The position numbers and the translations under genes are program-made. From TM7 phylum sp. oral taxon 348 (lineage in GTDB: Bacteria > Patescibacteriota > Saccharimonadia > Saccharimonadales > Saccharimonadaceae), in contig SDRW01000001.1 in assembly GCA_007845485.1 (NCBI GenBank), forward strand, positions 186,001 to 250,000: a stretch of 64,000 bases of DNA, in the 5' to 3' direction. The notes under the pieces are model-generated. The model had not been told where the DNA came from. It worked only from the letters and a program-made list of their open reading frames with translations, and did not search any database. Positions 1 through 64,000 of the stretch are shown one piece after another (within the stretch, counting starts at the first letter, position 1; the number at the start of each line of letters is the position of its first letter).

Positions 1-43
1 TTCTTAAATAATAAGCGAGATGACCTACTTTAAATTATTAGTT

Positions 44-2677
44 TTAATTTTCACGAGTGAATAATATATTATTACGAGCATAGAAACCGCTATTAAATGT
101 AGGATTTGAATCATGATGCCAACATTCTTTTGCGCCAGACATTCCTGCTAAAACACGGCAAGATGCTGTATAAGCTCTAAAATTATTTAACATATTTGAT
201 TCTTCGGCGCATTTACGACCACTCATCCAATCCTGATCCACTGTGCTACCCCAGGCTCTACCATAATATGCTGAAGGAACTTCTCTTTTTTTAGTTGGAT
301 CATCCGAACTATCCATATATTCTATGTATGTACCGCCATATGTACGTCTGACTGGATTTTTAGTTTTATCCTCTGCGTCAGGTGTATATTTTTCATCTTG
401 GTATTCAGTAGCTAAACCAATACTCCCCCAAGGGTCTTTACGGTTAACACAAAACTCTAAGAATTTAGCGTATTCTGTATATTTATTAGGCTTACCGGTC
501 TTTGGATCTATATAAGATGATTTAGCACCCTCTGCAGCCTCTTTTTTCATACGATCAGCTATATTATTATCACCCTGCATATCACGACTATTAACATCAT
601 TTAAAGACTTTTGAGCTTCCTCGGGATGCGGTTGTGTCATATAGTTTAGCATATTATCTATGGATATATCCATATCCTTCTTACTCATGCTGTATCTAAC
701 ATTACAACCAAAATCTGGATTTATAAAGTTACCGCTTTCAAGACTGCAGTCACTCATTGTTAGAAAACGCTCTTTAGCTGTATTTACAGGCTGTGAATAT
801 GCTGCGTTTACAGTTTTAGATAAGCTTTCTAACGATCTAGGAGCTAAGGTAAAGATACTTTTTATAGTTTGAGTAGGCGTTATCGCCAGAGTACGCGTAT
901 TACTGTATCCATAAATTGAACGCGCTATTGAGGATACAAATTTACGTGTTTTATCTTCTTCAGATTTATTTTTATTAACAAGTCCAGCAACTTCACTACC
1001 GTAATTTATGTAATTATGATATTTACGCAAGCTCTCTTTTGTAGCAGGACGCATTCCGATAGATTGCGCAGCATCGCCCAAAATAATACCAGCACCAGAA
1101 AATACCGCATCTTGTGTAGCTATTCCAAGACCCAGCTCAGCTGTTTCAGTAGTTTCCACTCCAGCAGCCAAATATGAAAAATAATCAGCGTCAGTCCTAG
1201 AAGCGCTAGCCATTTTATCTGGAACAAAAGATGATACTGATGGACGTATTTTAGTATTAACATCTCTTACTAGACTTTCAAGAGCTGGACAAGGATCATT
1301 CTTATAGCCCTTCAATCGCATATATAATTCCATGGCATATACGGCGGCAACTGCTGGACTAACAAGCGATGATGCGGCAATTGCAGATGGAAGTGCGCAA
1401 GTTTTTTCATCTTTATTTTCATTAGAAGCCGCACTACTAGAAATACCGCCAGCACACATCTTATAAGGATCTAAGCTAGGAATACCCGCTAATACCGACG
1501 TGCTATATAAACTACCACGCAAGGAAAGAGTTCCTGCCGTACTTCCAATAGATCCAGTTGCTAATTGGCTTATAATTTCCCGCGCATCATTCATATAATC
1601 TCGGTTGCGTGATCTTAATTTATTATAATTTGCCGCTTCAAGACTAGCAGGAATACGATAAGAGCTACTATCAAAAGCATTCTTACCTGCTTTATTAACC
1701 ACGGTTAGCCTGTCGGTTAATATATTAATTGCAGCTTCAAAATTTGAGCTATTTCCAGATTTTATAGCATCAGCTAAAGCCATGTATTGCATAGCAAAAC
1801 GAGCTAAAGTTACAGCGCGGGCATTTCTAACAGCATTATCCGCTAAATCTGCATATGTATACATAGAACAAGCCAAGGCTAAATGAGTAGATTTTGCTTG
1901 ATCCATTAGTCTATCCACTATATCTTTTTTCCAAATTTCTTTGTTTTTATCATTTCCCAAAAAATGTAAGCCGTAAACACCTTGAGCATTAGCATCAATA
2001 TAATCGGCATTTTTAATTAAGGCTTCACCAAATGATCTTCCTACATCCTTAGGAGTATATCCGTATACAGTTGGGCGATGCTCTAGATGAAAGCGCTTAT
2101 ATAAACGATCAGAAAATTTTCTATCATGATAAAGCCCGCCGCTAGGTGTTATTACATTATGAATACTGTAGCTATCTTTATTATTACGACGAGAAATATC
2201 TAAAAGCTGATTCTCATTTGTAACAACATCCTTACTGGGAAGTGTTAATCTAGCAGAAGTAAAACGCCCCTGGGAATTTTCGCGAGCATCAACCTTAACT
2301 CCGTAATTTTCAAAACGTTCTTTTAGCATATTACTCATGGTTTTAAATTTACATTTTATACTTTCCTCGTCACAATTTCCCCCAAGTTGCGAACCTAAGA
2401 CTTTGTGTGTAAAAACATAATATGCACCAGCAGCGTCATTTAAATCATTACTAATTTGCTCCTTCATATTTACAAGCATTAAGGATGGAGCAAGAATTAC
2501 AGACACAACAACTCCTATAGCTAAAATTAACACAGTACTAGTAGCAATAACAATCGCTCCTCTGCTTATTTTAGCTTGATTATATTGCCGCCCATTCTCG
2601 GCAAAACTAAACTCATCGTCATCAATAATATTAGACTGCTCTGCCTTCTGTTCAAGAGATTTTATATCATCTGCCAT
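44..2677 (-). CDS. Membrane-anchored Cys-rich protein of a type IV secretion-like cluster (family not recognised)
   Basis: An 877-residue protein that I cannot assign to a named family. Residues 1-40 are hydrophilic, about 41-66 form one strong membrane segment, and the rest is largely soluble, so it probably has a short cytoplasmic tail and a large external domain. The external part has more than ten cysteines (for example around GGNCDEES, DEKTCALPS and GAKECWHH), which fits disulfide-stabilised extracytoplasmic folding. Start ATG; the first 11 bases overlap the end of the upstream VirB6-like gene, so the two are translationally coupled. Its position directly after a VirB6-like protein and a Clp-type ATPase suggests a structural or surface component of the same export machine; that role is inferred from neighbours only. 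Confidence 0.75.
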   Translation of the reverse strand: MADDIKSLEQKAEQSNIIDDDEFSFAENGRQYNQAKISRGAIVIATSTVLILAIGVVVSVILAPSLMLVNMKEQISNDLNDAAGAYYVFTHKVLGSQLGGNCDEESIKCKFKTMSNMLKERFENYGVKVDARENSQGRFTSARLTLPSKDVVTNENQLLDISRRNNKDSYSIHNVITPSGGLYHDRKFSDRLYKRFHLEHRPTVYGYTPKDVGRSFGEALIKNADYIDANAQGVYGLHFLGNDKNKEIWKKDIVDRLMDQAKSTHLALACSMYTYADLADNAVRNARAVTLARFAMQYMALADAIKSGNSSNFEAAINILTDRLTVVNKAGKNAFDSSSYRIPASLEAANYNKLRSRNRDYMNDAREIISQLATGSIGSTAGTLSLRGSLYSTSVLAGIPSLDPYKMCAGGISSSAASNENKDEKTCALPSAIAASSLVSPAVAAVYAMELYMRLKGYKNDPCPALESLVRDVNTKIRPSVSSFVPDKMASASRTDADYFSYLAAGVETTETAELGLGIATQDAVFSGAGIILGDAAQSIGMRPATKESLRKYHNYINYGSEVAGLVNKNKSEEDKTRKFVSSIARSIYGYSNTRTLAITPTQTIKSIFTLAPRSLESLSKTVNAAYSQPVNTAKERFLTMSDCSLESGNFINPDFGCNVRYSMSKKDMDISIDNMLNYMTQPHPEEAQKSLNDVNSRDMQGDNNIADRMKKEAAEGAKSSYIDPKTGKPNKYTEYAKFLEFCVNRKDPWGSIGLATEYQDEKYTPDAEDKTKNPVRRTYGGTYIEYMDSSDDPTKKREVPSAYYGRAWGSTVDQDWMSGRKCAEESNMLNNFRAYTASCRVLAGMSGAKECWHHDSNPTFNSGFYARNNILFTREN

Positions 2678-4865
2678 TATTCTGTTGTTTTACATTCTTA
2701 TTTTTCTGATTGATAGCATTGTTAGCCGCTGCAATTTTGAGATCATCATCCTTAGATGTAGAATCCGAATTCTCCTGCTTAACCTTTTTACCGGCTTCAA
2801 ATATATCGTTGATATCACCAGCTTGAATCTCTTGTGAACTCATAACAAATTTAGCAGCACGAGCCTTAGCTTTCATTTCAGTATCAGTTTGTTGATGATG
2901 AGGAGAAGAGATACCATCAATACTATAACCTGTAGAAATTGAACTGTCCGCCAATGATGGTCCACCTTGAACAACTACAACATTATTGGCAGACACTGGC
3001 CCACCTTGAATAACCGCAGACGAAGCACCAGTAGAGCCTGATGACACCGAAGGGGAAGATAAGCCTGAGCCAGTCAACGCACTTCTTGCAGCCCGCGCCT
3101 TCGAGTCTATATTTCCGCCGCCGCCAGATATTTGATTTCCAGCTAACTTAGTTATAGTTGAAGCCGATAATTGATCTTTCCCACTAGCAGAAAGACCCTC
3201 ATTTTGACCCGAATTAGATATAAATCTATTAGGATTGTTATCAGACGCACTATATCTATTCCTATCATTATTCTGATTTTGATCTTGATCTGAGTTTTGA
3301 TTGCCAAAACTATTCCTAGTTTGGTTAGAACGACCCAGTCCATCCCTAGCCAAATCACCCTTGCTTATATTCTCTAGAAGATAGGCCTCTGCCGCCTTTA
3401 ATTCAATACTATCAAAATTATTAACATTCAACTGTCTAGAATCTGTCGAAGACTGTATTTGTGAATTCTGATATCTCCTAACAGTACGAGCATAATGATC
3501 TTGCGCCGAAGCTCCGCTAGCTCGCAATTCCTTTAGGCGAGATTCAACTTGACGCTCAAATTGAACTTGTTCCTCACTTTTTTGTTGTTTTTTACGGCCG
3601 CGGCGTAACCCCATTTTATTAGATAAATTATCAGAACCTTCCCCAGATGCCATATTTTGCAAACGCCGCAAACCTTGACTAAACATATTACCTGCTGGAT
3701 CTTTTTTATTAGCATTTGCACCTTGTTGTGCGTTGGAATAATTATTTGGTTTACCACCACGGCGGACATACATACTAGCCATACTGGCACCATTTAGCAC
3801 AAATTTAAATACATACCAAGTCGCAGCCAAAGGCAACACTGCAGCCCCCGCCGCAACTAGATGAACCGTTGAACTCGCAGTAACCTTTCCGCCAATTGGT
3901 TTTGATAAAGTATACTGATCGTTTTCAATCTTGTAATTTGAATCACCAGACTGTACAATCGCGGAACTTACTATCTGGCCAACACCCAATAGAAATGCAA
4001 TCACCGGAAAAAGCATAAGAGTCTGTATAAAAAGATTTAACCATTTTTTAAAATATTGTTCTGTATTAGGTAATAGAAATGCAACAAGAGCAAGCGGAGC
4101 AGCTAGAACAAGGGCAATTACAAAAGTTTTACGTGCAATCAAAACCACGATCATAACTGAGCATATTAAAGCAGCGAACAATACTACAGCCGCTACTGGA
4201 GCTAGCAAGGCCCAGGCCACATCAACTTTACCAAGTATACTAGAAGTTACTTCTGTTAGAACTGGCATAGATTCACTAGCAGCACTATCGGATATAGGCA
4301 TAACTGAAGGACCAATTGTGTTTGCAATTCCATTCAATGAATTTATTATGCCATATCCTATAATATTAGCTATGTCTATCATGGCCTGACATAAATAGAA
4401 TGATATATTAACCAATATCGCCATAACCAAAAAGCGCGGAACAACTTTCATCAAATTATATCTACTTAAGCCTGCACCAGTGAATAATGAATAAACAACC
4501 ACCAAGGCAGATATTACAAATATACCGTTTGCAAAATTACGTATCAAAGACCATGCACTTTCCGTTCCACCACTACCATTTTTGAAAAGACTAGTTTCGA
4601 TAACCAAAAAACTCTTTGTAATAAAAGTGAAGGCATAATCTGCAGCTTTAGCTGAAGACCGCAAAACAGGACAAACAAGCCAACCAACATTATCAAGCGC
4701 ACAAGTCATTACTGGTCGACTCTTATCAACTAGCCCTATTATATCAATAGGTGAAGATGGATCTGCATACACAGGCTCTTCAAAAATTAGATTCACCATA
4801 AAAACCATTGCTATAACAGCAACTATACTAGCTAAAAATATTTTTATTTTACGCATACACCTCAC
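2667..4865 (-). CDS. VirB6/TrbL-like polytopic membrane protein
   Basis: Resembles the VirB6/TrbL inner-membrane channel subunit of type IV secretion systems. An N-terminal signal-like segment (residues 6-25, possible cleavage after VYA at 34) is followed by a CX9C-P motif (C55, C65), then about six membrane segments between residues 108 and 357. The second half (about 375-732) is hydrophilic and rich in Asn, Gln and Ser, so probably disordered or surface-exposed. The membrane core is clearly paralogous to the protein at 33496-36159: both share the CX9C motif, a VPR-(8)-VNIS-YYLC-type segment and an LPxTxxYFxKW stretch. The annotated GTG start overlaps the stop of the Clp-like gene (GTGA); an ATG three codons in (4856) has GAGG just upstream and is an equally good start. 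No VirB4 or VirD4 is in the window. Confidence 0.8.
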   Translation of the reverse strand: MRCMRKIKIFLASIVAVIAMVFMVNLIFEEPVYADPSSPIDIIGLVDKSRPVMTCALDNVGWLVCPVLRSSAKAADYAFTFITKSFLVIETSLFKNGSGGTESAWSLIRNFANGIFVISALVVVYSLFTGAGLSRYNLMKVVPRFLVMAILVNISFYLCQAMIDIANIIGYGIINSLNGIANTIGPSVMPISDSAASESMPVLTEVTSSILGKVDVAWALLAPVAAVVLFAALICSVMIVVLIARKTFVIALVLAAPLALVAFLLPNTEQYFKKWLNLFIQTLMLFPVIAFLLGVGQIVSSAIVQSGDSNYKIENDQYTLSKPIGGKVTASSTVHLVAAGAAVLPLAATWYVFKFVLNGASMASMYVRRGGKPNNYSNAQQGANANKKDPAGNMFSQGLRRLQNMASGEGSDNLSNKMGLRRGRKKQQKSEEQVQFERQVESRLKELRASGASAQDHYARTVRRYQNSQIQSSTDSRQLNVNNFDSIELKAAEAYLLENISKGDLARDGLGRSNQTRNSFGNQNSDQDQNQNNDRNRYSASDNNPNRFISNSGQNEGLSASGKDQLSASTITKLAGNQISGGGGNIDSKARAARSALTGSGLSSPSVSSGSTGASSAVIQGGPVSANNVVVVQGGPSLADSSISTGYSIDGISSPHHQQTDTEMKAKARAAKFVMSSQEIQAGDINDIFEAGKKVKQENSDSTSKDDDLKIAAANNAINQKNKNVKQQNNGR

Positions 4866-7270
4866 CCATTTATACCTAATGCTTCCTCAATTTGACGCTT
4901 ATGTATTTCTATTATACCACCAGGAGCCACTAAACCGCTTAACATTTCTTTTGCAACTGTATTTTCTACTGTTTTCTGAATGATACGGCGCATAGGTCGG
5001 GCCCCAAGTTGAGGATCATACCCGTTTTCTACAAGCAAAATCTTAGCATCATCATCAACCTTAACTTGAACTTTTTGCTGAGCTAAAGTTTTATTTATAC
5101 CTGTCAACATAATGTCAACTACCTGCAAAAGCTCTCGTTTGCCAAGTGGGCTAAATACAGTTATTTCATCAAAACGGTTTAAAAACTCAGGTTTAAACTG
5201 TTGTAATTTTATTAGTTCATTTACGATTTGTGACTCAAACTGTTCAACTTTATAACCTCTCTCTATATATTCACGAATTCTATCTGCACCAGCATTGCTA
5301 GTTGCGATTACTATTGCGTCTCTAAAGCTAACTTCTCTATTGTTAATGTCGCGCAAAATACCTTCATCTAAGAGTTGGAGTAAGGTAGTTAACACATTCG
5401 GATGAGCCTTTTCTATCTCGTCAAGTAATACTACACTAAATGGCTGCTTTAATATTTTGGCAGTTAGACTATTTGGGTCGCTAGAAGCATCAGCTATTAA
5501 ACGCGATACATCTTCCAAGCCTACATACTCATTAAGATCAAGTCTAACGATATTATCTTCGCCACCAAAATATACTTCCGCTAAGGCTTTAGCTAGTTCA
5601 GTTTTACCAACTCCAGTAGGACCTAGAAATAGAAACGTACCAATCGGGCGATTTTGATTTCGCACGCCAGCCCTAGCTCTGCGCAATGCATCGCTTACAG
5701 CTTTAACCGCATGAGTTTGATTAATCATTCTCTTGTGAATTCTGTCTTCTAAATTTAATAACATTTCACGATCATCGACCGAGCTAGCCACACTAACCTT
5801 TACATCCATAGTTTTTTCAATCGCCTGCTGAACAGAATTCATCGTTACAAGACCACCACCTTCAGCATAGTTTGCTGCAGATTCTAATAATTTAACAGCT
5901 CTTCCAGGCATAGCTAAATCATGAATATAACGCTCACTCAGTCTGTAAGCCTCAATTAAAGACTGATACATATAAATAACTTTTCTTTTATACTCAATCG
6001 TTAATATCTGATCTTGCATGGCAGTTATAGTATCTTTCTTTTCTGGTTCACCTACTACAATTCTATTTAACGCATTTGATAAGCTTGGATTGCGATGGCT
6101 AATTTGCAAGAACTGCTGATCATCCATAGTTAATATAACGCGCAAATTACCAGCTTCTAAAATTGGTAAAAGTACATTAGATATATCAATCGAACCAACT
6201 CCCTCCTCAAAAAATAACTGGGCATTATCTAGACAAATTATAATATTCTTTGCAGTAAAAGCCTCACCTAAGACTCTCATAACTAAACCCTCTAGCTCAC
6301 CACGACCAGGTGCAGCCGAAATTAAAGCAGAAGAATCAAGTAGAAAAACCTGCCTAAATTTTAAATTATTTGGTATATCCGCCGCCGCATCTAAGAGACG
6401 GCTGGCGAATGAATGTAAAATCGCAGTTTTACCAACTCCCGTCGGACCAACCAAGGCAGCATTTTGCCTACCCCCTGTACCAAAATTGTTTATCAGCTGA
6501 TTAATAATCTCTTGATGCCGGCCTGATTCCATACTAAAGTCAAGCCCTCTACCAGCACCTAGTCGGATACCAAATCTATCTAAAAGTGGCGTATACCCAA
6601 ATGACCAGTCTCTAGCAATGCCACCAGTTCTCTTTGGTGAATCACCACTATCAACAATTTTCTGTAGACGATTATACCAACGGATACATTCCATAACATC
6701 ATTTTCATCTACGTGCATATGCGCAAGTATTGTTTCACAGTGTGGATTTTGTTGCAAAATAGCTAAAGCAACAACCCCACCATGCACAATTTCACTACCA
6801 GTTTTTTCTTTTATATATATGACTTTTTGCCATAAATCATCTGTTAATTTTATATCTTTTGAAGCAGTGTTAGCCAATAAATTCGGGGTCAATCCACAAC
6901 GCGCAGCCATAAATTGACAACTTTGTGTTTGGGCGACAATATCGCCAATCTGAAGAGGAGACATTCTATTAGATAAATGTGACAATATATCAACTGATAA
7001 TATAGAGTCTATGGAGTTACCTTTAGCTGGCGGGAGATTCTTAAGATCACCATCATACCATTGATAAACCATAAATGGCAAAGCTGCTAAACAAATCAAA
7101 AACCAACCAATAGAATACCCAAATATTAAAATAGAGAGACCACCTACAATAAAAACCCAAAATAAAACCCTAAATAAGGCTACAATTTGAATACTAAGCC
7201 ATTTAGTAACCCTGGCTTTGATGGCGCGCTCACTATTTAAATTTACCCCTATAAATGCCACGGTACCCAT
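4862..7270 (-). CDS. Membrane-anchored Clp-type double AAA+ ATPase
   Basis: A ClpA/B/C-like protein with an added membrane anchor. I chose ATG at 7270 (802 residues); a TTG at 7324 would add 18 residues. Numbering from the TTG: two membrane segments at about 43-90, a Clp N-like region at about 105-225, AAA+ D1 with Walker A GPTGVGKT at 293-300, AAA+ D2 with GPTGVGKT at 568-575 and Walker B VVLLDEIEKA at 631-640, then a ClpB/C-type small domain containing GARPMRRIIQ. In D1 the Walker B is IIICLDNA: Asn (367) replaces the catalytic Glu, so D1 probably binds but hydrolyses ATP poorly. Clp ATPases unfold proteins. Membrane anchoring and the place in front of a VirB6-like gene suggest that it unfolds or recruits export substrates. 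No ClpP partner is nearby. Confidence 0.85.
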   Translation of the reverse strand: MGTVAFIGVNLNSERAIKARVTKWLSIQIVALFRVLFWVFIVGGLSILIFGYSIGWFLICLAALPFMVYQWYDGDLKNLPPAKGNSIDSILSVDILSHLSNRMSPLQIGDIVAQTQSCQFMAARCGLTPNLLANTASKDIKLTDDLWQKVIYIKEKTGSEIVHGGVVALAILQQNPHCETILAHMHVDENDVMECIRWYNRLQKIVDSGDSPKRTGGIARDWSFGYTPLLDRFGIRLGAGRGLDFSMESGRHQEIINQLINNFGTGGRQNAALVGPTGVGKTAILHSFASRLLDAAADIPNNLKFRQVFLLDSSALISAAPGRGELEGLVMRVLGEAFTAKNIIICLDNAQLFFEEGVGSIDISNVLLPILEAGNLRVILTMDDQQFLQISHRNPSLSNALNRIVVGEPEKKDTITAMQDQILTIEYKRKVIYMYQSLIEAYRLSERYIHDLAMPGRAVKLLESAANYAEGGGLVTMNSVQQAIEKTMDVKVSVASSVDDREMLLNLEDRIHKRMINQTHAVKAVSDALRRARAGVRNQNRPIGTFLFLGPTGVGKTELAKALAEVYFGGEDNIVRLDLNEYVGLEDVSRLIADASSDPNSLTAKILKQPFSVVLLDEIEKAHPNVLTTLLQLLDEGILRDINNREVSFRDAIVIATSNAGADRIREYIERGYKVEQFESQIVNELIKLQQFKPEFLNRFDEITVFSPLGKRELLQVVDIMLTGINKTLAQQKVQVKVDDDAKILLVENGYDPQLGARPMRRIIQKTVENTVAKEMLSGLVAPGGIIEIHKRQIEEALGING

Positions 7271-7632
7271 CCTGATAACGTAAGAATTACACCGATAAAC
7301 GGAAATACTGGGATAACAGCCCAAACAATCAAACTAAATAAACTTGTGATAGCTAGTATCGTAATTACAAGTAGTCCAATAATTAAAACTATAGAACGTA
7401 TACAGGCACCAATTAGTCTAGATACCAATCGCTCGAAAAATCTTCTAATTCTAATATTTAAGGCTCCGCCAGAACCAACAGCTCCATCTTGACGGAATAA
7501 AGAAAACATCGTTTTCAAAAGTAAGTCAATAGAAAAGTAATCAAGCGCACTTTCTAAGTGAGTCATCCAACCCCTGGCACAACGAATATATCCAGCACTA
7601 TACCACCATTTCAATAGACTAGCAATAAACAT
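7249..7632 (-). CDS. Small membrane protein upstream of the Clp-like ATPase
   Basis: A 127-residue protein with no family I recognise. The N-terminal 75 residues are mixed and basic-aromatic (FIASLLKWW, RIRRFFERL); residues 80-125 are very hydrophobic and probably form two membrane spans. Its last 22 bases overlap the ATG of the Clp-like gene, so the two are likely translated together, and it opens the minus-strand cluster running to position 44. A role as membrane partner of the Clp-like ATPase is possible but rests only on position. Confidence 0.6.
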   Translation of the reverse strand: MFIASLLKWWYSAGYIRCARGWMTHLESALDYFSIDLLLKTMFSLFRQDGAVGSGGALNIRIRRFFERLVSRLIGACIRSIVLIIGLLVITILAITSLFSLIVWAVIPVFPFIGVILTLSGWVPWHL

Positions 7633-7702
7633 AAGCTCATTCTACATTAAATTTATTAAAAAATCCACAGTCCTATGCGTTTTATGACTAATAAAATTAG
7701 TG

Positions 7703-7708
7703 TATAAT
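7703..7708 (+). promoter_or_regulatory. -10 box of murT-gatD
   Basis: TATAAT lies 10 bases before the murT ATG and leaves almost no room for a leader or Shine-Dalgarno sequence. No convincing -35 is visible. The 86-base gap separates two divergent transcription units. Confidence 0.55.
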
Positions 7709-7718
7709 TATTTAAAAT

Positions 7719-8990
7719 ATGTTTAATTTTCTTACTATACTAATAGGCAAATTTATACAAAAATTAGCCAGATTGCGTGGCGGAGGATCAGCACTACCAG
7801 GGTTAGTGATTGAAAAAATTAATCCAAATTTTACTCGCAATATTATCTCAAAATTACCTTACGGCGTAGCAGTAATTAGTGGCACCAATGGTAAGACAAC
7901 CACTACTAAAATAGCTGTTGAATTACTATCTAGCCAAGGTCTTAGAGTATTTACCAATCGAACTGGTAGTAATTTTGAACGCGGAATTACAGCAGCATTG
8001 TTAAATGAGGCAAGTTTGATTGGAAAGCTTGATGCCGATATTGCAGTATTAGAACTTGATGAAGCTCATGCAGTTAAATTTATTAATAAAATTAAGCCAG
8101 ATCATTGTTTAATTTTAAATGTTATGCGCGATCAGCTTGATAGATTTGGCGAAATTGATAACACAGCTAGAATGCTTGATAAAATCGTTAAAGCTACTAA
8201 GAAAAATGTTGTACTAAATCGTGAAGATCCGCGAATAGCAAATCTTGCAAAAAGTACACAATCTTCAGTGCAAGTAAACTTTTTTGGACTAAGTAAAGAA
8301 ATGCAAAGTACATTTCCAAACGATAACGCGTCCAAAAAAAATATCGATAGCATCAATCAAAAGCCTATAGTAGTTCTATCTAATTTTGATAATACTGACG
8401 CTAATGCTACTTTCAATATAGATGGGCAAACTTATGCAACTAGTCTAAAATTAAGCGGTGTATATAATGTATATAATTCAGCAGCAGCATTAGCTTTAAC
8501 GCGATCTATCATAGGAGATTCTATTGATTATTCTAAATTATTCAAAAAACTTTCCTGTATTAAACCAGCTTTTGGGCGAGGTGAAATAATAAAAATTGAT
8601 GGAAAAATCATAGAGCTAGTGTTGGTGAAAAACCCAAGTGGATTTCAACTATCTTTAAGTTCCTCACCTGCAAAAAATACATCGATAATGATAGCTATAA
8701 ATGATAATTATGCTGACGGACGTGATATGAGCTGGCTATGGGATGTTGATTTTACTACCTTACGATCATACGGGGTTGATATGGTGAGTGGAGTTCGGGC
8801 TTACGACATGGCGTTGCGTCTTCAACATGATGATGTATATATTAGTAAAATTGACACTAATTTAGAGTCAGCTTTAGGATATTTTTTATCACAAGATAAT
8901 CCAAGAAAAAGAATCTACTGCACGTATACTGCCATGCTTAAAATCCGTAGACAATTATCAAAGAAAGTAAATCTGGAGAAAGTTTTATGA
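7719..8990 (+). CDS. murT: MurT, Mur-ligase-like subunit of lipid II amidotransferase
   Basis: MurT with GatD amidates the alpha-carboxyl of D-Glu in lipid II to D-isoglutamine. Residues 55-60 are the Mur ligase P-loop GTNGKT. The central ligase domain is followed by a C-terminal DUF1727-type domain (roughly 310-415). The 423-residue length is near normal for the family. The Cys4 zinc ribbon known from Gram-positive MurT is missing: the whole protein has only three isolated cysteines. The ATG of gatD overlaps the TGA of murT (ATGA), giving a two-gene operon as in Firmicutes. It has no obvious ribosome binding site and a TATAAT 10 bases upstream. Confidence 0.92.
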   Translation: MFNFLTILIGKFIQKLARLRGGGSALPGLVIEKINPNFTRNIISKLPYGVAVISGTNGKTTTTKIAVELLSSQGLRVFTNRTGSNFERGITAALLNEASLIGKLDADIAVLELDEAHAVKFINKIKPDHCLILNVMRDQLDRFGEIDNTARMLDKIVKATKKNVVLNREDPRIANLAKSTQSSVQVNFFGLSKEMQSTFPNDNASKKNIDSINQKPIVVLSNFDNTDANATFNIDGQTYATSLKLSGVYNVYNSAAALALTRSIIGDSIDYSKLFKKLSCIKPAFGRGEIIKIDGKIIELVLVKNPSGFQLSLSSSPAKNTSIMIAINDNYADGRDMSWLWDVDFTTLRSYGVDMVSGVRAYDMALRLQHDDVYISKIDTNLESALGYFLSQDNPRKRIYCTYTAMLKIRRQLSKKVNLEKVL

Positions 8991-9712
8991 CAGATAGGCT
9001 TAAACTAAGAATATTACAACTCTATCCTGATGATATGAATATTTACGGAGATAGAGGAAATTTATTGGCATTAGATAGACGGCTAAGACAGCATGGTTTT
9101 GAACCAGAAATTATCAATCACAATGTAGGTGATAAATTTAATAAAGATGTAGATATTATAATTGGTGGCGGAGGTCAAGATAGTGGCCAAGAAAAAATAC
9201 AAGAAGATTTAAAATATATCTCAAACAAATTAAAGATACTAGCAGAAAACGGCACACCTATGCTAGTTATTTGTGGAATGTATCAATTATTTGGTAATCA
9301 ATTTATTACCAGTCAGAGTAAAACCATAGAAGGTATTGGAATACTTAACATAGAAACAATCGCTGGCAATGAACGTCTAATCGGTAATATAAAGATTACT
9401 AGCGATAAATTTGGCGATATTATCGGTTATGAAAATCATAGCGGGCAGACTTATTTGGGCGAAAATACAGAACCATTAGGCTACGTCACCTTAGGAGAAG
9501 GTAATAATCTACACGATAAAAGTGAGGGAGCCCTTTATAAAAATATCATAGGCACATATCTCCACGGCTCTCTATTACCCAAAAACCCTAGAATTACAGA
9601 TTTCTTAATTCAGCAAGCAGCAATTAATAGATATGGTAAATTTATTCCAGCTGAAATAAATGATGGTTTAATTGAAAAAGCGCGTGTATCTGCTATGAGT
9701 CGTCCACGTTAA
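8987..9712 (+). CDS. gatD: GatD, glutamine amidotransferase subunit of lipid II amidation
   Basis: Class I glutamine amidotransferase that supplies ammonia to MurT. The CobB/CobQ-like fold shows the nucleophile Cys96 in VICGMYQLFG and His193 in GTYLHGSLLPKNP. An IIGGGGQDSGQ loop sits at about 58-68. The length (241 residues) matches the family. It overlaps murT by four bases and so is made in fixed proportion with it. Together they show that this organism makes amidated peptidoglycan, consistent with the class A PBP and MurJ in the window. Confidence 0.93.
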   Translation: MTDRLKLRILQLYPDDMNIYGDRGNLLALDRRLRQHGFEPEIINHNVGDKFNKDVDIIIGGGGQDSGQEKIQEDLKYISNKLKILAENGTPMLVICGMYQLFGNQFITSQSKTIEGIGILNIETIAGNERLIGNIKITSDKFGDIIGYENHSGQTYLGENTEPLGYVTLGEGNNLHDKSEGALYKNIIGTYLHGSLLPKNPRITDFLIQQAAINRYGKFIPAEINDGLIEKARVSAMSRPR

Positions 9713-9736
9713 CACTAAGGGTTGGTATATAGTTTA

Positions 9737-10864
9737 ATGACAGAGGAACAAGTAAATAACCTATCCAAAAGAAGACGTATATTTGAGCTAGATCTACTAC
9801 GTGGATTTTTTGTAGTTATTATTATTATTGACCATCTTCAATTATGGCCAAGTCCACTACGTTATTTAACTGGTGAAGGCAGGTTGTGGGTTACGGCGGC
9901 AGAAGGCTTCTTTTTGATATCAGGTCTATTGGTTGGATATATACGAGGCTTCAAAAATAAGGATAAATCGCTTAAAGATATATCTATAAAATTAATTAAA
10001 AGAGCAGGAATACTATATATATGGGGCGTTGGTATAACTTTGGCGATTATATTTTTTACAAAAATGTACGGTGGTGGAAGTGTAATTCTACCAGACCTAC
10101 CAAATAAGGAGCAGATGGAATCCATACCACATCTTCTATGGGCGATTATATCGACCGATTATTTTAGTCCATGGATATATTTCCTACGGCTTTATGCGAT
10201 CATGCTGTTGGCAACACCGGTGTTTATATTACTACTTAGACAAGGTAAGTATCATATAATAATATTTTTAATGGCAACTACTTATTATTTAAGTAAGTAT
10301 ATTCACGAAGCTGCTTTAGAATGGCAACTTTTATTTTTTGGAGCGGCATTAATTGGATACAAATTGGATTCAATTATAGATTGGTTATCTAAACATAGAA
10401 AATTAAATGTAGCTATTAATACAGCCATAATATCTTCAACAATTATAACTATATGTACCAGCTTCTTTTTTACTCACGGATGGGATAAAGTTGAGGACTC
10501 TAGCTGGAAGTTAATGGATATTAATACATATACATCGATGCGTGAAATTATCTCTCCATACGTAACATCTGATCCCTTAGCGTTAACCAGAATAATTTTA
10601 TCTTATATATGGTTCGCTGGCTTTTTAATATTATTTAAAACTTTTGGAAAGTGGATTAAAAAAATATTTGGCTGGTTACTAACACCATTAGGACAAATGT
10701 CTTTAAGTGCATATTGCCTACAAGCTTTGGTATTGCCAGTTATTGTAGCCTATATAGAGCCAAGTGAAGACGGATGGCGAAATATGCTTATATCCTTAGC
10801 TATAGTGATTTTGATTTGGGGAATGCTAAAAATAAAAATTGTTAGACAATTAATCCCACAGTAA
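9737..10864 (+). CDS. Integral-membrane acyltransferase-like protein (OpgC / acyltransferase-3 type)
   Basis: A membrane protein with about ten hydrophobic segments. The N-terminus ELDLLRGFFVVIIIIDH followed by AAEGFFLISGL resembles OpgC and related membrane O-acyltransferases, which move acyl groups from the cytoplasm onto envelope glycans. The early Arg and His match the conserved residues of these families. The substrate cannot be read from the sequence; a cell-wall or polysaccharide modification would fit the preceding murT-gatD. I prefer ATG at 9737; a TTG at 9722 in the same frame would add five residues. It follows gatD by 24 bases and may belong to the same transcript. Confidence 0.7.
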   Translation: MTEEQVNNLSKRRRIFELDLLRGFFVVIIIIDHLQLWPSPLRYLTGEGRLWVTAAEGFFLISGLLVGYIRGFKNKDKSLKDISIKLIKRAGILYIWGVGITLAIIFFTKMYGGGSVILPDLPNKEQMESIPHLLWAIISTDYFSPWIYFLRLYAIMLLATPVFILLLRQGKYHIIIFLMATTYYLSKYIHEAALEWQLLFFGAALIGYKLDSIIDWLSKHRKLNVAINTAIISSTIITICTSFFFTHGWDKVEDSSWKLMDINTYTSMREIISPYVTSDPLALTRIILSYIWFAGFLILFKTFGKWIKKIFGWLLTPLGQMSLSAYCLQALVLPVIVAYIEPSEDGWRNMLISLAIVILIWGMLKIKIVRQLIPQ

Positions 10865-10887
10865 TACTTTTATTATTATTTATTTTT

Positions 10888-10896
10888 TGCTATAAT
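10888..10896 (+). promoter_or_regulatory. Extended -10 promoter of tRNA-Pro
   Basis: TGCTATAAT (extended -10) ends 18 bases before the 5' end of the tRNA. This leaves a short 5' leader for RNase P. Confidence 0.6.
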
Positions 10897-10914
10897 ACCT
10901 ATGTGAAACTTTAC

Positions 10915-10992
10915 CGGGGTGTGGCGCAGTTTGGCTAGCGCGCGCGGTTTGGGACCGTGAGGTCGAAGGTTCGAGTCCTTTCACCCCGACCA
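10915..10992 (+). tRNA. tRNA-Pro (anticodon TGG)
   Basis: Complete cloverleaf. The acceptor stem CGGGGTG pairs with CACCCCG, and the D-stem GCGC pairs with GCGC. The anticodon stem CGCGG pairs with CCGTG around loop TTTGGGA, with anticodon TGG at 10950-10952. The T-arm contains GGTTCGAGTCC. The discriminator A and CCA tail are encoded. An extended -10 lies upstream and a terminator hairpin downstream. Confidence 0.96.
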
Positions 10993-11009
10993 AATTAATT
11001 ATTACAAAT

Positions 11010-11034
11010 TCCCCTTGTGGGGATTTTTATTTTA
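11010..11034 (+). terminator. Rho-independent terminator after tRNA-Pro
   Basis: Five-base-pair stem TCCCC/GGGGA with loop TTGT, followed by a T-rich run (TTTTTATTTT). The T-run is on the plus strand, so it serves the tRNA rather than the converging Nudix gene. Confidence 0.7.
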
Positions 11035-11042
11035 TCACAATA

Positions 11043-11513
11043 CTAGCATTCTACAGTTTGCTCAAAGTATCCAATATTTTCACCTTTTGCCCAAATCTGA
11101 ACTGCACCACCATAATTATTTAAATTAATTAAAACTTCCTCCCTAGATACAAACTTATAATCGTCAATCTCCTCAGGCTGGAGTTTAATTGAAGTAAAAT
11201 CATCAATCATACCTGAATATTCAAATATAAACTGATAGGACTGCATTATATTACTAACACGGTTTATTATGTATAAAAACTTAAGTCTCTGAGGGACAAT
11301 TAATATACCAGTTTCCTCACTTAACTCACGTACAGCCGCCTGAATAGGTGTTTGATTATCTTCAATCCATCCTCCAGGAAAAGACCAATATGGTTTATAG
11401 TTAGCCTTTAAAACTAACGCTTCTTTCTTATCATTATAGATAACTACACCAGCGCTAGCAGGGCGAGCAACGCGGGTTCTTAAAAACTCTTGAATATCTT
11501 CCCTATTGTACAC
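11043..11513 (-). CDS. Nudix hydrolase
   Basis: A small (156 residues) Nudix-family pyrophosphatase, substrate unknown. The Nudix box runs from G48 to about I70 and contains RELSEETG with R62, E63, E66 and E67 intact. The first Glu of the Gx5Ex7REUxEExGU signature is replaced by Gln (Q54). The only available start is GTG at 11513: an in-frame TAG, the stop of rny, lies three bases upstream, so the gene has no room for its own ribosome binding site and must be translated by coupling to rny. Coupling to an RNase suggests nucleotide housekeeping, but this is inference. Confidence 0.85.
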   Translation of the reverse strand: MYNREDIQEFLRTRVARPASAGVVIYNDKKEALVLKANYKPYWSFPGGWIEDNQTPIQAAVRELSEETGILIVPQRLKFLYIINRVSNIMQSYQFIFEYSGMIDDFTSIKLQPEEIDDYKFVSREEVLINLNNYGGAVQIWAKGENIGYFEQTVEC

Positions 11514-11516
11514 GGA

Positions 11517-13025
11517 CTATTTTGCGAACTCTATGGCACGCGTTTCACGAATAACATTAACTTTAATTGTGCCAGGATATTGCATAGTACTTTCAATTTT
11601 ATTAGCAATATCACGGGCTATTTTAATTGCACTTAAATCATCAACTGTTTCAGGGCTAACAATTACACGTATTTCACGTCCAGCGCTAATAGCATAGGCT
11701 TTATCAATTCCTTTAAAACTAGTAGCCACATTTTCAAGATCACGCATTCTTTCAGTAAAGTTCTCAGCACTAACATTCCGAGCACCAGGTCTAGCTGCAC
11801 TAGCTGCGTCAACTACACGAACAATTAGAGCTTCTGGAGTAGTTGCTTCAATATCATCATGATGAGCCTCAATTGCATGAGCAATCTCTTCACTTAAACC
11901 ATATTTTCTAGCTAATTCAGCGCCAATATGATGATGTTTTCCTTCTACTTTATGGGTTACTGCCTTACCAACGTCATGAAGCAAAGTTGCAATCTTAACC
12001 GTACGCACATTTGCACCAATTTCCTCAGCAATCATACCAGCAATTTGAGCCATCTCTGTACTATGCTTAAGTACATTTTGACCATAACTAGTACGAAACT
12101 TTAATTCACCAAGCAAACGCAACATCTCTTTAGGAATTCCTACAATACCAGCCTCTCGCATTGCATCTTCACCAGCCTGTTTTACTTCTTTATCAATTTG
12201 CTTCTTCGCCTTCGCAACAACTTCTTCAATGCGACCAGGATGAATACGTCCATCCTTCATTAGCATTTCTAATGTCAAACGAGCAACCTGACGGCGTACA
12301 GGATCAAAGCTAGAAAGTACTACCATACCAGGCGTATCATCAACCAAGACATCAACACCAGTCTCACGTTGAATAGCCTGAATATTACGTCCCTCCTTAC
12401 CGATAATTCTACCTTTCATATCATCATCAGTTAGTTTAAGAGCAGTAACGGTTCGCTCAGCTGTAACTTCTCCACTCATACGTTCCATGGCTGTGAGTAA
12501 GATTGTTTGAGCTCTTTCTTCAGCGTCTTCCATTGCATCATGTTGAAGTTTACTAATTAACCCAGTTAGATCTTCTTTTATGTCACGCTCCGTCATTTTC
12601 ATAAGCTTTTCAGCAGCTTCACTCTTTTTGAGTTTAGCAATTTTTTCTAATTTTTCTTGCTGACGTAAACGAATGTCGTGAATTTCACTCTTTAACTTAT
12701 CAATATCATCTTCTTCGCTACGTAGCTTCTCTGAACGCCTGTCTAAGTCGTCAAGTTTGCGATCTATGTTATTTTCGCGCTCAGCTAAACGTTGCTCAGT
12801 CTTCTTAATTTCACGACGAATTTCAGATTCCTCTTTTTTTGCTTCATCAACAACCGATAAAGCTTTATCCTTGGCTTTTAATATAATATCGCTAGCTTTA
12901 TTTTTTGCCTCAGCAATAGTTTGTTCGCTTTTATTTTTGCCGTTTATGCGCTGCATTCTGTCGTAAGCAAACATTCCGCTTACGCCAAAAAAAGCACCCG
13001 CCATAATAGCAATGACAATTTCCAT
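11517..13025 (-). CDS. rny: Ribonuclease Y
   Basis: Membrane-anchored endoribonuclease that initiates mRNA decay. The 502 residues show an N-terminal membrane segment (about 2-20), a long Lys/Glu-rich coiled coil (about 30-165), a KH RNA-binding domain (around GRIIGKEGRNIQAI, about 210) and an HD metal-dependent phosphohydrolase domain with TLLHDVGKAVTH and a downstream HH pair. The domain order and length match Bacillus RNase Y. A plausible Shine-Dalgarno (AAAGAAAGG) precedes ATG. The Nudix gene follows after three bases. Confidence 0.95.
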   Translation of the reverse strand: MEIVIAIMAGAFFGVSGMFAYDRMQRINGKNKSEQTIAEAKNKASDIILKAKDKALSVVDEAKKEESEIRREIKKTEQRLAERENNIDRKLDDLDRRSEKLRSEEDDIDKLKSEIHDIRLRQQEKLEKIAKLKKSEAAEKLMKMTERDIKEDLTGLISKLQHDAMEDAEERAQTILLTAMERMSGEVTAERTVTALKLTDDDMKGRIIGKEGRNIQAIQRETGVDVLVDDTPGMVVLSSFDPVRRQVARLTLEMLMKDGRIHPGRIEEVVAKAKKQIDKEVKQAGEDAMREAGIVGIPKEMLRLLGELKFRTSYGQNVLKHSTEMAQIAGMIAEEIGANVRTVKIATLLHDVGKAVTHKVEGKHHHIGAELARKYGLSEEIAHAIEAHHDDIEATTPEALIVRVVDAASAARPGARNVSAENFTERMRDLENVATSFKGIDKAYAISAGREIRVIVSPETVDDLSAIKIARDIANKIESTMQYPGTIKVNVIRETRAIEFAK

Positions 13026-13116
13026 GTTATTTACCTTTCTTTTAGCTATCTCGATCAGCCTATAACAGAAACTTTAATTTAAAAAAATCGGCTATCAAAA
13101 TAAGTAATCATTCATC

Positions 13117-13144
13117 AAGTGTAGTTAATTAAGTAACTACACTT
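13117..13144. terminator. 11-bp perfect hairpin between tsaB and rny
   Basis: AAGTGTAGTTA pairs with TAACTACACTT around a six-base loop. The T-run (TTTTAATT) follows on the plus strand, whereas both neighbouring genes read minus. It may be a transcript-end or processing stem after tsaB rather than a textbook terminator. Confidence 0.45.
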
Positions 13145-13173
13145 TTAATTGTAGCGCAAATCTAAGCAAAATA

Positions 13174-13560
13174 CTATTTTCTAGGAAGAGTTATGCGTGC
13201 AGGGCGCCCATAGTATGGTATAACTATTTTATCATCTTCACCGCGGCGTAATTTATCGATGGATTCATTTTGCCAATTATCCCCCTTGGCAGATATAATA
13301 GGTTTTTTCAAAAAATAGCATATCGTATTCACGGTTGCAGAACCTATTCTTAAACCCGTAAAGCTGCCTGGTCCAGCAAAGACAGACCAGCCAGATACTT
13401 TACCAATACTAGCGCCATGTTTTTCTAGACATTCTTCTATATATTTCAATAATCCAGCAGCCATTTGCCTCTCGGCTAGCCATTGATATTCATATCTATT
13501 TTCTTCAACAATTATAGTCAGCTTACAAACAGGAGTACTTGTATCTAATAAAACGTACAT
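13174..13560 (-). CDS. tsaB: TsaB, t6A tRNA modification protein (short form)
   Basis: TsaB is the scaffold paralogue in the TsaBDE complex that makes threonylcarbamoyl-adenosine at tRNA position 37. The N-terminal ASKHA fold is recognisable from LLDTSTP and FAGPGSFTGLRIGSATV (about residues 70-88). At 128 residues the protein is much shorter than the usual 220-230 and lacks the second half, as seen in other reduced genomes. A strong GGAGGAG precedes the ATG, and the ATG shares one base with the stop of tsaE (TAATG). TsaD is not in the window. Confidence 0.85.
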   Translation of the reverse strand: MYVLLDTSTPVCKLTIIVEENRYEYQWLAERQMAAGLLKYIEECLEKHGASIGKVSGWSVFAGPGSFTGLRIGSATVNTICYFLKKPIISAKGDNWQNESIDKLRRGEDDKIVIPYYGRPARITLPRK

Positions 13561-14015
13561 TAAAGCTCCTCCATTTTAAAATCTATATAATCATTTGTAT
13601 TAGGTATAGTAATTTCAACATCACGACTATTTTCATCATTTGATACAGGCAATATTTTTATAATAATTCGGTTGTCTGGCAACACTTCTTCTACTGCACC
13701 AGACCATTCAATAACCGAAACAGTATTAGTATCCTTTAAAGTTTCATCAAGCTCATCTGCCATAATTCCTGGCTCGTTCAATCTGTAAAAATCATAGTGA
13801 ACTAATCTAAGCTTCTCGCCTTTATATTCACGACTTATTGTAAAAGTTGGACTCTGTAAAGTATCTTCAATTCCTAGAGACCTGGCAATACCGCGCGTTA
13901 ATGTAGTTTTACCAGCTCCAACATCGCCAATCAATTCAATGATCTCACCACCACGCAAACTATCACCGAGTCGCTTTCCTAGCTTTTTCATAGACGATTC
14001 ACCCTTTATTATCAT
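13560..14015 (-). CDS. tsaE: TsaE, t6A biosynthesis ATPase
   Basis: P-loop ATPase that drives the TsaB-TsaD complex in t6A synthesis. The Walker A is GDVGAGKTT, followed by the family motifs SPTFTISREY, HYDFYRL and EWSGAVEEVLP. I chose ATG 14015 (151 residues) rather than the upstream ATG 14051. Family N-termini begin about 30 residues before the P-loop, and an extended -10 (TGTTATAAT, minus strand, 14023-14031) lies exactly seven bases before 14015. A transcript from it would begin at this ATG. tsaB follows with a one-base overlap. Confidence 0.9.
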   Translation of the reverse strand: MIIKGESSMKKLGKRLGDSLRGGEIIELIGDVGAGKTTLTRGIARSLGIEDTLQSPTFTISREYKGEKLRLVHYDFYRLNEPGIMADELDETLKDTNTVSVIEWSGAVEEVLPDNRIIIKILPVSNDENSRDVEITIPNTNDYIDFKMEEL

Positions 14016-14127
14016 AAAGGTGATTATAACATATAGCTTAGCAATAATCATGTGAAACTATTTATTGGGGGATCGTTAGTTTAACTAGATTTTTTACAAA
14101 ATTAGCTCTATAATAAGCATAATTATT

Positions 14128-15909
14128 ATGCATATATCAGATAAAACATTTTTGGCGATGGTGGAAATGCACGAAAGTATTTCGCCAGAAAATTTGAAAG
14201 ATCTTCAAGTGGAAGGCGAGTCTTCGCGACAGCCATTACAAACTCTAGCTATTAAAAAGAGATTAATTAGCGATAAGCAGTTGACTCGTCTGTTTTCAGA
14301 ATATGCAAATATTCCGTACATCGAAATTGACCCAAAAGAGATATCTATAGACGCAGTAAATATATTGCCAGAATATATAGCCAGACAATATAACTCTATC
14401 GTATTTAGAATAGATGAAACTGGGCTTGTTCATTTGGCAATGGAAGATCCAGATGATGTAGAAGCTCTTAGCTTTATTCAAAAACAGGTAGGATCAAATA
14501 CCAAAGTTTATGTTTGTACGCGTGAAAACATTAGTAACGCGATTGATTCAGTTTATAGCACGGATGTAGATAAAGAACTTGGTGAAATTATAAATGATCA
14601 AGGTGATAAAGATGAGAATGAAATTATACGAGAAGAAGATGTATCAGAAGATTCACCAATTGCTAAAACCGTTAATTTATTGCTTGAATATGCTGTCCGC
14701 TCAGGGGCTAGTGACATACATATAGAACCGCGAGAGAACTATATACAATTACGCTATAGAATTGACGGTATTTTGAAGGAAACAAATCAATTACCAAAAA
14801 ATATCGCTAATGCACTAGTGAGTCGAGTTAAGATCTTAGCTAACCTAAAGATTGACGAAAGACGTGTACCACAAGATGGTCGCATTAAAATTCGCTTAGG
14901 AGGTCGTAAGTTCGCTTTTCGTGTTAGCACATTACCTATCACCGATGGCGAAAAGGTTGTTATGCGTGTGCTTAATGAATCAAGCGAAGCTTTGCCACTA
15001 GAAAAACTAGGATACTGGGGTAAATCGCTAGATACAATTAATAATGCCTTGACCGAACCAAATGGGATGGTTTTAGTTACTGGACCAACTGGTAGTGGCA
15101 AATCTACTAGTTTATTTAGTGTACTTTCAAAACTTAATACACCTGATGTAAACATTTCTACAATTGAAGATCCTGTGGAATATAAAATACCTGGCGTCAA
15201 TCAAACTCAGACCAATAATAAAGCAGGGATGACTTTTGCCTCTGGATTACGAGCACTACTACGCCAAGATCCAAATATTATTATGGTTGGTGAGATTCGT
15301 GACAGTGAAACTGCAAACCTAGGCGTGCAAGCAGCCTTAACTGGACATCTAGTATTCTCCACGCTACATACCAATAATGCAGCTACTACCCTTCCCCGAC
15401 TATTAGATATGGGTATAGAACCATTTTTAATAGCCAGTACAGCAAAAGCTGTAATTGGTCAACGTTTAGTAAGACGACTTCGACATGAAACTCGTATAAA
15501 ATACATACCAACAGAAGAAGAAAAACAAACCATGATAAGACTTTTTAATTTACGCCCTGGTCAAACATTTGCTTACATTCACGAGTTAGAAAAACAAGCA
15601 GCTGCAGCAGGAATTGGGGGCGACTCTCCTCTAGCAACAGATGAAAATGGAATAAATTTCTTGTGGAAGCAGAACGAAAATGATAATGACGATGGCGCCC
15701 ATGGAGGATTTAAAGGTCGCATAGGTATTTATGAAGTACTAGGCATGTCAAACGAGCTACAGAGACTCATTACAGCAAATGCAACTGCCAATGAAATTCA
15801 AAACCAAGCCATAGAAGAAGGTATGATAACAATGCAAACCGATGGATTAATTAAAGCTCTAAGAGGAGATACCACCCTCGGTGAAGTAATGAGAGCGACC
15901 AAGGAATAG
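14128..15909 (+). CDS. pilB: PilB/GspE-type pilus assembly ATPase
   Basis: Hexameric secretion ATPase that powers type IV pilus extension. Residues about 1-145 form the T2SSE N domain. The ATPase core carries Walker A GPTGSGKS (319-326), an Asp box, Walker B IIMVGEIRD (384-392) and a His box TGHLVFSTLHTN (405-416). The tetracysteine zinc-binding segment normally found before GRxGxYE is absent: the corresponding region (about 450-525) has no cysteine, though GRIGIYEVL is kept. The first gene of the plus-strand pilus operon, it has TATAAT at 14109 and no clear ribosome binding site; pilC follows after one base. No PilT retraction ATPase is in the window. Confidence 0.93.
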   Translation: MHISDKTFLAMVEMHESISPENLKDLQVEGESSRQPLQTLAIKKRLISDKQLTRLFSEYANIPYIEIDPKEISIDAVNILPEYIARQYNSIVFRIDETGLVHLAMEDPDDVEALSFIQKQVGSNTKVYVCTRENISNAIDSVYSTDVDKELGEIINDQGDKDENEIIREEDVSEDSPIAKTVNLLLEYAVRSGASDIHIEPRENYIQLRYRIDGILKETNQLPKNIANALVSRVKILANLKIDERRVPQDGRIKIRLGGRKFAFRVSTLPITDGEKVVMRVLNESSEALPLEKLGYWGKSLDTINNALTEPNGMVLVTGPTGSGKSTSLFSVLSKLNTPDVNISTIEDPVEYKIPGVNQTQTNNKAGMTFASGLRALLRQDPNIIMVGEIRDSETANLGVQAALTGHLVFSTLHTNNAATTLPRLLDMGIEPFLIASTAKAVIGQRLVRRLRHETRIKYIPTEEEKQTMIRLFNLRPGQTFAYIHELEKQAAAAGIGGDSPLATDENGINFLWKQNENDNDDGAHGGFKGRIGIYEVLGMSNELQRLITANATANEIQNQAIEEGMITMQTDGLIKALRGDTTLGEVMRATKE

Positions 15910-15910
15910 T

Positions 15911-17143
15911 ATGGCGACATTCCAATATATAGCAACTAGTAATGGTAGTAATAAGATAGTTAAGGGTGAGATTGAAGCACTCGGTCGTGACGATGCGATT
16001 AAATCCATAACAAAACAGCAACTGACACCTATCAGCATTAAGCCAGTAACAAAGTTATCAAATGAAATAAAATTTAGCCTTCTTAAGCCTCGTAATATTA
16101 AACAAGATGAGCTATCCATATTTACCCGTCAACTGAGCACCATGATTAACGCTGGTGTTCCCTTAACCCGTTCGCTCAATTCTCTACAAGAGCATGCAGA
16201 GAATCCAGTTTTTAGAGATACATTAGAGAACATTAAGGGCGACGTAGAATCGGGAGTATCCCTTGCTGACGCTCTCAGCAAACATCCAAAAGTATTTTCT
16301 GATATATACGTAAACATGGTTCGTGCTGGAGAAGCTGCTGGTATTTTAGATGAAGTACTTAATAGATTAGCAGTCCAACAAGAAAAGTCCGCAACAATCC
16401 GCAAGAAAATCAAAAGTGCAATGACTTACCCCGTGGTCTTGGTTGTTATATCGGTACTGGCTTTTTTTGGATTGATGATTTTTGTAATTCCGAAAATTGG
16501 TCAAATAATTATTGATCTAGGAGGGCCCGATGCAGAACTGCCGCTTATTACTAAAATAATGCTCGGCATTAGTAATTTTATAATTTCATTTTGGTATATA
16601 CTATTTCCCGTCATTGGTGTTTGTTGTGTTGGTATTAAAAAATATCTAGCAACTCCCCAAGGAAAGACTAAGTTTCATATTGCCATTTTAAAACTTCCAG
16701 CCGTAAGTACAATTATCAAAAAAGTTGCCGTCGCCCGTTTTGCTCGTACCTATGCATCGTTAATTGGTGCTGGAGTTTCGGTAATTGAAGCTCTCTCAAT
16801 TACATCGCGTACGGTAGGAAATAAAGTTTACGAAAGTGCGCTACAAGAAGCATGTACCCGCCTAGAAAATGGCGAGCAACTTTCTAGAGTAATAGAAGAG
16901 AAGAGCGATTTATTTCCGTCAATCCTCGCTCAAATGTTGGCAGTTGGCGAAGAAACTGGTCAAACAGACACAGTCTTAGCAAAGGTTGCAGATTTCTATG
17001 AGGAAGAAGTTGACACAGCGATAGAAAGTATAAGCTCGATCATTGAACCAGTTATGATTGTATTTATGGGAGGAATGGTAGGATTAATAGCAGCAAGTGT
17101 TATGCTACCTATCGCCAGTCTATCACAAAATGTTAAGGAGTAG
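15911..17143 (+). CDS. pilC: PilC, pilus inner-membrane platform protein
   Basis: Polytopic platform protein of type IV pilus and type II secretion machines that couples PilB rotation to pilin insertion. The 410 residues carry two T2SSF domains (about 70-190 and 275-395), with KEDELS-like IKQDELSIFTRQL, INAGVPLTRSL and GAGVSVIEAL, and membrane segments near 172-195, 220-245 and 378-400. The start lies one base after the pilB stop. Length and architecture are normal for PilC. Confidence 0.94.
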   Translation: MATFQYIATSNGSNKIVKGEIEALGRDDAIKSITKQQLTPISIKPVTKLSNEIKFSLLKPRNIKQDELSIFTRQLSTMINAGVPLTRSLNSLQEHAENPVFRDTLENIKGDVESGVSLADALSKHPKVFSDIYVNMVRAGEAAGILDEVLNRLAVQQEKSATIRKKIKSAMTYPVVLVVISVLAFFGLMIFVIPKIGQIIIDLGGPDAELPLITKIMLGISNFIISFWYILFPVIGVCCVGIKKYLATPQGKTKFHIAILKLPAVSTIIKKVAVARFARTYASLIGAGVSVIEALSITSRTVGNKVYESALQEACTRLENGEQLSRVIEEKSDLFPSILAQMLAVGEETGQTDTVLAKVADFYEEEVDTAIESISSIIEPVMIVFMGGMVGLIAASVMLPIASLSQNVKE

Positions 17144-17196
17144 ATATTACAAAAAGCTTATGTTATAATTCACTATAAATTGGGTGGTTTTTGAGA

Positions 17197-18246
17197 ATGC
17201 AAAGATTATTATATAAAGACAAGGCTTTGATTGGGCTTGATATCAGCACAAGTGATATTAAAGTTATGGCTATTAACAATAAAAAAGATGTTATTGGATA
17301 TGGTGCAATTGATATAAGTAATGAAAAGTTTCATAAATCCCTAGAAGAAAACGACGATTATTTATTACTTCAGCTAAAAAAGCTGTTCTCGGAAAAAATT
17401 CATGGTCATTTACCTAGTCCCCAGGTAGCGGTTAGTATACCAACCTCACAAACGTACTCGCGTACTTTTTCCGTACCCGCAAGTACGAAGAAAAATCTTC
17501 GTGAAGCAATTGAGTTAGAGATTAGCCAATATATACCTATACCAGTAACCTCTCTGTATGTAGACTATGAAATAATTAGTGAATCAGAGGAAAATATCAA
17601 CGTATTAGTTTCTGCAGCTCCAAGATTACTGATAGATAAAATAGTAGATGCTTGTAGTCGTGTAAATCTAACTGTTAATCTAGTAGAGCCTGGAATAAAC
17701 TCAATCGCTAGACTTCTACGCGACATAGAAGAAGGCGATTTACCTACTGTCATTGTTGATATAAGTTCAACCGCAACAGATGTAGCCATTCTAGAAAAAG
17801 GCATAATTAGAGTCACAGGCAGTACAGCAGTCGGTGGAAATACTTTTACGTTAGATATATCTAAAAAGTTAAACATACCACTAGAAAAATCTCATCAACT
17901 TAAAGTAATTCACGGTCTAAATCCAGGAAGTCGCCAAGAAAGCATAACACAGGCTCTTAATCCAAGCCTCAAAAAAATATCTCTAGAGATTAGAAGGGTC
18001 ATGCGATACTATGAAGAAAGAATAAAAGGCATAAAAGTTGAACAGTTAATAATTGTGGGTGGCGGTAGTAATATACCTGGAATTGGTGAATTTTTCACTA
18101 ACAACTTAGTTATCCCTGCTCGTGTAGCTAGCCCATGGCAGTCACTTAATTTCGGTAAACTACCCCAACCCGCTAAACAACTTAAACCTCGCTACATTAC
18201 AGTAGCAGGTATTGCAAGCTTGACTAAAGAGGAGATTTTTAAATGA
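17197..18246 (+). CDS. pilM: PilM, actin-like pilus assembly protein
   Basis: Cytoplasmic actin-like ATPase that binds the PilN N-terminus and links the ATPase ring to the membrane complex. It shows the nucleotide-binding motif LIGLDISTSDIKVMAI, a second phosphate loop VDISSTATDVAIL and IIVGGGSNIPGIGEFF. I chose ATG 17197 because GGGTGG lies nine bases upstream; a TTG at 17191 would add two residues. A 53-base gap after pilC holds its own TATAAT near 17164, so it may have an internal promoter. The ATG of pilN overlaps its stop (ATGA). Confidence 0.93.
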   Translation: MQRLLYKDKALIGLDISTSDIKVMAINNKKDVIGYGAIDISNEKFHKSLEENDDYLLLQLKKLFSEKIHGHLPSPQVAVSIPTSQTYSRTFSVPASTKKNLREAIELEISQYIPIPVTSLYVDYEIISESEENINVLVSAAPRLLIDKIVDACSRVNLTVNLVEPGINSIARLLRDIEEGDLPTVIVDISSTATDVAILEKGIIRVTGSTAVGGNTFTLDISKKLNIPLEKSHQLKVIHGLNPGSRQESITQALNPSLKKISLEIRRVMRYYEERIKGIKVEQLIIVGGGSNIPGIGEFFTNNLVIPARVASPWQSLNFGKLPQPAKQLKPRYITVAGIASLTKEEIFK

Positions 18247-18869
18247 TAAATCTACTTCCCGAATCGCATATAAATCAATTACGCGCGGCCCAACATAACA
18301 CATTAATACTTAAGTATATATTTTTAAGTCTGGTTACCCTTGTATTATTTGTTGGTATTCATGTATTTACTTATACTATTCTTAAAATATCAGAAGATAG
18401 CAGTAACTCCATAACAGAGGAAAACAAATCCAAAATATCAGAATATACTAACGTCAAACAGACTGCGCAAAAATATAAAGCTAATCTAAGTACAGCTAAA
18501 GCATTGCTCAATCAGAATGTTTCATACACTACAGGATTATTTAACATAGCGTATTACATACCTAAAAATGTTATCTTGCAAAATATAGATTTATCACCAG
18601 AATCAATAGGCGTTCCCGTTACGCTTACAGCTCGTGCTAAATCATACGATGATGGAATTAAATTAAAAGATAGTTTAATAAAATCTGATATAACAAAAGA
18701 TGCAAGCTTGTTGAATTTAATAGACGAAAGAGCCAATACTAATAATGGCGGTGACACAGGTTTTAGTGGCATCCAAAAAGATTATCCGTTCTCAGTATCA
18801 ATAAATGTAATATTTAATGATAAACTTTTTGAACCCAGAAGTGATACTAAGAAAAGAGCAACGAAATGA
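18243..18869 (+). CDS. pilN: PilN-like pilus alignment protein
   Basis: Inner-membrane protein of the PilMNO complex. The N-terminal INLLPE motif (residues 2-7) is the PilM-binding peptide of the PilN family. It is followed by one membrane span (about 23-47), a helical stretch and a ferredoxin-like domain. The length (208) is typical. Four-base ATGA overlaps with pilM and pilO show tight coupling. Confidence 0.88.
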   Translation: MINLLPESHINQLRAAQHNTLILKYIFLSLVTLVLFVGIHVFTYTILKISEDSSNSITEENKSKISEYTNVKQTAQKYKANLSTAKALLNQNVSYTTGLFNIAYYIPKNVILQNIDLSPESIGVPVTLTARAKSYDDGIKLKDSLIKSDITKDASLLNLIDERANTNNGGDTGFSGIQKDYPFSVSINVIFNDKLFEPRSDTKKRATK

Positions 18870-19480
18870 AAATAAGCAATATAACTCCATCTAAATTCCG
18901 CATTATCCTAATATTAATGCTAGTTCTAATAGTTGGCGCTCACGTAGGAGTAGTTTATGTAGGATTAGAAAAACTAAAATCTAGCTCAGAGAGTGTATCA
19001 GAGTCAGTAAAATCATCCTTATCTAGCGGAAACGAGCTAAATGAGTTAATGCAGGCAGAAAAAATATTAAGTACCAAGTCAAAATCTATAAAAGCCTCTG
19101 AGGATCTTGTAGCAAAAATTAAAGATCGCGCTTACCAGAATGATATAGTATATGACACAATATCTTATGGTAATAAAGCTGGCATAGGTATTAAAGGATT
19201 CACCTTTACAGATGACTTAGCTAAAAAGATACCAGGTGCAAGTAGTACAGGTAGTTTATCGAAGAAAAAGAAAACTATACCTGGAGTAACGTCCCATCCA
19301 ATTACTATAACAACCATATCTCCAGTAGATTATATGGACCTACTACGTCTATTAAAATATATCGAAGGCAATTTAACGCAAATTCATCTTCAAAATATTA
19401 ATGTTTCGGCTCCACAAGAAGGTAAAAATAAAAATCTAGTTGAAGCATCGACTTTAAATGTAGAGGTATATACAAAATAA
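18866..19480 (+). CDS. pilO: PilO-like pilus alignment protein
   Basis: Probable PilO, the partner of PilN. One N-terminal membrane span (about 10-32), a coiled-coil segment with Ser/Glu/Lys (about 35-85) and a small periplasmic domain. Sequence identity to PilO is not obvious by eye; the assignment rests on topology, length (204) and position directly after pilN with overlapping stop and start. Confidence 0.75.
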   Translation: MKISNITPSKFRIILILMLVLIVGAHVGVVYVGLEKLKSSSESVSESVKSSLSSGNELNELMQAEKILSTKSKSIKASEDLVAKIKDRAYQNDIVYDTISYGNKAGIGIKGFTFTDDLAKKIPGASSTGSLSKKKKTIPGVTSHPITITTISPVDYMDLLRLLKYIEGNLTQIHLQNINVSAPQEGKNKNLVEASTLNVEVYTK

Positions 19481-19761
19481 TGAGTAAGCGAACGAGTTCA
19501 ACAGAAAAATTTATTAAGAATAATAGTTCTTTTATTTTTATAGTAGTAGCTGCGCTTGGTATGTCAGTAGTTATATGGCTAAACTATCAAGTATATTACA
19601 ATGCAACAAATCCGCCAGAAGAATCTTTCATTAACTCCTCAACACCAACTAGTTTCGATAAGGCTACAGAATCTAAGTTAGATTCCCTACATACCCGCGA
19701 GGATCATTATTACAATGTCAATATCCCAAACAATCAACGCGTGAATCCATTCTCTGAATAA
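19480..19761 (+). CDS. Small single-span membrane protein at the end of the pilus operon
   Basis: A 93-residue protein with a basic N-terminus, one membrane span (about 18-38) and a short hydrophilic tail (39-93). The start overlaps the pilO stop by one base (TAATG), so it is part of the operon. Position and topology recall PilP, but it lacks the Cys lipobox and beta-domain of PilP, so I do not name it. Confidence 0.7.
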   Translation: MSKRTSSTEKFIKNNSSFIFIVVAALGMSVVIWLNYQVYYNATNPPEESFINSSTPTSFDKATESKLDSLHTREDHYYNVNIPNNQRVNPFSE

Positions 19762-19763
19762 GG

Positions 19764-19769
19764 TATAAT
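19764..19769 (+). promoter_or_regulatory. -10 box giving a leaderless transcript of the PRC-barrel gene
   Basis: TATAAT ends six bases before the ATG at 19776. A transcript from it would begin at or within a base or two of the start codon. Confidence 0.55.
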
Positions 19770-19775
19770 ATTAGC

Positions 19776-20363
19776 ATGTTATTGAAAACATCTTTGCTAA
19801 ATAATATGCCCGTTATGAGCTTACAGGTTGGTAGTGAAATTGCAACTACTAGTCGCTGTTTAGTTTCACCTACTAATCTAAAAATTATAGGTTTTGAGCT
19901 TACCGGGAAGAATTTAGTTACTCGACCAAGCTTCTTAAGAACAGAGGATATACGTGAGCTAAGCAATATAGGATTCATCATTGATTCAGATGAAGAATGT
20001 GTTGGAATTGATGATGTACTACTTATAAAAGAAATTTATGAACTTGATTTCTCGCTTGATGGAATGCAAGTGCTTGATAAATCTGGGCAAAAATTAGGGA
20101 AAATATACGATACCGTGTTCGCTACGGAAACATTTACTATCGAACAATTATGTATCAAAAGACCCTTTTTGAAAAGTTTTAGCGATGCAGAACTTTTAAT
20201 ACACCGCAACCAGATTATTGAAATCAATCGTGATTCTGTAATAGTCAGAAATCAAACAGAATCTAGTGATATTAATAAATCACATACAGTTTTACAAAAC
20301 CCATTTCGTTCTCGGAGACAAAACTCGCCACAGACAGGCACAATCAATCCTTCCATGAAGTAG
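19776..20363 (+). CDS. PRC-barrel domain protein
   Basis: A 195-residue soluble protein with two PRC-barrel-like beta domains: about 10-75 (MSLQVGSEIATTSRCLV) and 85-155 (VLDKSGQKLGKIYDTVF, including the typical G-x-K-LG-K/R-I-x-D pattern). PRC-barrels serve in RNA processing (RimM) and as membrane-protein adaptors. RimM is unlikely because the protein lacks the RimM N-terminal domain. It has its own -10 box and sits just after the pilus genes. Its stop abuts the stop of convergent recX with no gap. Confidence 0.75.
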   Translation: MLLKTSLLNNMPVMSLQVGSEIATTSRCLVSPTNLKIIGFELTGKNLVTRPSFLRTEDIRELSNIGFIIDSDEECVGIDDVLLIKEIYELDFSLDGMQVLDKSGQKLGKIYDTVFATETFTIEQLCIKRPFLKSFSDAELLIHRNQIIEINRDSVIVRNQTESSDINKSHTVLQNPFRSRRQNSPQTGTINPSMK

Positions 20364-21017
20364 TTAATCTTTAAGACTATCTAAGCCATCTTTTATATCC
20401 TCATATGAAAATCCTTGTCTAGCTAGATAAGCTATCATCTTATTTTCATCTGGATATCTTGAGCGCTTTTTATTAATTATTTTTATAATTTCACAATTAT
20501 CATCTCTGTCTGATTGGGCTAAAGCCATATCTATAATATCATTACTAACTCTTTTAGCTGATAATTCTTGGCGTAATTTACGAATACTAATTCCTGTATT
20601 TATTTTACGATTTCTTATCCACCAACAGGCAAACTTTTCATCATCCACATAGCCTTTGTCTACGAGACGATTATATACTCTGTCTGAAATTTTACTATTA
20701 ACACCTTGCCGATTATTAATCTCGCCTGTTTTATAATTTTTAACTTTTCTATCTAAAGTCTTCTTAAATAAATAATCTTTAATTTCTTGGCTAGAGTGCG
20801 GTCGCATCAAACAATATTTTAGAGCTTGAGCGTAAAGTTTACCAAAAGAGCTCTCTTCCTGAAGTTTATCTATATCATTTTGCGAAACAACGCCACCAAC
20901 CTTTATACCTAAAATCCCCAGTTGATAAACATCTAAACTTAGTTTATATTCCCCGTCAATCATAATATTAACGCGGTTACTATTTTTGGTTTGTAGATTT
21001 ATTGCGGTTATTATCAT
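20364..21017 (-). CDS. recX: RecX, regulator of RecA
   Basis: RecX binds the RecA filament and limits its activity. The 217 residues show the RecX helical repeats: LKYCLMRPHSSQEIKDYLFKK, a middle repeat with LVDKGYVDDEKFACWWI and a C-terminal repeat with YLARQGFSYEDIKDGL. It lies downstream of recA, separated by 54 bases containing a 10-bp hairpin. This arrangement, known from E. coli, makes recX depend on read-through of recA transcription. Confidence 0.92.
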   Translation of the reverse strand: MIITAINLQTKNSNRVNIMIDGEYKLSLDVYQLGILGIKVGGVVSQNDIDKLQEESSFGKLYAQALKYCLMRPHSSQEIKDYLFKKTLDRKVKNYKTGEINNRQGVNSKISDRVYNRLVDKGYVDDEKFACWWIRNRKINTGISIRKLRQELSAKRVSNDIIDMALAQSDRDDNCEIIKIINKKRSRYPDENKMIAYLARQGFSYEDIKDGLDSLKD

Positions 21018-21024
21018 GGTATTT

Positions 21025-21056
21025 AATACGCAGCCATAAAATCATAGCTGCGTATT
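21025..21056 (-). terminator. Hairpin between recA and recX (likely attenuating terminator)
   Basis: Ten-base-pair stem, AATACGCAGC pairing with GCTGCGTATT around a 12-base loop, in the recA-recX gap. Only a weak A/T tract follows on the minus strand, which fits partial rather than complete termination. Confidence 0.6.
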
Positions 21057-21071
21057 TAGGCTAGTTTTACA

Positions 21072-22115
21072 TTAGAGTTCTTCGGATGATTTTACAGCCT
21101 CACGAACTTTATTATCAATTTCAGACATAATTTCTGGATTGTCCTTTAAGAAAGTCTTAGTTTTATCGCGACCCTGCCCGATTGTTTCGCCGCCATATTT
21201 ATAAAATGCGCCCGACTTTTCAACAACACCATATTGAGCAGCTAAATCCAAAATGTCACCTGTTTTAGAAATACCTTCATTATACATAATGTCAAATTCA
21301 GCCAATCTAAATGGCGGTGCAATTTTATTTTTAACAATCTTAACTTTAGTTCGGTTCCCGATTATATCGTCGCCAACCTTAATTTGACCAGTCCTACGAA
21401 TATCCATACGTACACTGGCATAAAATTTAAGTGCATTACCACCAGTTGTAGTTTCAGGATTTCCAAACATGACCCCGATTTTCATACGGATTTGATTAAT
21501 AAAAATCACTGTAGCCTTGGATTTATTGATAATTCCAGTAAGTTTTCTTAAAGCCTGGCTCATTAATCGAGCTTGTAGCCCCATATGAGAATCACCCATA
21601 TCACCATCAATCTCTGCCTGTGGCGTAAGCGCAGCTACGGAATCCACTACAATCAAATCAACAGCATTGGATCGTACAAGTGTTTCGGCTATCTCTAAAG
21701 CTTGTTCTCCGTTATCTGGCTGAGCTATTAAGAGATTCTCTGTATCAACACCTAATTTACGCGCGTAAGAAGGATCAAGAGCATGCTCGGCATCAATAAA
21801 AGCCGCTGTACCGCCCTGCTTTTGAATCTCAGCAATGGCATGCAATGTTAAGGTTGTTTTACCACTTGATTCTGGTCCATAAATTTCAATGATACGACCT
21901 TTAGGATAGCCACCACCAAGCGCTAAATCTAAACTAAGTGAACCACTTGACAAGAGTTCCACATCAACTTTTTTAGCATCGCCTAATTTCATAATTGAGC
22001 CATCGCCAAATTGTTTTGTAATTTGTTCCATGGCCAAGTTAAGAGCTTTCATCTTGCCTTCATCTTGCTTAGGTTCACTGGTATTTTTTGCGGCTGATTT
22101 GCTTTCTTTTGCCAT
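21072..22115 (-). CDS. recA: RecA recombinase
   Basis: DNA strand-exchange ATPase of homologous recombination. The 347 residues carry Walker A GPESSGKT (80-87), Walker [13 protein letters not shown], loop L1/L2 with [28 protein letters not shown]-type sequence and a short acidic C-terminus. All functional motifs are intact. A strong Shine-Dalgarno (AGGAGGG) precedes ATG, in contrast to its many leaderless-looking neighbours, and a TATAAT lies further upstream. I saw no LexA-type SOS box in the 64-base gap shared with the divergent prepilin gene. Confidence 0.98.
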
Positions 22116-22164
22116 GTTCCCTCCTGGTTACTTTCCTATAATTATACGCAATTAGTATATAATT

Positions 22165-22173
22165 TGCTATAAT
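22165..22173 (+). promoter_or_regulatory. Extended -10 promoter of the prepilin gene
   Basis: TGCTATAAT ends six bases before ATG 22180. The predicted transcript is leaderless. Confidence 0.6.
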
Positions 22174-22179
22174 GTATTT

Positions 22180-22602
22180 ATGAAAAAAGATTCTGGGTTT
22201 ACGGTTATAGAGCTTATAGTAGTTATAATTATCTTGATGGTTTCAGCATTTTTATTTTCGACCCAAAAGCAAAACTTAGAAGCATCAATGCGGGACAACA
22301 AACGTAAGGTTGATATTAACACAATTCATCATAATCTAGAAAAAGTATATTTTGCAAAAAATAAATCCTATCCACGTGAACTTAACGAAGGAACTCTGCC
22401 CGCAGTACAACCCGATACATTCAAAGATCCAAACGGAATAGCTATAAATGAATCACGTCAAGGATTATTGGGCGAGACTCCTTCAGATTACAAATACGAA
22501 GCTAAAGGCTGTAACCAAGAAACTGGTGCGTGTAAAAGTTACACTTTACATACTAATTTAGAGCTTGAGGCTGATTATACTAAAAAATCAACCAATAAAT
22601 GA
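22180..22602 (+). CDS. Type IV prepilin-like protein
   Basis: A pilin subunit or pseudopilin. The short basic leader MKKDSG is followed by the class III signal G|FTVIELIVVIIILMVSAF: cleavage after Gly6, Phe at +1, Glu at +5 and a hydrophobic alpha1 helix. The globular part is 110 residues with a Cys pair (CNQETGAC) near the C-terminus that could form a disulfide loop. It stands apart from the pil operon but would use the same machine. The prepilin peptidase is not in the window. Confidence 0.9.
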   Translation: MKKDSGFTVIELIVVIIILMVSAFLFSTQKQNLEASMRDNKRKVDINTIHHNLEKVYFAKNKSYPRELNEGTLPAVQPDTFKDPNGIAINESRQGLLGETPSDYKYEAKGCNQETGACKSYTLHTNLELEADYTKKSTNK

Positions 22603-22633
22603 TAACTAGAGTTTTAGATTATTGCTTTTATTT

Positions 22634-23440
22634 TTATTCTACAGGTCGACCATTCTTGAATGATTCAACTGCGTTATTTAAGCGAGCAATTTGTTCTTTT
22701 GGATTAGAGACAAAATAAAATCTATAAGTAGTCTCCTCACCTTCCGTACTCAAGCGAATAGATCCATAATTCAACATAGTTTGAAGTACACCGTTTTGTT
22801 CAAAACTAGCATCTTCAATACTTCCCAAGCTGACAGTTTGTTCATGGCGTGAAAATAAACCGCGCTGAATCTCTTGAATAACACTTTCATTTGTTAGGAA
22901 AAATTGATTACGCATATAAACCCAAGCATTTATATAAGTGAATAGCCCAATCAAAAGACATATTGGTAAAGAACATAGGAAAACAACTTCAAATCCCGGC
23001 AAATTGGACATCCCATATTCAGATATAAATATGGGATATATAAATACCATAGAAAGTAAAATGACTATGGAAAATATTCCTCCTATTAACGGTCCCCATA
23101 GACCAACTGGGTGTCGTTTAATATCTAAAATTACATATTCTCCCTCAGACAAGTTAAGGTATGGGTAATCCAATTTTGCTTGCTCATGTTTAGCTTTAAG
23201 TTCTGGACTAATATGGAATTTTTGAGGTTCAATGGGACGAGTAGCATGTACGTAATCTGGTTCATTGGCGTACTGAGCCCTTATTTGCGGATCAAAATTA
23301 TATCCAGATATTGAGTCTGGCTGAATAGTCACGTAAGATGAGTTTCGCTCAAAACCAGTATTATCTTCGTTTTGAGATAAGTTACCGTTTGATATATCTC
23401 TTTGCGAGGACTGTTTAGGCTTTGTATCTTGCGGATTCAT
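22634..23440 (-). CDS. Bacterial PH-domain membrane protein
   Basis: A 268-residue protein with a long hydrophilic N-terminus (about 1-110, Gln/Asn/Ser-rich then charged), two membrane spans (about 118-142 and 155-178) and a C-terminal bPH2 (YdbT/YdbS-like) domain at about 185-260, with FFLTNESVIQEIQRGLFSRHEQTVSLGSIEDA typical in pattern. The function of these proteins is poorly known. It lies upstream of ruvB (22 bases beyond the ruvB stop lies its start) and may be cotranscribed with it. Confidence 0.8.
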   Translation of the reverse strand: MNPQDTKPKQSSQRDISNGNLSQNEDNTGFERNSSYVTIQPDSISGYNFDPQIRAQYANEPDYVHATRPIEPQKFHISPELKAKHEQAKLDYPYLNLSEGEYVILDIKRHPVGLWGPLIGGIFSIVILLSMVFIYPIFISEYGMSNLPGFEVVFLCSLPICLLIGLFTYINAWVYMRNQFFLTNESVIQEIQRGLFSRHEQTVSLGSIEDASFEQNGVLQTMLNYGSIRLSTEGEETTYRFYFVSNPKEQIARLNNAVESFKNGRPVE

Positions 23441-23462
23441 ATTAATGATTATATCAAACAGT

Positions 23463-24464
23463 CTATAAAAGCTCTAGATGCTTGCGCGCCCTCGGAGTTA
23501 CCCTGCGACCACGCGGAGTACGCTCTATAAAACCAATTTGTAATAAATATGGTTCATAAAAATCTTCTATAGTAGTAGCTTCATCTCCTGTTAAGGCGGC
23601 TATAGTAGTTAGTCCAACTGGATTATCTCCATAAGATTCAACTATACTGCTTAATAAATGGCGATCAGCTGGATCAAGCCCAAGTTCATCTATTTCTAGC
23701 ATTTCTAGAGCATTCATAGTAGTTTTTACATCGATAATCCCATCTCCATTTACGTCCGCATAGTCGCGTACTCGTTTAAGTAGACGGTTTGCTATACGTG
23801 GAGTAAGTCGAGCACGTGTACTTAATATTCGAGCTGAATCATCATGGATATTACTTTTCAAAATCGAAGCTGCTCTTTTAATTATATTACTGACTTGGTC
23901 TGGAGTATAAAACTCCAGTCTATGAATAATTCCAAATCTATCACGCAAAGGTGCAGCTAAACTACCTGTTCGAGTAGTTGCACCAATCACTGTAAATTTA
24001 GGCAAATCCAATCTCACACTACGAGCTGCAGGACCCTTACCAATAATAATATCTAGCTTATAATCTTCCATTGCACTATATAAAATTTCTTCTACAGCAC
24101 GGCTTAACCTATGGATCTCATCAATAAATAAAATATCATTGTCTTGCAAATTCGTTAAAATACTAGCCAAATCACCCGCACGCTCAATAGCTGGACCAGA
24201 GGTAACGCGTAAATTTGTACCCATCTCATTAGCAATCACACTTGCCATTGTTGTTTTGCCCAAACCTGGTGGACCATAAAGTAGTACATGGTCAAGCGGT
24301 TCGTTACGCTTTTTAGTAGCCTTAATGGCCAGTTGAAGATTTTTCTTTAGTCGATCCTGACCTATATATTCAGAAAAATTTTGGGGCCTTAAACTGACCT
24401 CAATTCTTTGTTCATCAATATCATCCACATGAGAACTAGTATCAACAATTCTTTCTATTGCCAT
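23463..24464 (-). CDS. ruvB: RuvB, Holliday-junction branch-migration motor
   Basis: AAA+ helicase that drives branch migration with RuvA. Walker A is GPPGLGKTT, Walker B FIDEIHRL, with the RuvB signature [19 protein letters not shown] and a C-terminal winged helix ending in [12 protein letters not shown]. The 333 residues are standard length. An extended -10 (TGCTATAAT) lies nine bases before ATG, so it may have its own nearly leaderless promoter even though ruvA is only 48 bases upstream. Confidence 0.97.
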
Positions 24465-24512
24465 ATATTTTATATTATAGCATTTTTACAGACTTTATTT
24501 TATTAGCGAATA

Positions 24513-25091
24513 TTATTGCTGTAAAGCTTTGGTTACTCTTTCAGCGATGGATAAATCTGTGTCAATATTTTTTAAAGCCTCAGATGCATCAGCAAGCGTA
24601 TAACCTAAAGCCATCAACGCTTCAACCGCTTCATCTGAACTATTCAACTGGTTATTTTCTATAATTTCATTACTATTTTCATATTTAGTTGGTAAGCCTA
24701 CCTTATCATGCAAATCAACCAATACTCTATCAGCAGTTTTCTTGCCTACACCACTAGCTTTTTGAATAAAGCCAGCATTAGAATTTGCTATTGCATTTCG
24801 GACAGTTTCCACATTGCCAAGGCTTAATATTGCAAGTGCAGCCTTGGGACCAACTCCCTGAACTGAAATTAACATTTCAAAAATTTTTTTAGCAGACAAA
24901 GTACTAAATCCAAATAATTCTTCAGATTGTTCACGAACATGATGATAAGTATAAAATTTAACACTTTCGCCCAGGTTAACTAGATCAAAATCTACTACCG
25001 AAACAAACAGCTCATAGCCCAAACCATTTACATCAATAATTATTGATCCGTTGAACTTTTCAGATATTTTACCCCTAACATGAGCAATCAT
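24513..25091 (-). CDS. ruvA: RuvA, Holliday-junction binding protein
   Basis: Tetrameric junction-binding partner of RuvB. The 192 residues contain domain I (beta barrel, 1-62), domain II helix-hairpin-helix motifs (SVQGVGPKAALAIL and ASGVGKKTADRVLVDL) and the C-terminal RuvB-binding three-helix domain (about 145-192). It lies between the PBP gene and ruvB on the minus strand. ruvC is separated from it by the 2.3-kb PBP gene. Confidence 0.96.
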   Translation of the reverse strand: MIAHVRGKISEKFNGSIIIDVNGLGYELFVSVVDFDLVNLGESVKFYTYHHVREQSEELFGFSTLSAKKIFEMLISVQGVGPKAALAILSLGNVETVRNAIANSNAGFIQKASGVGKKTADRVLVDLHDKVGLPTKYENSNEIIENNQLNSSDEAVEALMALGYTLADASEALKNIDTDLSIAERVTKALQQ

Positions 25092-25112
25092 AATTTAACG
25101 CCTTTACTTAGA

Positions 25113-27440
25113 CTATGGAACCGTTGGCTGAGCAGGTTGAGTATTACCCGAATCTGACCCTGACTGGCCAGAACTATTAGAATTATTATTACTACTACTG
25201 TCGCCGCCGTTTGTACTACCATTATTACTATTATTGGTACTGTCCGAACCATTACTACCTGAAGATGTATTCTGGCTACTATCATTTTCAGAATTATTGC
25301 TGCCACTAGATTGTTGGCCACGTGGTAGAGTACGCGGAGTTGGTGTAGTTTCTGTCTCTTCTTTTGGCTTTACTTCGTCTGTTTTTGTTTCTTTTTTATC
25401 CTCTTCTGACTTAACGTTACATCCAACAGAAGGTAATGCAGTAGATAGATAAACTTCCTTGTAAGTATTCTGACCAGATCTAGATGCTAATCTTCCTGTA
25501 CCATAACAAGTATCGCGCTCGACTATTCCGCTAGGTTGTGTAAAAGGATTCCCAGATTGTCTGGCTGAAAATTTCTGCATTGCTGATCTCCAGATAGGAC
25601 CTGCCTGTATGCCGCCACCGCTTAACATAGGCGTATTATCATTATTGCCAACCCAAACGCCTACAGCCAAATCTGGTGTATATCCAATTGTCCAAGCATC
25701 GCGCTGATCATCGGTAGTACCTGTCTTTACTGCCACTTTTTTACCAGGTATATTTAGTGAACTTCCAAACATACCAGAACGCGCTGAATTATCACTCAAA
25801 ATATTAGAGATCAAGTAAGCGCCTTCTTTACTTATAACTTGTTTAGGCTTGTTATTATCAATTGTGACACGCTCATCATATTTACTTTTCATATCTTCGA
25901 TAAATTTAATCGGTTGTTGATCCCCTTCATTGGCAAAGGCAGCATAAACATGAGTCATATCAATCAATTTAGCCTCTGCAGCTCCCAAAGCAAGAGAAAG
26001 TCCATAATCGCTAGTGCTGCCAAGAGTCGTTACACCCATACGTTTAGCCGCCTCGACTGATTTGGATACACCTAATTTTTGCATCACCTTAACAGCTGGA
26101 ATATTGAGAGACCAATTAAGAGCCTTCCGAACTGTTACATCTCCATTATAATTACGTAAAGCATTTTTTGGCTGATAGCCATTAAAGTTAGTAGGAGCGT
26201 CTTCAAGAATGGTTGACGGCGTAATTACACCGTTAGCTAAAGCTTCTGCATAGTAGATTGGCTTAAAGCTACTTCCTGGCTGACGACGAGCTGTAGCCAT
26301 ATTAACTTTACCGAATTTCTCATCGTTCCAGTCATAGCTACCTACCATTGCACGTACACCACCAGTTTTTGGATCTATAACTATAGCACTAGCATTGCTT
26401 CCACCATTTAGTCTGATTGATCGCATGTTATTTGAAACCATTTGCTGAAGTTCTCGTTGCATGTTTAAATCAAGCGACGTTGTTATCTGAAAACCTGATC
26501 GCGTCAGAGTTTCCTCATCATATTTCTTATATAAATCAGACATTACCATCTCAACAAAATGAGGGGCTGGACTTTTATCTTGCGGAGACACTTTAGGAGC
26601 ATAACTCAATTGCGTATTAATAGCATCTTGCTTTTGCTGTTCCGTAATAGCACCATTATTAACCATACGCGTAAGAACAGTTTTCTGCCTCTGTTTGGCG
26701 TATTTAATATTACCGCTAATCGGCGAATACGCGCTTGGAGCTGGTAGCAATCCAATCAGCATAGCACTTTCAGCAAGATTGAGCTCTGCTGGAGTTTTAT
26801 TAAAGTATGTTTTAGCTGCATCATGAATTCCAAAAGAATTCTCACCATAATATACAGAATTAAGATACATTTCTAAGATTTCATCTTTACTATACGTACG
26901 CTCAATTGCTATCGCAATCGAAAGCTCCTGATATTTACGCAAGAAACTTTTTTGGTTTGTAAGTAAGGTATTCTTAGCCAATTGTTGAGTTAAAGTTGAA
27001 CCACCAAAATTTTTACCGCCAGTAATAATATTGGCATAAAGCGCTGCCACAACACCAGTTAATGAAACACCGCTATGTTTATAAAAATCTTTATCTTCAC
27101 TAGAAAGTAAAGCTTTTTTTGTGTAATCGCTAATATCATTTAGCTTAACGAGATCGCGATGGCGAGCATTACCAGTCTGGTATATTACCTCACCATTTTT
27201 ATCAAACAAAACTACTCCCGTGTTATTACGGTTCATTAATCTTTCTTTATTCGCAATATCGCGCGCAAAATATACATAAGTTATAAGTGGTACAATCACC
27301 ATTATTATAGCGATTGGGCCAATAATCACTGCTACTTTCTGCCAAGCTTTAAGATTCTTAAACCATAATACATATTTATTAGCAGTTAGCTTAGCTGAAC
27401 GAATTTTACTATTTTTAGTATATTTTCCTACTCGTCGCAT
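25113..27440 (-). CDS. Class A penicillin-binding protein (PBP1A-like)
   Basis: Bifunctional peptidoglycan synthase. A cytoplasmic basic tail and membrane span (about 36-58) are followed by a GT51 glycosyltransferase domain (about 75-265, with SSEDKDFY, catalytic Glu115 and GGSTLTQQLAKN). The transpeptidase domain (about 330-630) has SSFK at 390-393, a SLN motif in NWSLNIPAV and KTG in AVKTGTTDDQRDAWTIG. Residues about 685-775 are a low-complexity Ser/Asn/Gly tail, probably disordered in the wall. TATAAT (TGGTATAAT) lies seven bases before ATG, which suggests a leaderless mRNA. The gene sits between ruvC and ruvA. Confidence 0.95.
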   Translation of the reverse strand: MRRVGKYTKNSKIRSAKLTANKYVLWFKNLKAWQKVAVIIGPIAIIMVIVPLITYVYFARDIANKERLMNRNNTGVVLFDKNGEVIYQTGNARHRDLVKLNDISDYTKKALLSSEDKDFYKHSGVSLTGVVAALYANIITGGKNFGGSTLTQQLAKNTLLTNQKSFLRKYQELSIAIAIERTYSKDEILEMYLNSVYYGENSFGIHDAAKTYFNKTPAELNLAESAMLIGLLPAPSAYSPISGNIKYAKQRQKTVLTRMVNNGAITEQQKQDAINTQLSYAPKVSPQDKSPAPHFVEMVMSDLYKKYDEETLTRSGFQITTSLDLNMQRELQQMVSNNMRSIRLNGGSNASAIVIDPKTGGVRAMVGSYDWNDEKFGKVNMATARRQPGSSFKPIYYAEALANGVITPSTILEDAPTNFNGYQPKNALRNYNGDVTVRKALNWSLNIPAVKVMQKLGVSKSVEAAKRMGVTTLGSTSDYGLSLALGAAEAKLIDMTHVYAAFANEGDQQPIKFIEDMKSKYDERVTIDNNKPKQVISKEGAYLISNILSDNSARSGMFGSSLNIPGKKVAVKTGTTDDQRDAWTIGYTPDLAVGVWVGNNDNTPMLSGGGIQAGPIWRSAMQKFSARQSGNPFTQPSGIVERDTCYGTGRLASRSGQNTYKEVYLSTALPSVGCNVKSEEDKKETKTDEVKPKEETETTPTPRTLPRGQQSSGSNNSENDSSQNTSSGSNGSDSTNNSNNGSTNGGDSSSNNNSNSSGQSGSDSGNTQPAQPTVP

Positions 27441-27492
27441 TGAGATAATTATACCATTTTTACAAACTGATCGTAAAGTTAAACTAAATTGG

Positions 27493-27972
27493 CTAATTTA
27501 AGCGCATAGAAGCAGCGTGAGTAATTGCAGCCGCTAAGGCATCTGCACAGTCATCGGGTTTTGGGATGTCGCGAAGACCTAGATTCACTTTTACCATTTC
27601 CTGGACCTGGCGTTTATCGGCCTTACCATAACCTGTTAAAGTATTTTTGATTTGGAGTGGCGTATACTCTGCAATTTTAATTCCAGCCTGCTTTGCAGTA
27701 AGTAAAACAACACCCCTGGCATGCGAAACACTGATAGCAGTAGTAACATTCTTGGCAAAAAATAATTTCTCTACTGACATAATATCAGGGTTTGTTTCAT
27801 GAATAATTTCTTTAAGAGAATTATAGATTTCTTCTAGTCGATCAGGTAGCGGTGTATGAGGCGGAGTTCTAACTACTCCCGCAGAAACCATTTTATATTT
27901 ACCATAATTCACACAGTCAATCACGCCAAATCCAAGGATTCCCGTTCCTGGATCAATCCCTAATATCCTCAT
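27493..27972 (-). CDS. ruvC: RuvC, Holliday-junction resolvase
   Basis: Endonuclease that resolves Holliday junctions. The 159 residues carry the four acidic catalytic positions: Asp7 in GIDPGTGILGFG, Glu in MSVEKLFF (about 70), and the DDCADALAAAITH pair near 140-146. Its ATG follows the stop of the upstream lamin-tail protein by a single base. It completes the RuvABC set within 4.5 kb. Confidence 0.97.
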   Translation of the reverse strand: MRILGIDPGTGILGFGVIDCVNYGKYKMVSAGVVRTPPHTPLPDRLEEIYNSLKEIIHETNPDIMSVEKLFFAKNVTTAISVSHARGVVLLTAKQAGIKIAEYTPLQIKNTLTGYGKADKRQVQEMVKVNLGLRDIPKPDDCADALAAAITHAASMRLN

Positions 27973-27973
27973 A

Positions 27974-29332
27974 TTATTTACCGCCAGAAATTATGTTTTT
28001 TATTTTATAAAGAATCTCGCCAATTTCGCGCCGCCATTCCCATCCAGCATATCCAAGCGCGCTAATTCCTATGCCACCAACAGCCCACCACGCAGCGATC
28101 GTGTCTTTACTTGCAGCAACATCTTCAACTGCAAATTTATTTTTATCTCCCGAACTACCTGTTTGTATTTTGCGGCAACGGCCAGTATCTGGGTTTCGTT
28201 CTTGTCCAGCAGGACAAGAATCAGGTTCAGATTTATCTTGAATTTTGCGGCAACGGTTTGTTAATAAATTTAATTCCTGACCAGGTGGGCACGACTTAAT
28301 TATATTAGACGAATCAGGTTTAAGATTATTTTCTTGAGGTGGAATTATTTTATTTTCTCCATAAGGATTTGGTGTTGCCCAGTTCCATCTTCCATCCGCG
28401 CCAAGAGCCCAAGATATACCTTTTCTAGAACCATTATCAGGATACTCAATTAATGTATTTTCATATATCTTTACACCATTAACATCTTCTAGCCACACAA
28501 ATGATCCTGAATTTATTAGTTCTAAATTATCGCCATTAGAATCAATATTGAACACTACATATTCATGTGGATTAATAATTCCACCAAGAGGTATGGCAGC
28601 GCTTTTCTTTCCCGTTCTTAACCTCACACCACTAAAATCAATTGGATTATTTGTATTATTATAAAATTTTATATAATCTCCACACTCAATCTCATTTTGT
28701 AAGGGAGAACAATCCTTAGCACGCGACAATACTTCAATAGGACTAATCTCAAATTTATCTAAAGGAAAATAAACTTCGTCTGCTACTAAATCCTCTTCTT
28801 GATTTTTAATCTTAGTATAAACTGGATCCTTATTTTTGGAGGTAGATTTTCTATACCTAAAACCAAATTGAAGATTTATTAAGGATACCACTTCTTTGTT
28901 GTAATAGTTATCGTTTTTATTAAAAAGTATAATTTTATCATCTGGGTTTAGTTTATCAATATCTCTGCCAAATTTTTTAACTGCCTCACCCTTAACAGAT
29001 TCTCCGTCACTTAATACTATACATTTTCCAGATTCAAGCCATCCATTAGGCAGGGTATATTCATGTATTACAGAATTAGTATTACTTTCTATATTAATCA
29101 CCCAACCATTTAAATTAACTATTGACTTTTCGTTATTACAAACTTGCATAAAGGCCAGAAATCCATCTTCTGTTATTTTTAGTTCGGAAACAGCCAAAGG
29201 TGAGGTAAGTCTGGTGGTCGTATTTGAGGGAGAAGGTATTATATTAATAGCACCGACTTTGCAAAACGCAATAACAGATATAATTAAAGCGAATCCGATT
29301 ATAGTAGATAACCATATTGCAAAGTTTTTCAT
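27974..29332 (-). CDS. Secreted/membrane lamin-tail-domain protein with Cys-adaptor repeats
   Basis: A 452-residue envelope protein. The N-terminal hydrophobic segment (about 7-26) is a signal or anchor. Two lamin-tail (LTD)-like beta domains follow at about 45-150 and 190-300 (FMQVCNNEKSIVNLNGWVI and YIKFYNNTNNPIDFSGVRL). Two Cys repeats come next at about 345-395, of the form CPxGQExNxxTxRCRKIQ. They resemble the '2-cysteine adaptor' motif I know from large DNA viruses. A C-terminal membrane span (about 415-435) ends in a basic tail. Bacterial LTD proteins are usually exported and bind surfaces or nucleic acid. ruvC follows after one base, so the two may be translated together, but a link to recombination is not evident. 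Confidence 0.75.
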   Translation of the reverse strand: MKNFAIWLSTIIGFALIISVIAFCKVGAINIIPSPSNTTTRLTSPLAVSELKITEDGFLAFMQVCNNEKSIVNLNGWVINIESNTNSVIHEYTLPNGWLESGKCIVLSDGESVKGEAVKKFGRDIDKLNPDDKIILFNKNDNYYNKEVVSLINLQFGFRYRKSTSKNKDPVYTKIKNQEEDLVADEVYFPLDKFEISPIEVLSRAKDCSPLQNEIECGDYIKFYNNTNNPIDFSGVRLRTGKKSAAIPLGGIINPHEYVVFNIDSNGDNLELINSGSFVWLEDVNGVKIYENTLIEYPDNGSRKGISWALGADGRWNWATPNPYGENKIIPPQENNLKPDSSNIIKSCPPGQELNLLTNRCRKIQDKSEPDSCPAGQERNPDTGRCRKIQTGSSGDKNKFAVEDVAASKDTIAAWWAVGGIGISALGYAGWEWRREIGEILYKIKNIISGGK

Positions 29333-29351
29333 ATAAATCCTACAAGTTATT

Positions 29352-30071
29352 TTATAACTCTACTGTAATATCAGCGTTTGTATATACGTTTACAATATCA
29401 TCAACTTCATCTAGTACGTCCATCAATTTGATCATCTTACGGGCTACTTCTGAATCATTAATTTCGACTTCATTATTAGCAATATATTGCAATTCTGCTT
29501 CTATAACTTTTAATCCAGCATCAATAATTGACTGGCGAACCTTTGCTAAATCTTTTTGGTTAGTATAAACAATAATCTCATTCTCTTCTTCGTTTGCATC
29601 TTCAGCTCCAGCATCAAGTACAGTTAGTAGAGCTTCTTCTCCCGTACTATCTACACGAATGACACCACGGCGCATAAATTGAAACATAACGCTCCCAGAA
29701 TCAGCAATCTGGCCACCATTTTTAACAAGGGCAGTTTTAATCTCTGGTAAAGTTCTATTACGATTATCAGTAGCAGCTTCTATTATTAAACCAGCACCAC
29801 CTGGACCGTAAGCTTCATAGGTTATTTCCTCAAGCGCAGCAGCATTTTTATCATTCACTCTATCAATTGCGCGCTGAATATTGGAATTGGGCATATTTGC
29901 AGCCTTTGCCTTTTCAATTGCAAGAGCAAGAGCAGGGTTCATACTAGGATCAGTGCCTTTACGCGCTGCAATTGCGATTTGCTTACCGATTCTTGTAAAT
30001 ATCGCACCGCGCTTGGCATCATTTGCACCTTTATCTCGTTTGATTTTTGCCCATTTACTATGTCCAGCCAT
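29352..30071 (-). CDS. YebC/PmpR family protein
   Basis: A TACO1/YebC-family protein, reported as a transcription regulator and as a factor that eases ribosome stalling. The signature N-terminus AGHSKWAKIKRDKGANDAKR is followed by the three-domain structure, including EGYGPGG-like YEAYGPGGAGLIIEA and an acidic C-terminal part. The 239-residue length is standard. A Shine-Dalgarno (CGGAGA) lies upstream. It lies between comEC and the LTD gene on the minus strand. Confidence 0.95.
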   Translation of the reverse strand: MAGHSKWAKIKRDKGANDAKRGAIFTRIGKQIAIAARKGTDPSMNPALALAIEKAKAANMPNSNIQRAIDRVNDKNAAALEEITYEAYGPGGAGLIIEAATDNRNRTLPEIKTALVKNGGQIADSGSVMFQFMRRGVIRVDSTGEEALLTVLDAGAEDANEEENEIIVYTNQKDLAKVRQSIIDAGLKVIEAELQYIANNEVEINDSEVARKMIKLMDVLDEVDDIVNVYTNADITVEL

Positions 30072-30129
30072 ATATTTTCTCCGTAATTTAGATGATTTTC
30101 TTTACATTTACCACTATTATATCAAACAT

Positions 30130-31587
30130 TCACTCTACTATATTTACATTGTTATAAGATATTCTACTACGCCTATAAAGCCAGGTTGTTAAAATACCAA
30201 TTAAAAGATAGCTGACTATCACCATCGGTAAGCTAAATTCAACTTCAACCGAAGCCCAAGATAATTCAGAGAATATATCAACAATACCAGTCATATATTG
30301 CAATAACCAAAGCGTAGGTGTAGCAAATAGTGGCGAAATTACAGGCAACCAAAGTGATGTAATTGCAGTTACAAATACCATAAACATTGCTAGCGGAATA
30401 AATGGTAATACTAATAAATTAACAATTAACGAAACATTAGAAAGTGTGCCAAACATCATTAAAATAATAGGTAATGTAAATAATTGCGCTGAAAAAGTCT
30501 CCCCTAAAATTTGGCGAACTGTACCAGGAGGTTTTTCACCGTAAAAGTACGCCTGCAAAACTGGAGCAAACAGCATAACTCCAGCAAAAGACGCAAAACT
30601 TAACATCCAGCCAACATCACCCCATATATAAGCAGGTTGTACTATAATTGAAATAGCAGCCGTAAAAAATAGCAATACAATAGGATTTAACTTACGGCCA
30701 TAATACCAAGCTATCAAACTCAAAAGCGAAACCAATCCAGCACGCATCATACTAGGACTGATACCAGTTATACCGATAAATGTTAATGTCATTGCCACAC
30801 CTGAAATAGCAGCCGTATAGCGCGAAACTCTCATGAATAACCGCCGCGCTAATCTCACTAAAATAGTTAAATTATAACCACTAGCAACCACGACATGAGT
30901 TAACCCAACTATTCTTAGGGCTTCGTCAAAATCAACTGGCAAGGCTTGCTTTTGCCCTAAAATATAACCTGCACCTAAGGCCGCTTCTTTTTCTGGTAAG
31001 TGTTTGTGAATTCCGCCACTAAGCCAATCACGTATATCAACAAATGGATCTTTAGCAGTTTCACGCTTAACTTCAATAACTTTAGCTCTATACATAGATC
31101 CGCTAAAAGAGCCAAATCCTTCTTTTAGTTTTCCTTCCAAGATAATATCATCACTGCGGCGTAAATTTACAGCATCAGCAGCTCGCACAACAACCCAAAG
31201 ATTACCAGAAGCTGTTTGGTTTGCAATAGTTTTTATACTTAACTTCATAGCTCCATCACCACTTTTTGCTTTACTTATATCTTCTGTAATAACACCAGAT
31301 ATTTTCACATTTTGATTATAAAATTTAGTAATTGGTAGATTTGCAAGCATTTCGCTGCTTCCTCTGGTATATCCCATTAATATACCGATGATAAGCATAG
31401 CAACCACACACCAAAAACGCCCAATTCTTAATAAGATAAAAGCTATAAATATGTAAATAAAAAACCAAAAATAGTTAACCAGCCAACCGCTCAACCAAAA
31501 TCTTGCAAAAATAGCCCCCAGCAATACTCCAAAACACATAGCAGTAATACCATAAACTGGGTGAAATTTCTGATCTGTAGATATCAT
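30130..31587 (-). CDS. comEC: ComEC/Rec2 DNA-uptake channel (core domain only)
   Basis: Predicted inner-membrane channel for single-stranded DNA uptake. The N-terminus has three to four membrane spans, then an OB-like soluble stretch (about 85-170), then the Competence domain with eight or so spans and the motif GLTHVVVASGYNLTIL (family: GLxHxxAxSGxH). At 485 residues it ends after the Competence domain, so the C-terminal metallo-beta-lactamase-like nuclease domain of ComEC is absent. The His of the SGxH motif is Tyr-Asn here. With PilB/C/M/N/O and a prepilin, the window holds the main parts of a natural-transformation machine. Confidence 0.9.
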   Translation of the reverse strand: MISTDQKFHPVYGITAMCFGVLLGAIFARFWLSGWLVNYFWFFIYIFIAFILLRIGRFWCVVAMLIIGILMGYTRGSSEMLANLPITKFYNQNVKISGVITEDISKAKSGDGAMKLSIKTIANQTASGNLWVVVRAADAVNLRRSDDIILEGKLKEGFGSFSGSMYRAKVIEVKRETAKDPFVDIRDWLSGGIHKHLPEKEAALGAGYILGQKQALPVDFDEALRIVGLTHVVVASGYNLTILVRLARRLFMRVSRYTAAISGVAMTLTFIGITGISPSMMRAGLVSLLSLIAWYYGRKLNPIVLLFFTAAISIIVQPAYIWGDVGWMLSFASFAGVMLFAPVLQAYFYGEKPPGTVRQILGETFSAQLFTLPIILMMFGTLSNVSLIVNLLVLPFIPLAMFMVFVTAITSLWLPVISPLFATPTLWLLQYMTGIVDIFSELSWASVEVEFSLPMVIVSYLLIGILTTWLYRRSRISYNNVNIVE

Positions 31588-31620
31588 ACTGCCAGTATAA
31601 CAGACGCCAATTTACGTTTT

Positions 31621-31650
31621 AAATATTAAAACTTCCGCCAAACACGGAAG
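31621..31650 (-). terminator. Terminator after tRNA-Lys
   Basis: Stem CTTCCG/CGGAAG with a seven-base loop, followed on the minus strand by TTTTAATATTT. It lies 23 bases beyond the tRNA 3' end. Confidence 0.75.
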
Positions 31651-31673
31651 CTCTAAATCATTAAAACCAATTA

Positions 31674-31750
31674 TGGTGGGTCCAGTGAGGCTCGAACTCA
31701 CGACACCCTGCTTAAAAGGCAGGTGCTCTAACCTGCTGAGCTATGGACCC
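31674..31750 (-). tRNA. tRNA-Lys (anticodon TTT)
   Basis: Complete cloverleaf on the minus strand. The acceptor GGGTCCA pairs with TGGACCC, and the D-arm is AGCTCAGCAGGTTAGAGC. The anticodon stem CCTGC pairs with GCAGG around loop CTTTTAA (anticodon TTT), and the T-arm contains GAGTTCGAGCC. The discriminator A and CCA are encoded. Confidence 0.96.
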
Positions 31751-31768
31751 TAAAATAGGCTCTATGAA

Positions 31769-31798
31769 AATATAGCATATATACATATGCCGTGTCAA
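31769..31798 (-). promoter_or_regulatory. Promoter of tRNA-Lys
   Basis: TTGACA (31793-31798) and TATATT (31769-31774) are separated by 18 bases, with TGC before the -10. The -10 lies 18 bases from the tRNA 5' end. The -35 overlaps the stop codon of the upstream membrane-protein gene. Confidence 0.7.
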
Positions 31799-32274
31799 TG
31801 CTTAGACATTTTTGCTTTAACAGTAGATCCAACATACATATAAAGCATATCAATTATGGCAGCCAAAATCGCAAATGTAATAATATACTGCTTGTAATAC
31901 AGGATATTATTTACAAATAAATTTATATTATTTAGGTCTATGGATTTAGATAGCGGCTCGATACAAAGCACAGTCGCAATTGCCGCATAGCCAATCGCCC
32001 CAAAAATTCGAGAATATTTATTTTTATAGACAGATCCTCCAAAAAATAAAATTAAAGAAGGGACTAAAATCACAGCCAATTCAATAAGCGTACTAGCCGT
32101 AATTACAAAACTAGATGGTAATACTATAGATTGCGCCCAAAGTGATAGCTCCGAGCTCCACATTTGATGAAGACAATACCCCATAATCAAGGCAGCCCCT
32201 AGCACGCCAAAGCGACGCTGAGCCACAAATGCTAGACAAAAAAATATAACCAAACAAGCAATTAAAATAATCAT
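31795..32274 (-). CDS. Small polytopic membrane protein, unknown
   Basis: A 159-residue protein with about five hydrophobic segments and short loops (for example IILIACLVIFFCLAFVA at the N-terminus and YIITFAILAAIIDMLYMYV near the C-terminus). I recognise no family. Its ATG overlaps the TGA of the DUF192 gene (ATGA), so the two are coupled and probably work in the same envelope. Confidence 0.65.
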   Translation of the reverse strand: MIILIACLVIFFCLAFVAQRRFGVLGAALIMGYCLHQMWSSELSLWAQSIVLPSSFVITASTLIELAVILVPSLILFFGGSVYKNKYSRIFGAIGYAAIATVLCIEPLSKSIDLNNINLFVNNILYYKQYIITFAILAAIIDMLYMYVGSTVKAKMSKH

Positions 32275-32759
32275 CTTATATCTATTTTTACTTTACTACC
32301 AATCTTTAAATATGAACGCGATGTAGTTGCGGCTGGAAATTCAATGACATAGCGAGCTGTATTTTTTGGTTTATAGATACTGCGTGGATAACTATTAGGA
32401 TGCATTGACTGCTCAATATGCACCACCTCATAAGATGAGTTAAGCCAAACCACATCAATGGGGTAATTCATATCTTTCATCCATATACCCCAATTATCAT
32501 CGTGAGGGAAAATCATTAGAAGCGCACTATCTGGAGCAAGATATTTTGTTTCACTTAAACCTTGGGCTCTAGCTTCGTATGTCTCTGCAATACTGGCTGT
32601 GAATGTTTGTACACCAGTTTTTGACTTGATGTAGATTTTTGCTTCTTTATGTTTAATTATTACCCCAGCCATAAACCAGATAACTAAGCCAATCACGATA
32701 ATAAGTAGAATTATCTTTATGATTGTCATTGGTTTTTCATAGATAGCATCATCATGCAT
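32271..32759 (-). CDS. DUF192 family membrane-anchored protein
   Basis: A 162-residue protein with an N-terminal membrane span (about 13-33) and an external DUF192 domain. Family hallmarks are visible: ARAQGLSETKYLAPDSALLMIFP, then WGIWMKDMNYPIDVVWL and a terminal VIEFPA. The function is unknown; DUF192 proteins are small secreted beta-barrels. A TGCTATAAT lies about 20 bases upstream with AAAGGCG between it and the ATG, so unlike many neighbours it has a normal leader. It overlaps the following gene by four bases. Confidence 0.88.
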   Translation of the reverse strand: MHDDAIYEKPMTIIKIILLIIVIGLVIWFMAGVIIKHKEAKIYIKSKTGVQTFTASIAETYEARAQGLSETKYLAPDSALLMIFPHDDNWGIWMKDMNYPIDVVWLNSSYEVVHIEQSMHPNSYPRSIYKPKNTARYVIEFPAATTSRSYLKIGSKVKIDIR

Positions 32760-32814
32760 ATTTGTAGCGCCTTTTTTAAATTATAGCACATGCATAATCA
32801 AATCCTAAGCAAAA

Positions 32815-32838
32815 GAAAAGCGCCGCAAAAAGCGACGC
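32815..32838 (-). terminator. Terminator downstream of the 32868-33416 gene
   Basis: Seven-base-pair stem GCGTCGC/GCGGCGC (one G-T pair) with loop TTTTT, followed by TTTTCTTTT on the minus strand. Confidence 0.75.
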
Positions 32839-32867
32839 AAAAAGTGGCATCAAGAAGAAACGTAGAA

Positions 32868-33416
32868 TCAAGAATTATTCTTATTCATAGATTTTTTATC
32901 ACGCTTTGCACGTTCTCGAGCAGCTTTTTTCCGCTCTTTGTACTCACGTTTGATATAATCTTTTGATTTTTCTATTATCTCAATATCTGCTTGAGCCTCG
33001 GGCGTAGATTCTTGGATAAGATTCTGTCGATTTGTAATTTCACGGTCGTCATTAACATTTTCAATTAATGCCGCAAAAGCAAAAGCAACTGCCCAGTTAG
33101 CAACGCTATACCAGAAAAATACATATTCAGGTATTATCGGCATGCCAAATGTCCACCAAGGTAGTGGATCATTACCCATGATCAAAATATAGCGTAAATA
33201 TGCAGGTAGGAAAAACCCTAAAAAGTAAAAGAGTCCAAATCCAAACATAATGTACGCAACAATGTTGACATTCAGAAACTGGAGACGCCCAGAGGCATAC
33301 TGACCAGATTTGCCCTTAATCCAAGACCTGTATTTATAGGCTATTGCATATTTTTTATACACTGCCACCAATAACCCGATAGTTATGATCATTACTAGAA
33401 TCATTATTATCGTCAA
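32868..33416 (-). CDS. Membrane protein with basic cytoplasmic tail, unknown
   Basis: A 182-residue protein with three hydrophobic segments (about 2-20, 50-75 and 98-118) and a strongly charged, Lys/Arg/Glu-rich C-terminus (about 130-182), probably a cytoplasmic helix. No family is recognised. The first codon in frame is TTG (33416), with ATG five codons later (33404); the true start is uncertain. It lies 79 bases downstream of the large VirB6-like gene and ends at a clear terminator, so it may be the last gene of that transcript. Confidence 0.6.
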   Translation of the reverse strand: MTIIMILVMIITIGLLVAVYKKYAIAYKYRSWIKGKSGQYASGRLQFLNVNIVAYIMFGFGLFYFLGFFLPAYLRYILIMGNDPLPWWTFGMPIIPEYVFFWYSVANWAVAFAFAALIENVNDDREITNRQNLIQESTPEAQADIEIIEKSKDYIKREYKERKKAARERAKRDKKSMNKNNS

Positions 33417-33495
33417 GGCTACTACACCATCCTTTCAATATACATCTTACCAATCTGATAAGAACATTACATATTATAACATATAATGTATATAT

Positions 33496-36159
33496 CTACA
33501 ATTTGCCATCATTGTTTTTCATTGCTTCTTCAACTTTATCCCAAGTTTTTTGATCAAGTTTACTAATCTCAACCTGTACCTTCTTGGTGTTATCACGAAT
33601 CGAAGGTCTTAATCTCTCATTAAGTAATGCCTCTCCTGCTATTCTGATAAATTCTTGGCGATTAGCATCGTAATTGACTTTATTTGGTTGACTAATATTA
33701 CCATAGTTACCCTCATCAGCAATCACATCATACACACGTTTCAATGCTCCAGCATCCCAAGTAGTAAAACTTTGCTGGTTAAATTTACCCTTTAAGATAA
33801 AGTCGCGTATAGCATTTTCCATGCCAACTGAATCTATTCCAGAAGTTTCAATATCATCTAGAGTTTTACCGCCCAATTGAGGTGCAGCACTTAACATAGT
33901 ACTTTTAACCCCTTCTGCTATAGTGCCACGAGATCCAGCAAATTCAGGCTGACTACTCATAGCAACAAGTTCCATCTTTTGTTCAATATTACCCTTAGAT
34001 GTCATAAGCATATTAATCGCAGTGTCATGAACATAGCTATCATTATAATCAAATACCATTGTATTGCCATTATCATCCTTAGCTTCAATAGTAGACCTGC
34101 GCTTTGCTAGGTTATCAATATCAGCACCAGTTAGCTTAAAGTGCTTCATAGATTCAGCAACGGCAACGGTGCCTTCGCCAAAATCTTTACGTTTAGTTGC
34201 AATAGCACGCGATGCAGCAACAGCCACACCTTTATCACCCGCAACTCCAGCAGCTTCCTTTTGGAGTGCTGGACTCTTCAGCATACTATCAGCATACTCA
34301 GACCTGGAGACATCTTTAGCAAATGCATCACGCGATTCGTTAACATATTCTTCTTGAGTCATTTCTTGCATTCTTCTACCCAATGCAGCTAGTGCAACAT
34401 TTTGAGTCGCATATTGTTCCTGACCTTCTCTAGTTTGCAGCTCGTTCATTGAAGCATCAAGATCTCCCTCGTGAATTCTACGCAATTTCTTACTAATACG
34501 ATTTCCAGCCTCTTCAACTTGCATACTTCTATCAGAAGTTCTAAGTTGTGCATAAACCGCACGGTTTTGATTCTCTATAGCCTCAGATCTATCATCCGCA
34601 CGCCATTGTTCAATCGAAACGGCCTGGTTTCGCCTATTAAAATCGGAGTCAATCTGCTTTGCATATCTAGACTTACGAGCCTCATTATGACGCTTGCGAT
34701 CATCAACCATACGAGCCAAACCCGAAAAAGGAGCGCCTTCAGCCAAACGCTGTTGCCTTTTGATTTGCATCCTCTCGTTTGACCAATTCTTAACCTGATC
34801 AAATGCACCCTTGGTAGGATTATTAATCATACCAACAAATTTACCGAGCATTTTACCACTAAATCTCACCAAAAATGGTGTAATAATCAAAGGTGCCGCC
34901 GAAACGAGCATAGCAATTAGTAAAACTTCATAACTATCGGCAGTTTGTGCAATAACATAGGAAGCTAGCTGAGACCCCCCGAATAGCAAAGAAAACATAG
35001 GGAACATTAGTAGCATAGTTTGTAAAACATCGCGCCATTTATCAAAATACTTTTGAGTTCCAGGTAAAACAAAAGCCAAGAAAGCAAATGGTGAAATTAT
35101 TATAAAAATCACAATGATAGCTTGACGAGCAGCAAGTACAGCTACAGTAACAAACAATGCTAATAATACAACCGTTAATACTGGAATTACACCCCATACA
35201 TTCGCACCAGCAGAAAGTTTAAACACACCTACGCTAACAGCAGTAGCACCAGCAAGTCCAGCAGAAATAACCTGTTGCCAAGACGGTAATCCCATATTGG
35301 CTATTTCTTGAGATTGAATCATTTCTTGACGTATATTCAAAAATAATTCCTGAATTGATGTACCTAATATATTAGATACATCAATAAGGATTGCGCACAA
35401 ATAATAAGATATGTTAACTAAAAACGCAGCTACAATAATACGTGGAACCATATAACGTATATCATGCTGTTTTATGCCGTAATTAGTTATATATGAATAT
35501 GTAACAGCTAAAAATGCAATCACAAAGGCTATATTAGCCATTCCAACCATAACAGACCATGCCTTGTATAGAACGGCGTTACGATCGCTAAAAATAGGCT
35601 TAACTTCCAGTAGGGTTTTTAAATAATCATAAAATTTATCAGTTATAGCAGCCATGAGTCCCATAATTGGACAAACTATATAACCCAACTGATTAACCGC
35701 ACAGCTTTCTACAGTATCCTCATTTTTATTTTCATTACCATTAGCTTGGCTATTGTTCTTTTGGTCAATTGTAATTATCTTAGATGAACCCTCTTCGATG
35801 TAAACATCAGGTGGGCTAAATTTATAAGTCGCGACTCTTGCTCCAGTCGCGGTATCAATATTTGTTCCATCAGTAAAATATATTATCGTAACTCTGCCAT
35901 CACTACTTGGCGAAGACTCGTAATATTCAGAACCCTCTGGCAATTTTAAAGGAGAATTCGATTGGGATTTTTTAGGACCCTTAAGGACCATATCACCATA
36001 TTTAATATTATTACCATCCCACGAAGCATCAGCTGCAAAAACATTATTACCCAAAATGATTGTATACAAAATAGCCACAAATACTGCAGCTATAATTTTA
36101 CAATACCAGTTCATAGGCGTCATACCTACTGGTAAGACCTTCCTGAAAACATCCCACAT
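33496..36159 (-). CDS. Second VirB6/TrbL-like polytopic membrane protein
   Basis: An 887-residue paralogue of the 732-residue protein at 2667-4865. A signal-like segment (about 18-40, possible cleavage at FAA|DA) precedes an external domain. Then come the CX9C-P motif (C153, C163), a membrane core at about 203-430, with IRYMVPRIIVAAFLVNIS-type sequence and LPGTQKYFDKW, and a large charged helical C-terminal half (about 440-887), much richer in Arg, Glu and Asp than the Asn/Gln-rich tail of the other copy. By family it would be the channel subunit of a type IV secretion-like apparatus. TATAAA lies six bases before ATG; ATGs at codons 13 and 16 are alternatives. Confidence 0.8.
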   Translation of the reverse strand: MWDVFRKVLPVGMTPMNWYCKIIAAVFVAILYTIILGNNVFAADASWDGNNIKYGDMVLKGPKKSQSNSPLKLPEGSEYYESSPSSDGRVTIIYFTDGTNIDTATGARVATYKFSPPDVYIEEGSSKIITIDQKNNSQANGNENKNEDTVESCAVNQLGYIVCPIMGLMAAITDKFYDYLKTLLEVKPIFSDRNAVLYKAWSVMVGMANIAFVIAFLAVTYSYITNYGIKQHDIRYMVPRIIVAAFLVNISYYLCAILIDVSNILGTSIQELFLNIRQEMIQSQEIANMGLPSWQQVISAGLAGATAVSVGVFKLSAGANVWGVIPVLTVVLLALFVTVAVLAARQAIIVIFIIISPFAFLAFVLPGTQKYFDKWRDVLQTMLLMFPMFSLLFGGSQLASYVIAQTADSYEVLLIAMLVSAAPLIITPFLVRFSGKMLGKFVGMINNPTKGAFDQVKNWSNERMQIKRQQRLAEGAPFSGLARMVDDRKRHNEARKSRYAKQIDSDFNRRNQAVSIEQWRADDRSEAIENQNRAVYAQLRTSDRSMQVEEAGNRISKKLRRIHEGDLDASMNELQTREGQEQYATQNVALAALGRRMQEMTQEEYVNESRDAFAKDVSRSEYADSMLKSPALQKEAAGVAGDKGVAVAASRAIATKRKDFGEGTVAVAESMKHFKLTGADIDNLAKRRSTIEAKDDNGNTMVFDYNDSYVHDTAINMLMTSKGNIEQKMELVAMSSQPEFAGSRGTIAEGVKSTMLSAAPQLGGKTLDDIETSGIDSVGMENAIRDFILKGKFNQQSFTTWDAGALKRVYDVIADEGNYGNISQPNKVNYDANRQEFIRIAGEALLNERLRPSIRDNTKKVQVEISKLDQKTWDKVEEAMKNNDGKL

Positions 36160-36239
36160 GCTTAATTTATATTAGCATATAATAGCGTAACAGTCAATCT
36201 TATTATATGGCATTGTTAAGATAATTAACAGATATAAAC

Positions 36240-37331
36240 CTAGAATATTGAACGTTTTTTAGACTTTTTAAAATCCTCTAGCAACTCTTTTTGTTTTTTA
36301 GATAATTTAGTTGGTGTCTCAACAATTATACCAACTATATGTGGACCACGCGTATTGCTCCCTGTATGAGGAACGCCTCTACCAGATAATTTAAAATCAG
36401 TGCCGCTTTGTGTGCCAGCTGGGATTCTCATTCTGATCGGTCCGTCAATTGTGTCAACTTCTATCTCGCAGCCTAGTGCAGCATCAACCATACTAATTCG
36501 TTCCTCGCTTAAAATAATATCTCCCTCGCGGGTAAACTTTTTATCTGCTCTGACACGAATATGGACATACAAGTCACCTTTTGCTCCACCAGCAATTGCT
36601 TCGCCCCTCTCACGTAAGCGAATAGTAGCACCATCATCTATTCCTGCTGGTATCTTGATTTTCAACTCCTGTTTACGACGCTGTGTTCCCGTACCCTTAC
36701 AAACCGTACATACCATTTCTGGCACACTTCCTCTACCTTGACAAGTTTGACAGATTACAGACTGTTGAATTTGTCCAAACATAGTATTCATTACCCTAGG
36801 TATCTGTCCGCTGCCTTTACACGTTTGGCATGTCTTCATTCCATGTCCAGGTTCAGCGCGACTACCATGGCAATGTTCACATTCGTCCATCATATCTAAG
36901 TTTAATGTTTTCTCAGTACCGAAGACAGCATCTTTAAAATCTAACGTAATCTGAGTTTCGACATCCTTTCCGCGACTAGATTGAGTCCGTCGAGAGCTAC
37001 CGCCAAAAAACTGCCCAAAAATATCATCTAAACCACCACCAAAATCAAAGTGAATATCCTGACCACCAAAATTAAATCCTTCAAACGGATTTCCGTCAAA
37101 GCCACCAGAAGATCCACCGACACCAGCATGACCGAACTGGTCGTAACGCTGGCGTTTTTGCTTATCTTTTAAAACTTCGTAAGCCTCATTGATTTCTTTA
37201 AATTTAGCTTCGTCGCCGCCTTCTTTATCTGGATGATATTTAACAGCAGCTTTTCTGAAAGCTTTTTTGATCTCATCTTCGCTGGCATTTTTTGAGACAC
37301 CAAGTACCTCGTAATAATCACGCTTACTCAT
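36240..37331 (-). CDS. dnaJ: DnaJ co-chaperone
   Basis: Hsp40 partner of DnaK. The J domain has YHPDK with the HPD motif (about 33-35), then a Gly/Phe-rich linker, four zinc-binding CxxCxGxG-type repeats ([24 protein letters not shown] and CTVCKGTG) and the C-terminal substrate-binding domains. The first zinc repeat ends in Arg rather than Gly. The 363-residue length is normal. A perfect CIRCE operator lies 22 bases upstream, so HrcA controls it independently of dnaK. Confidence 0.97.
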
Positions 37332-37352
37332 ATCAATAACTATAATAACAAA

Positions 37353-37379
37353 TTAGCACTCTATATTCAAGAGTGCTAA
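37353..37379 (-). promoter_or_regulatory. CIRCE operator of dnaJ
   Basis: TTAGCACTC-N9-GAGTGCTAA, a perfect match to the HrcA-binding CIRCE element, 22 bases before the dnaJ start. Confidence 0.95.
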
Positions 37380-37397
37380 TAGTTAATTTATTGGAGT

Positions 37398-38039
37398 CTA
37401 TTTCTTACTTTTAGCAATGTCCTCAAATTTGGCCTGCTTAGCAAGCTTAATTAAAGCTTCTTTAGCAGCAGTTTCAGTTATACCAATACCTTCATTATAA
37501 TTTTGAAGAAGAGTAAATACATAAATAGATTTACCTTTAATTACCATTAGTGCAGCGCGCCAATCTGCTGCTACAGGTGCAAACATATAGAATCTTGCGC
37601 TATCACCCAAATCTTTAATAGAAGTTCCCTGACCTTCAATTATAGGAATATTTTTCTTTAAATCCTCTTCTTTTTCATAGGTAAATTTATTAATATGGAT
37701 AGACGCCGCTACATTATTCTTAGTCATAGTCATACCATATTTAACACCTTCACCAAGTGAATCTTTTTGCGCAACTAGAACACCAGATACTTCTGGCTTA
37801 CTAAAGTCCTTGGCTAAATCTTTAAAGGAATCCTTGACTTGATTTTCTGTTACAATCTTATCAGCGCCAATCGTAACACTTCTATTGAAAACTCTTTCGT
37901 CTTGAGTTTTCTCGCCTGATTTAGTTTTATTCTGACCCGCAAGTTTAATAATTGCCCAACTGATTAAAATTAAAAGCAATATAATGCTTACAACTATAAA
38001 TATTTTTCCTTGTACCTTCATTTTATTATCCCCATTCAT
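37398..38039 (-). CDS. Membrane-anchored protein between dnaK and dnaJ, unknown
   Basis: About 213 residues with one N-terminal membrane span (about 11-33) and an external, lysine-rich alpha/beta domain of 175 residues. No family is recognised. The first in-frame codons are TTG 38042 and ATG 38039; ATG 38021 has GGGGA upstream and is also possible. It lies after the dnaK terminator and before the dnaJ CIRCE, so it is probably a separate unit. Its location inside the heat-shock locus hints at an envelope-stress role, without direct support. Confidence 0.65.
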   Translation of the reverse strand: MNGDNKMKVQGKIFIVVSIILLLILISWAIIKLAGQNKTKSGEKTQDERVFNRSVTIGADKIVTENQVKDSFKDLAKDFSKPEVSGVLVAQKDSLGEGVKYGMTMTKNNVAASIHINKFTYEKEEDLKKNIPIIEGQGTSIKDLGDSARFYMFAPVAADWRAALMVIKGKSIYVFTLLQNYNEGIGITETAAKEALIKLAKQAKFEDIAKSKK

Positions 38040-38080
38040 CAATATACAGTATACGACAGAAAAGCATAAGCAGGCAAGTG

Positions 38081-38112
38081 AAAAGCACCGCTTTATTTTA
38101 AACGGTGCTTTT
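38081..38112 (-). terminator. Terminator of dnaK
   Basis: Ten-base-pair stem AAAAGCACCG/CGGTGCTTTT with a 12-base loop; the minus-strand 3' arm ends in TTTTC. It begins 18 bases after the dnaK stop. Confidence 0.85.
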
Positions 38113-38129
38113 TCTTTATAATCAATAGT

Positions 38130-40034
38130 CTATTTATTATCTACAACTTCTCCTTCAACTGGCTCATCCTTATCTCTCTTTTTAGAGTCGTTTTGAGATT
38201 TTGAATCATCTGCAGACTTCTCTTCATTAGCAGCTTGATAAAGCTTTGCGCCTATAGGCATAATTGTATCTTGAAGTGTTTTTGTTGCTTTTTCTAATGC
38301 ATCTTTATCAGCTTTGTCGTCGTCCTTAACCTTTTTAGCATCTTCTACAGCGCTAACAATAGTTTTCTTATCCTCGTCACTAATTTTATCTTTATACTCG
38401 TTTGGCATTTTTTCAGCTTGATAAATTGCGTTCTCAAGAGTATTTCTAGCGTCAACTGATTCACGCTTCTTTTTATCCTCTTCTGCATGAATTTCAGCTT
38501 CCTTTTGAGCCTTTTCAATATCTTCTTTACTCATATTACCGCTCTCTTGTATAGTAATGGACTGTTCTTTACCAGTACCCTTATCTTTAGCTGTAACATT
38601 AAGCAAACCATTTGCATCAAGACTGAAGGTTACTTCTATTTTGGGAACTCCACGTGGAGCAGGTGCAATGCCGTCAAGAATAAATCGACCTAGTGATTTA
38701 TTATCGGCTGCCATTTCTCGCTCACCTTGCAAAACGTGAATTTCTACCTGAGGCTGATTATCAGCTGCCGTGCTAAATGTTTCAGATTTACTTGTTGGAA
38801 TTGTACTATTACGATTAATCAACTTCGTAGATACGCCTCCCATAGTTTCTATTCCAAGAGACAAAGGAGTAACATCCAAAAGTAGAACATCCTTCACGTC
38901 GCCAGCCAACACACCGCCTTGTACTGCGGCACCAATCGCCACAACTTCATCTGGATTCACACCTTGCATAGGATCTTTGCCAAAAATTTGTTTTACCTTC
39001 TCAATTACTGCTGGCATACGTGTCATACCGCCGACTAACACAATTGAGTCTATATCTTTAGCGGTTAGCTTAGCGTCTTTTAGCGCCTTTTCGACAGGGT
39101 CAGCTAAACGATCAATTAAATCTTTTACTAATTCCTCTAATTTGGAACGAGTAAGAGTATACTCAAAATGCTTAGGACCTTCTTCATCTGCAGTAATAAA
39201 AGGTAAGTTAATTTCAGTTTGATTTGTGCTCGACAGTTCTTTCTTTGCTTTTTCCGCTTCATCTTTAAGACGCTGCATAGCTGCCTTATCATTGCGAAGA
39301 TCAATACCCTCTTCTTTCTTAAATACATCAAGAAAATGATTTACAATCTTGTTGTCAAAATCCTCACCACCTAAGTGAGTATCACCATTAGTAGAGCGAA
39401 CTTCAAATACGCCATCGCCAAGTTCAAGAATTGAAACATCGAATGTACCACCACCTAAATCAAATACAGCGATTTTCTCATCTTTACCACCTTCAAGACC
39501 ATAGGCAAGCGCAGCAGCAGTCGGCTCATTAATAATACGTTTAACTTCAAGACCAGCAATCTTACCAGCATCTTTGGTGGCTTGACGCTGAGAATCGTCA
39601 AAATAAGCTGGAACAGTGATAACTGCTTCAGTCACCTTTTCGCCAAGATAAGCTTCGGCATCAGCTTTAATTTTTGCCAAAATCATCGCCGAAATCTCTT
39701 CTGGACTATAACTTTTATCACCCATCTTTACCTTTACACCCGAACCTGCCTTCTCGATTGCAAAAGGTAAGATGTCTATATCTTTCTGTACTTCTTTATC
39801 ACTAAATTTACGACCAATCAATCGCTTGACTCCGTAAATAGTATCCTTTGGATTAGTTACTCGCTGACGCTGAGCAATTTGACCAACTAGACGATCGCCC
39901 TTTTTACTAACTGCTACTACACTCGGTGTAGTACGGTTACCTTCAGCGTTCGCAATAACTTCAGGTTTACCTGCCACCATATGGGCAAATGCACTATTGG
40001 TTGTGCCTAGGTCAATTCCTATAATTTTACTCAT
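38130..40034 (-). CDS. dnaK: DnaK (Hsp70) chaperone
   Basis: ATP-dependent chaperone. The 634 residues have the N-terminal signature [15 protein letters not shown], phosphate motifs [14 protein letters not shown]-like ([17 protein letters not shown]), [12 protein letters not shown], the linker [19 protein letters not shown] and an acidic C-terminus ending in EGEVVDNK. Good Shine-Dalgarno (AAAGGAGAT) and a roughly 70-base leader. Two CIRCE-like operators lie upstream. grpE and hrcA are on a separate transcript because a plus-strand hydrolase gene splits the locus. Confidence 0.98.
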
Positions 40035-40106
40035 ATTTAATCTCCTTTTCTAATTAATTATTTCAAAATAATAAGCAATTAATTCTAATATTATTAGATC
40101 TGATTT

Positions 40107-40133
40107 ATTAGCACTCTTTTTACTTGATTGCCA
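40107..40133 (-). promoter_or_regulatory. CIRCE-like operator upstream of dnaK (proximal)
   Basis: TTAGCACTC-N9-GATTGCCAA: one perfect half-site and one with two mismatches to the CIRCE consensus, 73 bases before the dnaK start. Confidence 0.75.
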
Positions 40134-40154
40134 ATATATTTAATTATAAATTAG

Positions 40155-40181
40155 TTAGCACTCGCATGTCAAGACTGCTAA
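40155..40181. promoter_or_regulatory. CIRCE operator between dnaK and the divergent hydrolase gene
   Basis: TTAGCACTC-N9-GACTGCTAA, with one mismatch to the CIRCE consensus. It lies 121 bases from dnaK and 80 bases from the plus-strand hydrolase start, so it could serve either or both. Confidence 0.85.
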
Positions 40182-40261
40182 AATAATTTTATTTGGATTT
40201 TTACAAGCATATACGTTATTATTATATGTAGTATTAATATTATAAAAGTAGTTTAAACATT

Positions 40262-42175
40262 ATGGGACATTTGAGAAGTATTAAAAAACTAGGTTTAATA
40301 ACTTTAAGCTTTGCGTTAGCTGTATCCACTTTATCGGTTGGATACACACAAAAAGCAGAAGCACAGTCATTAGCAGACATAGAAAAGCATTTTATTAACG
40401 GTAATAACCTGCCATTTGTATCTGGTAACGATACAAAAAACGCTTATTTATTGCGGGACGCTTATAATAAATCCACGCCTAATCTTAAAGGTAAAGAAAA
40501 TAAAGGTGCCGACAAGAATGGTCCTGGCACAGCAAAACTAACCAAAAACGGTATTCACGGACGCTCTCATTATGTAGATAGCGAAGGTAATGAACAACTA
40601 ATTGAATACACTCATCCAGATAACAAACGCCGACCAGCTATTATATTTGTTTATGGAGGTGGCTGGCGTGTAGATGATGGCAACTACAAAGAGAATTTCC
40701 GCGAAAAAGCGGCTAGCCACGGATTTGCATCATTCCGACTTTATTATAAATTGGGACCAAATCGTATTTACGCAGCATTCAACGATATTATGAATGCCGT
40801 AACTCACATACGTAATAATGCAGATATTTACAATGTTGATCCAGGTAGGCTAATAATGTGGGGCGACTCTGCAGGTGGATCACTAACTGCACGTGTATCT
40901 GCATCTGGAAAATCAGGCTTAGCTGGAGCAGTTTGTTGGTCTGCACCAGTTAACGGTATTCGCGACTTGTTCTATAGTGTACCAACTGCACTTGATGGAT
41001 TAGACCACTCTACATGCTTAAACACTCAATGGTCATCATTATTTAATGATGTTATGGAAGTATACCGCGGTCAAGAATACTTAGTACAAGACCCTTCAAG
41101 ACTTCTCAAACTAAGCCCAGATGAGCAGATTAGGTTACTTGAATCTACAGGAAAAGCCCTCGGTATAATAGGTGAAAGACTACCAAAGTTGGCAGATGAA
41201 TTCAAAACTACAGTGAAAGAATTTGGTATCAATGTCGATAAAGTTATAGAAACATACTCTGTAGCTCGCGATTCCTCTAATAAACTCAAAAGTGCTGCAG
41301 ACAAGCTTGATCCAAATAAGGCTAAAAACCAGACAAACGTCCCTTCAAACAACTCAGATCTTCAAGAATTTAAAGACTCACTAACCAGAGTATATAACGA
41401 ACTTGATAAAATTAATGATTCTAGCGACATGGCTAAAAATACCCAGAATCAGATAAAGGTAATTTTAGAAGGTCTTCCAAAAGCACCAGGCGAAAAGAGT
41501 GATATACCGCTAGAAGAGGCTAAAGGTCAAGTTGAGCAGATTGCCGCATCGCTTAAGGAGGCTGCTAATAAAAACGATCCTAAAGATAAAAATTCTTTAA
41601 TGTATAACATAATACAAAAAACTAAGAATGACCCATCAAAGAAAACTAATGCCGAAATAAGCGATGATGACGCTTTACGAGGCTGGATTGGAACTATGAA
41701 TGATAAAGATTCTAATCTATTGAATAATTTTATGGGTATAATAAGTAATATAGGTTCAAATTCAAAGCTTTCTAGCGAGCAGCAAGAAAAGATTTCACCT
41801 TATAGAAGTATATCTTCGTTAATATCTAGCAAACTGCAAGGTCTTTCCAGTAAAGTACAATCTTCCCTAAATGGATCTAATAAGGATATATTATTAAATA
41901 AACTTTCTGAATGTGTTGATAATATTATACATATGTCTCCATCGATTTTTGCTAGCCCGCAAACTCCACCGATGTTTATGGTAAATGCTGAGCACGAAAT
42001 TATTGTTCCAGCTACAGATGCTTATGAAATGAGAGATAAAGTACGCAGCTATGGTACACGTGCAGAAGCATTGATACTTCCAGGTAACAACCATATGGGG
42101 TACGATGAACGTGCCGTAGAGCCAAGTTTTGCCTTCGCAAGATCTGTGACTAACCCAGAACCAGTAGGTAGATAA
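40262..42175 (+). CDS. Secreted alpha/beta hydrolase with a long helical insertion
   Basis: A 637-residue exported esterase-like protein. The signal peptide is residues 1-34 (cleavage near AEA|QS). The alpha/beta-hydrolase fold of the HSL/BD-FAE type shows the oxyanion motif VYGGGWR (130-136), nucleophile Ser203 in WGDSAGGS, and a C-terminal block with NAEHEIIVP (577-583) and His611 in GNNHMGY. The usual catalytic Asp is replaced by a Glu/His cluster. Between them, residues about 265-550 are an inserted, charged, helical and Asn/Lys/Ser-rich region not found in ordinary esterases, possibly a lid or a binding arm. The substrate is unknown. It is divergent from dnaK and shares the CIRCE-containing promoter region; a strong terminator follows. 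Confidence 0.8.
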   Translation: MGHLRSIKKLGLITLSFALAVSTLSVGYTQKAEAQSLADIEKHFINGNNLPFVSGNDTKNAYLLRDAYNKSTPNLKGKENKGADKNGPGTAKLTKNGIHGRSHYVDSEGNEQLIEYTHPDNKRRPAIIFVYGGGWRVDDGNYKENFREKAASHGFASFRLYYKLGPNRIYAAFNDIMNAVTHIRNNADIYNVDPGRLIMWGDSAGGSLTARVSASGKSGLAGAVCWSAPVNGIRDLFYSVPTALDGLDHSTCLNTQWSSLFNDVMEVYRGQEYLVQDPSRLLKLSPDEQIRLLESTGKALGIIGERLPKLADEFKTTVKEFGINVDKVIETYSVARDSSNKLKSAADKLDPNKAKNQTNVPSNNSDLQEFKDSLTRVYNELDKINDSSDMAKNTQNQIKVILEGLPKAPGEKSDIPLEEAKGQVEQIAASLKEAANKNDPKDKNSLMYNIIQKTKNDPSKKTNAEISDDDALRGWIGTMNDKDSNLLNNFMGIISNIGSNSKLSSEQQEKISPYRSISSLISSKLQGLSSKVQSSLNGSNKDILLNKLSECVDNIIHMSPSIFASPQTPPMFMVNAEHEIIVPATDAYEMRDKVRSYGTRAEALILPGNNHMGYDERAVEPSFAFARSVTNPEPVGR

Positions 42176-42200
42176 GCGTACTTACAAAGCACAAATAAAA

Positions 42201-42230
42201 TACCACCATATAGGGTGGTATTTTATTTAG
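42201..42230. terminator. Bidirectional terminator between the hydrolase and grpE
   Basis: Seven-base-pair stem TACCACC/GGTGGTA, flanked by A-rich sequence on the left and TTTTATTTA on the right. It works for the plus-strand hydrolase and for minus-strand grpE. Confidence 0.85.
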
Positions 42231-42248
42231 TTAATTATATTTTATTAT

Positions 42249-42752
42249 TTATTTACGAGTAACCTTCACCATGGTATGTCGCAAAACTACACCATTATGC
42301 ATGTAGCCCGCCTGCAATTCTTCAGATATAATTTCACGTTCACCGCTGGCATCTTCATCAACTTGGACAGCATAATGAAGCTCTGGGTTAAACTCCTGTC
42401 CAGGCTTTGCATCAATTCTTATTACATCAATAGATTTTAATATTTTATTCAAATTCTTAGCTACGCCACTCACACCCTTAACCCAACTATTTTCAGCAAT
42501 ATCTGATGGAATATGAGAAATAGCACGCTCAAGCGTGTCAATCACTGGCAAAAGTTTTAGTATCATAGCATCACCGCCATTACGTCTCGCAGATTCAATA
42601 TCTAGTTCAGTGCGTTTACGATAATTTTCGAAATCTGCACGAATACGTTTAATATCGTTAGTTAATTCTATAACCTCTGGATTTTTATCACTAGTATTAG
42701 CAGTCTCTTTGGTATCTTTTTTATTTAGATTATCTTTAGTTTCTTTTGTCAT
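42249..42752 (-). CDS. grpE: GrpE nucleotide exchange factor
   Basis: Releases ADP from DnaK. The 167 residues have a charged, disordered N-terminus, a long coiled-coil helix (about 25-80 with DFENYRKRTE) and the C-terminal beta domain with FNPELHYAVQVDED and GYMHNGVVLRHTMVKV. It lies 26 bases downstream of hrcA in the same transcript, so HrcA controls it. Confidence 0.96.
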   Translation of the reverse strand: MTKETKDNLNKKDTKETANTSDKNPEVIELTNDIKRIRADFENYRKRTELDIESARRNGGDAMILKLLPVIDTLERAISHIPSDIAENSWVKGVSGVAKNLNKILKSIDVIRIDAKPGQEFNPELHYAVQVDEDASGEREIISEELQAGYMHNGVVLRHTMVKVTRK

Positions 42753-42778
42753 AAAATCTCCATTACTCTATTATTTAA

Positions 42779-43492
42779 TTAAAGTGTTTGCTCTAACATC
42801 AATGCAACCTCTCGTACAAGCCTAATAGTACGAGCATAGCTTTGTCTTGTTGGACCGAGTACACCTATATAGCTACGGTTACTATAAGGGGAACGAAACT
42901 TACTTATTATTAGACTTGCTTCACTTGATTTTCCAATTGGGTTTTCTTCTCCAATATACACATTAAGAGGCTCATCCGGTGATGCTTCGCGTAGCCAAGG
43001 CTCTAAATTGTCAAGCAATCGCGCTACAGATTGAGGAGCAGTGCCTCCATTCATAAATTCCGGCTGACTAAATAAACTACCTATACCGCTCATATATAGC
43101 TGCCCATCAATTGTAGCTATACCAAGATTATGAGTCAACTCAACCAAACTATCAACGGCGCTACGTATCATCTTATCCGCTCGGTCGTGATTGCTAGCAA
43201 CTCTAGCTTCTATAAATTTTGTACTACGATCCAAAGACGGCAATTCTGGCGTGTAGGATTGTTCTGTAATTTGATTAACGTAATATCTATATCCTTTATC
43301 AGTAGGTATACGCCCAGCACTAGTATGAGGTTGCATAATATATCCCATATGTTCTAATTTTACCATCTCACTACGGATAGTTGCGCTACTTACGCCAAAT
43401 AATTTTGCTAGCATAACGCTACCAACTGGCGCAGCAATTTCAGCATACTGCTCAATAATTGCAATCAAAATATGAGATTGTCTGTCTGTCAT
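42779..43492 (-). CDS. hrcA: HrcA heat-shock repressor (short form)
   Basis: Repressor that binds CIRCE. The N-terminal winged helix (about 1-70: LFGVSSATIRSEMVKLEHMGYI) is followed by HTSAGRIPTDKGYRYYV, diagnostic for HrcA, and a GAF-like domain. The 237 residues are about 100 fewer than in Bacillus; the shortening lies in the middle, and the C-terminal GVLGPTRQSYARTIRLV is kept. Extended -10 TGCTATAAT lies six bases before ATG, so the mRNA is probably leaderless, and a perfect CIRCE covers the -35 position, giving autoregulation. Confidence 0.95.
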   Translation of the reverse strand: MTDRQSHILIAIIEQYAEIAAPVGSVMLAKLFGVSSATIRSEMVKLEHMGYIMQPHTSAGRIPTDKGYRYYVNQITEQSYTPELPSLDRSTKFIEARVASNHDRADKMIRSAVDSLVELTHNLGIATIDGQLYMSGIGSLFSQPEFMNGGTAPQSVARLLDNLEPWLREASPDEPLNVYIGEENPIGKSSEASLIISKFRSPYSNRSYIGVLGPTRQSYARTIRLVREVALMLEQTL

Positions 43493-43498
43493 ATCAAT

Positions 43499-43507
43499 AT
43501 TATAGCA
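43499..43507 (-). promoter_or_regulatory. Extended -10 promoter of hrcA-grpE
   Basis: TGCTATAAT on the minus strand, ending six bases before the hrcA ATG. The adjacent CIRCE occupies the expected -35 region. Confidence 0.65.
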
Positions 43508-43511
43508 TAAT

Positions 43512-43538
43512 TTAGCACTCCATAAAAGTGAGTGCTAA
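43512..43538 (-). promoter_or_regulatory. CIRCE operator of hrcA-grpE
   Basis: TTAGCACTC-N9-GAGTGCTAA, a perfect CIRCE. It overlaps the last four bases of gmk. Confidence 0.96.
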
Positions 43539-44248
43539 ATTAGTTTTTGTAAATCATTAAGCAAGCTACGCGCTGTTATTCTAGCATGGTCGTCTCTAGA
43601 GTTAAATAAATCACCACGCTTAATAATCTCACAACATGTCTGCACTGCATTATCTAAATCATCATTAATAATCACATGGTAATAAGGCACTTCTAATGCA
43701 TGCTTCAACTCTTCAATAGAAGATTGACGACGCTTTGGCCATTCGGCCTGAAAATCTGCTTCTGTTTTGTATCGTTTTTTTAATCTCTCGATCCAAGTTT
43801 GATAAGTTGGCGGTACAATAAAAATTGCTATCCCACAAGGAGAAAGTTTTTCATACTCTGCCACGCCTTGAACATCAATATCGGTAATTGCTACTTTGTT
43901 TTGATCATAAGCTAATTTTATTTCTGCTACTGACGTACCGTAAATGGTACCGTGGACAAATTTTGCCTCAACAAATTCACGCTTTTGCAACATTTCCATT
44001 GCCGTTGGCTGATCAATAAAATGATAATCAACTCCATCCTCTTCAGCCTTACCGTTATTAACTCTTGGTAGACGAGTCGTATGCGAAACAATATCTCGAA
44101 AATATGGCATTTTTAAAAGCCGCTTTTTTATAGTATCTTTCCCTGCGCCAGTGATACCAGCAAGCAACACAACCTTGGTTGACCGAACTAGCTCAATGGC
44201 TTGTTTATTCGGTTCATAATCCTTGATTAGCTTTTCTATATCTAACAT
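43535..44248 (-). CDS. gmk: Guanylate kinase-like protein
   Basis: Phosphorylates GMP to GDP by family. A P-loop GITGAGKDT (31-39) replaces the usual GPSGxGKST. The GMP-binding block DIVSHTTRLPR and DGVDYHFID follow, then the YGTSVAEI and DIDVQGV segments. The length of 237 includes about 25 extra N-terminal residues before the kinase core. These extra residues reappear, about half identical, at the front of the gene at 44709-45257. The gene lies six bases after the HAD nucleotidase, forming a nucleotide-metabolism pair. Confidence 0.88.
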   Translation of the reverse strand: MLDIEKLIKDYEPNKQAIELVRSTKVVLLAGITGAGKDTIKKRLLKMPYFRDIVSHTTRLPRVNNGKAEEDGVDYHFIDQPTAMEMLQKREFVEAKFVHGTIYGTSVAEIKLAYDQNKVAITDIDVQGVAEYEKLSPCGIAIFIVPPTYQTWIERLKKRYKTEADFQAEWPKRRQSSIEELKHALEVPYYHVIINDDLDNAVQTCCEIIKRGDLFNSRDDHARITARSLLNDLQKLI

Positions 44249-44254
44249 AAATAT

Positions 44255-44722
44255 CTATAATAAACTATTAAGTACAGATTGCCAATTAGGAAATTCAGAA
44301 CTACCAAAATGGATGTGTCGACCTAAAAAATCACCTGCGCCATTTGCTGTCCGATCATCAATTAAAATATCGCCGCGGTTCAAGTGTTTAACAGACGAAA
44401 ATATAACTTTGCGAAAGAAAATATTTTCCTGACCATCGCCACCAAAATACTTTTTTACCCACGCTAGCTTATCGCCTAACGCTGTCGGATTCTCCCATGG
44501 CGATGATGACAAAATATACAAATCATATTTTTCTTTCAGTCTATCGACAGCTTCAAGAGCTCCTGGCACCGGATCCATCAAGGCAAAAATGCCTGGGATA
44601 TTGTCGTACTCACCGGCGAATTTCTCCAACATCTCGGGCGAAACCTTCGTCAAGGCAGACTCAAAATCGACCAGCACGCCGTCCATATCGATATAAATGA
44701 TCGATTTGTCATTTTCGTTCAT
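44255..44722 (-). CDS. HAD-family 5'-nucleotidase-like protein, copy 1
   Basis: A 155-residue HAD phosphatase resembling 5'(3')-deoxyribonucleotidases (NT5C). Motif I is DMDGVLVDF (nucleophile Asp12, Asp14), motif II YILSSSPWEN and motif IV ILIDDRTANGAGDF. ATG 44722 is chosen: AGGGG lies five to six bases upstream, whereas the longer frame (44785) begins inside the neighbour without a site. It overlaps the preceding chimeric gene by 14 bases and is followed by gmk after six bases. A second, GC-richer copy lies at 51701-52174. Confidence 0.85.
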   Translation of the reverse strand: MNENDKSIIYIDMDGVLVDFESALTKVSPEMLEKFAGEYDNIPGIFALMDPVPGALEAVDRLKEKYDLYILSSSPWENPTALGDKLAWVKKYFGGDGQENIFFRKVIFSSVKHLNRGDILIDDRTANGAGDFLGRHIHFGSSEFPNWQSVLNSLL

Positions 44723-45257
44723 CTTTACCCCTGCCAGTAAAGAATGAAAAATCACGATACACAGCACTTCCATCACCAGGTGCACTGCCCTTATTTCGAT
44801 GAATAAATCCCTGCTTACGGGCAGCTTTTAGATCACCGAGCGTAGGGAATGTTGTCACTTCATTCCATTCGTTTGGTAAGCGGCGTTTGGTGACAGCAAA
44901 GCAGCTATCAACCCCTCTAATCACTACAGCCCTAATTATTTTTATACCCATACGCCTCGCCAGTGTTGTTCGGTGCATTCCATCGACAAGCAGCAGCCCT
45001 TCATGATCATCTTCCTCAATAATAGGCGGAAGCATAACTCCGCCTCCTCCATTTTCTTCATCGACAATATCAATTCCTCCAGTTCCCATATGAAGTGTGT
45101 CTTCACCGTACGGCAACACAAGCTCTCTTAGCTCTTGCTGTTTGTCCACGCCAGAAATACCGACCAACAGCACGATTTTAGTTCGCTGCACCACATCACT
45201 GGCTGCTTGGTTCGGTTGGTAGTTTTTGATCAGATTTTTTAGGTTATTTTCAAGCAT
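44709..45257 (-). CDS. Chimeric protein: guanylate-kinase-like N-terminus plus ParB/Srx-like domain
   Basis: A 182-residue protein. Residues 1-38 align without gaps worth noting with the N-terminus of the gmk product (LIKNYQPN versus LIKDYEPN; RTKIVLLVGISG versus STKVVLLAGITG), but the P-loop is ruined: GISGVDKQ has no GK[ST]. From about residue 50 the sequence is unrelated to kinases and contains LLLVDGMHRTTLARRMG (89-105), a ParB/sulfiredoxin-type nucleotide-binding signature. The C-terminus is basic. It probably arose by duplication of the gmk start and fusion to another reading frame. Extended -10 TGTTATAAT lies five bases before ATG. The function is unknown; a ParB-like NTPase or nucleic-acid role is possible. 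Confidence 0.7.
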   Translation of the reverse strand: MLENNLKNLIKNYQPNQAASDVVQRTKIVLLVGISGVDKQQELRELVLPYGEDTLHMGTGGIDIVDEENGGGGVMLPPIIEEDDHEGLLLVDGMHRTTLARRMGIKIIRAVVIRGVDSCFAVTKRRLPNEWNEVTTFPTLGDLKAARKQGFIHRNKGSAPGDGSAVYRDFSFFTGRGKDERK

Positions 45258-45340
45258 ACTTAATTATAACACCCGGCAGACGCGATGAAAAATTCGCGCC
45301 GGTCTAAAGCCGCAGCCGCAACACCCTCGCTCGCCCAAGC

Positions 45341-46084
45341 TTACTCAACGCCCATCAAAAAACTAAAAATCACACTAACGTACAACTCGTACGCCAATGG
45401 CTGATTACCGCCATCAATTTTCGAAAAATTATGATTCGCGCCGGGGACTATCTTTTTGACAGCAAGCCTCGCCGAGCTGTACGCCGCCAGCAATTCGTCC
45501 TGCGACGCAAGCGGCACGACCACGTCCTTTTCGCCCTGAAGCAGCAGCACATCGCCCGTGAAAGTCGCCGCCGCGCTGGTGACGTAACGCTTGGACGGAT
45601 AAGTCGAAAGAATCGGTTTCGTCGCCGAACTAGAGCCGGTGCCCGAACCGCACAAGACAATTTTCTCGACGTGTGAGAAAACCTCGCGCAGCGTGCTCGC
45701 CATAGTGCCGCCCATAGAATTCGCCACGATTTGATAACGCTTTTGCCGCGCGCCAAAAACTTCCGGCGCGCGCTCACTTAAAACGCGAAATATATCCAAA
45801 ATATCGCGGCGCTCCTCGTCGAAAGTTTTCTCGCAAAAAGCCTTCTTTTCATCGCCCGATTTATAAATTTTCCAATCCCGCGACGAATTAAGATAAGCCA
45901 CATTCGCTACGCCCAAACGGCGAATTTTCTCGCCCAAAATGTACGACTTCGAGCCCCTATCGCCCGCCGTGCCGTAAAGACCGTGAATGAATACGACCGT
46001 CAAATCCGTTGTTGACGCGCTCCTGGCAAACTTAATGATATTGTGATTTTTACGATAATTTCCTGGGGTGTGAATCTTAATCAT
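45341..46084 (-). CDS. Alpha/beta hydrolase, GC-rich
   Basis: A 247-residue cytoplasmic alpha/beta-fold hydrolase. Motifs in order: oxyanion loop VVFIHGLYGT, nucleophile Ser in VANSMGGTMAS (about 125), acid in LLQGEKDVVVP and His in GANHNFSKIDG near the C-terminus. The substrate is unknown. Base composition is far from the bulk: the line 45541-45600 has 39 G+C in 60, against 19 in 60 for a pilC line (16561-16620). Codon use is correspondingly GC-shifted, which suggests recent transfer. CGGAG lies just before ATG. Confidence 0.8.
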   Translation of the reverse strand: MIKIHTPGNYRKNHNIIKFARSASTTDLTVVFIHGLYGTAGDRGSKSYILGEKIRRLGVANVAYLNSSRDWKIYKSGDEKKAFCEKTFDEERRDILDIFRVLSERAPEVFGARQKRYQIVANSMGGTMASTLREVFSHVEKIVLCGSGTGSSSATKPILSTYPSKRYVTSAAATFTGDVLLLQGEKDVVVPLASQDELLAAYSSARLAVKKIVPGANHNFSKIDGGNQPLAYELYVSVIFSFLMGVE

Positions 46085-46295
46085 TTCTCCGTGCTCTCTA
46101 TAGTTAATGCACGCTGAATTCCGTTATGACATTCTTATATATCAACCTCTACATAAGCGAATCGATATTAAATAGATCATCTCATAAGACTAATTTACCA
46201 TAATAGCTATCAACTATTAACATTTCTGTGGTACAATTTATATGTAATTATATGCAACTCTTAAATTATTAAATTGAATAGGATACGTTAGTATT

Positions 46296-47009
46296 ATGAT
46301 ACGAAGAGAGCCAAAAGCACTAACGGGAGTGCGACCTACAGGTGAATTAACAATAGGCAACTACCTAGGCGCTATACAACCGGTAGTGAATATGCAAGAG
46401 GAATTTGATGGACCTATTGGCGTCTTTGTGGCGGATATTCACGGACTAACAGATCAGGAGCCAAAGACAGTTTCCGCCACTCGACTAGTAGCTGCTCGTG
46501 CCCTTCTTGCTGCAGGTGTTGATACGAGCAGAACATCAATATACCTTCAGAGTCAGATAGAAAACCAAACTTTATATTTGGCAAATCTTTTTGATAGACA
46601 CACAACTCCCGCAGAACTAGAGAGAGTACCGACGCTCAAAGATAAACTTAAAAATGATCAAAGCGCGTCAAACGTTAATCTTTCGCTTTTTAGATATCCT
46701 GTCCTCATGGCTGCTGACATAGCCATACAAGACGCCACTCATGTTCCAGTGGGAGAGGATCAGCTTTCCCACCTCGAACTTACCCGTAGATTGGTGCGTA
46801 GATTCAACACCAAGTACGACGCAACTAGCGATGGCATTCTAGTAGAACCAAAGTCCCTAGCGCGTAAAGCTTTACGTATAGCAGCCTTAAATGCACGAGA
46901 TGGCAAGATGAGTAAGTCTCGACCTAAAAGTGCAATACTACTAAGAGACTCTGCAGACGAGGTGGCAAAAAAGTCAGAAAAGCCCAAACTGCCCTACCAG
47001 GTGAAATGA
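46296..47009 (+). CDS. trpS: Tryptophanyl-tRNA synthetase, N-terminal part (frame broken at 46967-46972)
   Basis: Class I aminoacyl-tRNA synthetase charging tRNA-Trp. PTGELTIGNYLGA (the HIGH motif, with Thr as in E. coli TrpRS), ADIHGLTD, VPVGEDQLSHLELTR and the KMSKS loop GKMSKSRPKS are all present. The frame then runs into nonsense and stops at residue 237, about 100 residues short. In the -1 frame the family sequence resumes exactly at 46973, immediately after the six-A run, so residue 226 joins to a 111-residue C-terminal part for a normal 337-residue enzyme. The sequence at the break is A AAA AAG in the zero frame. This may be recoding, a real one-base deletion, or a homopolymer sequencing error. 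Confidence 0.88.
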   Translation: MIRREPKALTGVRPTGELTIGNYLGAIQPVVNMQEEFDGPIGVFVADIHGLTDQEPKTVSATRLVAARALLAAGVDTSRTSIYLQSQIENQTLYLANLFDRHTTPAELERVPTLKDKLKNDQSASNVNLSLFRYPVLMAADIAIQDATHVPVGEDQLSHLELTRRLVRRFNTKYDATSDGILVEPKSLARKALRIAALNARDGKMSKSRPKSAILLRDSADEVAKKSEKPKLPYQVK

Positions 47010-47308
47010 ACGACACTCTTGATAGCCACTTCATGGTGGCAGAATTACTATCTACAGATTCAGAAGATAAGGATGAGGTCTTAAATCTAAAAAAAGCACA
47101 TCTTGACGGAGAAATGGTGATGGCCGACTTTAAGAATCTTCTTACTGACAGACTTAATGATTTTTTGACCGATTTTCGTGATCGCTACGAGAATATTGAT
47201 GAAAAAGACGTAAAGCTTGCTCTTGCCGAAGGTGGCGAACAAGCACGTGATAAAGCTAATGAAGTGACACATAGGGTTCGAAACTCTCTAGGGCTTGATG
47301 AACTATAA
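47006..47308 (+). CDS. trpS: Tryptophanyl-tRNA synthetase, C-terminal part
   Basis: The open frame begins at 46973 and reads V-R-K-A-Q-T-A-L-P-G-E before the first ATG at 47006. It carries the C-terminal helical domain of TrpRS (HFMVAELLST, then MVMADFKNLLTDRLNDFL). The internal ATG overlaps the TGA of the upstream part, so independent translation by re-initiation is possible, but the product would lack the catalytic core. It should be read as the end of the 46296 gene. Its last six bases overlap the end of the convergent hydrolase-kinase fusion gene. Confidence 0.85.
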   Translation: MNDTLDSHFMVAELLSTDSEDKDEVLNLKKAHLDGEMVMADFKNLLTDRLNDFLTDFRDRYENIDEKDVKLALAEGGEQARDKANEVTHRVRNSLGLDEL

Positions 47309-48952
47309 TGCTAAAAATCGTGCAATCTTATCAATAGTGTCCTTATTTGGCTCACCGTAATCATATAAACTAGTAATAGCCCCTGGCACCGATACCTTAT
47401 TATACTTTAAATGGCTTCTCACTATACTACGTAAAGTTTTAAGTAACCTTGCATTAACTGTTGTCGCCGATACATCACAATGACTTTCTAAGGTTGCTGA
47501 CCTAACTGCATTAGACAGATGCTCATGAAGCAAATCTGACCTTAATTTTGCGTCTCTAGCGAGTAGTATATCAATAAATACTTCAACTTCAATAGGTATA
47601 AACGGCGATAAAGCGCATACTATATCGTCACGCTTTAATCTACCGCCAACGCCGTCACCGCTTACATATGACTCTGCTGATATCGCATTCATATAGGGCA
47701 TGGTTTTCAAATTACCCACACCGCTCGACTTAGAGCCCAACATATTTAAAAATACTTTTTCATATTCGCCCGTAAGCAGATTTTCGCCAGGCTCTTTAAA
47801 AGCACCAGACTGTTCGAGAATAGGCAAAACTTTTGAAATAAGACTCCAGCCAATGAGATAATTAGTTTTTAACAATACATCAAACATCACTGGAGTATCA
47901 CTGAATTCCGCGTCCTCCCAGTCGATGAGAAATATATTACTATCCGTTACTATAGTATTTCGCGGCAGAAAGCCTGAATAGATTACACCTTTATTTGCAA
48001 ACTCCTCCACTATAAGCTTAACTTCATTCGCCGATAAAGTAATATTGCTACGCTGTAGATAAAAGCATCCATTATAGTCAGCACTCTTGTATTCAGACAC
48101 CAGATAGCAGGTTTCGTTATCAATCATCACTAAAGAACTTGGCACAACCACCGCTATTGTGCGATTCCCAATAGATGTCCCATCTAAGCGCTTAAAAGCT
48201 TCTTCTGCATTATCTTTTTCGCGTACAGCTTTAGAATATGATGTTCTTTTGGCTATATACTTTACCTCACCGTAAGTAAACGCTCGTATATAACCAAAAG
48301 GGTCGTACATCCAGGCACTATAAGGCCTATACCCACCTCGTGACCTATGCACCCTTAAAACCGCTTCATTCAAAGAAGAGCCTTGAGCCTCTGGAAAAAC
48401 TCTCTCTTCTTCTGGCTGATTTGTCATGATAAATGTTTGTGCATATCTTGACATTTTCTTAAAATTATCGTATGCATGGCTATCTGATCTTACACGTGTC
48501 AGCAGGATATTATTTGGTATTATTTGCCGAACAGCACTTGCATAGCCTTGCGGATCTCTCGTACCTTGAATAATGAGGATTCTATGTTCTTTTGATATAT
48601 CTGCAATAAGTGAGCTTATATCTACTTTTCTATATCTAGCATATTCTAGAGGTAAACCAAATCCCACAATTGACACGGGAAACAATACACCATTTCCAAC
48701 TCCGATAAGAGATAGTAGCAGTCCAGCTGATTTCGCTACAATAGAATATTCTTTGATATTATTTCGTTTAATGAACCTTTCAAGTCTAGCAAGTTCTATA
48801 TCAAAATCTATATCGTGATCAGCGCCCTTCCAATGTAAATACTCGTGAGTAGCTACGTTAAAGTCTGGATTTAAATGCGCGCACATGTCATCAACCCAAA
48901 TCTTATTACTTGCACTATTTCCACCAAGTATAATTACAGTATGTGAAGTCAT
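47303..48952 (-). CDS. Fusion of an alpha/beta-hydrolase-like domain and an aminoglycoside-phosphotransferase-like domain
   Basis: A 549-residue protein with two enzyme-like domains. Residues about 5-175 look like a compact alpha/beta hydrolase: VIILGGNSAS, nucleophile Ser75 in VAKSAGLLLS, acid Asp133 in IQGTRDPQG, and His159 in SDSHAYDN. Residues about 205-400 look like an APH/choline-kinase fold: Lys235 in VKYIAKRTS, hinge YLVSEYK, loop SGFLPRNTIV with Asn332, and metal-binding Asp344 in FLIDWEDAEF. The catalytic Asp of the HGDxxxxN loop is Phe328, so this half may be an inactive or altered kinase. Residues 400-549 are helical and unassigned. The ATG overlaps the tkt stop (ATGA), so it is the last gene of the pepE-tkt operon. 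Function unknown. Confidence 0.75.
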   Translation of the reverse strand: MTSHTVIILGGNSASNKIWVDDMCAHLNPDFNVATHEYLHWKGADHDIDFDIELARLERFIKRNNIKEYSIVAKSAGLLLSLIGVGNGVLFPVSIVGFGLPLEYARYRKVDISSLIADISKEHRILIIQGTRDPQGYASAVRQIIPNNILLTRVRSDSHAYDNFKKMSRYAQTFIMTNQPEEERVFPEAQGSSLNEAVLRVHRSRGGYRPYSAWMYDPFGYIRAFTYGEVKYIAKRTSYSKAVREKDNAEEAFKRLDGTSIGNRTIAVVVPSSLVMIDNETCYLVSEYKSADYNGCFYLQRSNITLSANEVKLIVEEFANKGVIYSGFLPRNTIVTDSNIFLIDWEDAEFSDTPVMFDVLLKTNYLIGWSLISKVLPILEQSGAFKEPGENLLTGEYEKVFLNMLGSKSSGVGNLKTMPYMNAISAESYVSGDGVGGRLKRDDIVCALSPFIPIEVEVFIDILLARDAKLRSDLLHEHLSNAVRSATLESHCDVSATTVNARLLKTLRSIVRSHLKYNKVSVPGAITSLYDYGEPNKDTIDKIARFLAL

Positions 48953-50211
48953 TTGTTAAACCTACGCAAACCCTCAAGTGCTACATTGGTGATTCCCTCT
49001 TCATCGAACCCAAAATGACGTATTAGGTCACTAACCGACCCTGACGTCCCTTCAGTAAAGCCATGGCCTATGATACCACGAGGTTTAGATATATCAGGAT
49101 TTTCCAAAATGGCCGAGCTGACCGAATTCTTTAATATAGAGGGGTCGCCGTTATACACCGTTAAAATTGGGGCATCTGTATCAAGTATTTCTGGCAACCT
49201 TTGGGATAATGATTTCTGGTCAACTACATTGATGACAGACGTTGGTATACCGTGCTCAGTCTCTAATGTTTTGGCCGCATCAACGGCATTTTGGAGCATG
49301 AAACCACTGCCTATAATAGTTAATTCTGGTGTTTTGTCGGTTTTATGTACATAGTATGCATCAGTAGCGCCCTTATCTGATTCATCACGATCAAGCTTTA
49401 CCGTACCGCGATGCAACCTGACATAGCTAACACCCTCATTCTCGTATAGAGCTTTAGAAAACACATTGTATAGATCATTGATATCCGACGGCTCATATAC
49501 ACTCATGTCTGGCACATGAAGTAGAGCACCCTGTTGGCCAATAGATTGATGAGTCTTGCCATTTTGCCCCTGGAAAATACCAGCATTTTCTCCAGCTATA
49601 AGAATATTGCTACCGGCTTGAGCAGCTGCATTCATTTGGTCTAATGCTCGATAAACAAATGCATCACCATAACAAACATATATTCTTGCCGTCGGGTCTT
49701 CAACCGAAATACCATGCGACATAGCAATTGCGTGCTGTTCGCGAATACCAGTATCGATAAAGTTAGCAAAACTCTCAAGACCAGTTTCCTTAACTATGTC
49801 TGAGCGCAGAAGATCTAGAGTAACAAAGTAGAACGGGGCTGATGGCTCAAGCTTCTCTATATTCTGTCTTAACTCATCAAAGAAAAGTGATTGAGCCATC
49901 TCAAGATTAACACCCGATTCTCCATCATATCTCAAATTAAACACCTCTTCATCTATTACACTGCTACTGTCAGAAGGGCTAGTAGCATAAGGTCTAGTCA
50001 TGTGCTCCATTGCATAAGACTTAATATCTTCCAATGACACACCTGCATCGCCAAGTCTATTCGCTATCTTTCCTATAGCCCTTCCGACAACCGCTCTGTC
50101 CGGGACGGCACTCAACGTATGATATCCACTGAAATGCTCTTCACTTCCTTCAACACCATACCCCTTGATTGTATGAGCAATAACTACAGTGGGTTTGCGC
50201 AAATCCTGCAA
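48949..50211 (-). CDS. tkt: Transketolase, C-terminal part (after in-frame TAG)
   Basis: Continues the same reading frame as the gene part at 50233-50934; the only interruption is TAG at 50233-50235. The uninterrupted frame resumes at 50232 with I-I-D-V-Y-D-E-L; the coordinates given use a TTG at 50211, a poor start without a site. It contains the end of the TPP domain (VVIAHTIKGYGVEG), the pyrimidine domain with catalytic Glu in DTGIREQHAIAMSHG, GENAGIFQGQNGKTHQSIGQ and the C-terminal transketolase domain. Read-through would give a 660-residue protein, the family's normal size. Confidence 0.85.
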   Translation of the reverse strand: MQDLRKPTVVIAHTIKGYGVEGSEEHFSGYHTLSAVPDRAVVGRAIGKIANRLGDAGVSLEDIKSYAMEHMTRPYATSPSDSSSVIDEEVFNLRYDGESGVNLEMAQSLFFDELRQNIEKLEPSAPFYFVTLDLLRSDIVKETGLESFANFIDTGIREQHAIAMSHGISVEDPTARIYVCYGDAFVYRALDQMNAAAQAGSNILIAGENAGIFQGQNGKTHQSIGQQGALLHVPDMSVYEPSDINDLYNVFSKALYENEGVSYVRLHRGTVKLDRDESDKGATDAYYVHKTDKTPELTIIGSGFMLQNAVDAAKTLETEHGIPTSVINVVDQKSLSQRLPEILDTDAPILTVYNGDPSILKNSVSSAILENPDISKPRGIIGHGFTEGTSGSVSDLIRHFGFDEEGITNVALEGLRRFNK

Positions 50212-50232
50212 TTCGTCATATACGTCAATTAT

Positions 50233-50934
50233 CTATTCTATATCGTGACCGTCTTTTATCTCTTTTACACCCCACCCGTATCCAGACCAAATTTCCTTCA
50301 AATTTGAAGCTGAATCAGAATGATTGGTTGGTCTAGACAGCTGCTTACCATTTTTGTCTATGATACATATTAGATTATCTAGATTGAGCGCAGCCGCATG
50401 CCTTGCGGCTTCACTTACATTACCCTCCTGCTCCTCTCCATCGCCCAAAAATACTATCGTCCTGTTATCTCGGTTGTGTTCTTTTGATGCAATTGCAGCA
50501 CCAACTCCATAAGAAAGTAGCATGCCAAGCGATCCACTTGGTGTAATATCTACACCAGGTGTCTCGTGCATATCCTCGTGACCTTGCAAACGAGACCCTA
50601 GCTGTCGATACATCCCTAGTTCATCTCTATCAATATACCCTAGTAGCGAAAATATAGGATATCGTATCGGCCCCTCGTGTCCACGAATTAATATTCTATC
50701 ACGGTTTGGGTTGTCCGGATCATCCGGATCAAAGTTAAAACGACCGCCAAAATACATCGCAGTCAGTAACTCAACAGACGAAAGACTACCACCTATGTGA
50801 CCGTTATTAGCAGCAGTAATGACCTCCAAAGCATCTTTTCTTAAGAAGTCGGCTACTAATTGAAGCTTGTCGATATGAGTCCTTTTTGTCTCAGTATCTG
50901 GACTGGCTACAAACTGTTCTCTATTTTTATACAT
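50233..50934 (-). CDS. tkt: Transketolase, N-terminal part (ends at in-frame TAG)
   Basis: Thiamine-diphosphate enzyme of the non-oxidative pentose phosphate pathway. It shows NNGHIGGSLSSVELL, GSRLQGHEDMHETPGV and the TPP motif LGDGEEQEGN...N about 30 residues apart. The frame stops at DGHDIE-TAG, whereas family members continue (often with Gln) into II..., which is just what follows the TAG. A single C-to-T change (CAG to TAG) would explain it. TAG is a genuine stop elsewhere in the window (rny, pilB, pilC), so genome-wide recoding is unlikely. GGGAGGA lies five bases before the ATG; the start follows pepE by 16 bases. Confidence 0.88.
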   Translation of the reverse strand: MYKNREQFVASPDTETKRTHIDKLQLVADFLRKDALEVITAANNGHIGGSLSSVELLTAMYFGGRFNFDPDDPDNPNRDRILIRGHEGPIRYPIFSLLGYIDRDELGMYRQLGSRLQGHEDMHETPGVDITPSGSLGMLLSYGVGAAIASKEHNRDNRTIVFLGDGEEQEGNVSEAARHAAALNLDNLICIIDKNGKQLSRPTNHSDSASNLKEIWSGYGWGVKEIKDGHDIE

Positions 50935-50950
50935 AATTATCCTCCCCTAT

Positions 50951-51598
50951 TCATGCAACATATCCACTTTCAACATCGCCATTAATAATATACACTTCAC
51001 CGTCTCTTAGTTTTAAAATATCTTTGCGTTCTTTAGTTATATAATCTACGTAGTCAGGGACATTTTTAGCCCAAGGTTGCTTGCTTTCATAATGACACGC
51101 TATATAGTGATCAATGAGCCCTAATGCTTTCATGGGCGGCGCCTGTTCTTGGTAGCCAAAAGGAATCTCATGAGGATCGTCTATTAATTCTGATCCCAAT
51201 AAATCAGGTGCTGCAACTATAGTAGCAGCACTATACCCTCCAAAGACCAGGCTATCGTTTCGTATCATCTCAGATGCAACTTTACTAAATCCTGATTGTT
51301 CCATGGCTCGAACCAGTGTATATACGTTACCACCTCTAACCCACACCATACCAAATTGCTTCAACCTATCCTTCAAAGTCTTCGAATCACCAAAATATTC
51401 TCGTAAATCTAGTTCTTCTGTCTCTAAGCCAAGCTTATTTAATCTAGCCTCTTCTTTTTGTAGTCTATCAGCTCTATGACGACCATCAGACATATCAATT
51501 GCATTGGCTATTACACCCACCCTCTTTTTGTCTCCAATCATTTCAAGCAGTACATGTGAAGCAGACCCCATGTGCTGAGAAGATAGATAAAGTTTCAT
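50951..51598 (-). CDS. Peptidase E-like protein (family S51)
   Basis: A 215-residue class I glutamine-amidotransferase-fold serine peptidase resembling dipeptidase E / cyanophycinase. Nucleophile Ser123 lies in VFGGYSAATIVAA (family GWSAG) and the oxyanion region in VWVRGGNVYTLVRAM. S51 enzymes cleave after Asp or process storage peptides. It is the first gene of a three-gene minus-strand operon with tkt and the hydrolase-kinase fusion. A GGGG lies eight bases before ATG. The specific substrate cannot be read from the sequence. Confidence 0.85.
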   Translation of the reverse strand: MKLYLSSQHMGSASHVLLEMIGDKKRVGVIANAIDMSDGRHRADRLQKEEARLNKLGLETEELDLREYFGDSKTLKDRLKQFGMVWVRGGNVYTLVRAMEQSGFSKVASEMIRNDSLVFGGYSAATIVAAPDLLGSELIDDPHEIPFGYQEQAPPMKALGLIDHYIACHYESKQPWAKNVPDYVDYITKERKDILKLRDGEVYIINGDVESGYVA

Positions 51599-51700
51599 TG
51601 CGAATACCCCATAAGAGTCATTTTACCATACAGTAATTTAAAACCCGAAATAGTTTAAGCCGACTTTTATCATCAAATTTTCTAAAGTTAAGATATCTTA

Positions 51701-52174
51701 TTAAATTAAGTAGCCCAACACAGCCTCCCAGTCAGGAAAATCTCGGCTACCAAACAATACGTGCTCGCCCTCGAAATCGCCCGCGCCGTTTGCCGTGCGA
51801 TCGTCAATTAAAATGTCGCCACGACTCAGGTGCTTAACCGACGAAAACACAACTTTTCGAAAAAATATATTCTCCAAACCATCGCCGCCAAAATATTTTT
51901 TCACCCACGCCAACTTGTCGACCAGCGCCGTCGGATTTTCCCACGGCGACGACGACAAAATGTAAAGGTCGTATTTTTGCCGCAGCTTCTCAACCGCCTC
52001 GATCGCGCCCGGCATCGGCTCCATCAGCGCGAAAATCCCCGGAATATCATCCGGCCGCCCGTCATATTCGCGCAAAATTTCCGGCTCAACCCTATCAAAC
52101 GCCGACACAAAATCCACCAGCGTTACGTCCATGTCGATGTAGAGAATCGGCTTCTTCTCGTTATTTTTCAACAT
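51701..52174 (-). CDS. HAD-family 5'-nucleotidase-like protein, copy 2 (GC-rich)
   Basis: A 157-residue paralogue of 44255-44722. Motif I is DMDVTLVDF (Asp14, Asp16), and YDLYILSSSPWENPTAL and ILIDDRTANGAGDF are the same as in copy 1. The two proteins are about 70% identical by eye, yet the DNA differs mainly at third positions toward G or C: line 52021-52080 has 32 G+C in 60, the matching part of copy 1 (44521-44580) 26 in 60. Such a pattern suggests orthologues from lineages of different GC content rather than a recent duplication. Extended -10 TGTTATAAT lies ten bases before ATG. Confidence 0.85.
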   Translation of the reverse strand: MLKNNEKKPILYIDMDVTLVDFVSAFDRVEPEILREYDGRPDDIPGIFALMEPMPGAIEAVEKLRQKYDLYILSSSPWENPTALVDKLAWVKKYFGGDGLENIFFRKVVFSSVKHLSRGDILIDDRTANGAGDFEGEHVLFGSRDFPDWEAVLGYLI

Positions 52175-52237
52175 ACCGCCACTAATTATAACAGACCTCC
52201 AAACAGCACATAAGCAGGTCGCCCGAAAGCACTAAAA

Positions 52238-54037
52238 CTACAAACTCTCGTAATACTCTCTCAGCATTTGCGCCATCAAACGCTGCCGCTGCCGCAGAAA
52301 ATCTGCATAATCATCTGCGTCTGCCTCGATCAATATTTGCGGAATTGCGTTATCGTTAAAGTTATCTGCGAGCTCCTTTTCGCTCGCAATATCACTGTGA
52401 TGATTATTGTCTCCGCTCAAAATATTACTCAAATATTTATTCGGAGCAGCGTCGCTAACCGAAACATTGATGTCATTTTTCAAATGGACAAAGTTGGCGA
52501 TTCGGTTATATTTTGTCTTATCGTAGCCGTTTTTCACCAAATAATTTTTCGGGAAAATATGATGAATTTCGCCCGTTGCTAAATCACGCGCTAGGTTGCT
52601 TTTTGACAAAAAGCTTTGTTTGAGCAGCTTATTCTGTGCCGCCACGAACATATGCCAAAACGGATTATTGACCGTTGGCTTATCAAATTCATCAACCAAA
52701 GTTGAATTCCAAAAAGCATCCGAAAGTTCCTGCTCTTCGAGCGTGGCGATAAATTTCGTAATATCGCCCGGCTGATTGATGCGCTTAATATCTTGCTCGA
52801 ACCGCGTCTCAAAGCTGCCAGAATGGCGACCGGTCATCAACGAAATCGCCAGCAAACGCCGCACCGACGAATTAACCATAGCATGATTTTCGCCAACATC
52901 CAGCAGCCGCAAATACATCGCGTACGCATAATTTACAGCGTTACGCGCGATCAACATGCCAGGCTCATCATAGCCGCTCGCCCGCAAAACATTTTGCACG
53001 AAATGCTTGAATTTATTTTCGTTCGTAAATTGATACAGTCCTTTTTCTAATTTTTTGAACGATTCATCGGCAATTTCTTTTTCGTTTTGGCGGGTTTCAA
53101 AATTACGCCCAGAAAGCAGCGCCACGATATCACCCAATTTACCGCGCGCAAATTGCGTCAAGCCAATGACGCGGATGATGTCATTGTAAGTCGGGTCATA
53201 CAAATCGTCTGTCTCGTTTTTGAGCCACGAAATCTTCGCAAAATAATCCGTCGCGGCAAAATGCGTATCGTTCTCTGCAATAGTTTCAAACTGCTCCGGC
53301 GCAGCCGATAGGTGCGCAAAGTAATCGATGAATTTACGCAGCTTCATACCTATTTCATCGCCCGGCTCTTTTTCGTAAACAGCAATTCTACTCATCGCAA
53401 AATCCGCATTGCTCAAATTTACGCCGCTAGCATTGATGCGTACAAAAATTTCATTAACAACATTGATATCAAGCGCCGGACTTAATTGAATTTCGCCAAT
53501 TTGTTTATTTTTAATTTGAATGAGGCGATTCAGACGCGAATTAATTTCCTGGCGCGTCGTGTTTGGATTTTTGGCAACATATTCATCGACAAACGTTAGC
53601 GTATCATAGCCATTCACCATAACTTCGGCGATATCGCCAATCCATTCTTTGCCGCGCTCCGTCGAACTTGTGCGCGTACGAAATTCCTCTGTAATCGGAT
53701 TGAACGAAATAGCAATGCGGCGTTTTTTATAATTTTTATCAATCACATTCAAGCCACTTATCGCCGCTCGCAAAGCAGTGATTCGCTGTTGCCCATCGAT
53801 CAAAATCCGCTTGCCTTGCGAAGTAGAACCGTCCTTCAGCCTCACATCTGGATTCTGCCAGGTTATTATATAGCCAACCGGATAGCCCTGATACAGCGAA
53901 TCCATCAAATCGCGCACTTGACTGCTAGTCCAAACAAACGGGCGCTGAATTTCCGGAATAGCAATCGCCCCACTCTCCACCCAAGCCAAAATCGTGCTAA
54001 TTGGTGTTTGATTTAGAGAAAATTTCGTTTCTTCCAT
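52238..54037 (-). CDS. DUF262 / HNH-type nuclease (GmrSD-like defence protein)
   Basis: A 599-residue protein. The N-terminal DUF262 (ParB-like NTPase) domain shows IPEIQRPFVW (27-36) and ILIDGQQRITAL (78-89), the DGQQR motif. After a long helical middle comes a C-terminal HNH/DUF1524-like nuclease region with GEIHHIFPKNYL and NRIANFVHLKNDIN. This architecture is that of the GmrSD type IV restriction family and related phage-defence proteins that cleave modified DNA. It appears as a single gene without accessory partners. GC content is above the bulk, as in the flanking HAD copy 2 and lepA C-part. TATAAT lies seven bases before ATG. Confidence 0.85.
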   Translation of the reverse strand: MEETKFSLNQTPISTILAWVESGAIAIPEIQRPFVWTSSQVRDLMDSLYQGYPVGYIITWQNPDVRLKDGSTSQGKRILIDGQQRITALRAAISGLNVIDKNYKKRRIAISFNPITEEFRTRTSSTERGKEWIGDIAEVMVNGYDTLTFVDEYVAKNPNTTRQEINSRLNRLIQIKNKQIGEIQLSPALDINVVNEIFVRINASGVNLSNADFAMSRIAVYEKEPGDEIGMKLRKFIDYFAHLSAAPEQFETIAENDTHFAATDYFAKISWLKNETDDLYDPTYNDIIRVIGLTQFARGKLGDIVALLSGRNFETRQNEKEIADESFKKLEKGLYQFTNENKFKHFVQNVLRASGYDEPGMLIARNAVNYAYAMYLRLLDVGENHAMVNSSVRRLLAISLMTGRHSGSFETRFEQDIKRINQPGDITKFIATLEEQELSDAFWNSTLVDEFDKPTVNNPFWHMFVAAQNKLLKQSFLSKSNLARDLATGEIHHIFPKNYLVKNGYDKTKYNRIANFVHLKNDINVSVSDAAPNKYLSNILSGDNNHHSDIASEKELADNFNDNAIPQILIEADADDYADFLRQRQRLMAQMLREYYESL

Positions 54038-54120
54038 GTGGTTTATTATACTATGCGCAGTAATTTATGTCTCAGAAATTAAGGCACGTTTGATTTTTAT
54101 GGTGTGCATTTGGTACGGCT

Positions 54121-55083
54121 TTAATCCCTCTTTAACATCACCATAAACGCTTCACTCGGAATGTCAACCTTGCCGAAGCGTTTCATGCGCTTTTTACCGC
54201 GAGCTTGTTTAGCGAGGAGCTTCTTTTTACGGCTGACATCACCGCCGTACAGATAGCCAGTAACGTCTTTGCGGTAAGCGCCAATGTTTTCGCGGGCGAT
54301 AAACTTGCCGCCGATTGCTGCCTGCAATGCCACTTCAAAGCTCTGGCGCGGCACCACTTCTTTGAGTTTTTTGACGATCTCCCGGCCCAAGCCTGGCGCC
54401 TCCGAACGATGGCACATCACACTCAGCGCATCGACCATTTCGCCCGCCACATAAAAATCAACGCGCACCAAATCTTCCGCCTGGTAGCCCGCCAGCTCAT
54501 AGTTAAACGAACCGTAACCGCTAGTTACCGACTTCAATTGATCATAAAAATCAGTCAGTAAATTTGCCAGCGGTGCCGTAAAGGAAATCAGCGCCCTCTC
54601 GTCGATGTAGCTAAGGTTTTTCTGCCGGCCACGCTTGGCGACAATCAACTGAATCACCGCACCGATGTAGTCCTGCGGCACCACAATTTCACCATCAATC
54701 CACGGCTCGCGAACCTCGGTAATTTGCGCTGGGTCAGGTAGTTCGCTGGCTGATTTGATATCCAACTCCTCGCCGTTAGTCAGGCTGACTTGATAATCAG
54801 TGCTCGGATTAGTGACGATGAGATCCAAATTATACTCGCGCTCTAAACGCTCACGAATAATATCCATATGAAGTAACCCGAGGAAACCGATCCGCACGCC
54901 GTAGCCCAGCACTGGCGAATTTTCCGACTCAAACTGCAGCGCTGAATCGCTCAAACTCAGCTTCTCGATCGCTTCTTTCAGATCATTATAATCTTCGTTG
55001 GACACCGGGAAAAACCCCGCATAGACGAAGGGTTTGACTTCTTTGTAGCCAGGAAGAGGCTGGACAATAACTTTATTTGCCAT
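54121..55083 (-). CDS. lepA: LepA (elongation factor 4), C-terminal part
   Basis: Domains III, IV(G'') and the LepA-specific C-terminal domain of elongation factor 4. It begins MANKVIVQPLPGYKEVKP, exactly where the full-length protein crosses from domain II to domain III, and contains GFLGLLHMDIIRERLEREY, the family hallmark, and KKKLLAKQARGKKRMKRFG at the end. The 320 residues plus the 277 encoded at 56102-56935 equal a full LepA (about 597). It lacks the GTPase. It has its own start and an extended -10 (TGTTATAAT, 55091-55099) seven bases before ATG, so it may be expressed separately. Composition is GC-richer (54301-54360: 35 of 60) than the N-part (56161-56220: 21 of 60). Confidence 0.9.
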   Translation of the reverse strand: MANKVIVQPLPGYKEVKPFVYAGFFPVSNEDYNDLKEAIEKLSLSDSALQFESENSPVLGYGVRIGFLGLLHMDIIRERLEREYNLDLIVTNPSTDYQVSLTNGEELDIKSASELPDPAQITEVREPWIDGEIVVPQDYIGAVIQLIVAKRGRQKNLSYIDERALISFTAPLANLLTDFYDQLKSVTSGYGSFNYELAGYQAEDLVRVDFYVAGEMVDALSVMCHRSEAPGLGREIVKKLKEVVPRQSFEVALQAAIGGKFIARENIGAYRKDVTGYLYGGDVSRKKKLLAKQARGKKRMKRFGKVDIPSEAFMVMLKRD

Positions 55084-55090
55084 TTTGTAA

Positions 55091-55099
55091 ATTATAACA
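55091..55099 (-). promoter_or_regulatory. Extended -10 promoter of the lepA C-part
   Basis: TGTTATAAT on the minus strand, ending seven bases before ATG 55083. It lies downstream of the terminator that closes the inserted gene. Confidence 0.55.
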
Positions 55100-55144
55100 T
55101 TTTATAAATTTAGCGTCGATAATCCAGTATATATCAAAGTAAAT

Positions 55145-55169
55145 CCCCGTATTTTAACTTAATACGGGG
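55145..55169 (-). terminator. Terminator of the gene inserted in lepA
   Basis: Nine-base-pair perfect stem CCCCGTATT/AATACGGGG with a seven-base loop, 50 bases after the stop of the inserted gene. The 3' side is only moderately T-rich (ATTTACTTT). Confidence 0.7.
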
Positions 55170-55218
55170 TATATTCCTCCTTACTTTAAATAGTTAAATT
55201 GGGTTCGTTTTAGGCTAC

Positions 55219-55998
55219 CTAGCCCTGCCCTGTTAGTTTAACTGGGCGCTGCCGATAAATTACCTTGCCTTTTTTGTTCATGACATAGTAACCACAGCCT
55301 TCACCTTTAGGTCCGCCTTTTCCACCAAAGTAGAACATAACAGAATAGTCCGAACGGATTTCGACGAACACACCACTACGACGATACCTACTGGGAATGC
55401 CGATCTTTTCGGCCAAGTAATTACGATATGTAGCGAACTTTCGAGCTGAATTAGAATAATCCAAAACAGCAGATTTATGCTCTACTTGAGCATCATCCCT
55501 TTTCTCTTTGGCTGAATCAAAAATTGGTTTAAGCTCTTTGCGCTTACCCCTGTAGTCTCGAAGAGTATGCAAAACTTTGTCAAGTTCAGCTTGAGCTGCA
55601 ATAATCATATTATTGTGATGACAAATGTCTTGATCATAGCAAGAATATTCTTCCTCATACTCGCGAATCTGAATTCTCAGAGTAGAACTCAGGTGGCGAC
55701 TTTCAGATTTCTGAAGTTTCTCTTGCAGTCGCTCTATCATTTCTAGTAAGTTATCTAGAACTCCTTCGATGAATTTGACATTACAACCACACAAACTACG
55801 CATACGCTTGAAAGATTCTTTATCATCCAGATACTTTTCGTACTCACCTTGCTCTAAATACCATGCTTGATTCAAGGAGTCACGTGCAGTAACCAGTTTA
55901 TTGCCAGCTTCTTTCAGTTCTTTATAGGCATCTTTTTTGACTTGCCTTGATTCATTCATAGCTTTCATCAAAACGTCAAGCCTCTTGCCTGGCAACAT
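55219..55998 (-). CDS. Unknown coiled-coil protein inserted between the two parts of lepA
   Basis: A 259-residue soluble protein of no recognised family. Residues about 5-185 are charged helix with heptad-like Leu/Glu/Lys, containing CGC near 69-71 and a Cys/His cluster (CYDQDICHHN, about 120-130). Residues about 195-259 switch to a compact, Gly- and Tyr-rich basic beta-like domain (VFYFGGKGGPKGEGCGYYV in outline). I see no LAGLIDADG, GIY-YIG or HNH motif, no intein end and no transposase DDE. It is a complete transcription unit: consensus promoter, operator-like palindromes, Shine-Dalgarno (AGGTGA) and terminator. That fits a self-contained cargo gene inserted into lepA. Confidence 0.75.
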   Translation of the reverse strand: MLPGKRLDVLMKAMNESRQVKKDAYKELKEAGNKLVTARDSLNQAWYLEQGEYEKYLDDKESFKRMRSLCGCNVKFIEGVLDNLLEMIERLQEKLQKSESRHLSSTLRIQIREYEEEYSCYDQDICHHNNMIIAAQAELDKVLHTLRDYRGKRKELKPIFDSAKEKRDDAQVEHKSAVLDYSNSARKFATYRNYLAEKIGIPSRYRRSGVFVEIRSDYSVMFYFGGKGGPKGEGCGYYVMNKKGKVIYRQRPVKLTGQG

Positions 55999-56031
55999 TT
56001 ACATCACCTATCCTATACTGTAAGGAGCGAA

Positions 56032-56053
56032 GTTATAACGGGATTGTTATAAC
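56032..56053 (-). promoter_or_regulatory. Tandem palindromic boxes downstream of the -10 (putative operator)
   Basis: Two copies of the perfect palindrome GTTATAAC, at 56032-56039 and 56046-56053, 14 bases apart start to start. They cover the expected transcription start and early leader of the inserted gene, a place where a repressor would block initiation. Confidence 0.5.
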
Positions 56054-56061
56054 CATAACTT

Positions 56062-56089
56062 ATTATACATATTTTTAATATTTTGTCAA
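56062..56089 (-). promoter_or_regulatory. Consensus sigma70-type promoter of the inserted gene
   Basis: TTGACA (56084-56089), 16-base spacer, TATAAT (56062-56067): a perfect consensus in both hexamers, the strongest promoter in the window. Confidence 0.75.
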
Positions 56090-56101
56090 TCAGAAATTAA
56101 T

Positions 56102-56935
56102 TTAATCAAAATACTTCTTTAAACTAACCGTATCACCAACCCGAGCCTCACGGGTGGTTTTAAGATTAGTGATAATATACCCAATCTCACCAGTATCAAG
56201 TAATGGGTCAGAACACATAGTTGGACTTAGATGCCCAACTTCTAATGCTAAACCATTAGCATTAGTAGCAAGCATATGAATCGCCTCACCCTTTTTAATT
56301 TGCCCATCAACTAGTCGCACATATAGAATCACGCCGCGGTAATCATCGTAGTAACTATCAAAAATAAGTGCCCGTACTGGACTATTTAATTCACCCTTTG
56401 GTGAAGGAATTCTCTCTATAATTGCATCTAATACCTGGTCAACATTCTGGCCAGTTTTAGCAGAAATTTGAATAATATCACTTTCATTACATCCTAGCAG
56501 ATTGATCACCTGCTTAGAGACACGCGGTACATCGGCAGCTGGTAAGTCTACTTTATTTAGAACGGGGATTATTTTTAAATCCTGCTCCATCGCTAAATAA
56601 ACATTAGCTAATGTCTGCGCCTGAATACCCTGGCTAGCGTCAACCACCAACACCGCGCCTTCACATGCCTGTAAACTACGCGATACCTCATAACTAAAGT
56701 CTACATGCCCTGGAGTATCAATCAAATTTAAATGAATTCCTTTATAACACATTCTAACAGGCGCAAGTTTTATAGTTATACCTTTTTCACGCTCTAAATC
56801 CATACTATCAAGTAACTGTGATTTCATCTCACGCTTAGCAACCGTCCCCGTCATCTCCATCATTCGATCAGCCAACGTTGATTTACCATGATCTATGTGG
56901 GCGATAATACAAAAATTACGAATTTTATCCTGCAT
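56102..56935 (-). CDS. lepA: LepA (elongation factor 4), N-terminal part
   Basis: GTPase domain and domain II of the back-translocating elongation factor 4. G1 is AHIDHGKST, G2/G3 region EREKGITIKLAPV and DTPGHVDFSYEV, G4 NKVDLP, G5 SAKTG. Domain II ends in RVGDTVSL, then five residues (KKYFD) and TAA that do not belong to LepA. Alone it would be a 277-residue two-domain GTPase without the ribosome-reaching C-terminal domain. AT-rich like the bulk genome. Extended -10 TGTTATAAT lies ten bases before ATG. The remaining domains are encoded 1 kb downstream after an inserted gene. Confidence 0.92.
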   Translation of the reverse strand: MQDKIRNFCIIAHIDHGKSTLADRMMEMTGTVAKREMKSQLLDSMDLEREKGITIKLAPVRMCYKGIHLNLIDTPGHVDFSYEVSRSLQACEGAVLVVDASQGIQAQTLANVYLAMEQDLKIIPVLNKVDLPAADVPRVSKQVINLLGCNESDIIQISAKTGQNVDQVLDAIIERIPSPKGELNSPVRALIFDSYYDDYRGVILYVRLVDGQIKKGEAIHMLATNANGLALEVGHLSPTMCSDPLLDTGEIGYIITNLKTTREARVGDTVSLKKYFD

Positions 56936-56961
56936 ATTAAGGCATATTATAACATAAACTA

Positions 56962-58590
56962 TTAAGCCCTAAAGAATACCTTGCGCAGTTTACGCATCAC
57001 TGGCTCAGATTCCTTAATCTGTAATAAACGACTAAGCATTAAGTATGTACTCAAACTAACTAGCACTATAAGTATAAACTTTGGTACAGCCTCATAAAGA
57101 CTTCTTGCTCCAGCTTCAAAAGGTAGCCAGTGTACCATAAAGTAACATATTATCGACATAAACCCAGCCGCACTAGCCATCCTTAATATACCTTGCCAGA
57201 AATATTTATTAAGCACTCCAGGGGTTCGCATCTCCATCATTGTAAACAGAATTACAACCTCGACAATTGCTACTATTGCCTGAGCAACAGCCAATCCATA
57301 TGCGCCATAGCGCAAGCTAAAAGTAAACCAAATTGCTAAAAATACATTTAATGATATAGCCACAATTGATATATAAAGTGGCGTCTTAGTATCCTGCTGG
57401 GCATAAAAACTTCGCGCCAAAATATGATAAAGACACCGAAATAGAATAGCCACCGCAAAAACGCCAAGCAATCCAGCCATTAAAGAATTACCACGGTGAC
57501 TTATAAAACTCACTACATATCCACGAGTAAAGTATGTAATTATAGCAACAGGTAAAGCAAGCCATATAATTGCTCTAATTACAGAACGGAGTTCATCTTT
57601 AAACAGGTCTATACGGTTTTCGGATAATCTTTCAGTTAGACGCGGAAATGCCGCTGTACTTATAGATACACCTATTAAATTAATCGGTACAACATGAAGA
57701 GTAGTAGCCTGCTGAAAAATTCGCACGGTGCCTTCAGTCATGCGACTAGCTAAATTAGTTTCCATTAGACTAACTACGTAATCCATACCCTGATCAAATG
57801 ATCGAGCAGGTAATAAGTTAAGTACTTTTCTAAAACCTTTATTTCGCCAAAAAATCTTAAATTCATAATCAAAACCAAGACCTATTAAGCCAATGGAACT
57901 GACTACCAGTTGTAGAATAGATCCAAGCACTACACCAAGCGCCACACCCATTATGCCCCCTTCAAATATTTGAAAACCAAATATATTTATACCACCAGTA
58001 AATACTGTAGCTCCAATTATAATACCTATATTATAGATAGTTGGAGCCAAGGCGTAAAAAGCAAATCGACCAACCGCCTGCTGAACACTGGCTATCACAG
58101 TCGCAATAGCAAACAAGAATGGGTTAACAGCTATCACACGCATCATACTAACAGCTAACGCCATACCAGATTCACTAAGACCTGGTGCAATAATATAGCG
58201 CAATAACGGCTCGGCAAATATTATTATAAGAATACTAGTTACCAATGTTATTAGCGCCATAAAATTAATCAAACTGGCGCTAAGTTGCCAGGCGGATTTC
58301 TTATTACCTGTTGCTAACCTTTGATTAAAAACAGGTATAAAAGTGACGCTCAATGCCCCAGAGACTAATATGAAAAACATAAAGTCAGGTACAGTAAAAG
58401 CCGCTGTATATGCATCAATTCCAACAGGATAACATGGACCCTCGCAATTCAGATACTGCGAATTTAAAATACGATCTCTGTACAATCCAAGCCCACTAGA
58501 TAAAAGGGTAGATCCTGCTAGTAAAGTAGCTGCCAGCTGTACTGTTATACGCTGGTTCATCTTCTGTACTACGCGTCTAACCCTACCCAT
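56962..58590 (-). CDS. murJ: MurJ lipid II flippase
   Basis: MOP-family transporter that moves lipid II across the membrane for wall synthesis. The 542 residues have about 14 membrane segments, with the family stretch LSSGLGLYRDRILN near the N-terminus, SGALSVTFIPVF at about 80-90 and a central ARSFDQGMDYVVSLMETNLASR-type block. It fits with MurT/GatD and the class A PBP. It starts 11 bases after the ftsH stop. Confidence 0.93.
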   Translation of the reverse strand: MGRVRRVVQKMNQRITVQLAATLLAGSTLLSSGLGLYRDRILNSQYLNCEGPCYPVGIDAYTAAFTVPDFMFFILVSGALSVTFIPVFNQRLATGNKKSAWQLSASLINFMALITLVTSILIIIFAEPLLRYIIAPGLSESGMALAVSMMRVIAVNPFLFAIATVIASVQQAVGRFAFYALAPTIYNIGIIIGATVFTGGINIFGFQIFEGGIMGVALGVVLGSILQLVVSSIGLIGLGFDYEFKIFWRNKGFRKVLNLLPARSFDQGMDYVVSLMETNLASRMTEGTVRIFQQATTLHVVPINLIGVSISTAAFPRLTERLSENRIDLFKDELRSVIRAIIWLALPVAIITYFTRGYVVSFISHRGNSLMAGLLGVFAVAILFRCLYHILARSFYAQQDTKTPLYISIVAISLNVFLAIWFTFSLRYGAYGLAVAQAIVAIVEVVILFTMMEMRTPGVLNKYFWQGILRMASAAGFMSIICYFMVHWLPFEAGARSLYEAVPKFILIVLVSLSTYLMLSRLLQIKESEPVMRKLRKVFFRA

Positions 58591-58601
58591 AGACTAAAAA
58601 C

Positions 58602-60503
58602 CTATTTATGCAAACGTGCCGACTCTGGCAGATGTGCATTTTTCAAAATTTCGTTAACTTCTTTTTCTTCAAGTGTTTCTTTATCTAACAAAGCATTTGC
58701 CAGATCATCTAGACTCTTGCGGTTCTTACTGTCTGTTAAGATTATCTCTGCACGCTTAGATGCCTCTTTCACTAAGGCCTCAACTTCCTCATCTATAGCC
58801 TTAGCAGTAGCATCAGAGTATGGTCTAGAATGGGTTATCTTATCAAATACCATACCGCCATTATCATCATGAAAGACTTGGTCACGTAATTTCTTACCCA
58901 TACCCTGTTCGATCACCATATCACGAGCGATTTCAGTAGCTTTACGTAAATCAGAACCTGCGCCAGTCGTAATTCCATCATCACCATATAAAATCTTCTC
59001 AGCTATACGACCACCCATGGCTCTAGCTAAAACGTCTTTAAACTCATAAACGCTAGTGTAGCTCTTATCTTCAGGTGGCAAGAACCATGTTACACCACCA
59101 GTTCCACCACGTGGGATAATTGTAACCTTATGGACTGGGTCAGAATCTGGCAAGACATGGCCGACTAAAGCATGGCCTGCTTCGTGATAAGCCGTAAGCT
59201 CTTTTTCTTTTTCATTCATAACTTTAGCTTTTCGCTCTGGTCCAATCGCTACTTTCTCAAAAGCTTCTGTTAAATCTGCATTGCTAATTTTTTTAGCATT
59301 ACGACGTGCAGCAATAATTGCAGCTTCATTAGCAATATTTGCCAAATCCGCACCACTACTACCAGCAGTTTTAGCAGCCATTTTATCTAAATTAACATCT
59401 TCCTCGGTAGGTTTATTTTTAAAGTGAACCTTTAGAATTTCTTCGCGATCCTTTCGTTCTGGAAGAGTAATATTTGTACGCCTATCAAATCGACCAGGTC
59501 GTAAAAGCGCTGGATCAAGAACATCGGCTCGATTAGTTGCCGCCAAAACAATTACATTTGTACCAGTTTCAAATCCATCCATTTCAACCAAAATTTGGTT
59601 TAATGTCTGTTCACGCTCATCATGACCGCCACCCATACCGCTACCACGCTTACGGCCAACCGCATCAATCTCGTCGATGAATATAATTGATGGAGAATTC
59701 TTCTTGGCTTTTGAGAATAAATCTCTCACACGGCTAGCACCAACACCTACAAACATCTCCACAAATTCAGAACCAGATATAGAAAAGAAGGGTACATTGG
59801 CCTCGCCAGCAACAGCTCTTGCTAACATAGTTTTACCTGTACCAGGATTTCCTACTAAAAGAACACCTTTTGGTATTTTGGCACCTAGTTCTTTATACTT
59901 TTTAGGATGCTTCAAGAAATCTACAACCTCTTCAAGATCCTGCTTAGCCGAATCATTACCAGCTATATCACTAAACAGAACTTTTTCTTTATCAAGTCCG
60001 TAGAGTTTTGCTTTACTTTTACCAAATCCCATAGCCTGATTATTCTGACCTTGAGCCGAACGCATCATAAACATAAAGAATCCAATAATCAGTAATGTAG
60101 GCACAAGAATAATAGCCAAATTCCATAAAGTATTACCTGTTTGTGAAGGTTCTTTATCTTGGATAATTGTTTGCTTTGCTTGGTTGTTTAAATTATTATC
60201 ACGAAGTAAAGTAGTAACGCCGCCTTGAACGTAAGATTTCTGTGAAGGTTTTTGCTTATTCTTTTCCGTAATCTTAAGAAGACCGCCTTGACCCTCAATC
60301 TTACTAATTTCACCCTTATTAGCACGATTAATTACATCAGATATTGGTACTTCTTTTAAATTCTCTGGTGGATTAAAAATTGCAATTAAGGCCAAACCAC
60401 CTACAATAACGATTGCCCAAAACAAACTCAAACGCAAAATGTTAGCAGCTTTACCTGTATTTTTAGATCGGCGTGGACCTTTTGGAGGCATAGATTTTGC
60501 CAT
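58602..60503 (-). CDS. ftsH: FtsH ATP-dependent zinc metalloprotease
   Basis: Membrane-anchored AAA+ protease for membrane-protein quality control. There are two membrane spans (about 25-45 and 128-148) flanking a small external domain. AAA+ follows with Walker A GNPGTGKT, Walker [16 protein letters not shown], and the second-region-of-homology sequence [21 protein letters not shown]. The M41 protease has HEAGH and a downstream GSDLRKAT motif. The 633-residue length is standard. It lies between tilS and murJ; a TATAAT lies about 50 bases upstream. Confidence 0.97.
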
Positions 60504-60569
60504 AAAACTGTTATTATTCCTTTCTATCTTGTCAAACGAATATTCCCACTCGTATTATTATACCATCTT

Positions 60570-61397
60570 TTAGCAAAACTCTAACCAAAATTCTGATATC
60601 GAAAAACACATACTAACCGATGAGTTTAATGTCCTTTTAGAACCAGCTTTGGCAGTTTTTATAGAAATCAATATATCGTTTAGTTGTGGGCGAGTTTGCG
60701 CTATACCTTTATTAAGCAAAAAGTTTCGCAAGATTTCAACAGCTACATCATTTGATATCATCAAATAAAAATACCTAGAATTTTTAGAAAATTTAGCAGT
60801 TTCTTTATTGATATCTCTAGCAATTTTAGTCTGATTACGCCAGAGTTGAATTAGATTTTGTTTAATAGACGGATTTAAGGTTTTAATTCTTTTACGCAGA
60901 CGATTGCGCAAATATAAATCACTACTATTTGTACTATCTTCTCGCCATTCTAATCCGTTCTTTTTAGCATACAATAGTAAATCATTCTTATAAAAACAGG
61001 TTAAAGGACGGTAAATATCTTTAGCGCTCATAACAGCTAATCCACGCCAACCAGTTCCTCGTACCAAATTTATGGCAATAGTTTCTATAATATCGTCAGC
61101 ATGATGAGCTGTTACTATCTTGGCATTGAACTCTTTAGATAATTTACGTAAAAAAGCATAGCGTTGATCACGAGCAACCTCTTCACTAGCATGGAGACCT
61201 AAATTTAAATCTATTTGGCGGTATTGCATTCCATATTTAGCTGACATTTTCCGTACAAAATCGGCATCCTCTGAAGATTCCACACGAATGCCATGATTAA
61301 CATGAGCTACTATAATATCACTAGTTTTATAACGCTTTGATAATAAGTCTAGCAATACTACAGAATCAACCCCACCGCTGATTGCTGCAATTAACAT
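60570..61397 (-). CDS. tilS: TilS, tRNA(Ile)-lysidine synthetase (minimal form)
   Basis: Converts C34 of tRNA-Ile(CAU) to lysidine so that AUA is read as Ile. The PP-loop SGGVDSVVLL (7-16) opens the protein; VTAHHADDIIETIAINLVRG and the RPLTCFYK block follow. ATG 61397 is chosen: the frame continues 40 codons upstream but that part overlaps the poly-Gly tail of the DUF2207 gene and is not TilS-like, and the DUF2207 stop lies four bases before this ATG. At 275 residues it lacks the C-terminal domains of the 430-residue E. coli enzyme. Confidence 0.92.
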   Translation of the reverse strand: MLIAAISGGVDSVVLLDLLSKRYKTSDIIVAHVNHGIRVESSEDADFVRKMSAKYGMQYRQIDLNLGLHASEEVARDQRYAFLRKLSKEFNAKIVTAHHADDIIETIAINLVRGTGWRGLAVMSAKDIYRPLTCFYKNDLLLYAKKNGLEWREDSTNSSDLYLRNRLRKRIKTLNPSIKQNLIQLWRNQTKIARDINKETAKFSKNSRYFYLMISNDVAVEILRNFLLNKGIAQTRPQLNDILISIKTAKAGSKRTLNSSVSMCFSISEFWLEFC

Positions 61398-61401
61398 AAT
61401 C

Positions 61402-63150
61402 TTACCAGCCGCCGCCTCCTCCGCCGCCTCCGCCGCCGCCAGTAAATCCACCACCACCAGAACCACCATCTGATGATGAGAAACTACTGACACTAGACGC
61501 CACGGATGACAAACCACTCATACCAGAAGCAAACGCAGCTGCGTTAAATGTTCCCTGACCATAATACCAATCAGGATTACTACCAACTTGTTCGTAATAT
61601 TTGCCAAGTTGTTTTGTCCATTCTTTTTCACTACCAAACAAAACAGCATAAGGCAACACGCGCTCGTATAATTTTACAAGTTGCTTTTCATCATTTGTAT
61701 CAACCTTAACTTTATCAGCCCCCTCTGGACTTTGTAACATTTTTAATCTTTCAGTTTCTGCTACTTCAATATACATTTTTAAGCCAGCTAAATAGCGTCG
61801 TAAGGCTAGACCCTTATCTGTTAGAACCTTCTTCTTGGACATACCAAAAGACACAGCTGAAGCAAATAATATAATTGGAGAAAGTAATATTATTCCAATA
61901 ATTAGCAAGATTTTAGATCGTTTCTTGAATGTATCACCATGAGTCTGATTATATTCCCTTAGATCATATTTACCCTCCATTAGGTTAGATAGATTACTCT
62001 CATCATCAAATGTACGTCTAGTATACGACAAATTATTCTGCAATTTTTCTAATTTTAATTTATCACCAACCTTAGGTAATAACCCGTTGAACATATCGCT
62101 TAAGACTTCTCTTTCTTCATCTAAAAGATCTTGTGGATCACGTGTAACTTCAATTTCATAATGCATAGTTCTTAAAATTTTACTCTTGCCTGTCTCGTAA
62201 ATTTTAATGTAATGACGCACAGCAAAATCCAAAATCTGGGCAGCCATAGTAGAGCCTTTTAGAGTATCATGGCGGCGTAAAATATTAGCTGATACTTTTA
62301 TACTAGTGTTTTTAGGTGGAATATATTCGGGTGTAATCGGATCTAATTCAGACTTTCGACCAATAGAAGCATAGTAAGATATTGACAGCCAGATGATAAT
62401 AATTATCCCAGGGATACTAACAAGTATCTGCAAAAACAACCAATTCTCAAATAACTGTTCGGCTAAAGTTTTCTGATATGGAGTAAAGGTACCTGATTTA
62501 AAACCTAACGCTATAGTTACTCCCTCGCCTCGAGATAAAGCACCTCCTAAAAATTTAATATCGTTTTTATCATCAATAAAGTCGCAACGGGTTGTTGATC
62601 CGTGGCTACCTTTATAACAATTAGGCGCAGATTGACGGGCAGCAGCAATTTTATCACTGAGTCTTATATTAATTCTTGAATTTGAAATCGGAACTCGCCA
62701 TTCATTACCAATCACATCCCAATAGAATTCATCTCTCTTTGTATCACTATAATATTTAGTCACGTCACGTTGGCTATATTTTATAATATAGGTTTTTTTA
62801 CCCTCTACATAAGTATCTTTATCACCAATCCTAAGCTCATCATCCTTCCATTTATATTGCAAGGCGTTACCGTTTTCATCCGTAACTGATTCAAGTATGA
62901 AATTAGTTGAATGACCATCATAACTTTTTACAAAAGTTGGCGCAATTCCATGATTTTGATTTGGTGGAAAATCGGCAGTTATACGCCAAGTCGCTTTTAG
63001 TGAAGAGCGACCTTCATTGTCACGCCCAAGCTCATAATCGGCATCAAAAGTTTTTATATTAAAATTATCAGCTGATGCGACGCAAATTCCACAGTTTACG
63101 CCAAAAGCTATAAAACTTGCAAGTATCAAACCTAAAAATAACTTCTTCAT
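61402..63150 (-). CDS. DUF2207 family membrane protein with poly-Gly tail
   Basis: A 582-residue predicted membrane protein. The signal peptide is at about 1-27. The extracytoplasmic DUF2207 domain (about 30-225) contains YIIKYSQRDVTKYYSDTKRDEFYW-type sequence; membrane spans lie at about 240-262 and 405-432, with a cytoplasmic linker (about 265-400). It ends in a low-complexity SSFSSSDGGSGGGG stretch followed by a run of Gly and a final Trp. This Gly/Ser tail is typical of DUF2207 proteins, whose function is unknown. tilS begins four bases after its stop, so the two are coupled. Confidence 0.85.
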   Translation of the reverse strand: MKKLFLGLILASFIAFGVNCGICVASADNFNIKTFDADYELGRDNEGRSSLKATWRITADFPPNQNHGIAPTFVKSYDGHSTNFILESVTDENGNALQYKWKDDELRIGDKDTYVEGKKTYIIKYSQRDVTKYYSDTKRDEFYWDVIGNEWRVPISNSRINIRLSDKIAAARQSAPNCYKGSHGSTTRCDFIDDKNDIKFLGGALSRGEGVTIALGFKSGTFTPYQKTLAEQLFENWLFLQILVSIPGIIIIIWLSISYYASIGRKSELDPITPEYIPPKNTSIKVSANILRRHDTLKGSTMAAQILDFAVRHYIKIYETGKSKILRTMHYEIEVTRDPQDLLDEEREVLSDMFNGLLPKVGDKLKLEKLQNNLSYTRRTFDDESNLSNLMEGKYDLREYNQTHGDTFKKRSKILLIIGIILLSPIILFASAVSFGMSKKKVLTDKGLALRRYLAGLKMYIEVAETERLKMLQSPEGADKVKVDTNDEKQLVKLYERVLPYAVLFGSEKEWTKQLGKYYEQVGSNPDWYYGQGTFNAAAFASGMSGLSSVASSVSSFSSSDGGSGGGGFTGGGGGGGGGGGW

Positions 63151-63239
63151 ATACTATATTATATATTACATCATGAGCAATAAACCTAGTTTTAATTAAA
63201 GATTTATATTTATCGTAAAAGTGTTATAATTAACGTAAT

Positions 63240-64000
63240 ATGCTCGGCAGAAACTCACGCTATTATAGTTTATTCCTGCTACTAGTTGATAGCTTTGTAA
63301 TCTTACTAGCACTTTGCTTATCTTATATTTTGCGGGTTTTATATGATGCTAGACCTTTAGCGTCAGAAGTGTACGCCTTAGAATATTTATCTGGATTATT
63401 ATCTGTAATTCCATTTTGGATTACTGCATTAGCGCTGCTTGGCCTATACCAATCCGAGGTCTATAATCGCAGATTACTAGAATGGAGTAGATTGGCAGCT
63501 GGGTCAATTATAGGAGTTTTACTCATTCTAGGATGGGAATTTATTACTAAAAATAGTCTATTTCCAGCACGTTTAGTGGCTGTTTATTCTCTGATCGGTA
63601 GCTTCACCTTGCTAGTTATTGAGCGTGAATTCTTACGCTGGTTACGATCACAATTATTCAAATATAACATAGGCACAAACAGAGTTTTATTAATTGGATC
63701 TTCTTCGGCTGTAGCAGATATAGCTAAAAATTTAGCAGATACAAAAAAGAGTGGCTATAAAATAGTAGCAATTGCTGGGCCAAAAAGCGCTCTCCCAGAA
63801 GACATAAATGTAATACACTATCCTCAAGTTGAATCAGCTCTAAAATTTATTGATTCTAATCATATCACAACAATAATTCAAACCGACCTGTATGATAATC
63901 ATTCACGTAACCAAAAAATACTCGCCGCGGCACAAACTCGCCATATTAGCTACAATTTTATCCCTGGTGAGCCAGAGTTCTATTCTGGTAAAAATACTAT
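63240..64000 (+). CDS. Polyprenyl glycosylphosphotransferase (sugar transferase), 5' part cut by window end
   Basis: An open frame of about 253 codons from ATG 63240 to the end of the window, without a stop. Four membrane spans in the first 125 residues (LFLLLVDSFVILLALCLSY, then LLSVIPFWITALALLGLYQ) are followed by a nucleotide-binding-like CoA/Rossmann segment RVLLIGSSSAVADIAKNLA. This is the N-terminal half of PssY/WbaP/exopolysaccharide sugar transferases, which load the first sugar phosphate onto undecaprenyl phosphate. The catalytic sugar transferase domain would lie beyond position 64000. Extended -10 TGTTATAAT lies nine bases before ATG. Confidence 0.82.
   Translation, partial: MLGRNSRYYSLFLLLVDSFVILLALCLSYILRVLYDARPLASEVYALEYLSGLLSVIPFWITALALLGLYQSEVYNRRLLEWSRLAAGSIIGVLLILGWEFITKNSLFPARLVAVYSLIGSFTLLVIEREFLRWLRSQLFKYNIGTNRVLLIGSSSAVADIAKNLADTKKSGYKIVAIAGPKSALPEDINVIHYPQVESALKFIDSNHITTIIQTDLYDNHSRNQKILAAAQTRHISYNFIPGEPEFYSGKNT

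Follow-up and report, generated by a model that had tools for sequence, protein, structure and literature searches.

A chimeric gene joining a guanylate kinase N-terminus to a truncated Parb-CE domain near gmk in a saccharibacterial genome

ParB-type folds bind CTP, ATP or GTP, and fusions are common among ParB-CTPase-fold proteins (PMC12704722). The canonical ParB partition protein is recognised by a helix-turn-helix (HTH), a C-terminal dimerisation domain and a parA partner. The members of the Parb-CE family (PF24392) found in the phylum Patescibacteria are stand-alone proteins of about 200–235 aa with a conserved start of their own. A search of the literature on Parb-CE, HD-CE and fusions of gmk with ParB returned nothing.

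Here we describe FUS182, a gene in the genome of TM7 phylum sp. oral taxon 348. All coordinates refer to the analysed stretch of 64,000 nt (the window). FUS182 (44709–45257, minus strand) codes for 182 aa and is a two-part chimera. It resembles the ParB-CTPase-fold fusions in that a ParB-type NTP-binding fold is joined to foreign sequence, but here an enzyme fragment instead of a domain was added, and part of the fold has given way to it. With Parb-CE it shares the PPIxE, DGxHR, LPxxW and YRD regions, the small size and the overlap with a nucleotide-metabolism gene, as in the same-family genome G550; however, the first ~65 residues of the family, with an invariant R...Y...P...Y, are replaced by the N-terminus of a guanylate kinase (Gmk). 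The Gmk proteins of Saccharibacteria (PF00625/TIGR03263) have the N-terminal helix, the beta-1 strand and GISG in common with FUS182, which in contrast lacks a functional P-loop and the GMP-binding and lid regions. In a Pfam scan no match to the Guanylate_kin domain (PF00625) was found, and Parb-CE was the only domain detected, so that the HTH and the C-terminal dimerisation domain of canonical ParB are missing. No parA was recognised by eye among the listed open reading frames neighbouring FUS182.

Layout of FUS182 and its junction

A preliminary description of the window had placed a 182-aa reading frame 460 bases from gmk (43535–44248, minus strand), and these positions are correct. The similarity of the two N-termini exceeds chance, as had been supposed: the protein alignment scored 105, whereas none of 2000 shuffles exceeded 61. 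On the DNA level the first ~94 bp can be aligned with ~71% identity. The fusion to a ParB-like domain is also confirmed. Residues 5–36 correspond to the N-terminal helix, beta-1 and the first half of the P-loop of Gmk, residues 40–182 to the Parb-CE domain without its first ~65 residues. Thirty Saccharibacteria Gmk proteins yielded a profile that matched residues 5–45 with 32.8 bits (profile positions 2–42), and a profile from seven full-length Parb-CE proteins matched residues 35–173 with 58.9 bits. These two independent matches meet at residues 35–39. Pfam PF24392 matched residues 37–134 with 23 bits, exactly the curated cut-off of 23 (23.5 bits in a second scan); the assignment to the family is borderline by this measure because the domain is truncated.

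The Gmk-derived part comprises codons 1–36 (45150–45257), with homology detectable from codon 5, and the Parb-CE-derived part codons 40–182 (44709–45140). In a codon alignment with the gmk gene of G006, a member of the same genus, and the Parb-CE gene of G550, the Gmk matches run through GGT ATT TCT GGC (Gly33–Gly36), and clear Parb-CE matches are found from CAG CAA GAG (Gln40) onward. The three codons in between, GTG GAC AAA (Val-Asp-Lys, codons 37–39, 45141–45149), are compatible with either parent, and the lysine codon AAA is common to both (G-x-GK in Gmk, L-E-K-Q in Parb-CE). The breakpoint suspected in the P-loop is thereby confined to three codons. The Walker A sequence is GISGAGKDT in most Gmk relatives and GITGAGKDT in the window gmk; FUS182 reads GISGVDKQQ and, without the essential GK[S/T]-type residues, does not conform to GxxxxGK[ST]. 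In this respect the P-loop is indeed destroyed, but not by mutation: since the Gmk matches stop at Gly36 and the Parb-CE matches are clear from Gln40, we are looking at the end point of one parent and the beginning of the other.

Five nucleotides before the ATG a promoter-like sequence of the leaderless type, TTTTCA-17-TATAAT with TG, was identified by consensus match (45263–45291, minus strand). The sequence thus fits the promoter attributed to the gene previously, but in this region chance alone accounts for many such patterns, 26 being expected and 36 found.

Source of the Gmk-derived N-terminus

As a rule the Gmk proteins of Saccharibacteria begin with an LI-x-NY-x-P helix followed by a KIVLLVGISG strand. 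The N-terminal extension had been called unusual, which it is not, because the Gmk of relatives carries it as well. It had also been asked whether ParB-like homologues always carry this N-terminus; the relatives have a different one of their own. Their own start is kept in the Parb-CE proteins of G469, G443, G330, G540 and G519 (profile start 1–6), G425 (19) and G119 (4), the last being an order-level relative and the only one detected in a search of genome contigs; in FUS182 the match begins only at position 46–47. A fusion of Gmk with Parb-CE was found neither in 151 relatives nor in the other genomes searched.

Two explanations concern the N-terminus itself. According to the preliminary description it could be a portable targeting or interaction module, common to Gmk and other proteins. 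Its position ahead of the catalytic core and its retention in Saccharibacteria Gmk would agree with such a role. A search of the own genome with E values up to 10, however, detected it on gmk and FUS182 alone, and none was seen outside Gmk in the 151 relatives, where the matches lie in frames of 234–275 aa and those compared coincide with gmk. We regard a portable module as extremely unlikely. The other explanation is a local partial duplication, in which, long ago, a copy of the 5' part of the neighbouring gmk arose upstream and became linked to Parb-CE, both copies having diverged since. Both genes are situated in one locus in the same orientation, both contain the LIK-Y-PN pattern, and on the DNA level the own gmk, with 64% identity over 32 codons, ranks second to that of G006 as a match to the start of FUS182. 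Yet the identity is limited to 16 of 32 residues, which does not exceed that between gmk genes of different genera, and other gmk genes are at least as close (19/32 in G006, 18/32 in G019, 17–19/32 in G001). Third positions differ at 16 of the 32 codons, and two residues common to the Gmk of the window and of genus g38, the R of LVR and the A of LLAG, are absent from FUS182. Tree tests do not place the 32-residue N-terminus: forcing it together with the window gmk, the G001/G006 clade or the g38 clade gave p-AU values of 0.41–0.58, none of which is a rejection. The duplication from the gene 460 bases downstream, as described before, is therefore not demonstrated, and a local duplication appears rather doubtful to us. 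The gmk of other genera resembles this N-terminus at least as closely as the neighbouring gmk does; judged by these comparisons, the N-terminus is not a recent copy of the neighbouring gene but an old copy or one from another gmk.

Affinities of the neighbouring genes

The genes surrounding FUS182 differ in their affinities. The window gmk has an intact P-loop and groups with G038 and G080 of genus g38 (support 100/98), not with its own genus; forcing it together with G001 and G006 of the own genus gave a p-AU of 0.055, just short of rejection. The adjacent hrcA (42779–43492, minus strand), which forms the right-hand native flank, groups with G001/G006 (100/97). On the other side of gmk, HAD1 (44255–44722, minus strand, 155 aa) shares 14 nt with FUS182. 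This gene codes for an NT5C-type 5'-nucleotidase-like HAD protein, as indicated by a PF06941 match of 63.9 bits (cut-off 24.8; the scan ran from an upstream GTG start) and a DxDG motif (YIDMDGV). NT5C-type HAD genes were found in 3 of 150 other genomes searched, two of which are G038 and G080, where the gene order is lepA-HAD-gmk. The grouping of gmk with these two genomes, the rarity of the HAD gene outside them and the grouping of hrcA with the own genus together suggest that HAD-gmk came from a g38-like source.

About 10 kb (44249–54120) lie between gmk and the open reading frame for the C-terminal part of LepA, two genes that are directly adjacent in many relatives. This stretch contains a second NT5C-type gene, HAD2 (51701–52174, minus strand), which has a GC3 of 0.63, is 73% identical to HAD1 and is closer to the HAD of genus g38 (up to 80%). 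Beyond the HAD1/HAD2 paralogy the stretch has no long direct repeats at its flanks, and no Rfam introns were detected in the window or in the loci of the three relatives scanned. In the two closest relatives, G001 and G006, the contigs (loci L036 and L038) end inside lepA, at most about 200 bp upstream of gmk; this hints at a locus that varies between strains.

Some further genes of this part of the window are split. LepA (EF4) is encoded by two open reading frames (54121–56935; 277 and 320 aa), separated by about 1 kb that includes a 259-aa frame. The break occurs at the same point with different spacing in G038, G080 and G041, a different break near residue 183 is seen in G011, and 12 other relatives have a single frame. 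A transketolase-like gene (48949–50934) is likewise divided into two frames (Transketolase_N; Transket_pyr plus C-terminal domain), and a second, divergent TrpRS-like gene (46296–47308) consists of two overlapping frames (237 and 100 aa); a TrpRS of normal length, 43% identical to it, is encoded on contig C7 of the same genome. A restriction-type gene with GmrSD_N (DUF262) is located at 52238–54037.

The Parb-CE part, possible origin and function

In 394 genomes of the same family a clear relative of the Parb-CE part was found in G550 only (43% identity, E 1e-19). The protein of G550 is complete (PF24392, 87 bits). Its gene and an NT5C-type HAD gene downstream share 8 nt, the same order as FUS182 and HAD1, and a divergent NUDIX gene lies upstream. 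The differences between FUS182 and this gene at the three codon positions (65/46/91) show a coding pattern. Relatives of the Parb-CE part were not detected in searches of phages, plasmids and viral contigs, and a PDB sequence search gave no match. An AlphaFold model of FUS182 built from two sequences had a mean pLDDT of 30 and was discarded.

Both characteristic motifs of the family are present. In PPIIE (residues 77–81, 45015–45029, minus strand) the two prolines and the glutamate, and in DGMHR (residues 92–96, 44970–44984, minus strand), a ParB/Srx-type DGxHR, the residues D, G, H and R are invariant in eight of eight full-length relatives and kept in FUS182. The VDGMHRTTLA sequence pointed out earlier therefore exists, its invariant portion being DGxHR. 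Altogether 11/11 invariant and 16/19 near-invariant residues are conserved in the retained part; for other members the figures are 16–19 of 19–24. On this basis we consider it probably a working nucleotide-related protein. The replaced segment holds the R, Y, P and Y that are invariant in all eight relatives, and with their loss the activity may be impaired.

Three other explanations have to be considered for the gene as a whole. FUS182 could be a decaying relic, a chance fusion without function; the absence of the invariant N-terminal residues, the destroyed P-loop and the occurrence in one genome are in accordance with this. A full-length open frame, the complete set of invariant residues in the retained part and the overlap with the next gene, as in the intact relative, argue the other way, so that a relic is possible but not what we would expect, and the term fossil used before fits poorly. 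The fusion could also have originated elsewhere and have entered the genome in finished form, together with the foreign DNA around it. Its neighbours abH247, HAD2 and the C-terminal lepA frame have GC3 values of 0.58–0.63 (~0.21–0.30 in most window genes outside the stretch), and the N-terminal 36 codons of FUS182 reach 0.50, but GC3 is noisy over 36 codons (0.42 for the first 36 of the own gmk), and the fusion occurs in no other genome searched; we judge such an import to be unlikely. Finally, an assembly artefact could have joined two unrelated reads. The 890-kb genome is a draft of 19 contigs with an estimated contamination of 7.67%, the fusion is seen in this one assembly only, and the contigs of G001 and G006 end near the same spot. 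The junction is nevertheless in frame and at matching positions of both parents, the downstream overlap corresponds to that of G550, and neither half is identical to another sequence of the assembly that could serve as a false overlap. An artefact is very improbable.

We favour the explanation that FUS182 is a recombination chimera, formed when a Parb-CE-HAD(-gmk) segment was joined into the 5' end of an older gmk (probability about 0.5). A two-gene cassette of Parb-CE and NT5C-type HAD, intact in G550, would have reached the lepA-gmk-hrcA locus joined to gmk, and its left end would have joined in frame within codons 37–39 of the older copy. The promoter and first 36 codons of that copy would then drive a Parb-CE gene lacking its own first ~65 residues, and the Gmk part would be a relic of the displaced native gmk; this order of events we infer. 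FUS182 would thus most likely be a recombination by-product with a working Parb-CE core, and not a portable module. It presents a cleanly resolved chimeric gene, whose junction lies within three codons, at a probable site of gene displacement in a reduced genome.

Concerning function, NTP binding by Parb-CE is expected by analogy with the ParB fold. Our best guess from the gene arrangement is that FUS182 takes part in nucleotide handling together with HAD1; most likely it is still a small partner protein that binds NTPs or nucleotides in the clean-up or salvage of nucleotides. The N-terminal strand of the ParB fold is lost, and the helix and beta-1 of Gmk may substitute for it to a greater or lesser degree. 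That they physically replace this first strand to give a new HAD-coupled nucleotide enzyme is a speculation to which we attach little likelihood; if true, an unrelated nucleotide-binding fold would have taken over the first structural element of a P-loop enzyme as a functioning component.

In most of the loci examined Parb-CE is flanked by genes of nucleotide metabolism. An NT5C HAD is found beside it in G000 and G550, NUDIX in G550, G119 and G330, and a Thy1/ThyX-family gene with an HD-thymidylate kinase in G443 and G519; near the G540 gene there is a partial dCTP-deaminase-like frame, which scores below its cut-off. We found no description of this association, which makes a nucleotide-related role of Parb-CE directly testable. 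At the loci L109, L034, L102, L103 and L105 the Parb-CE genes of Patescibacteria adjoin nucleotide-metabolism genes. At L109 and L034 the product of a divergent gene has a winged-helix-like N-terminus together with a NUDIX domain (weak matches) and could perhaps be a nucleotide-sensing regulator.
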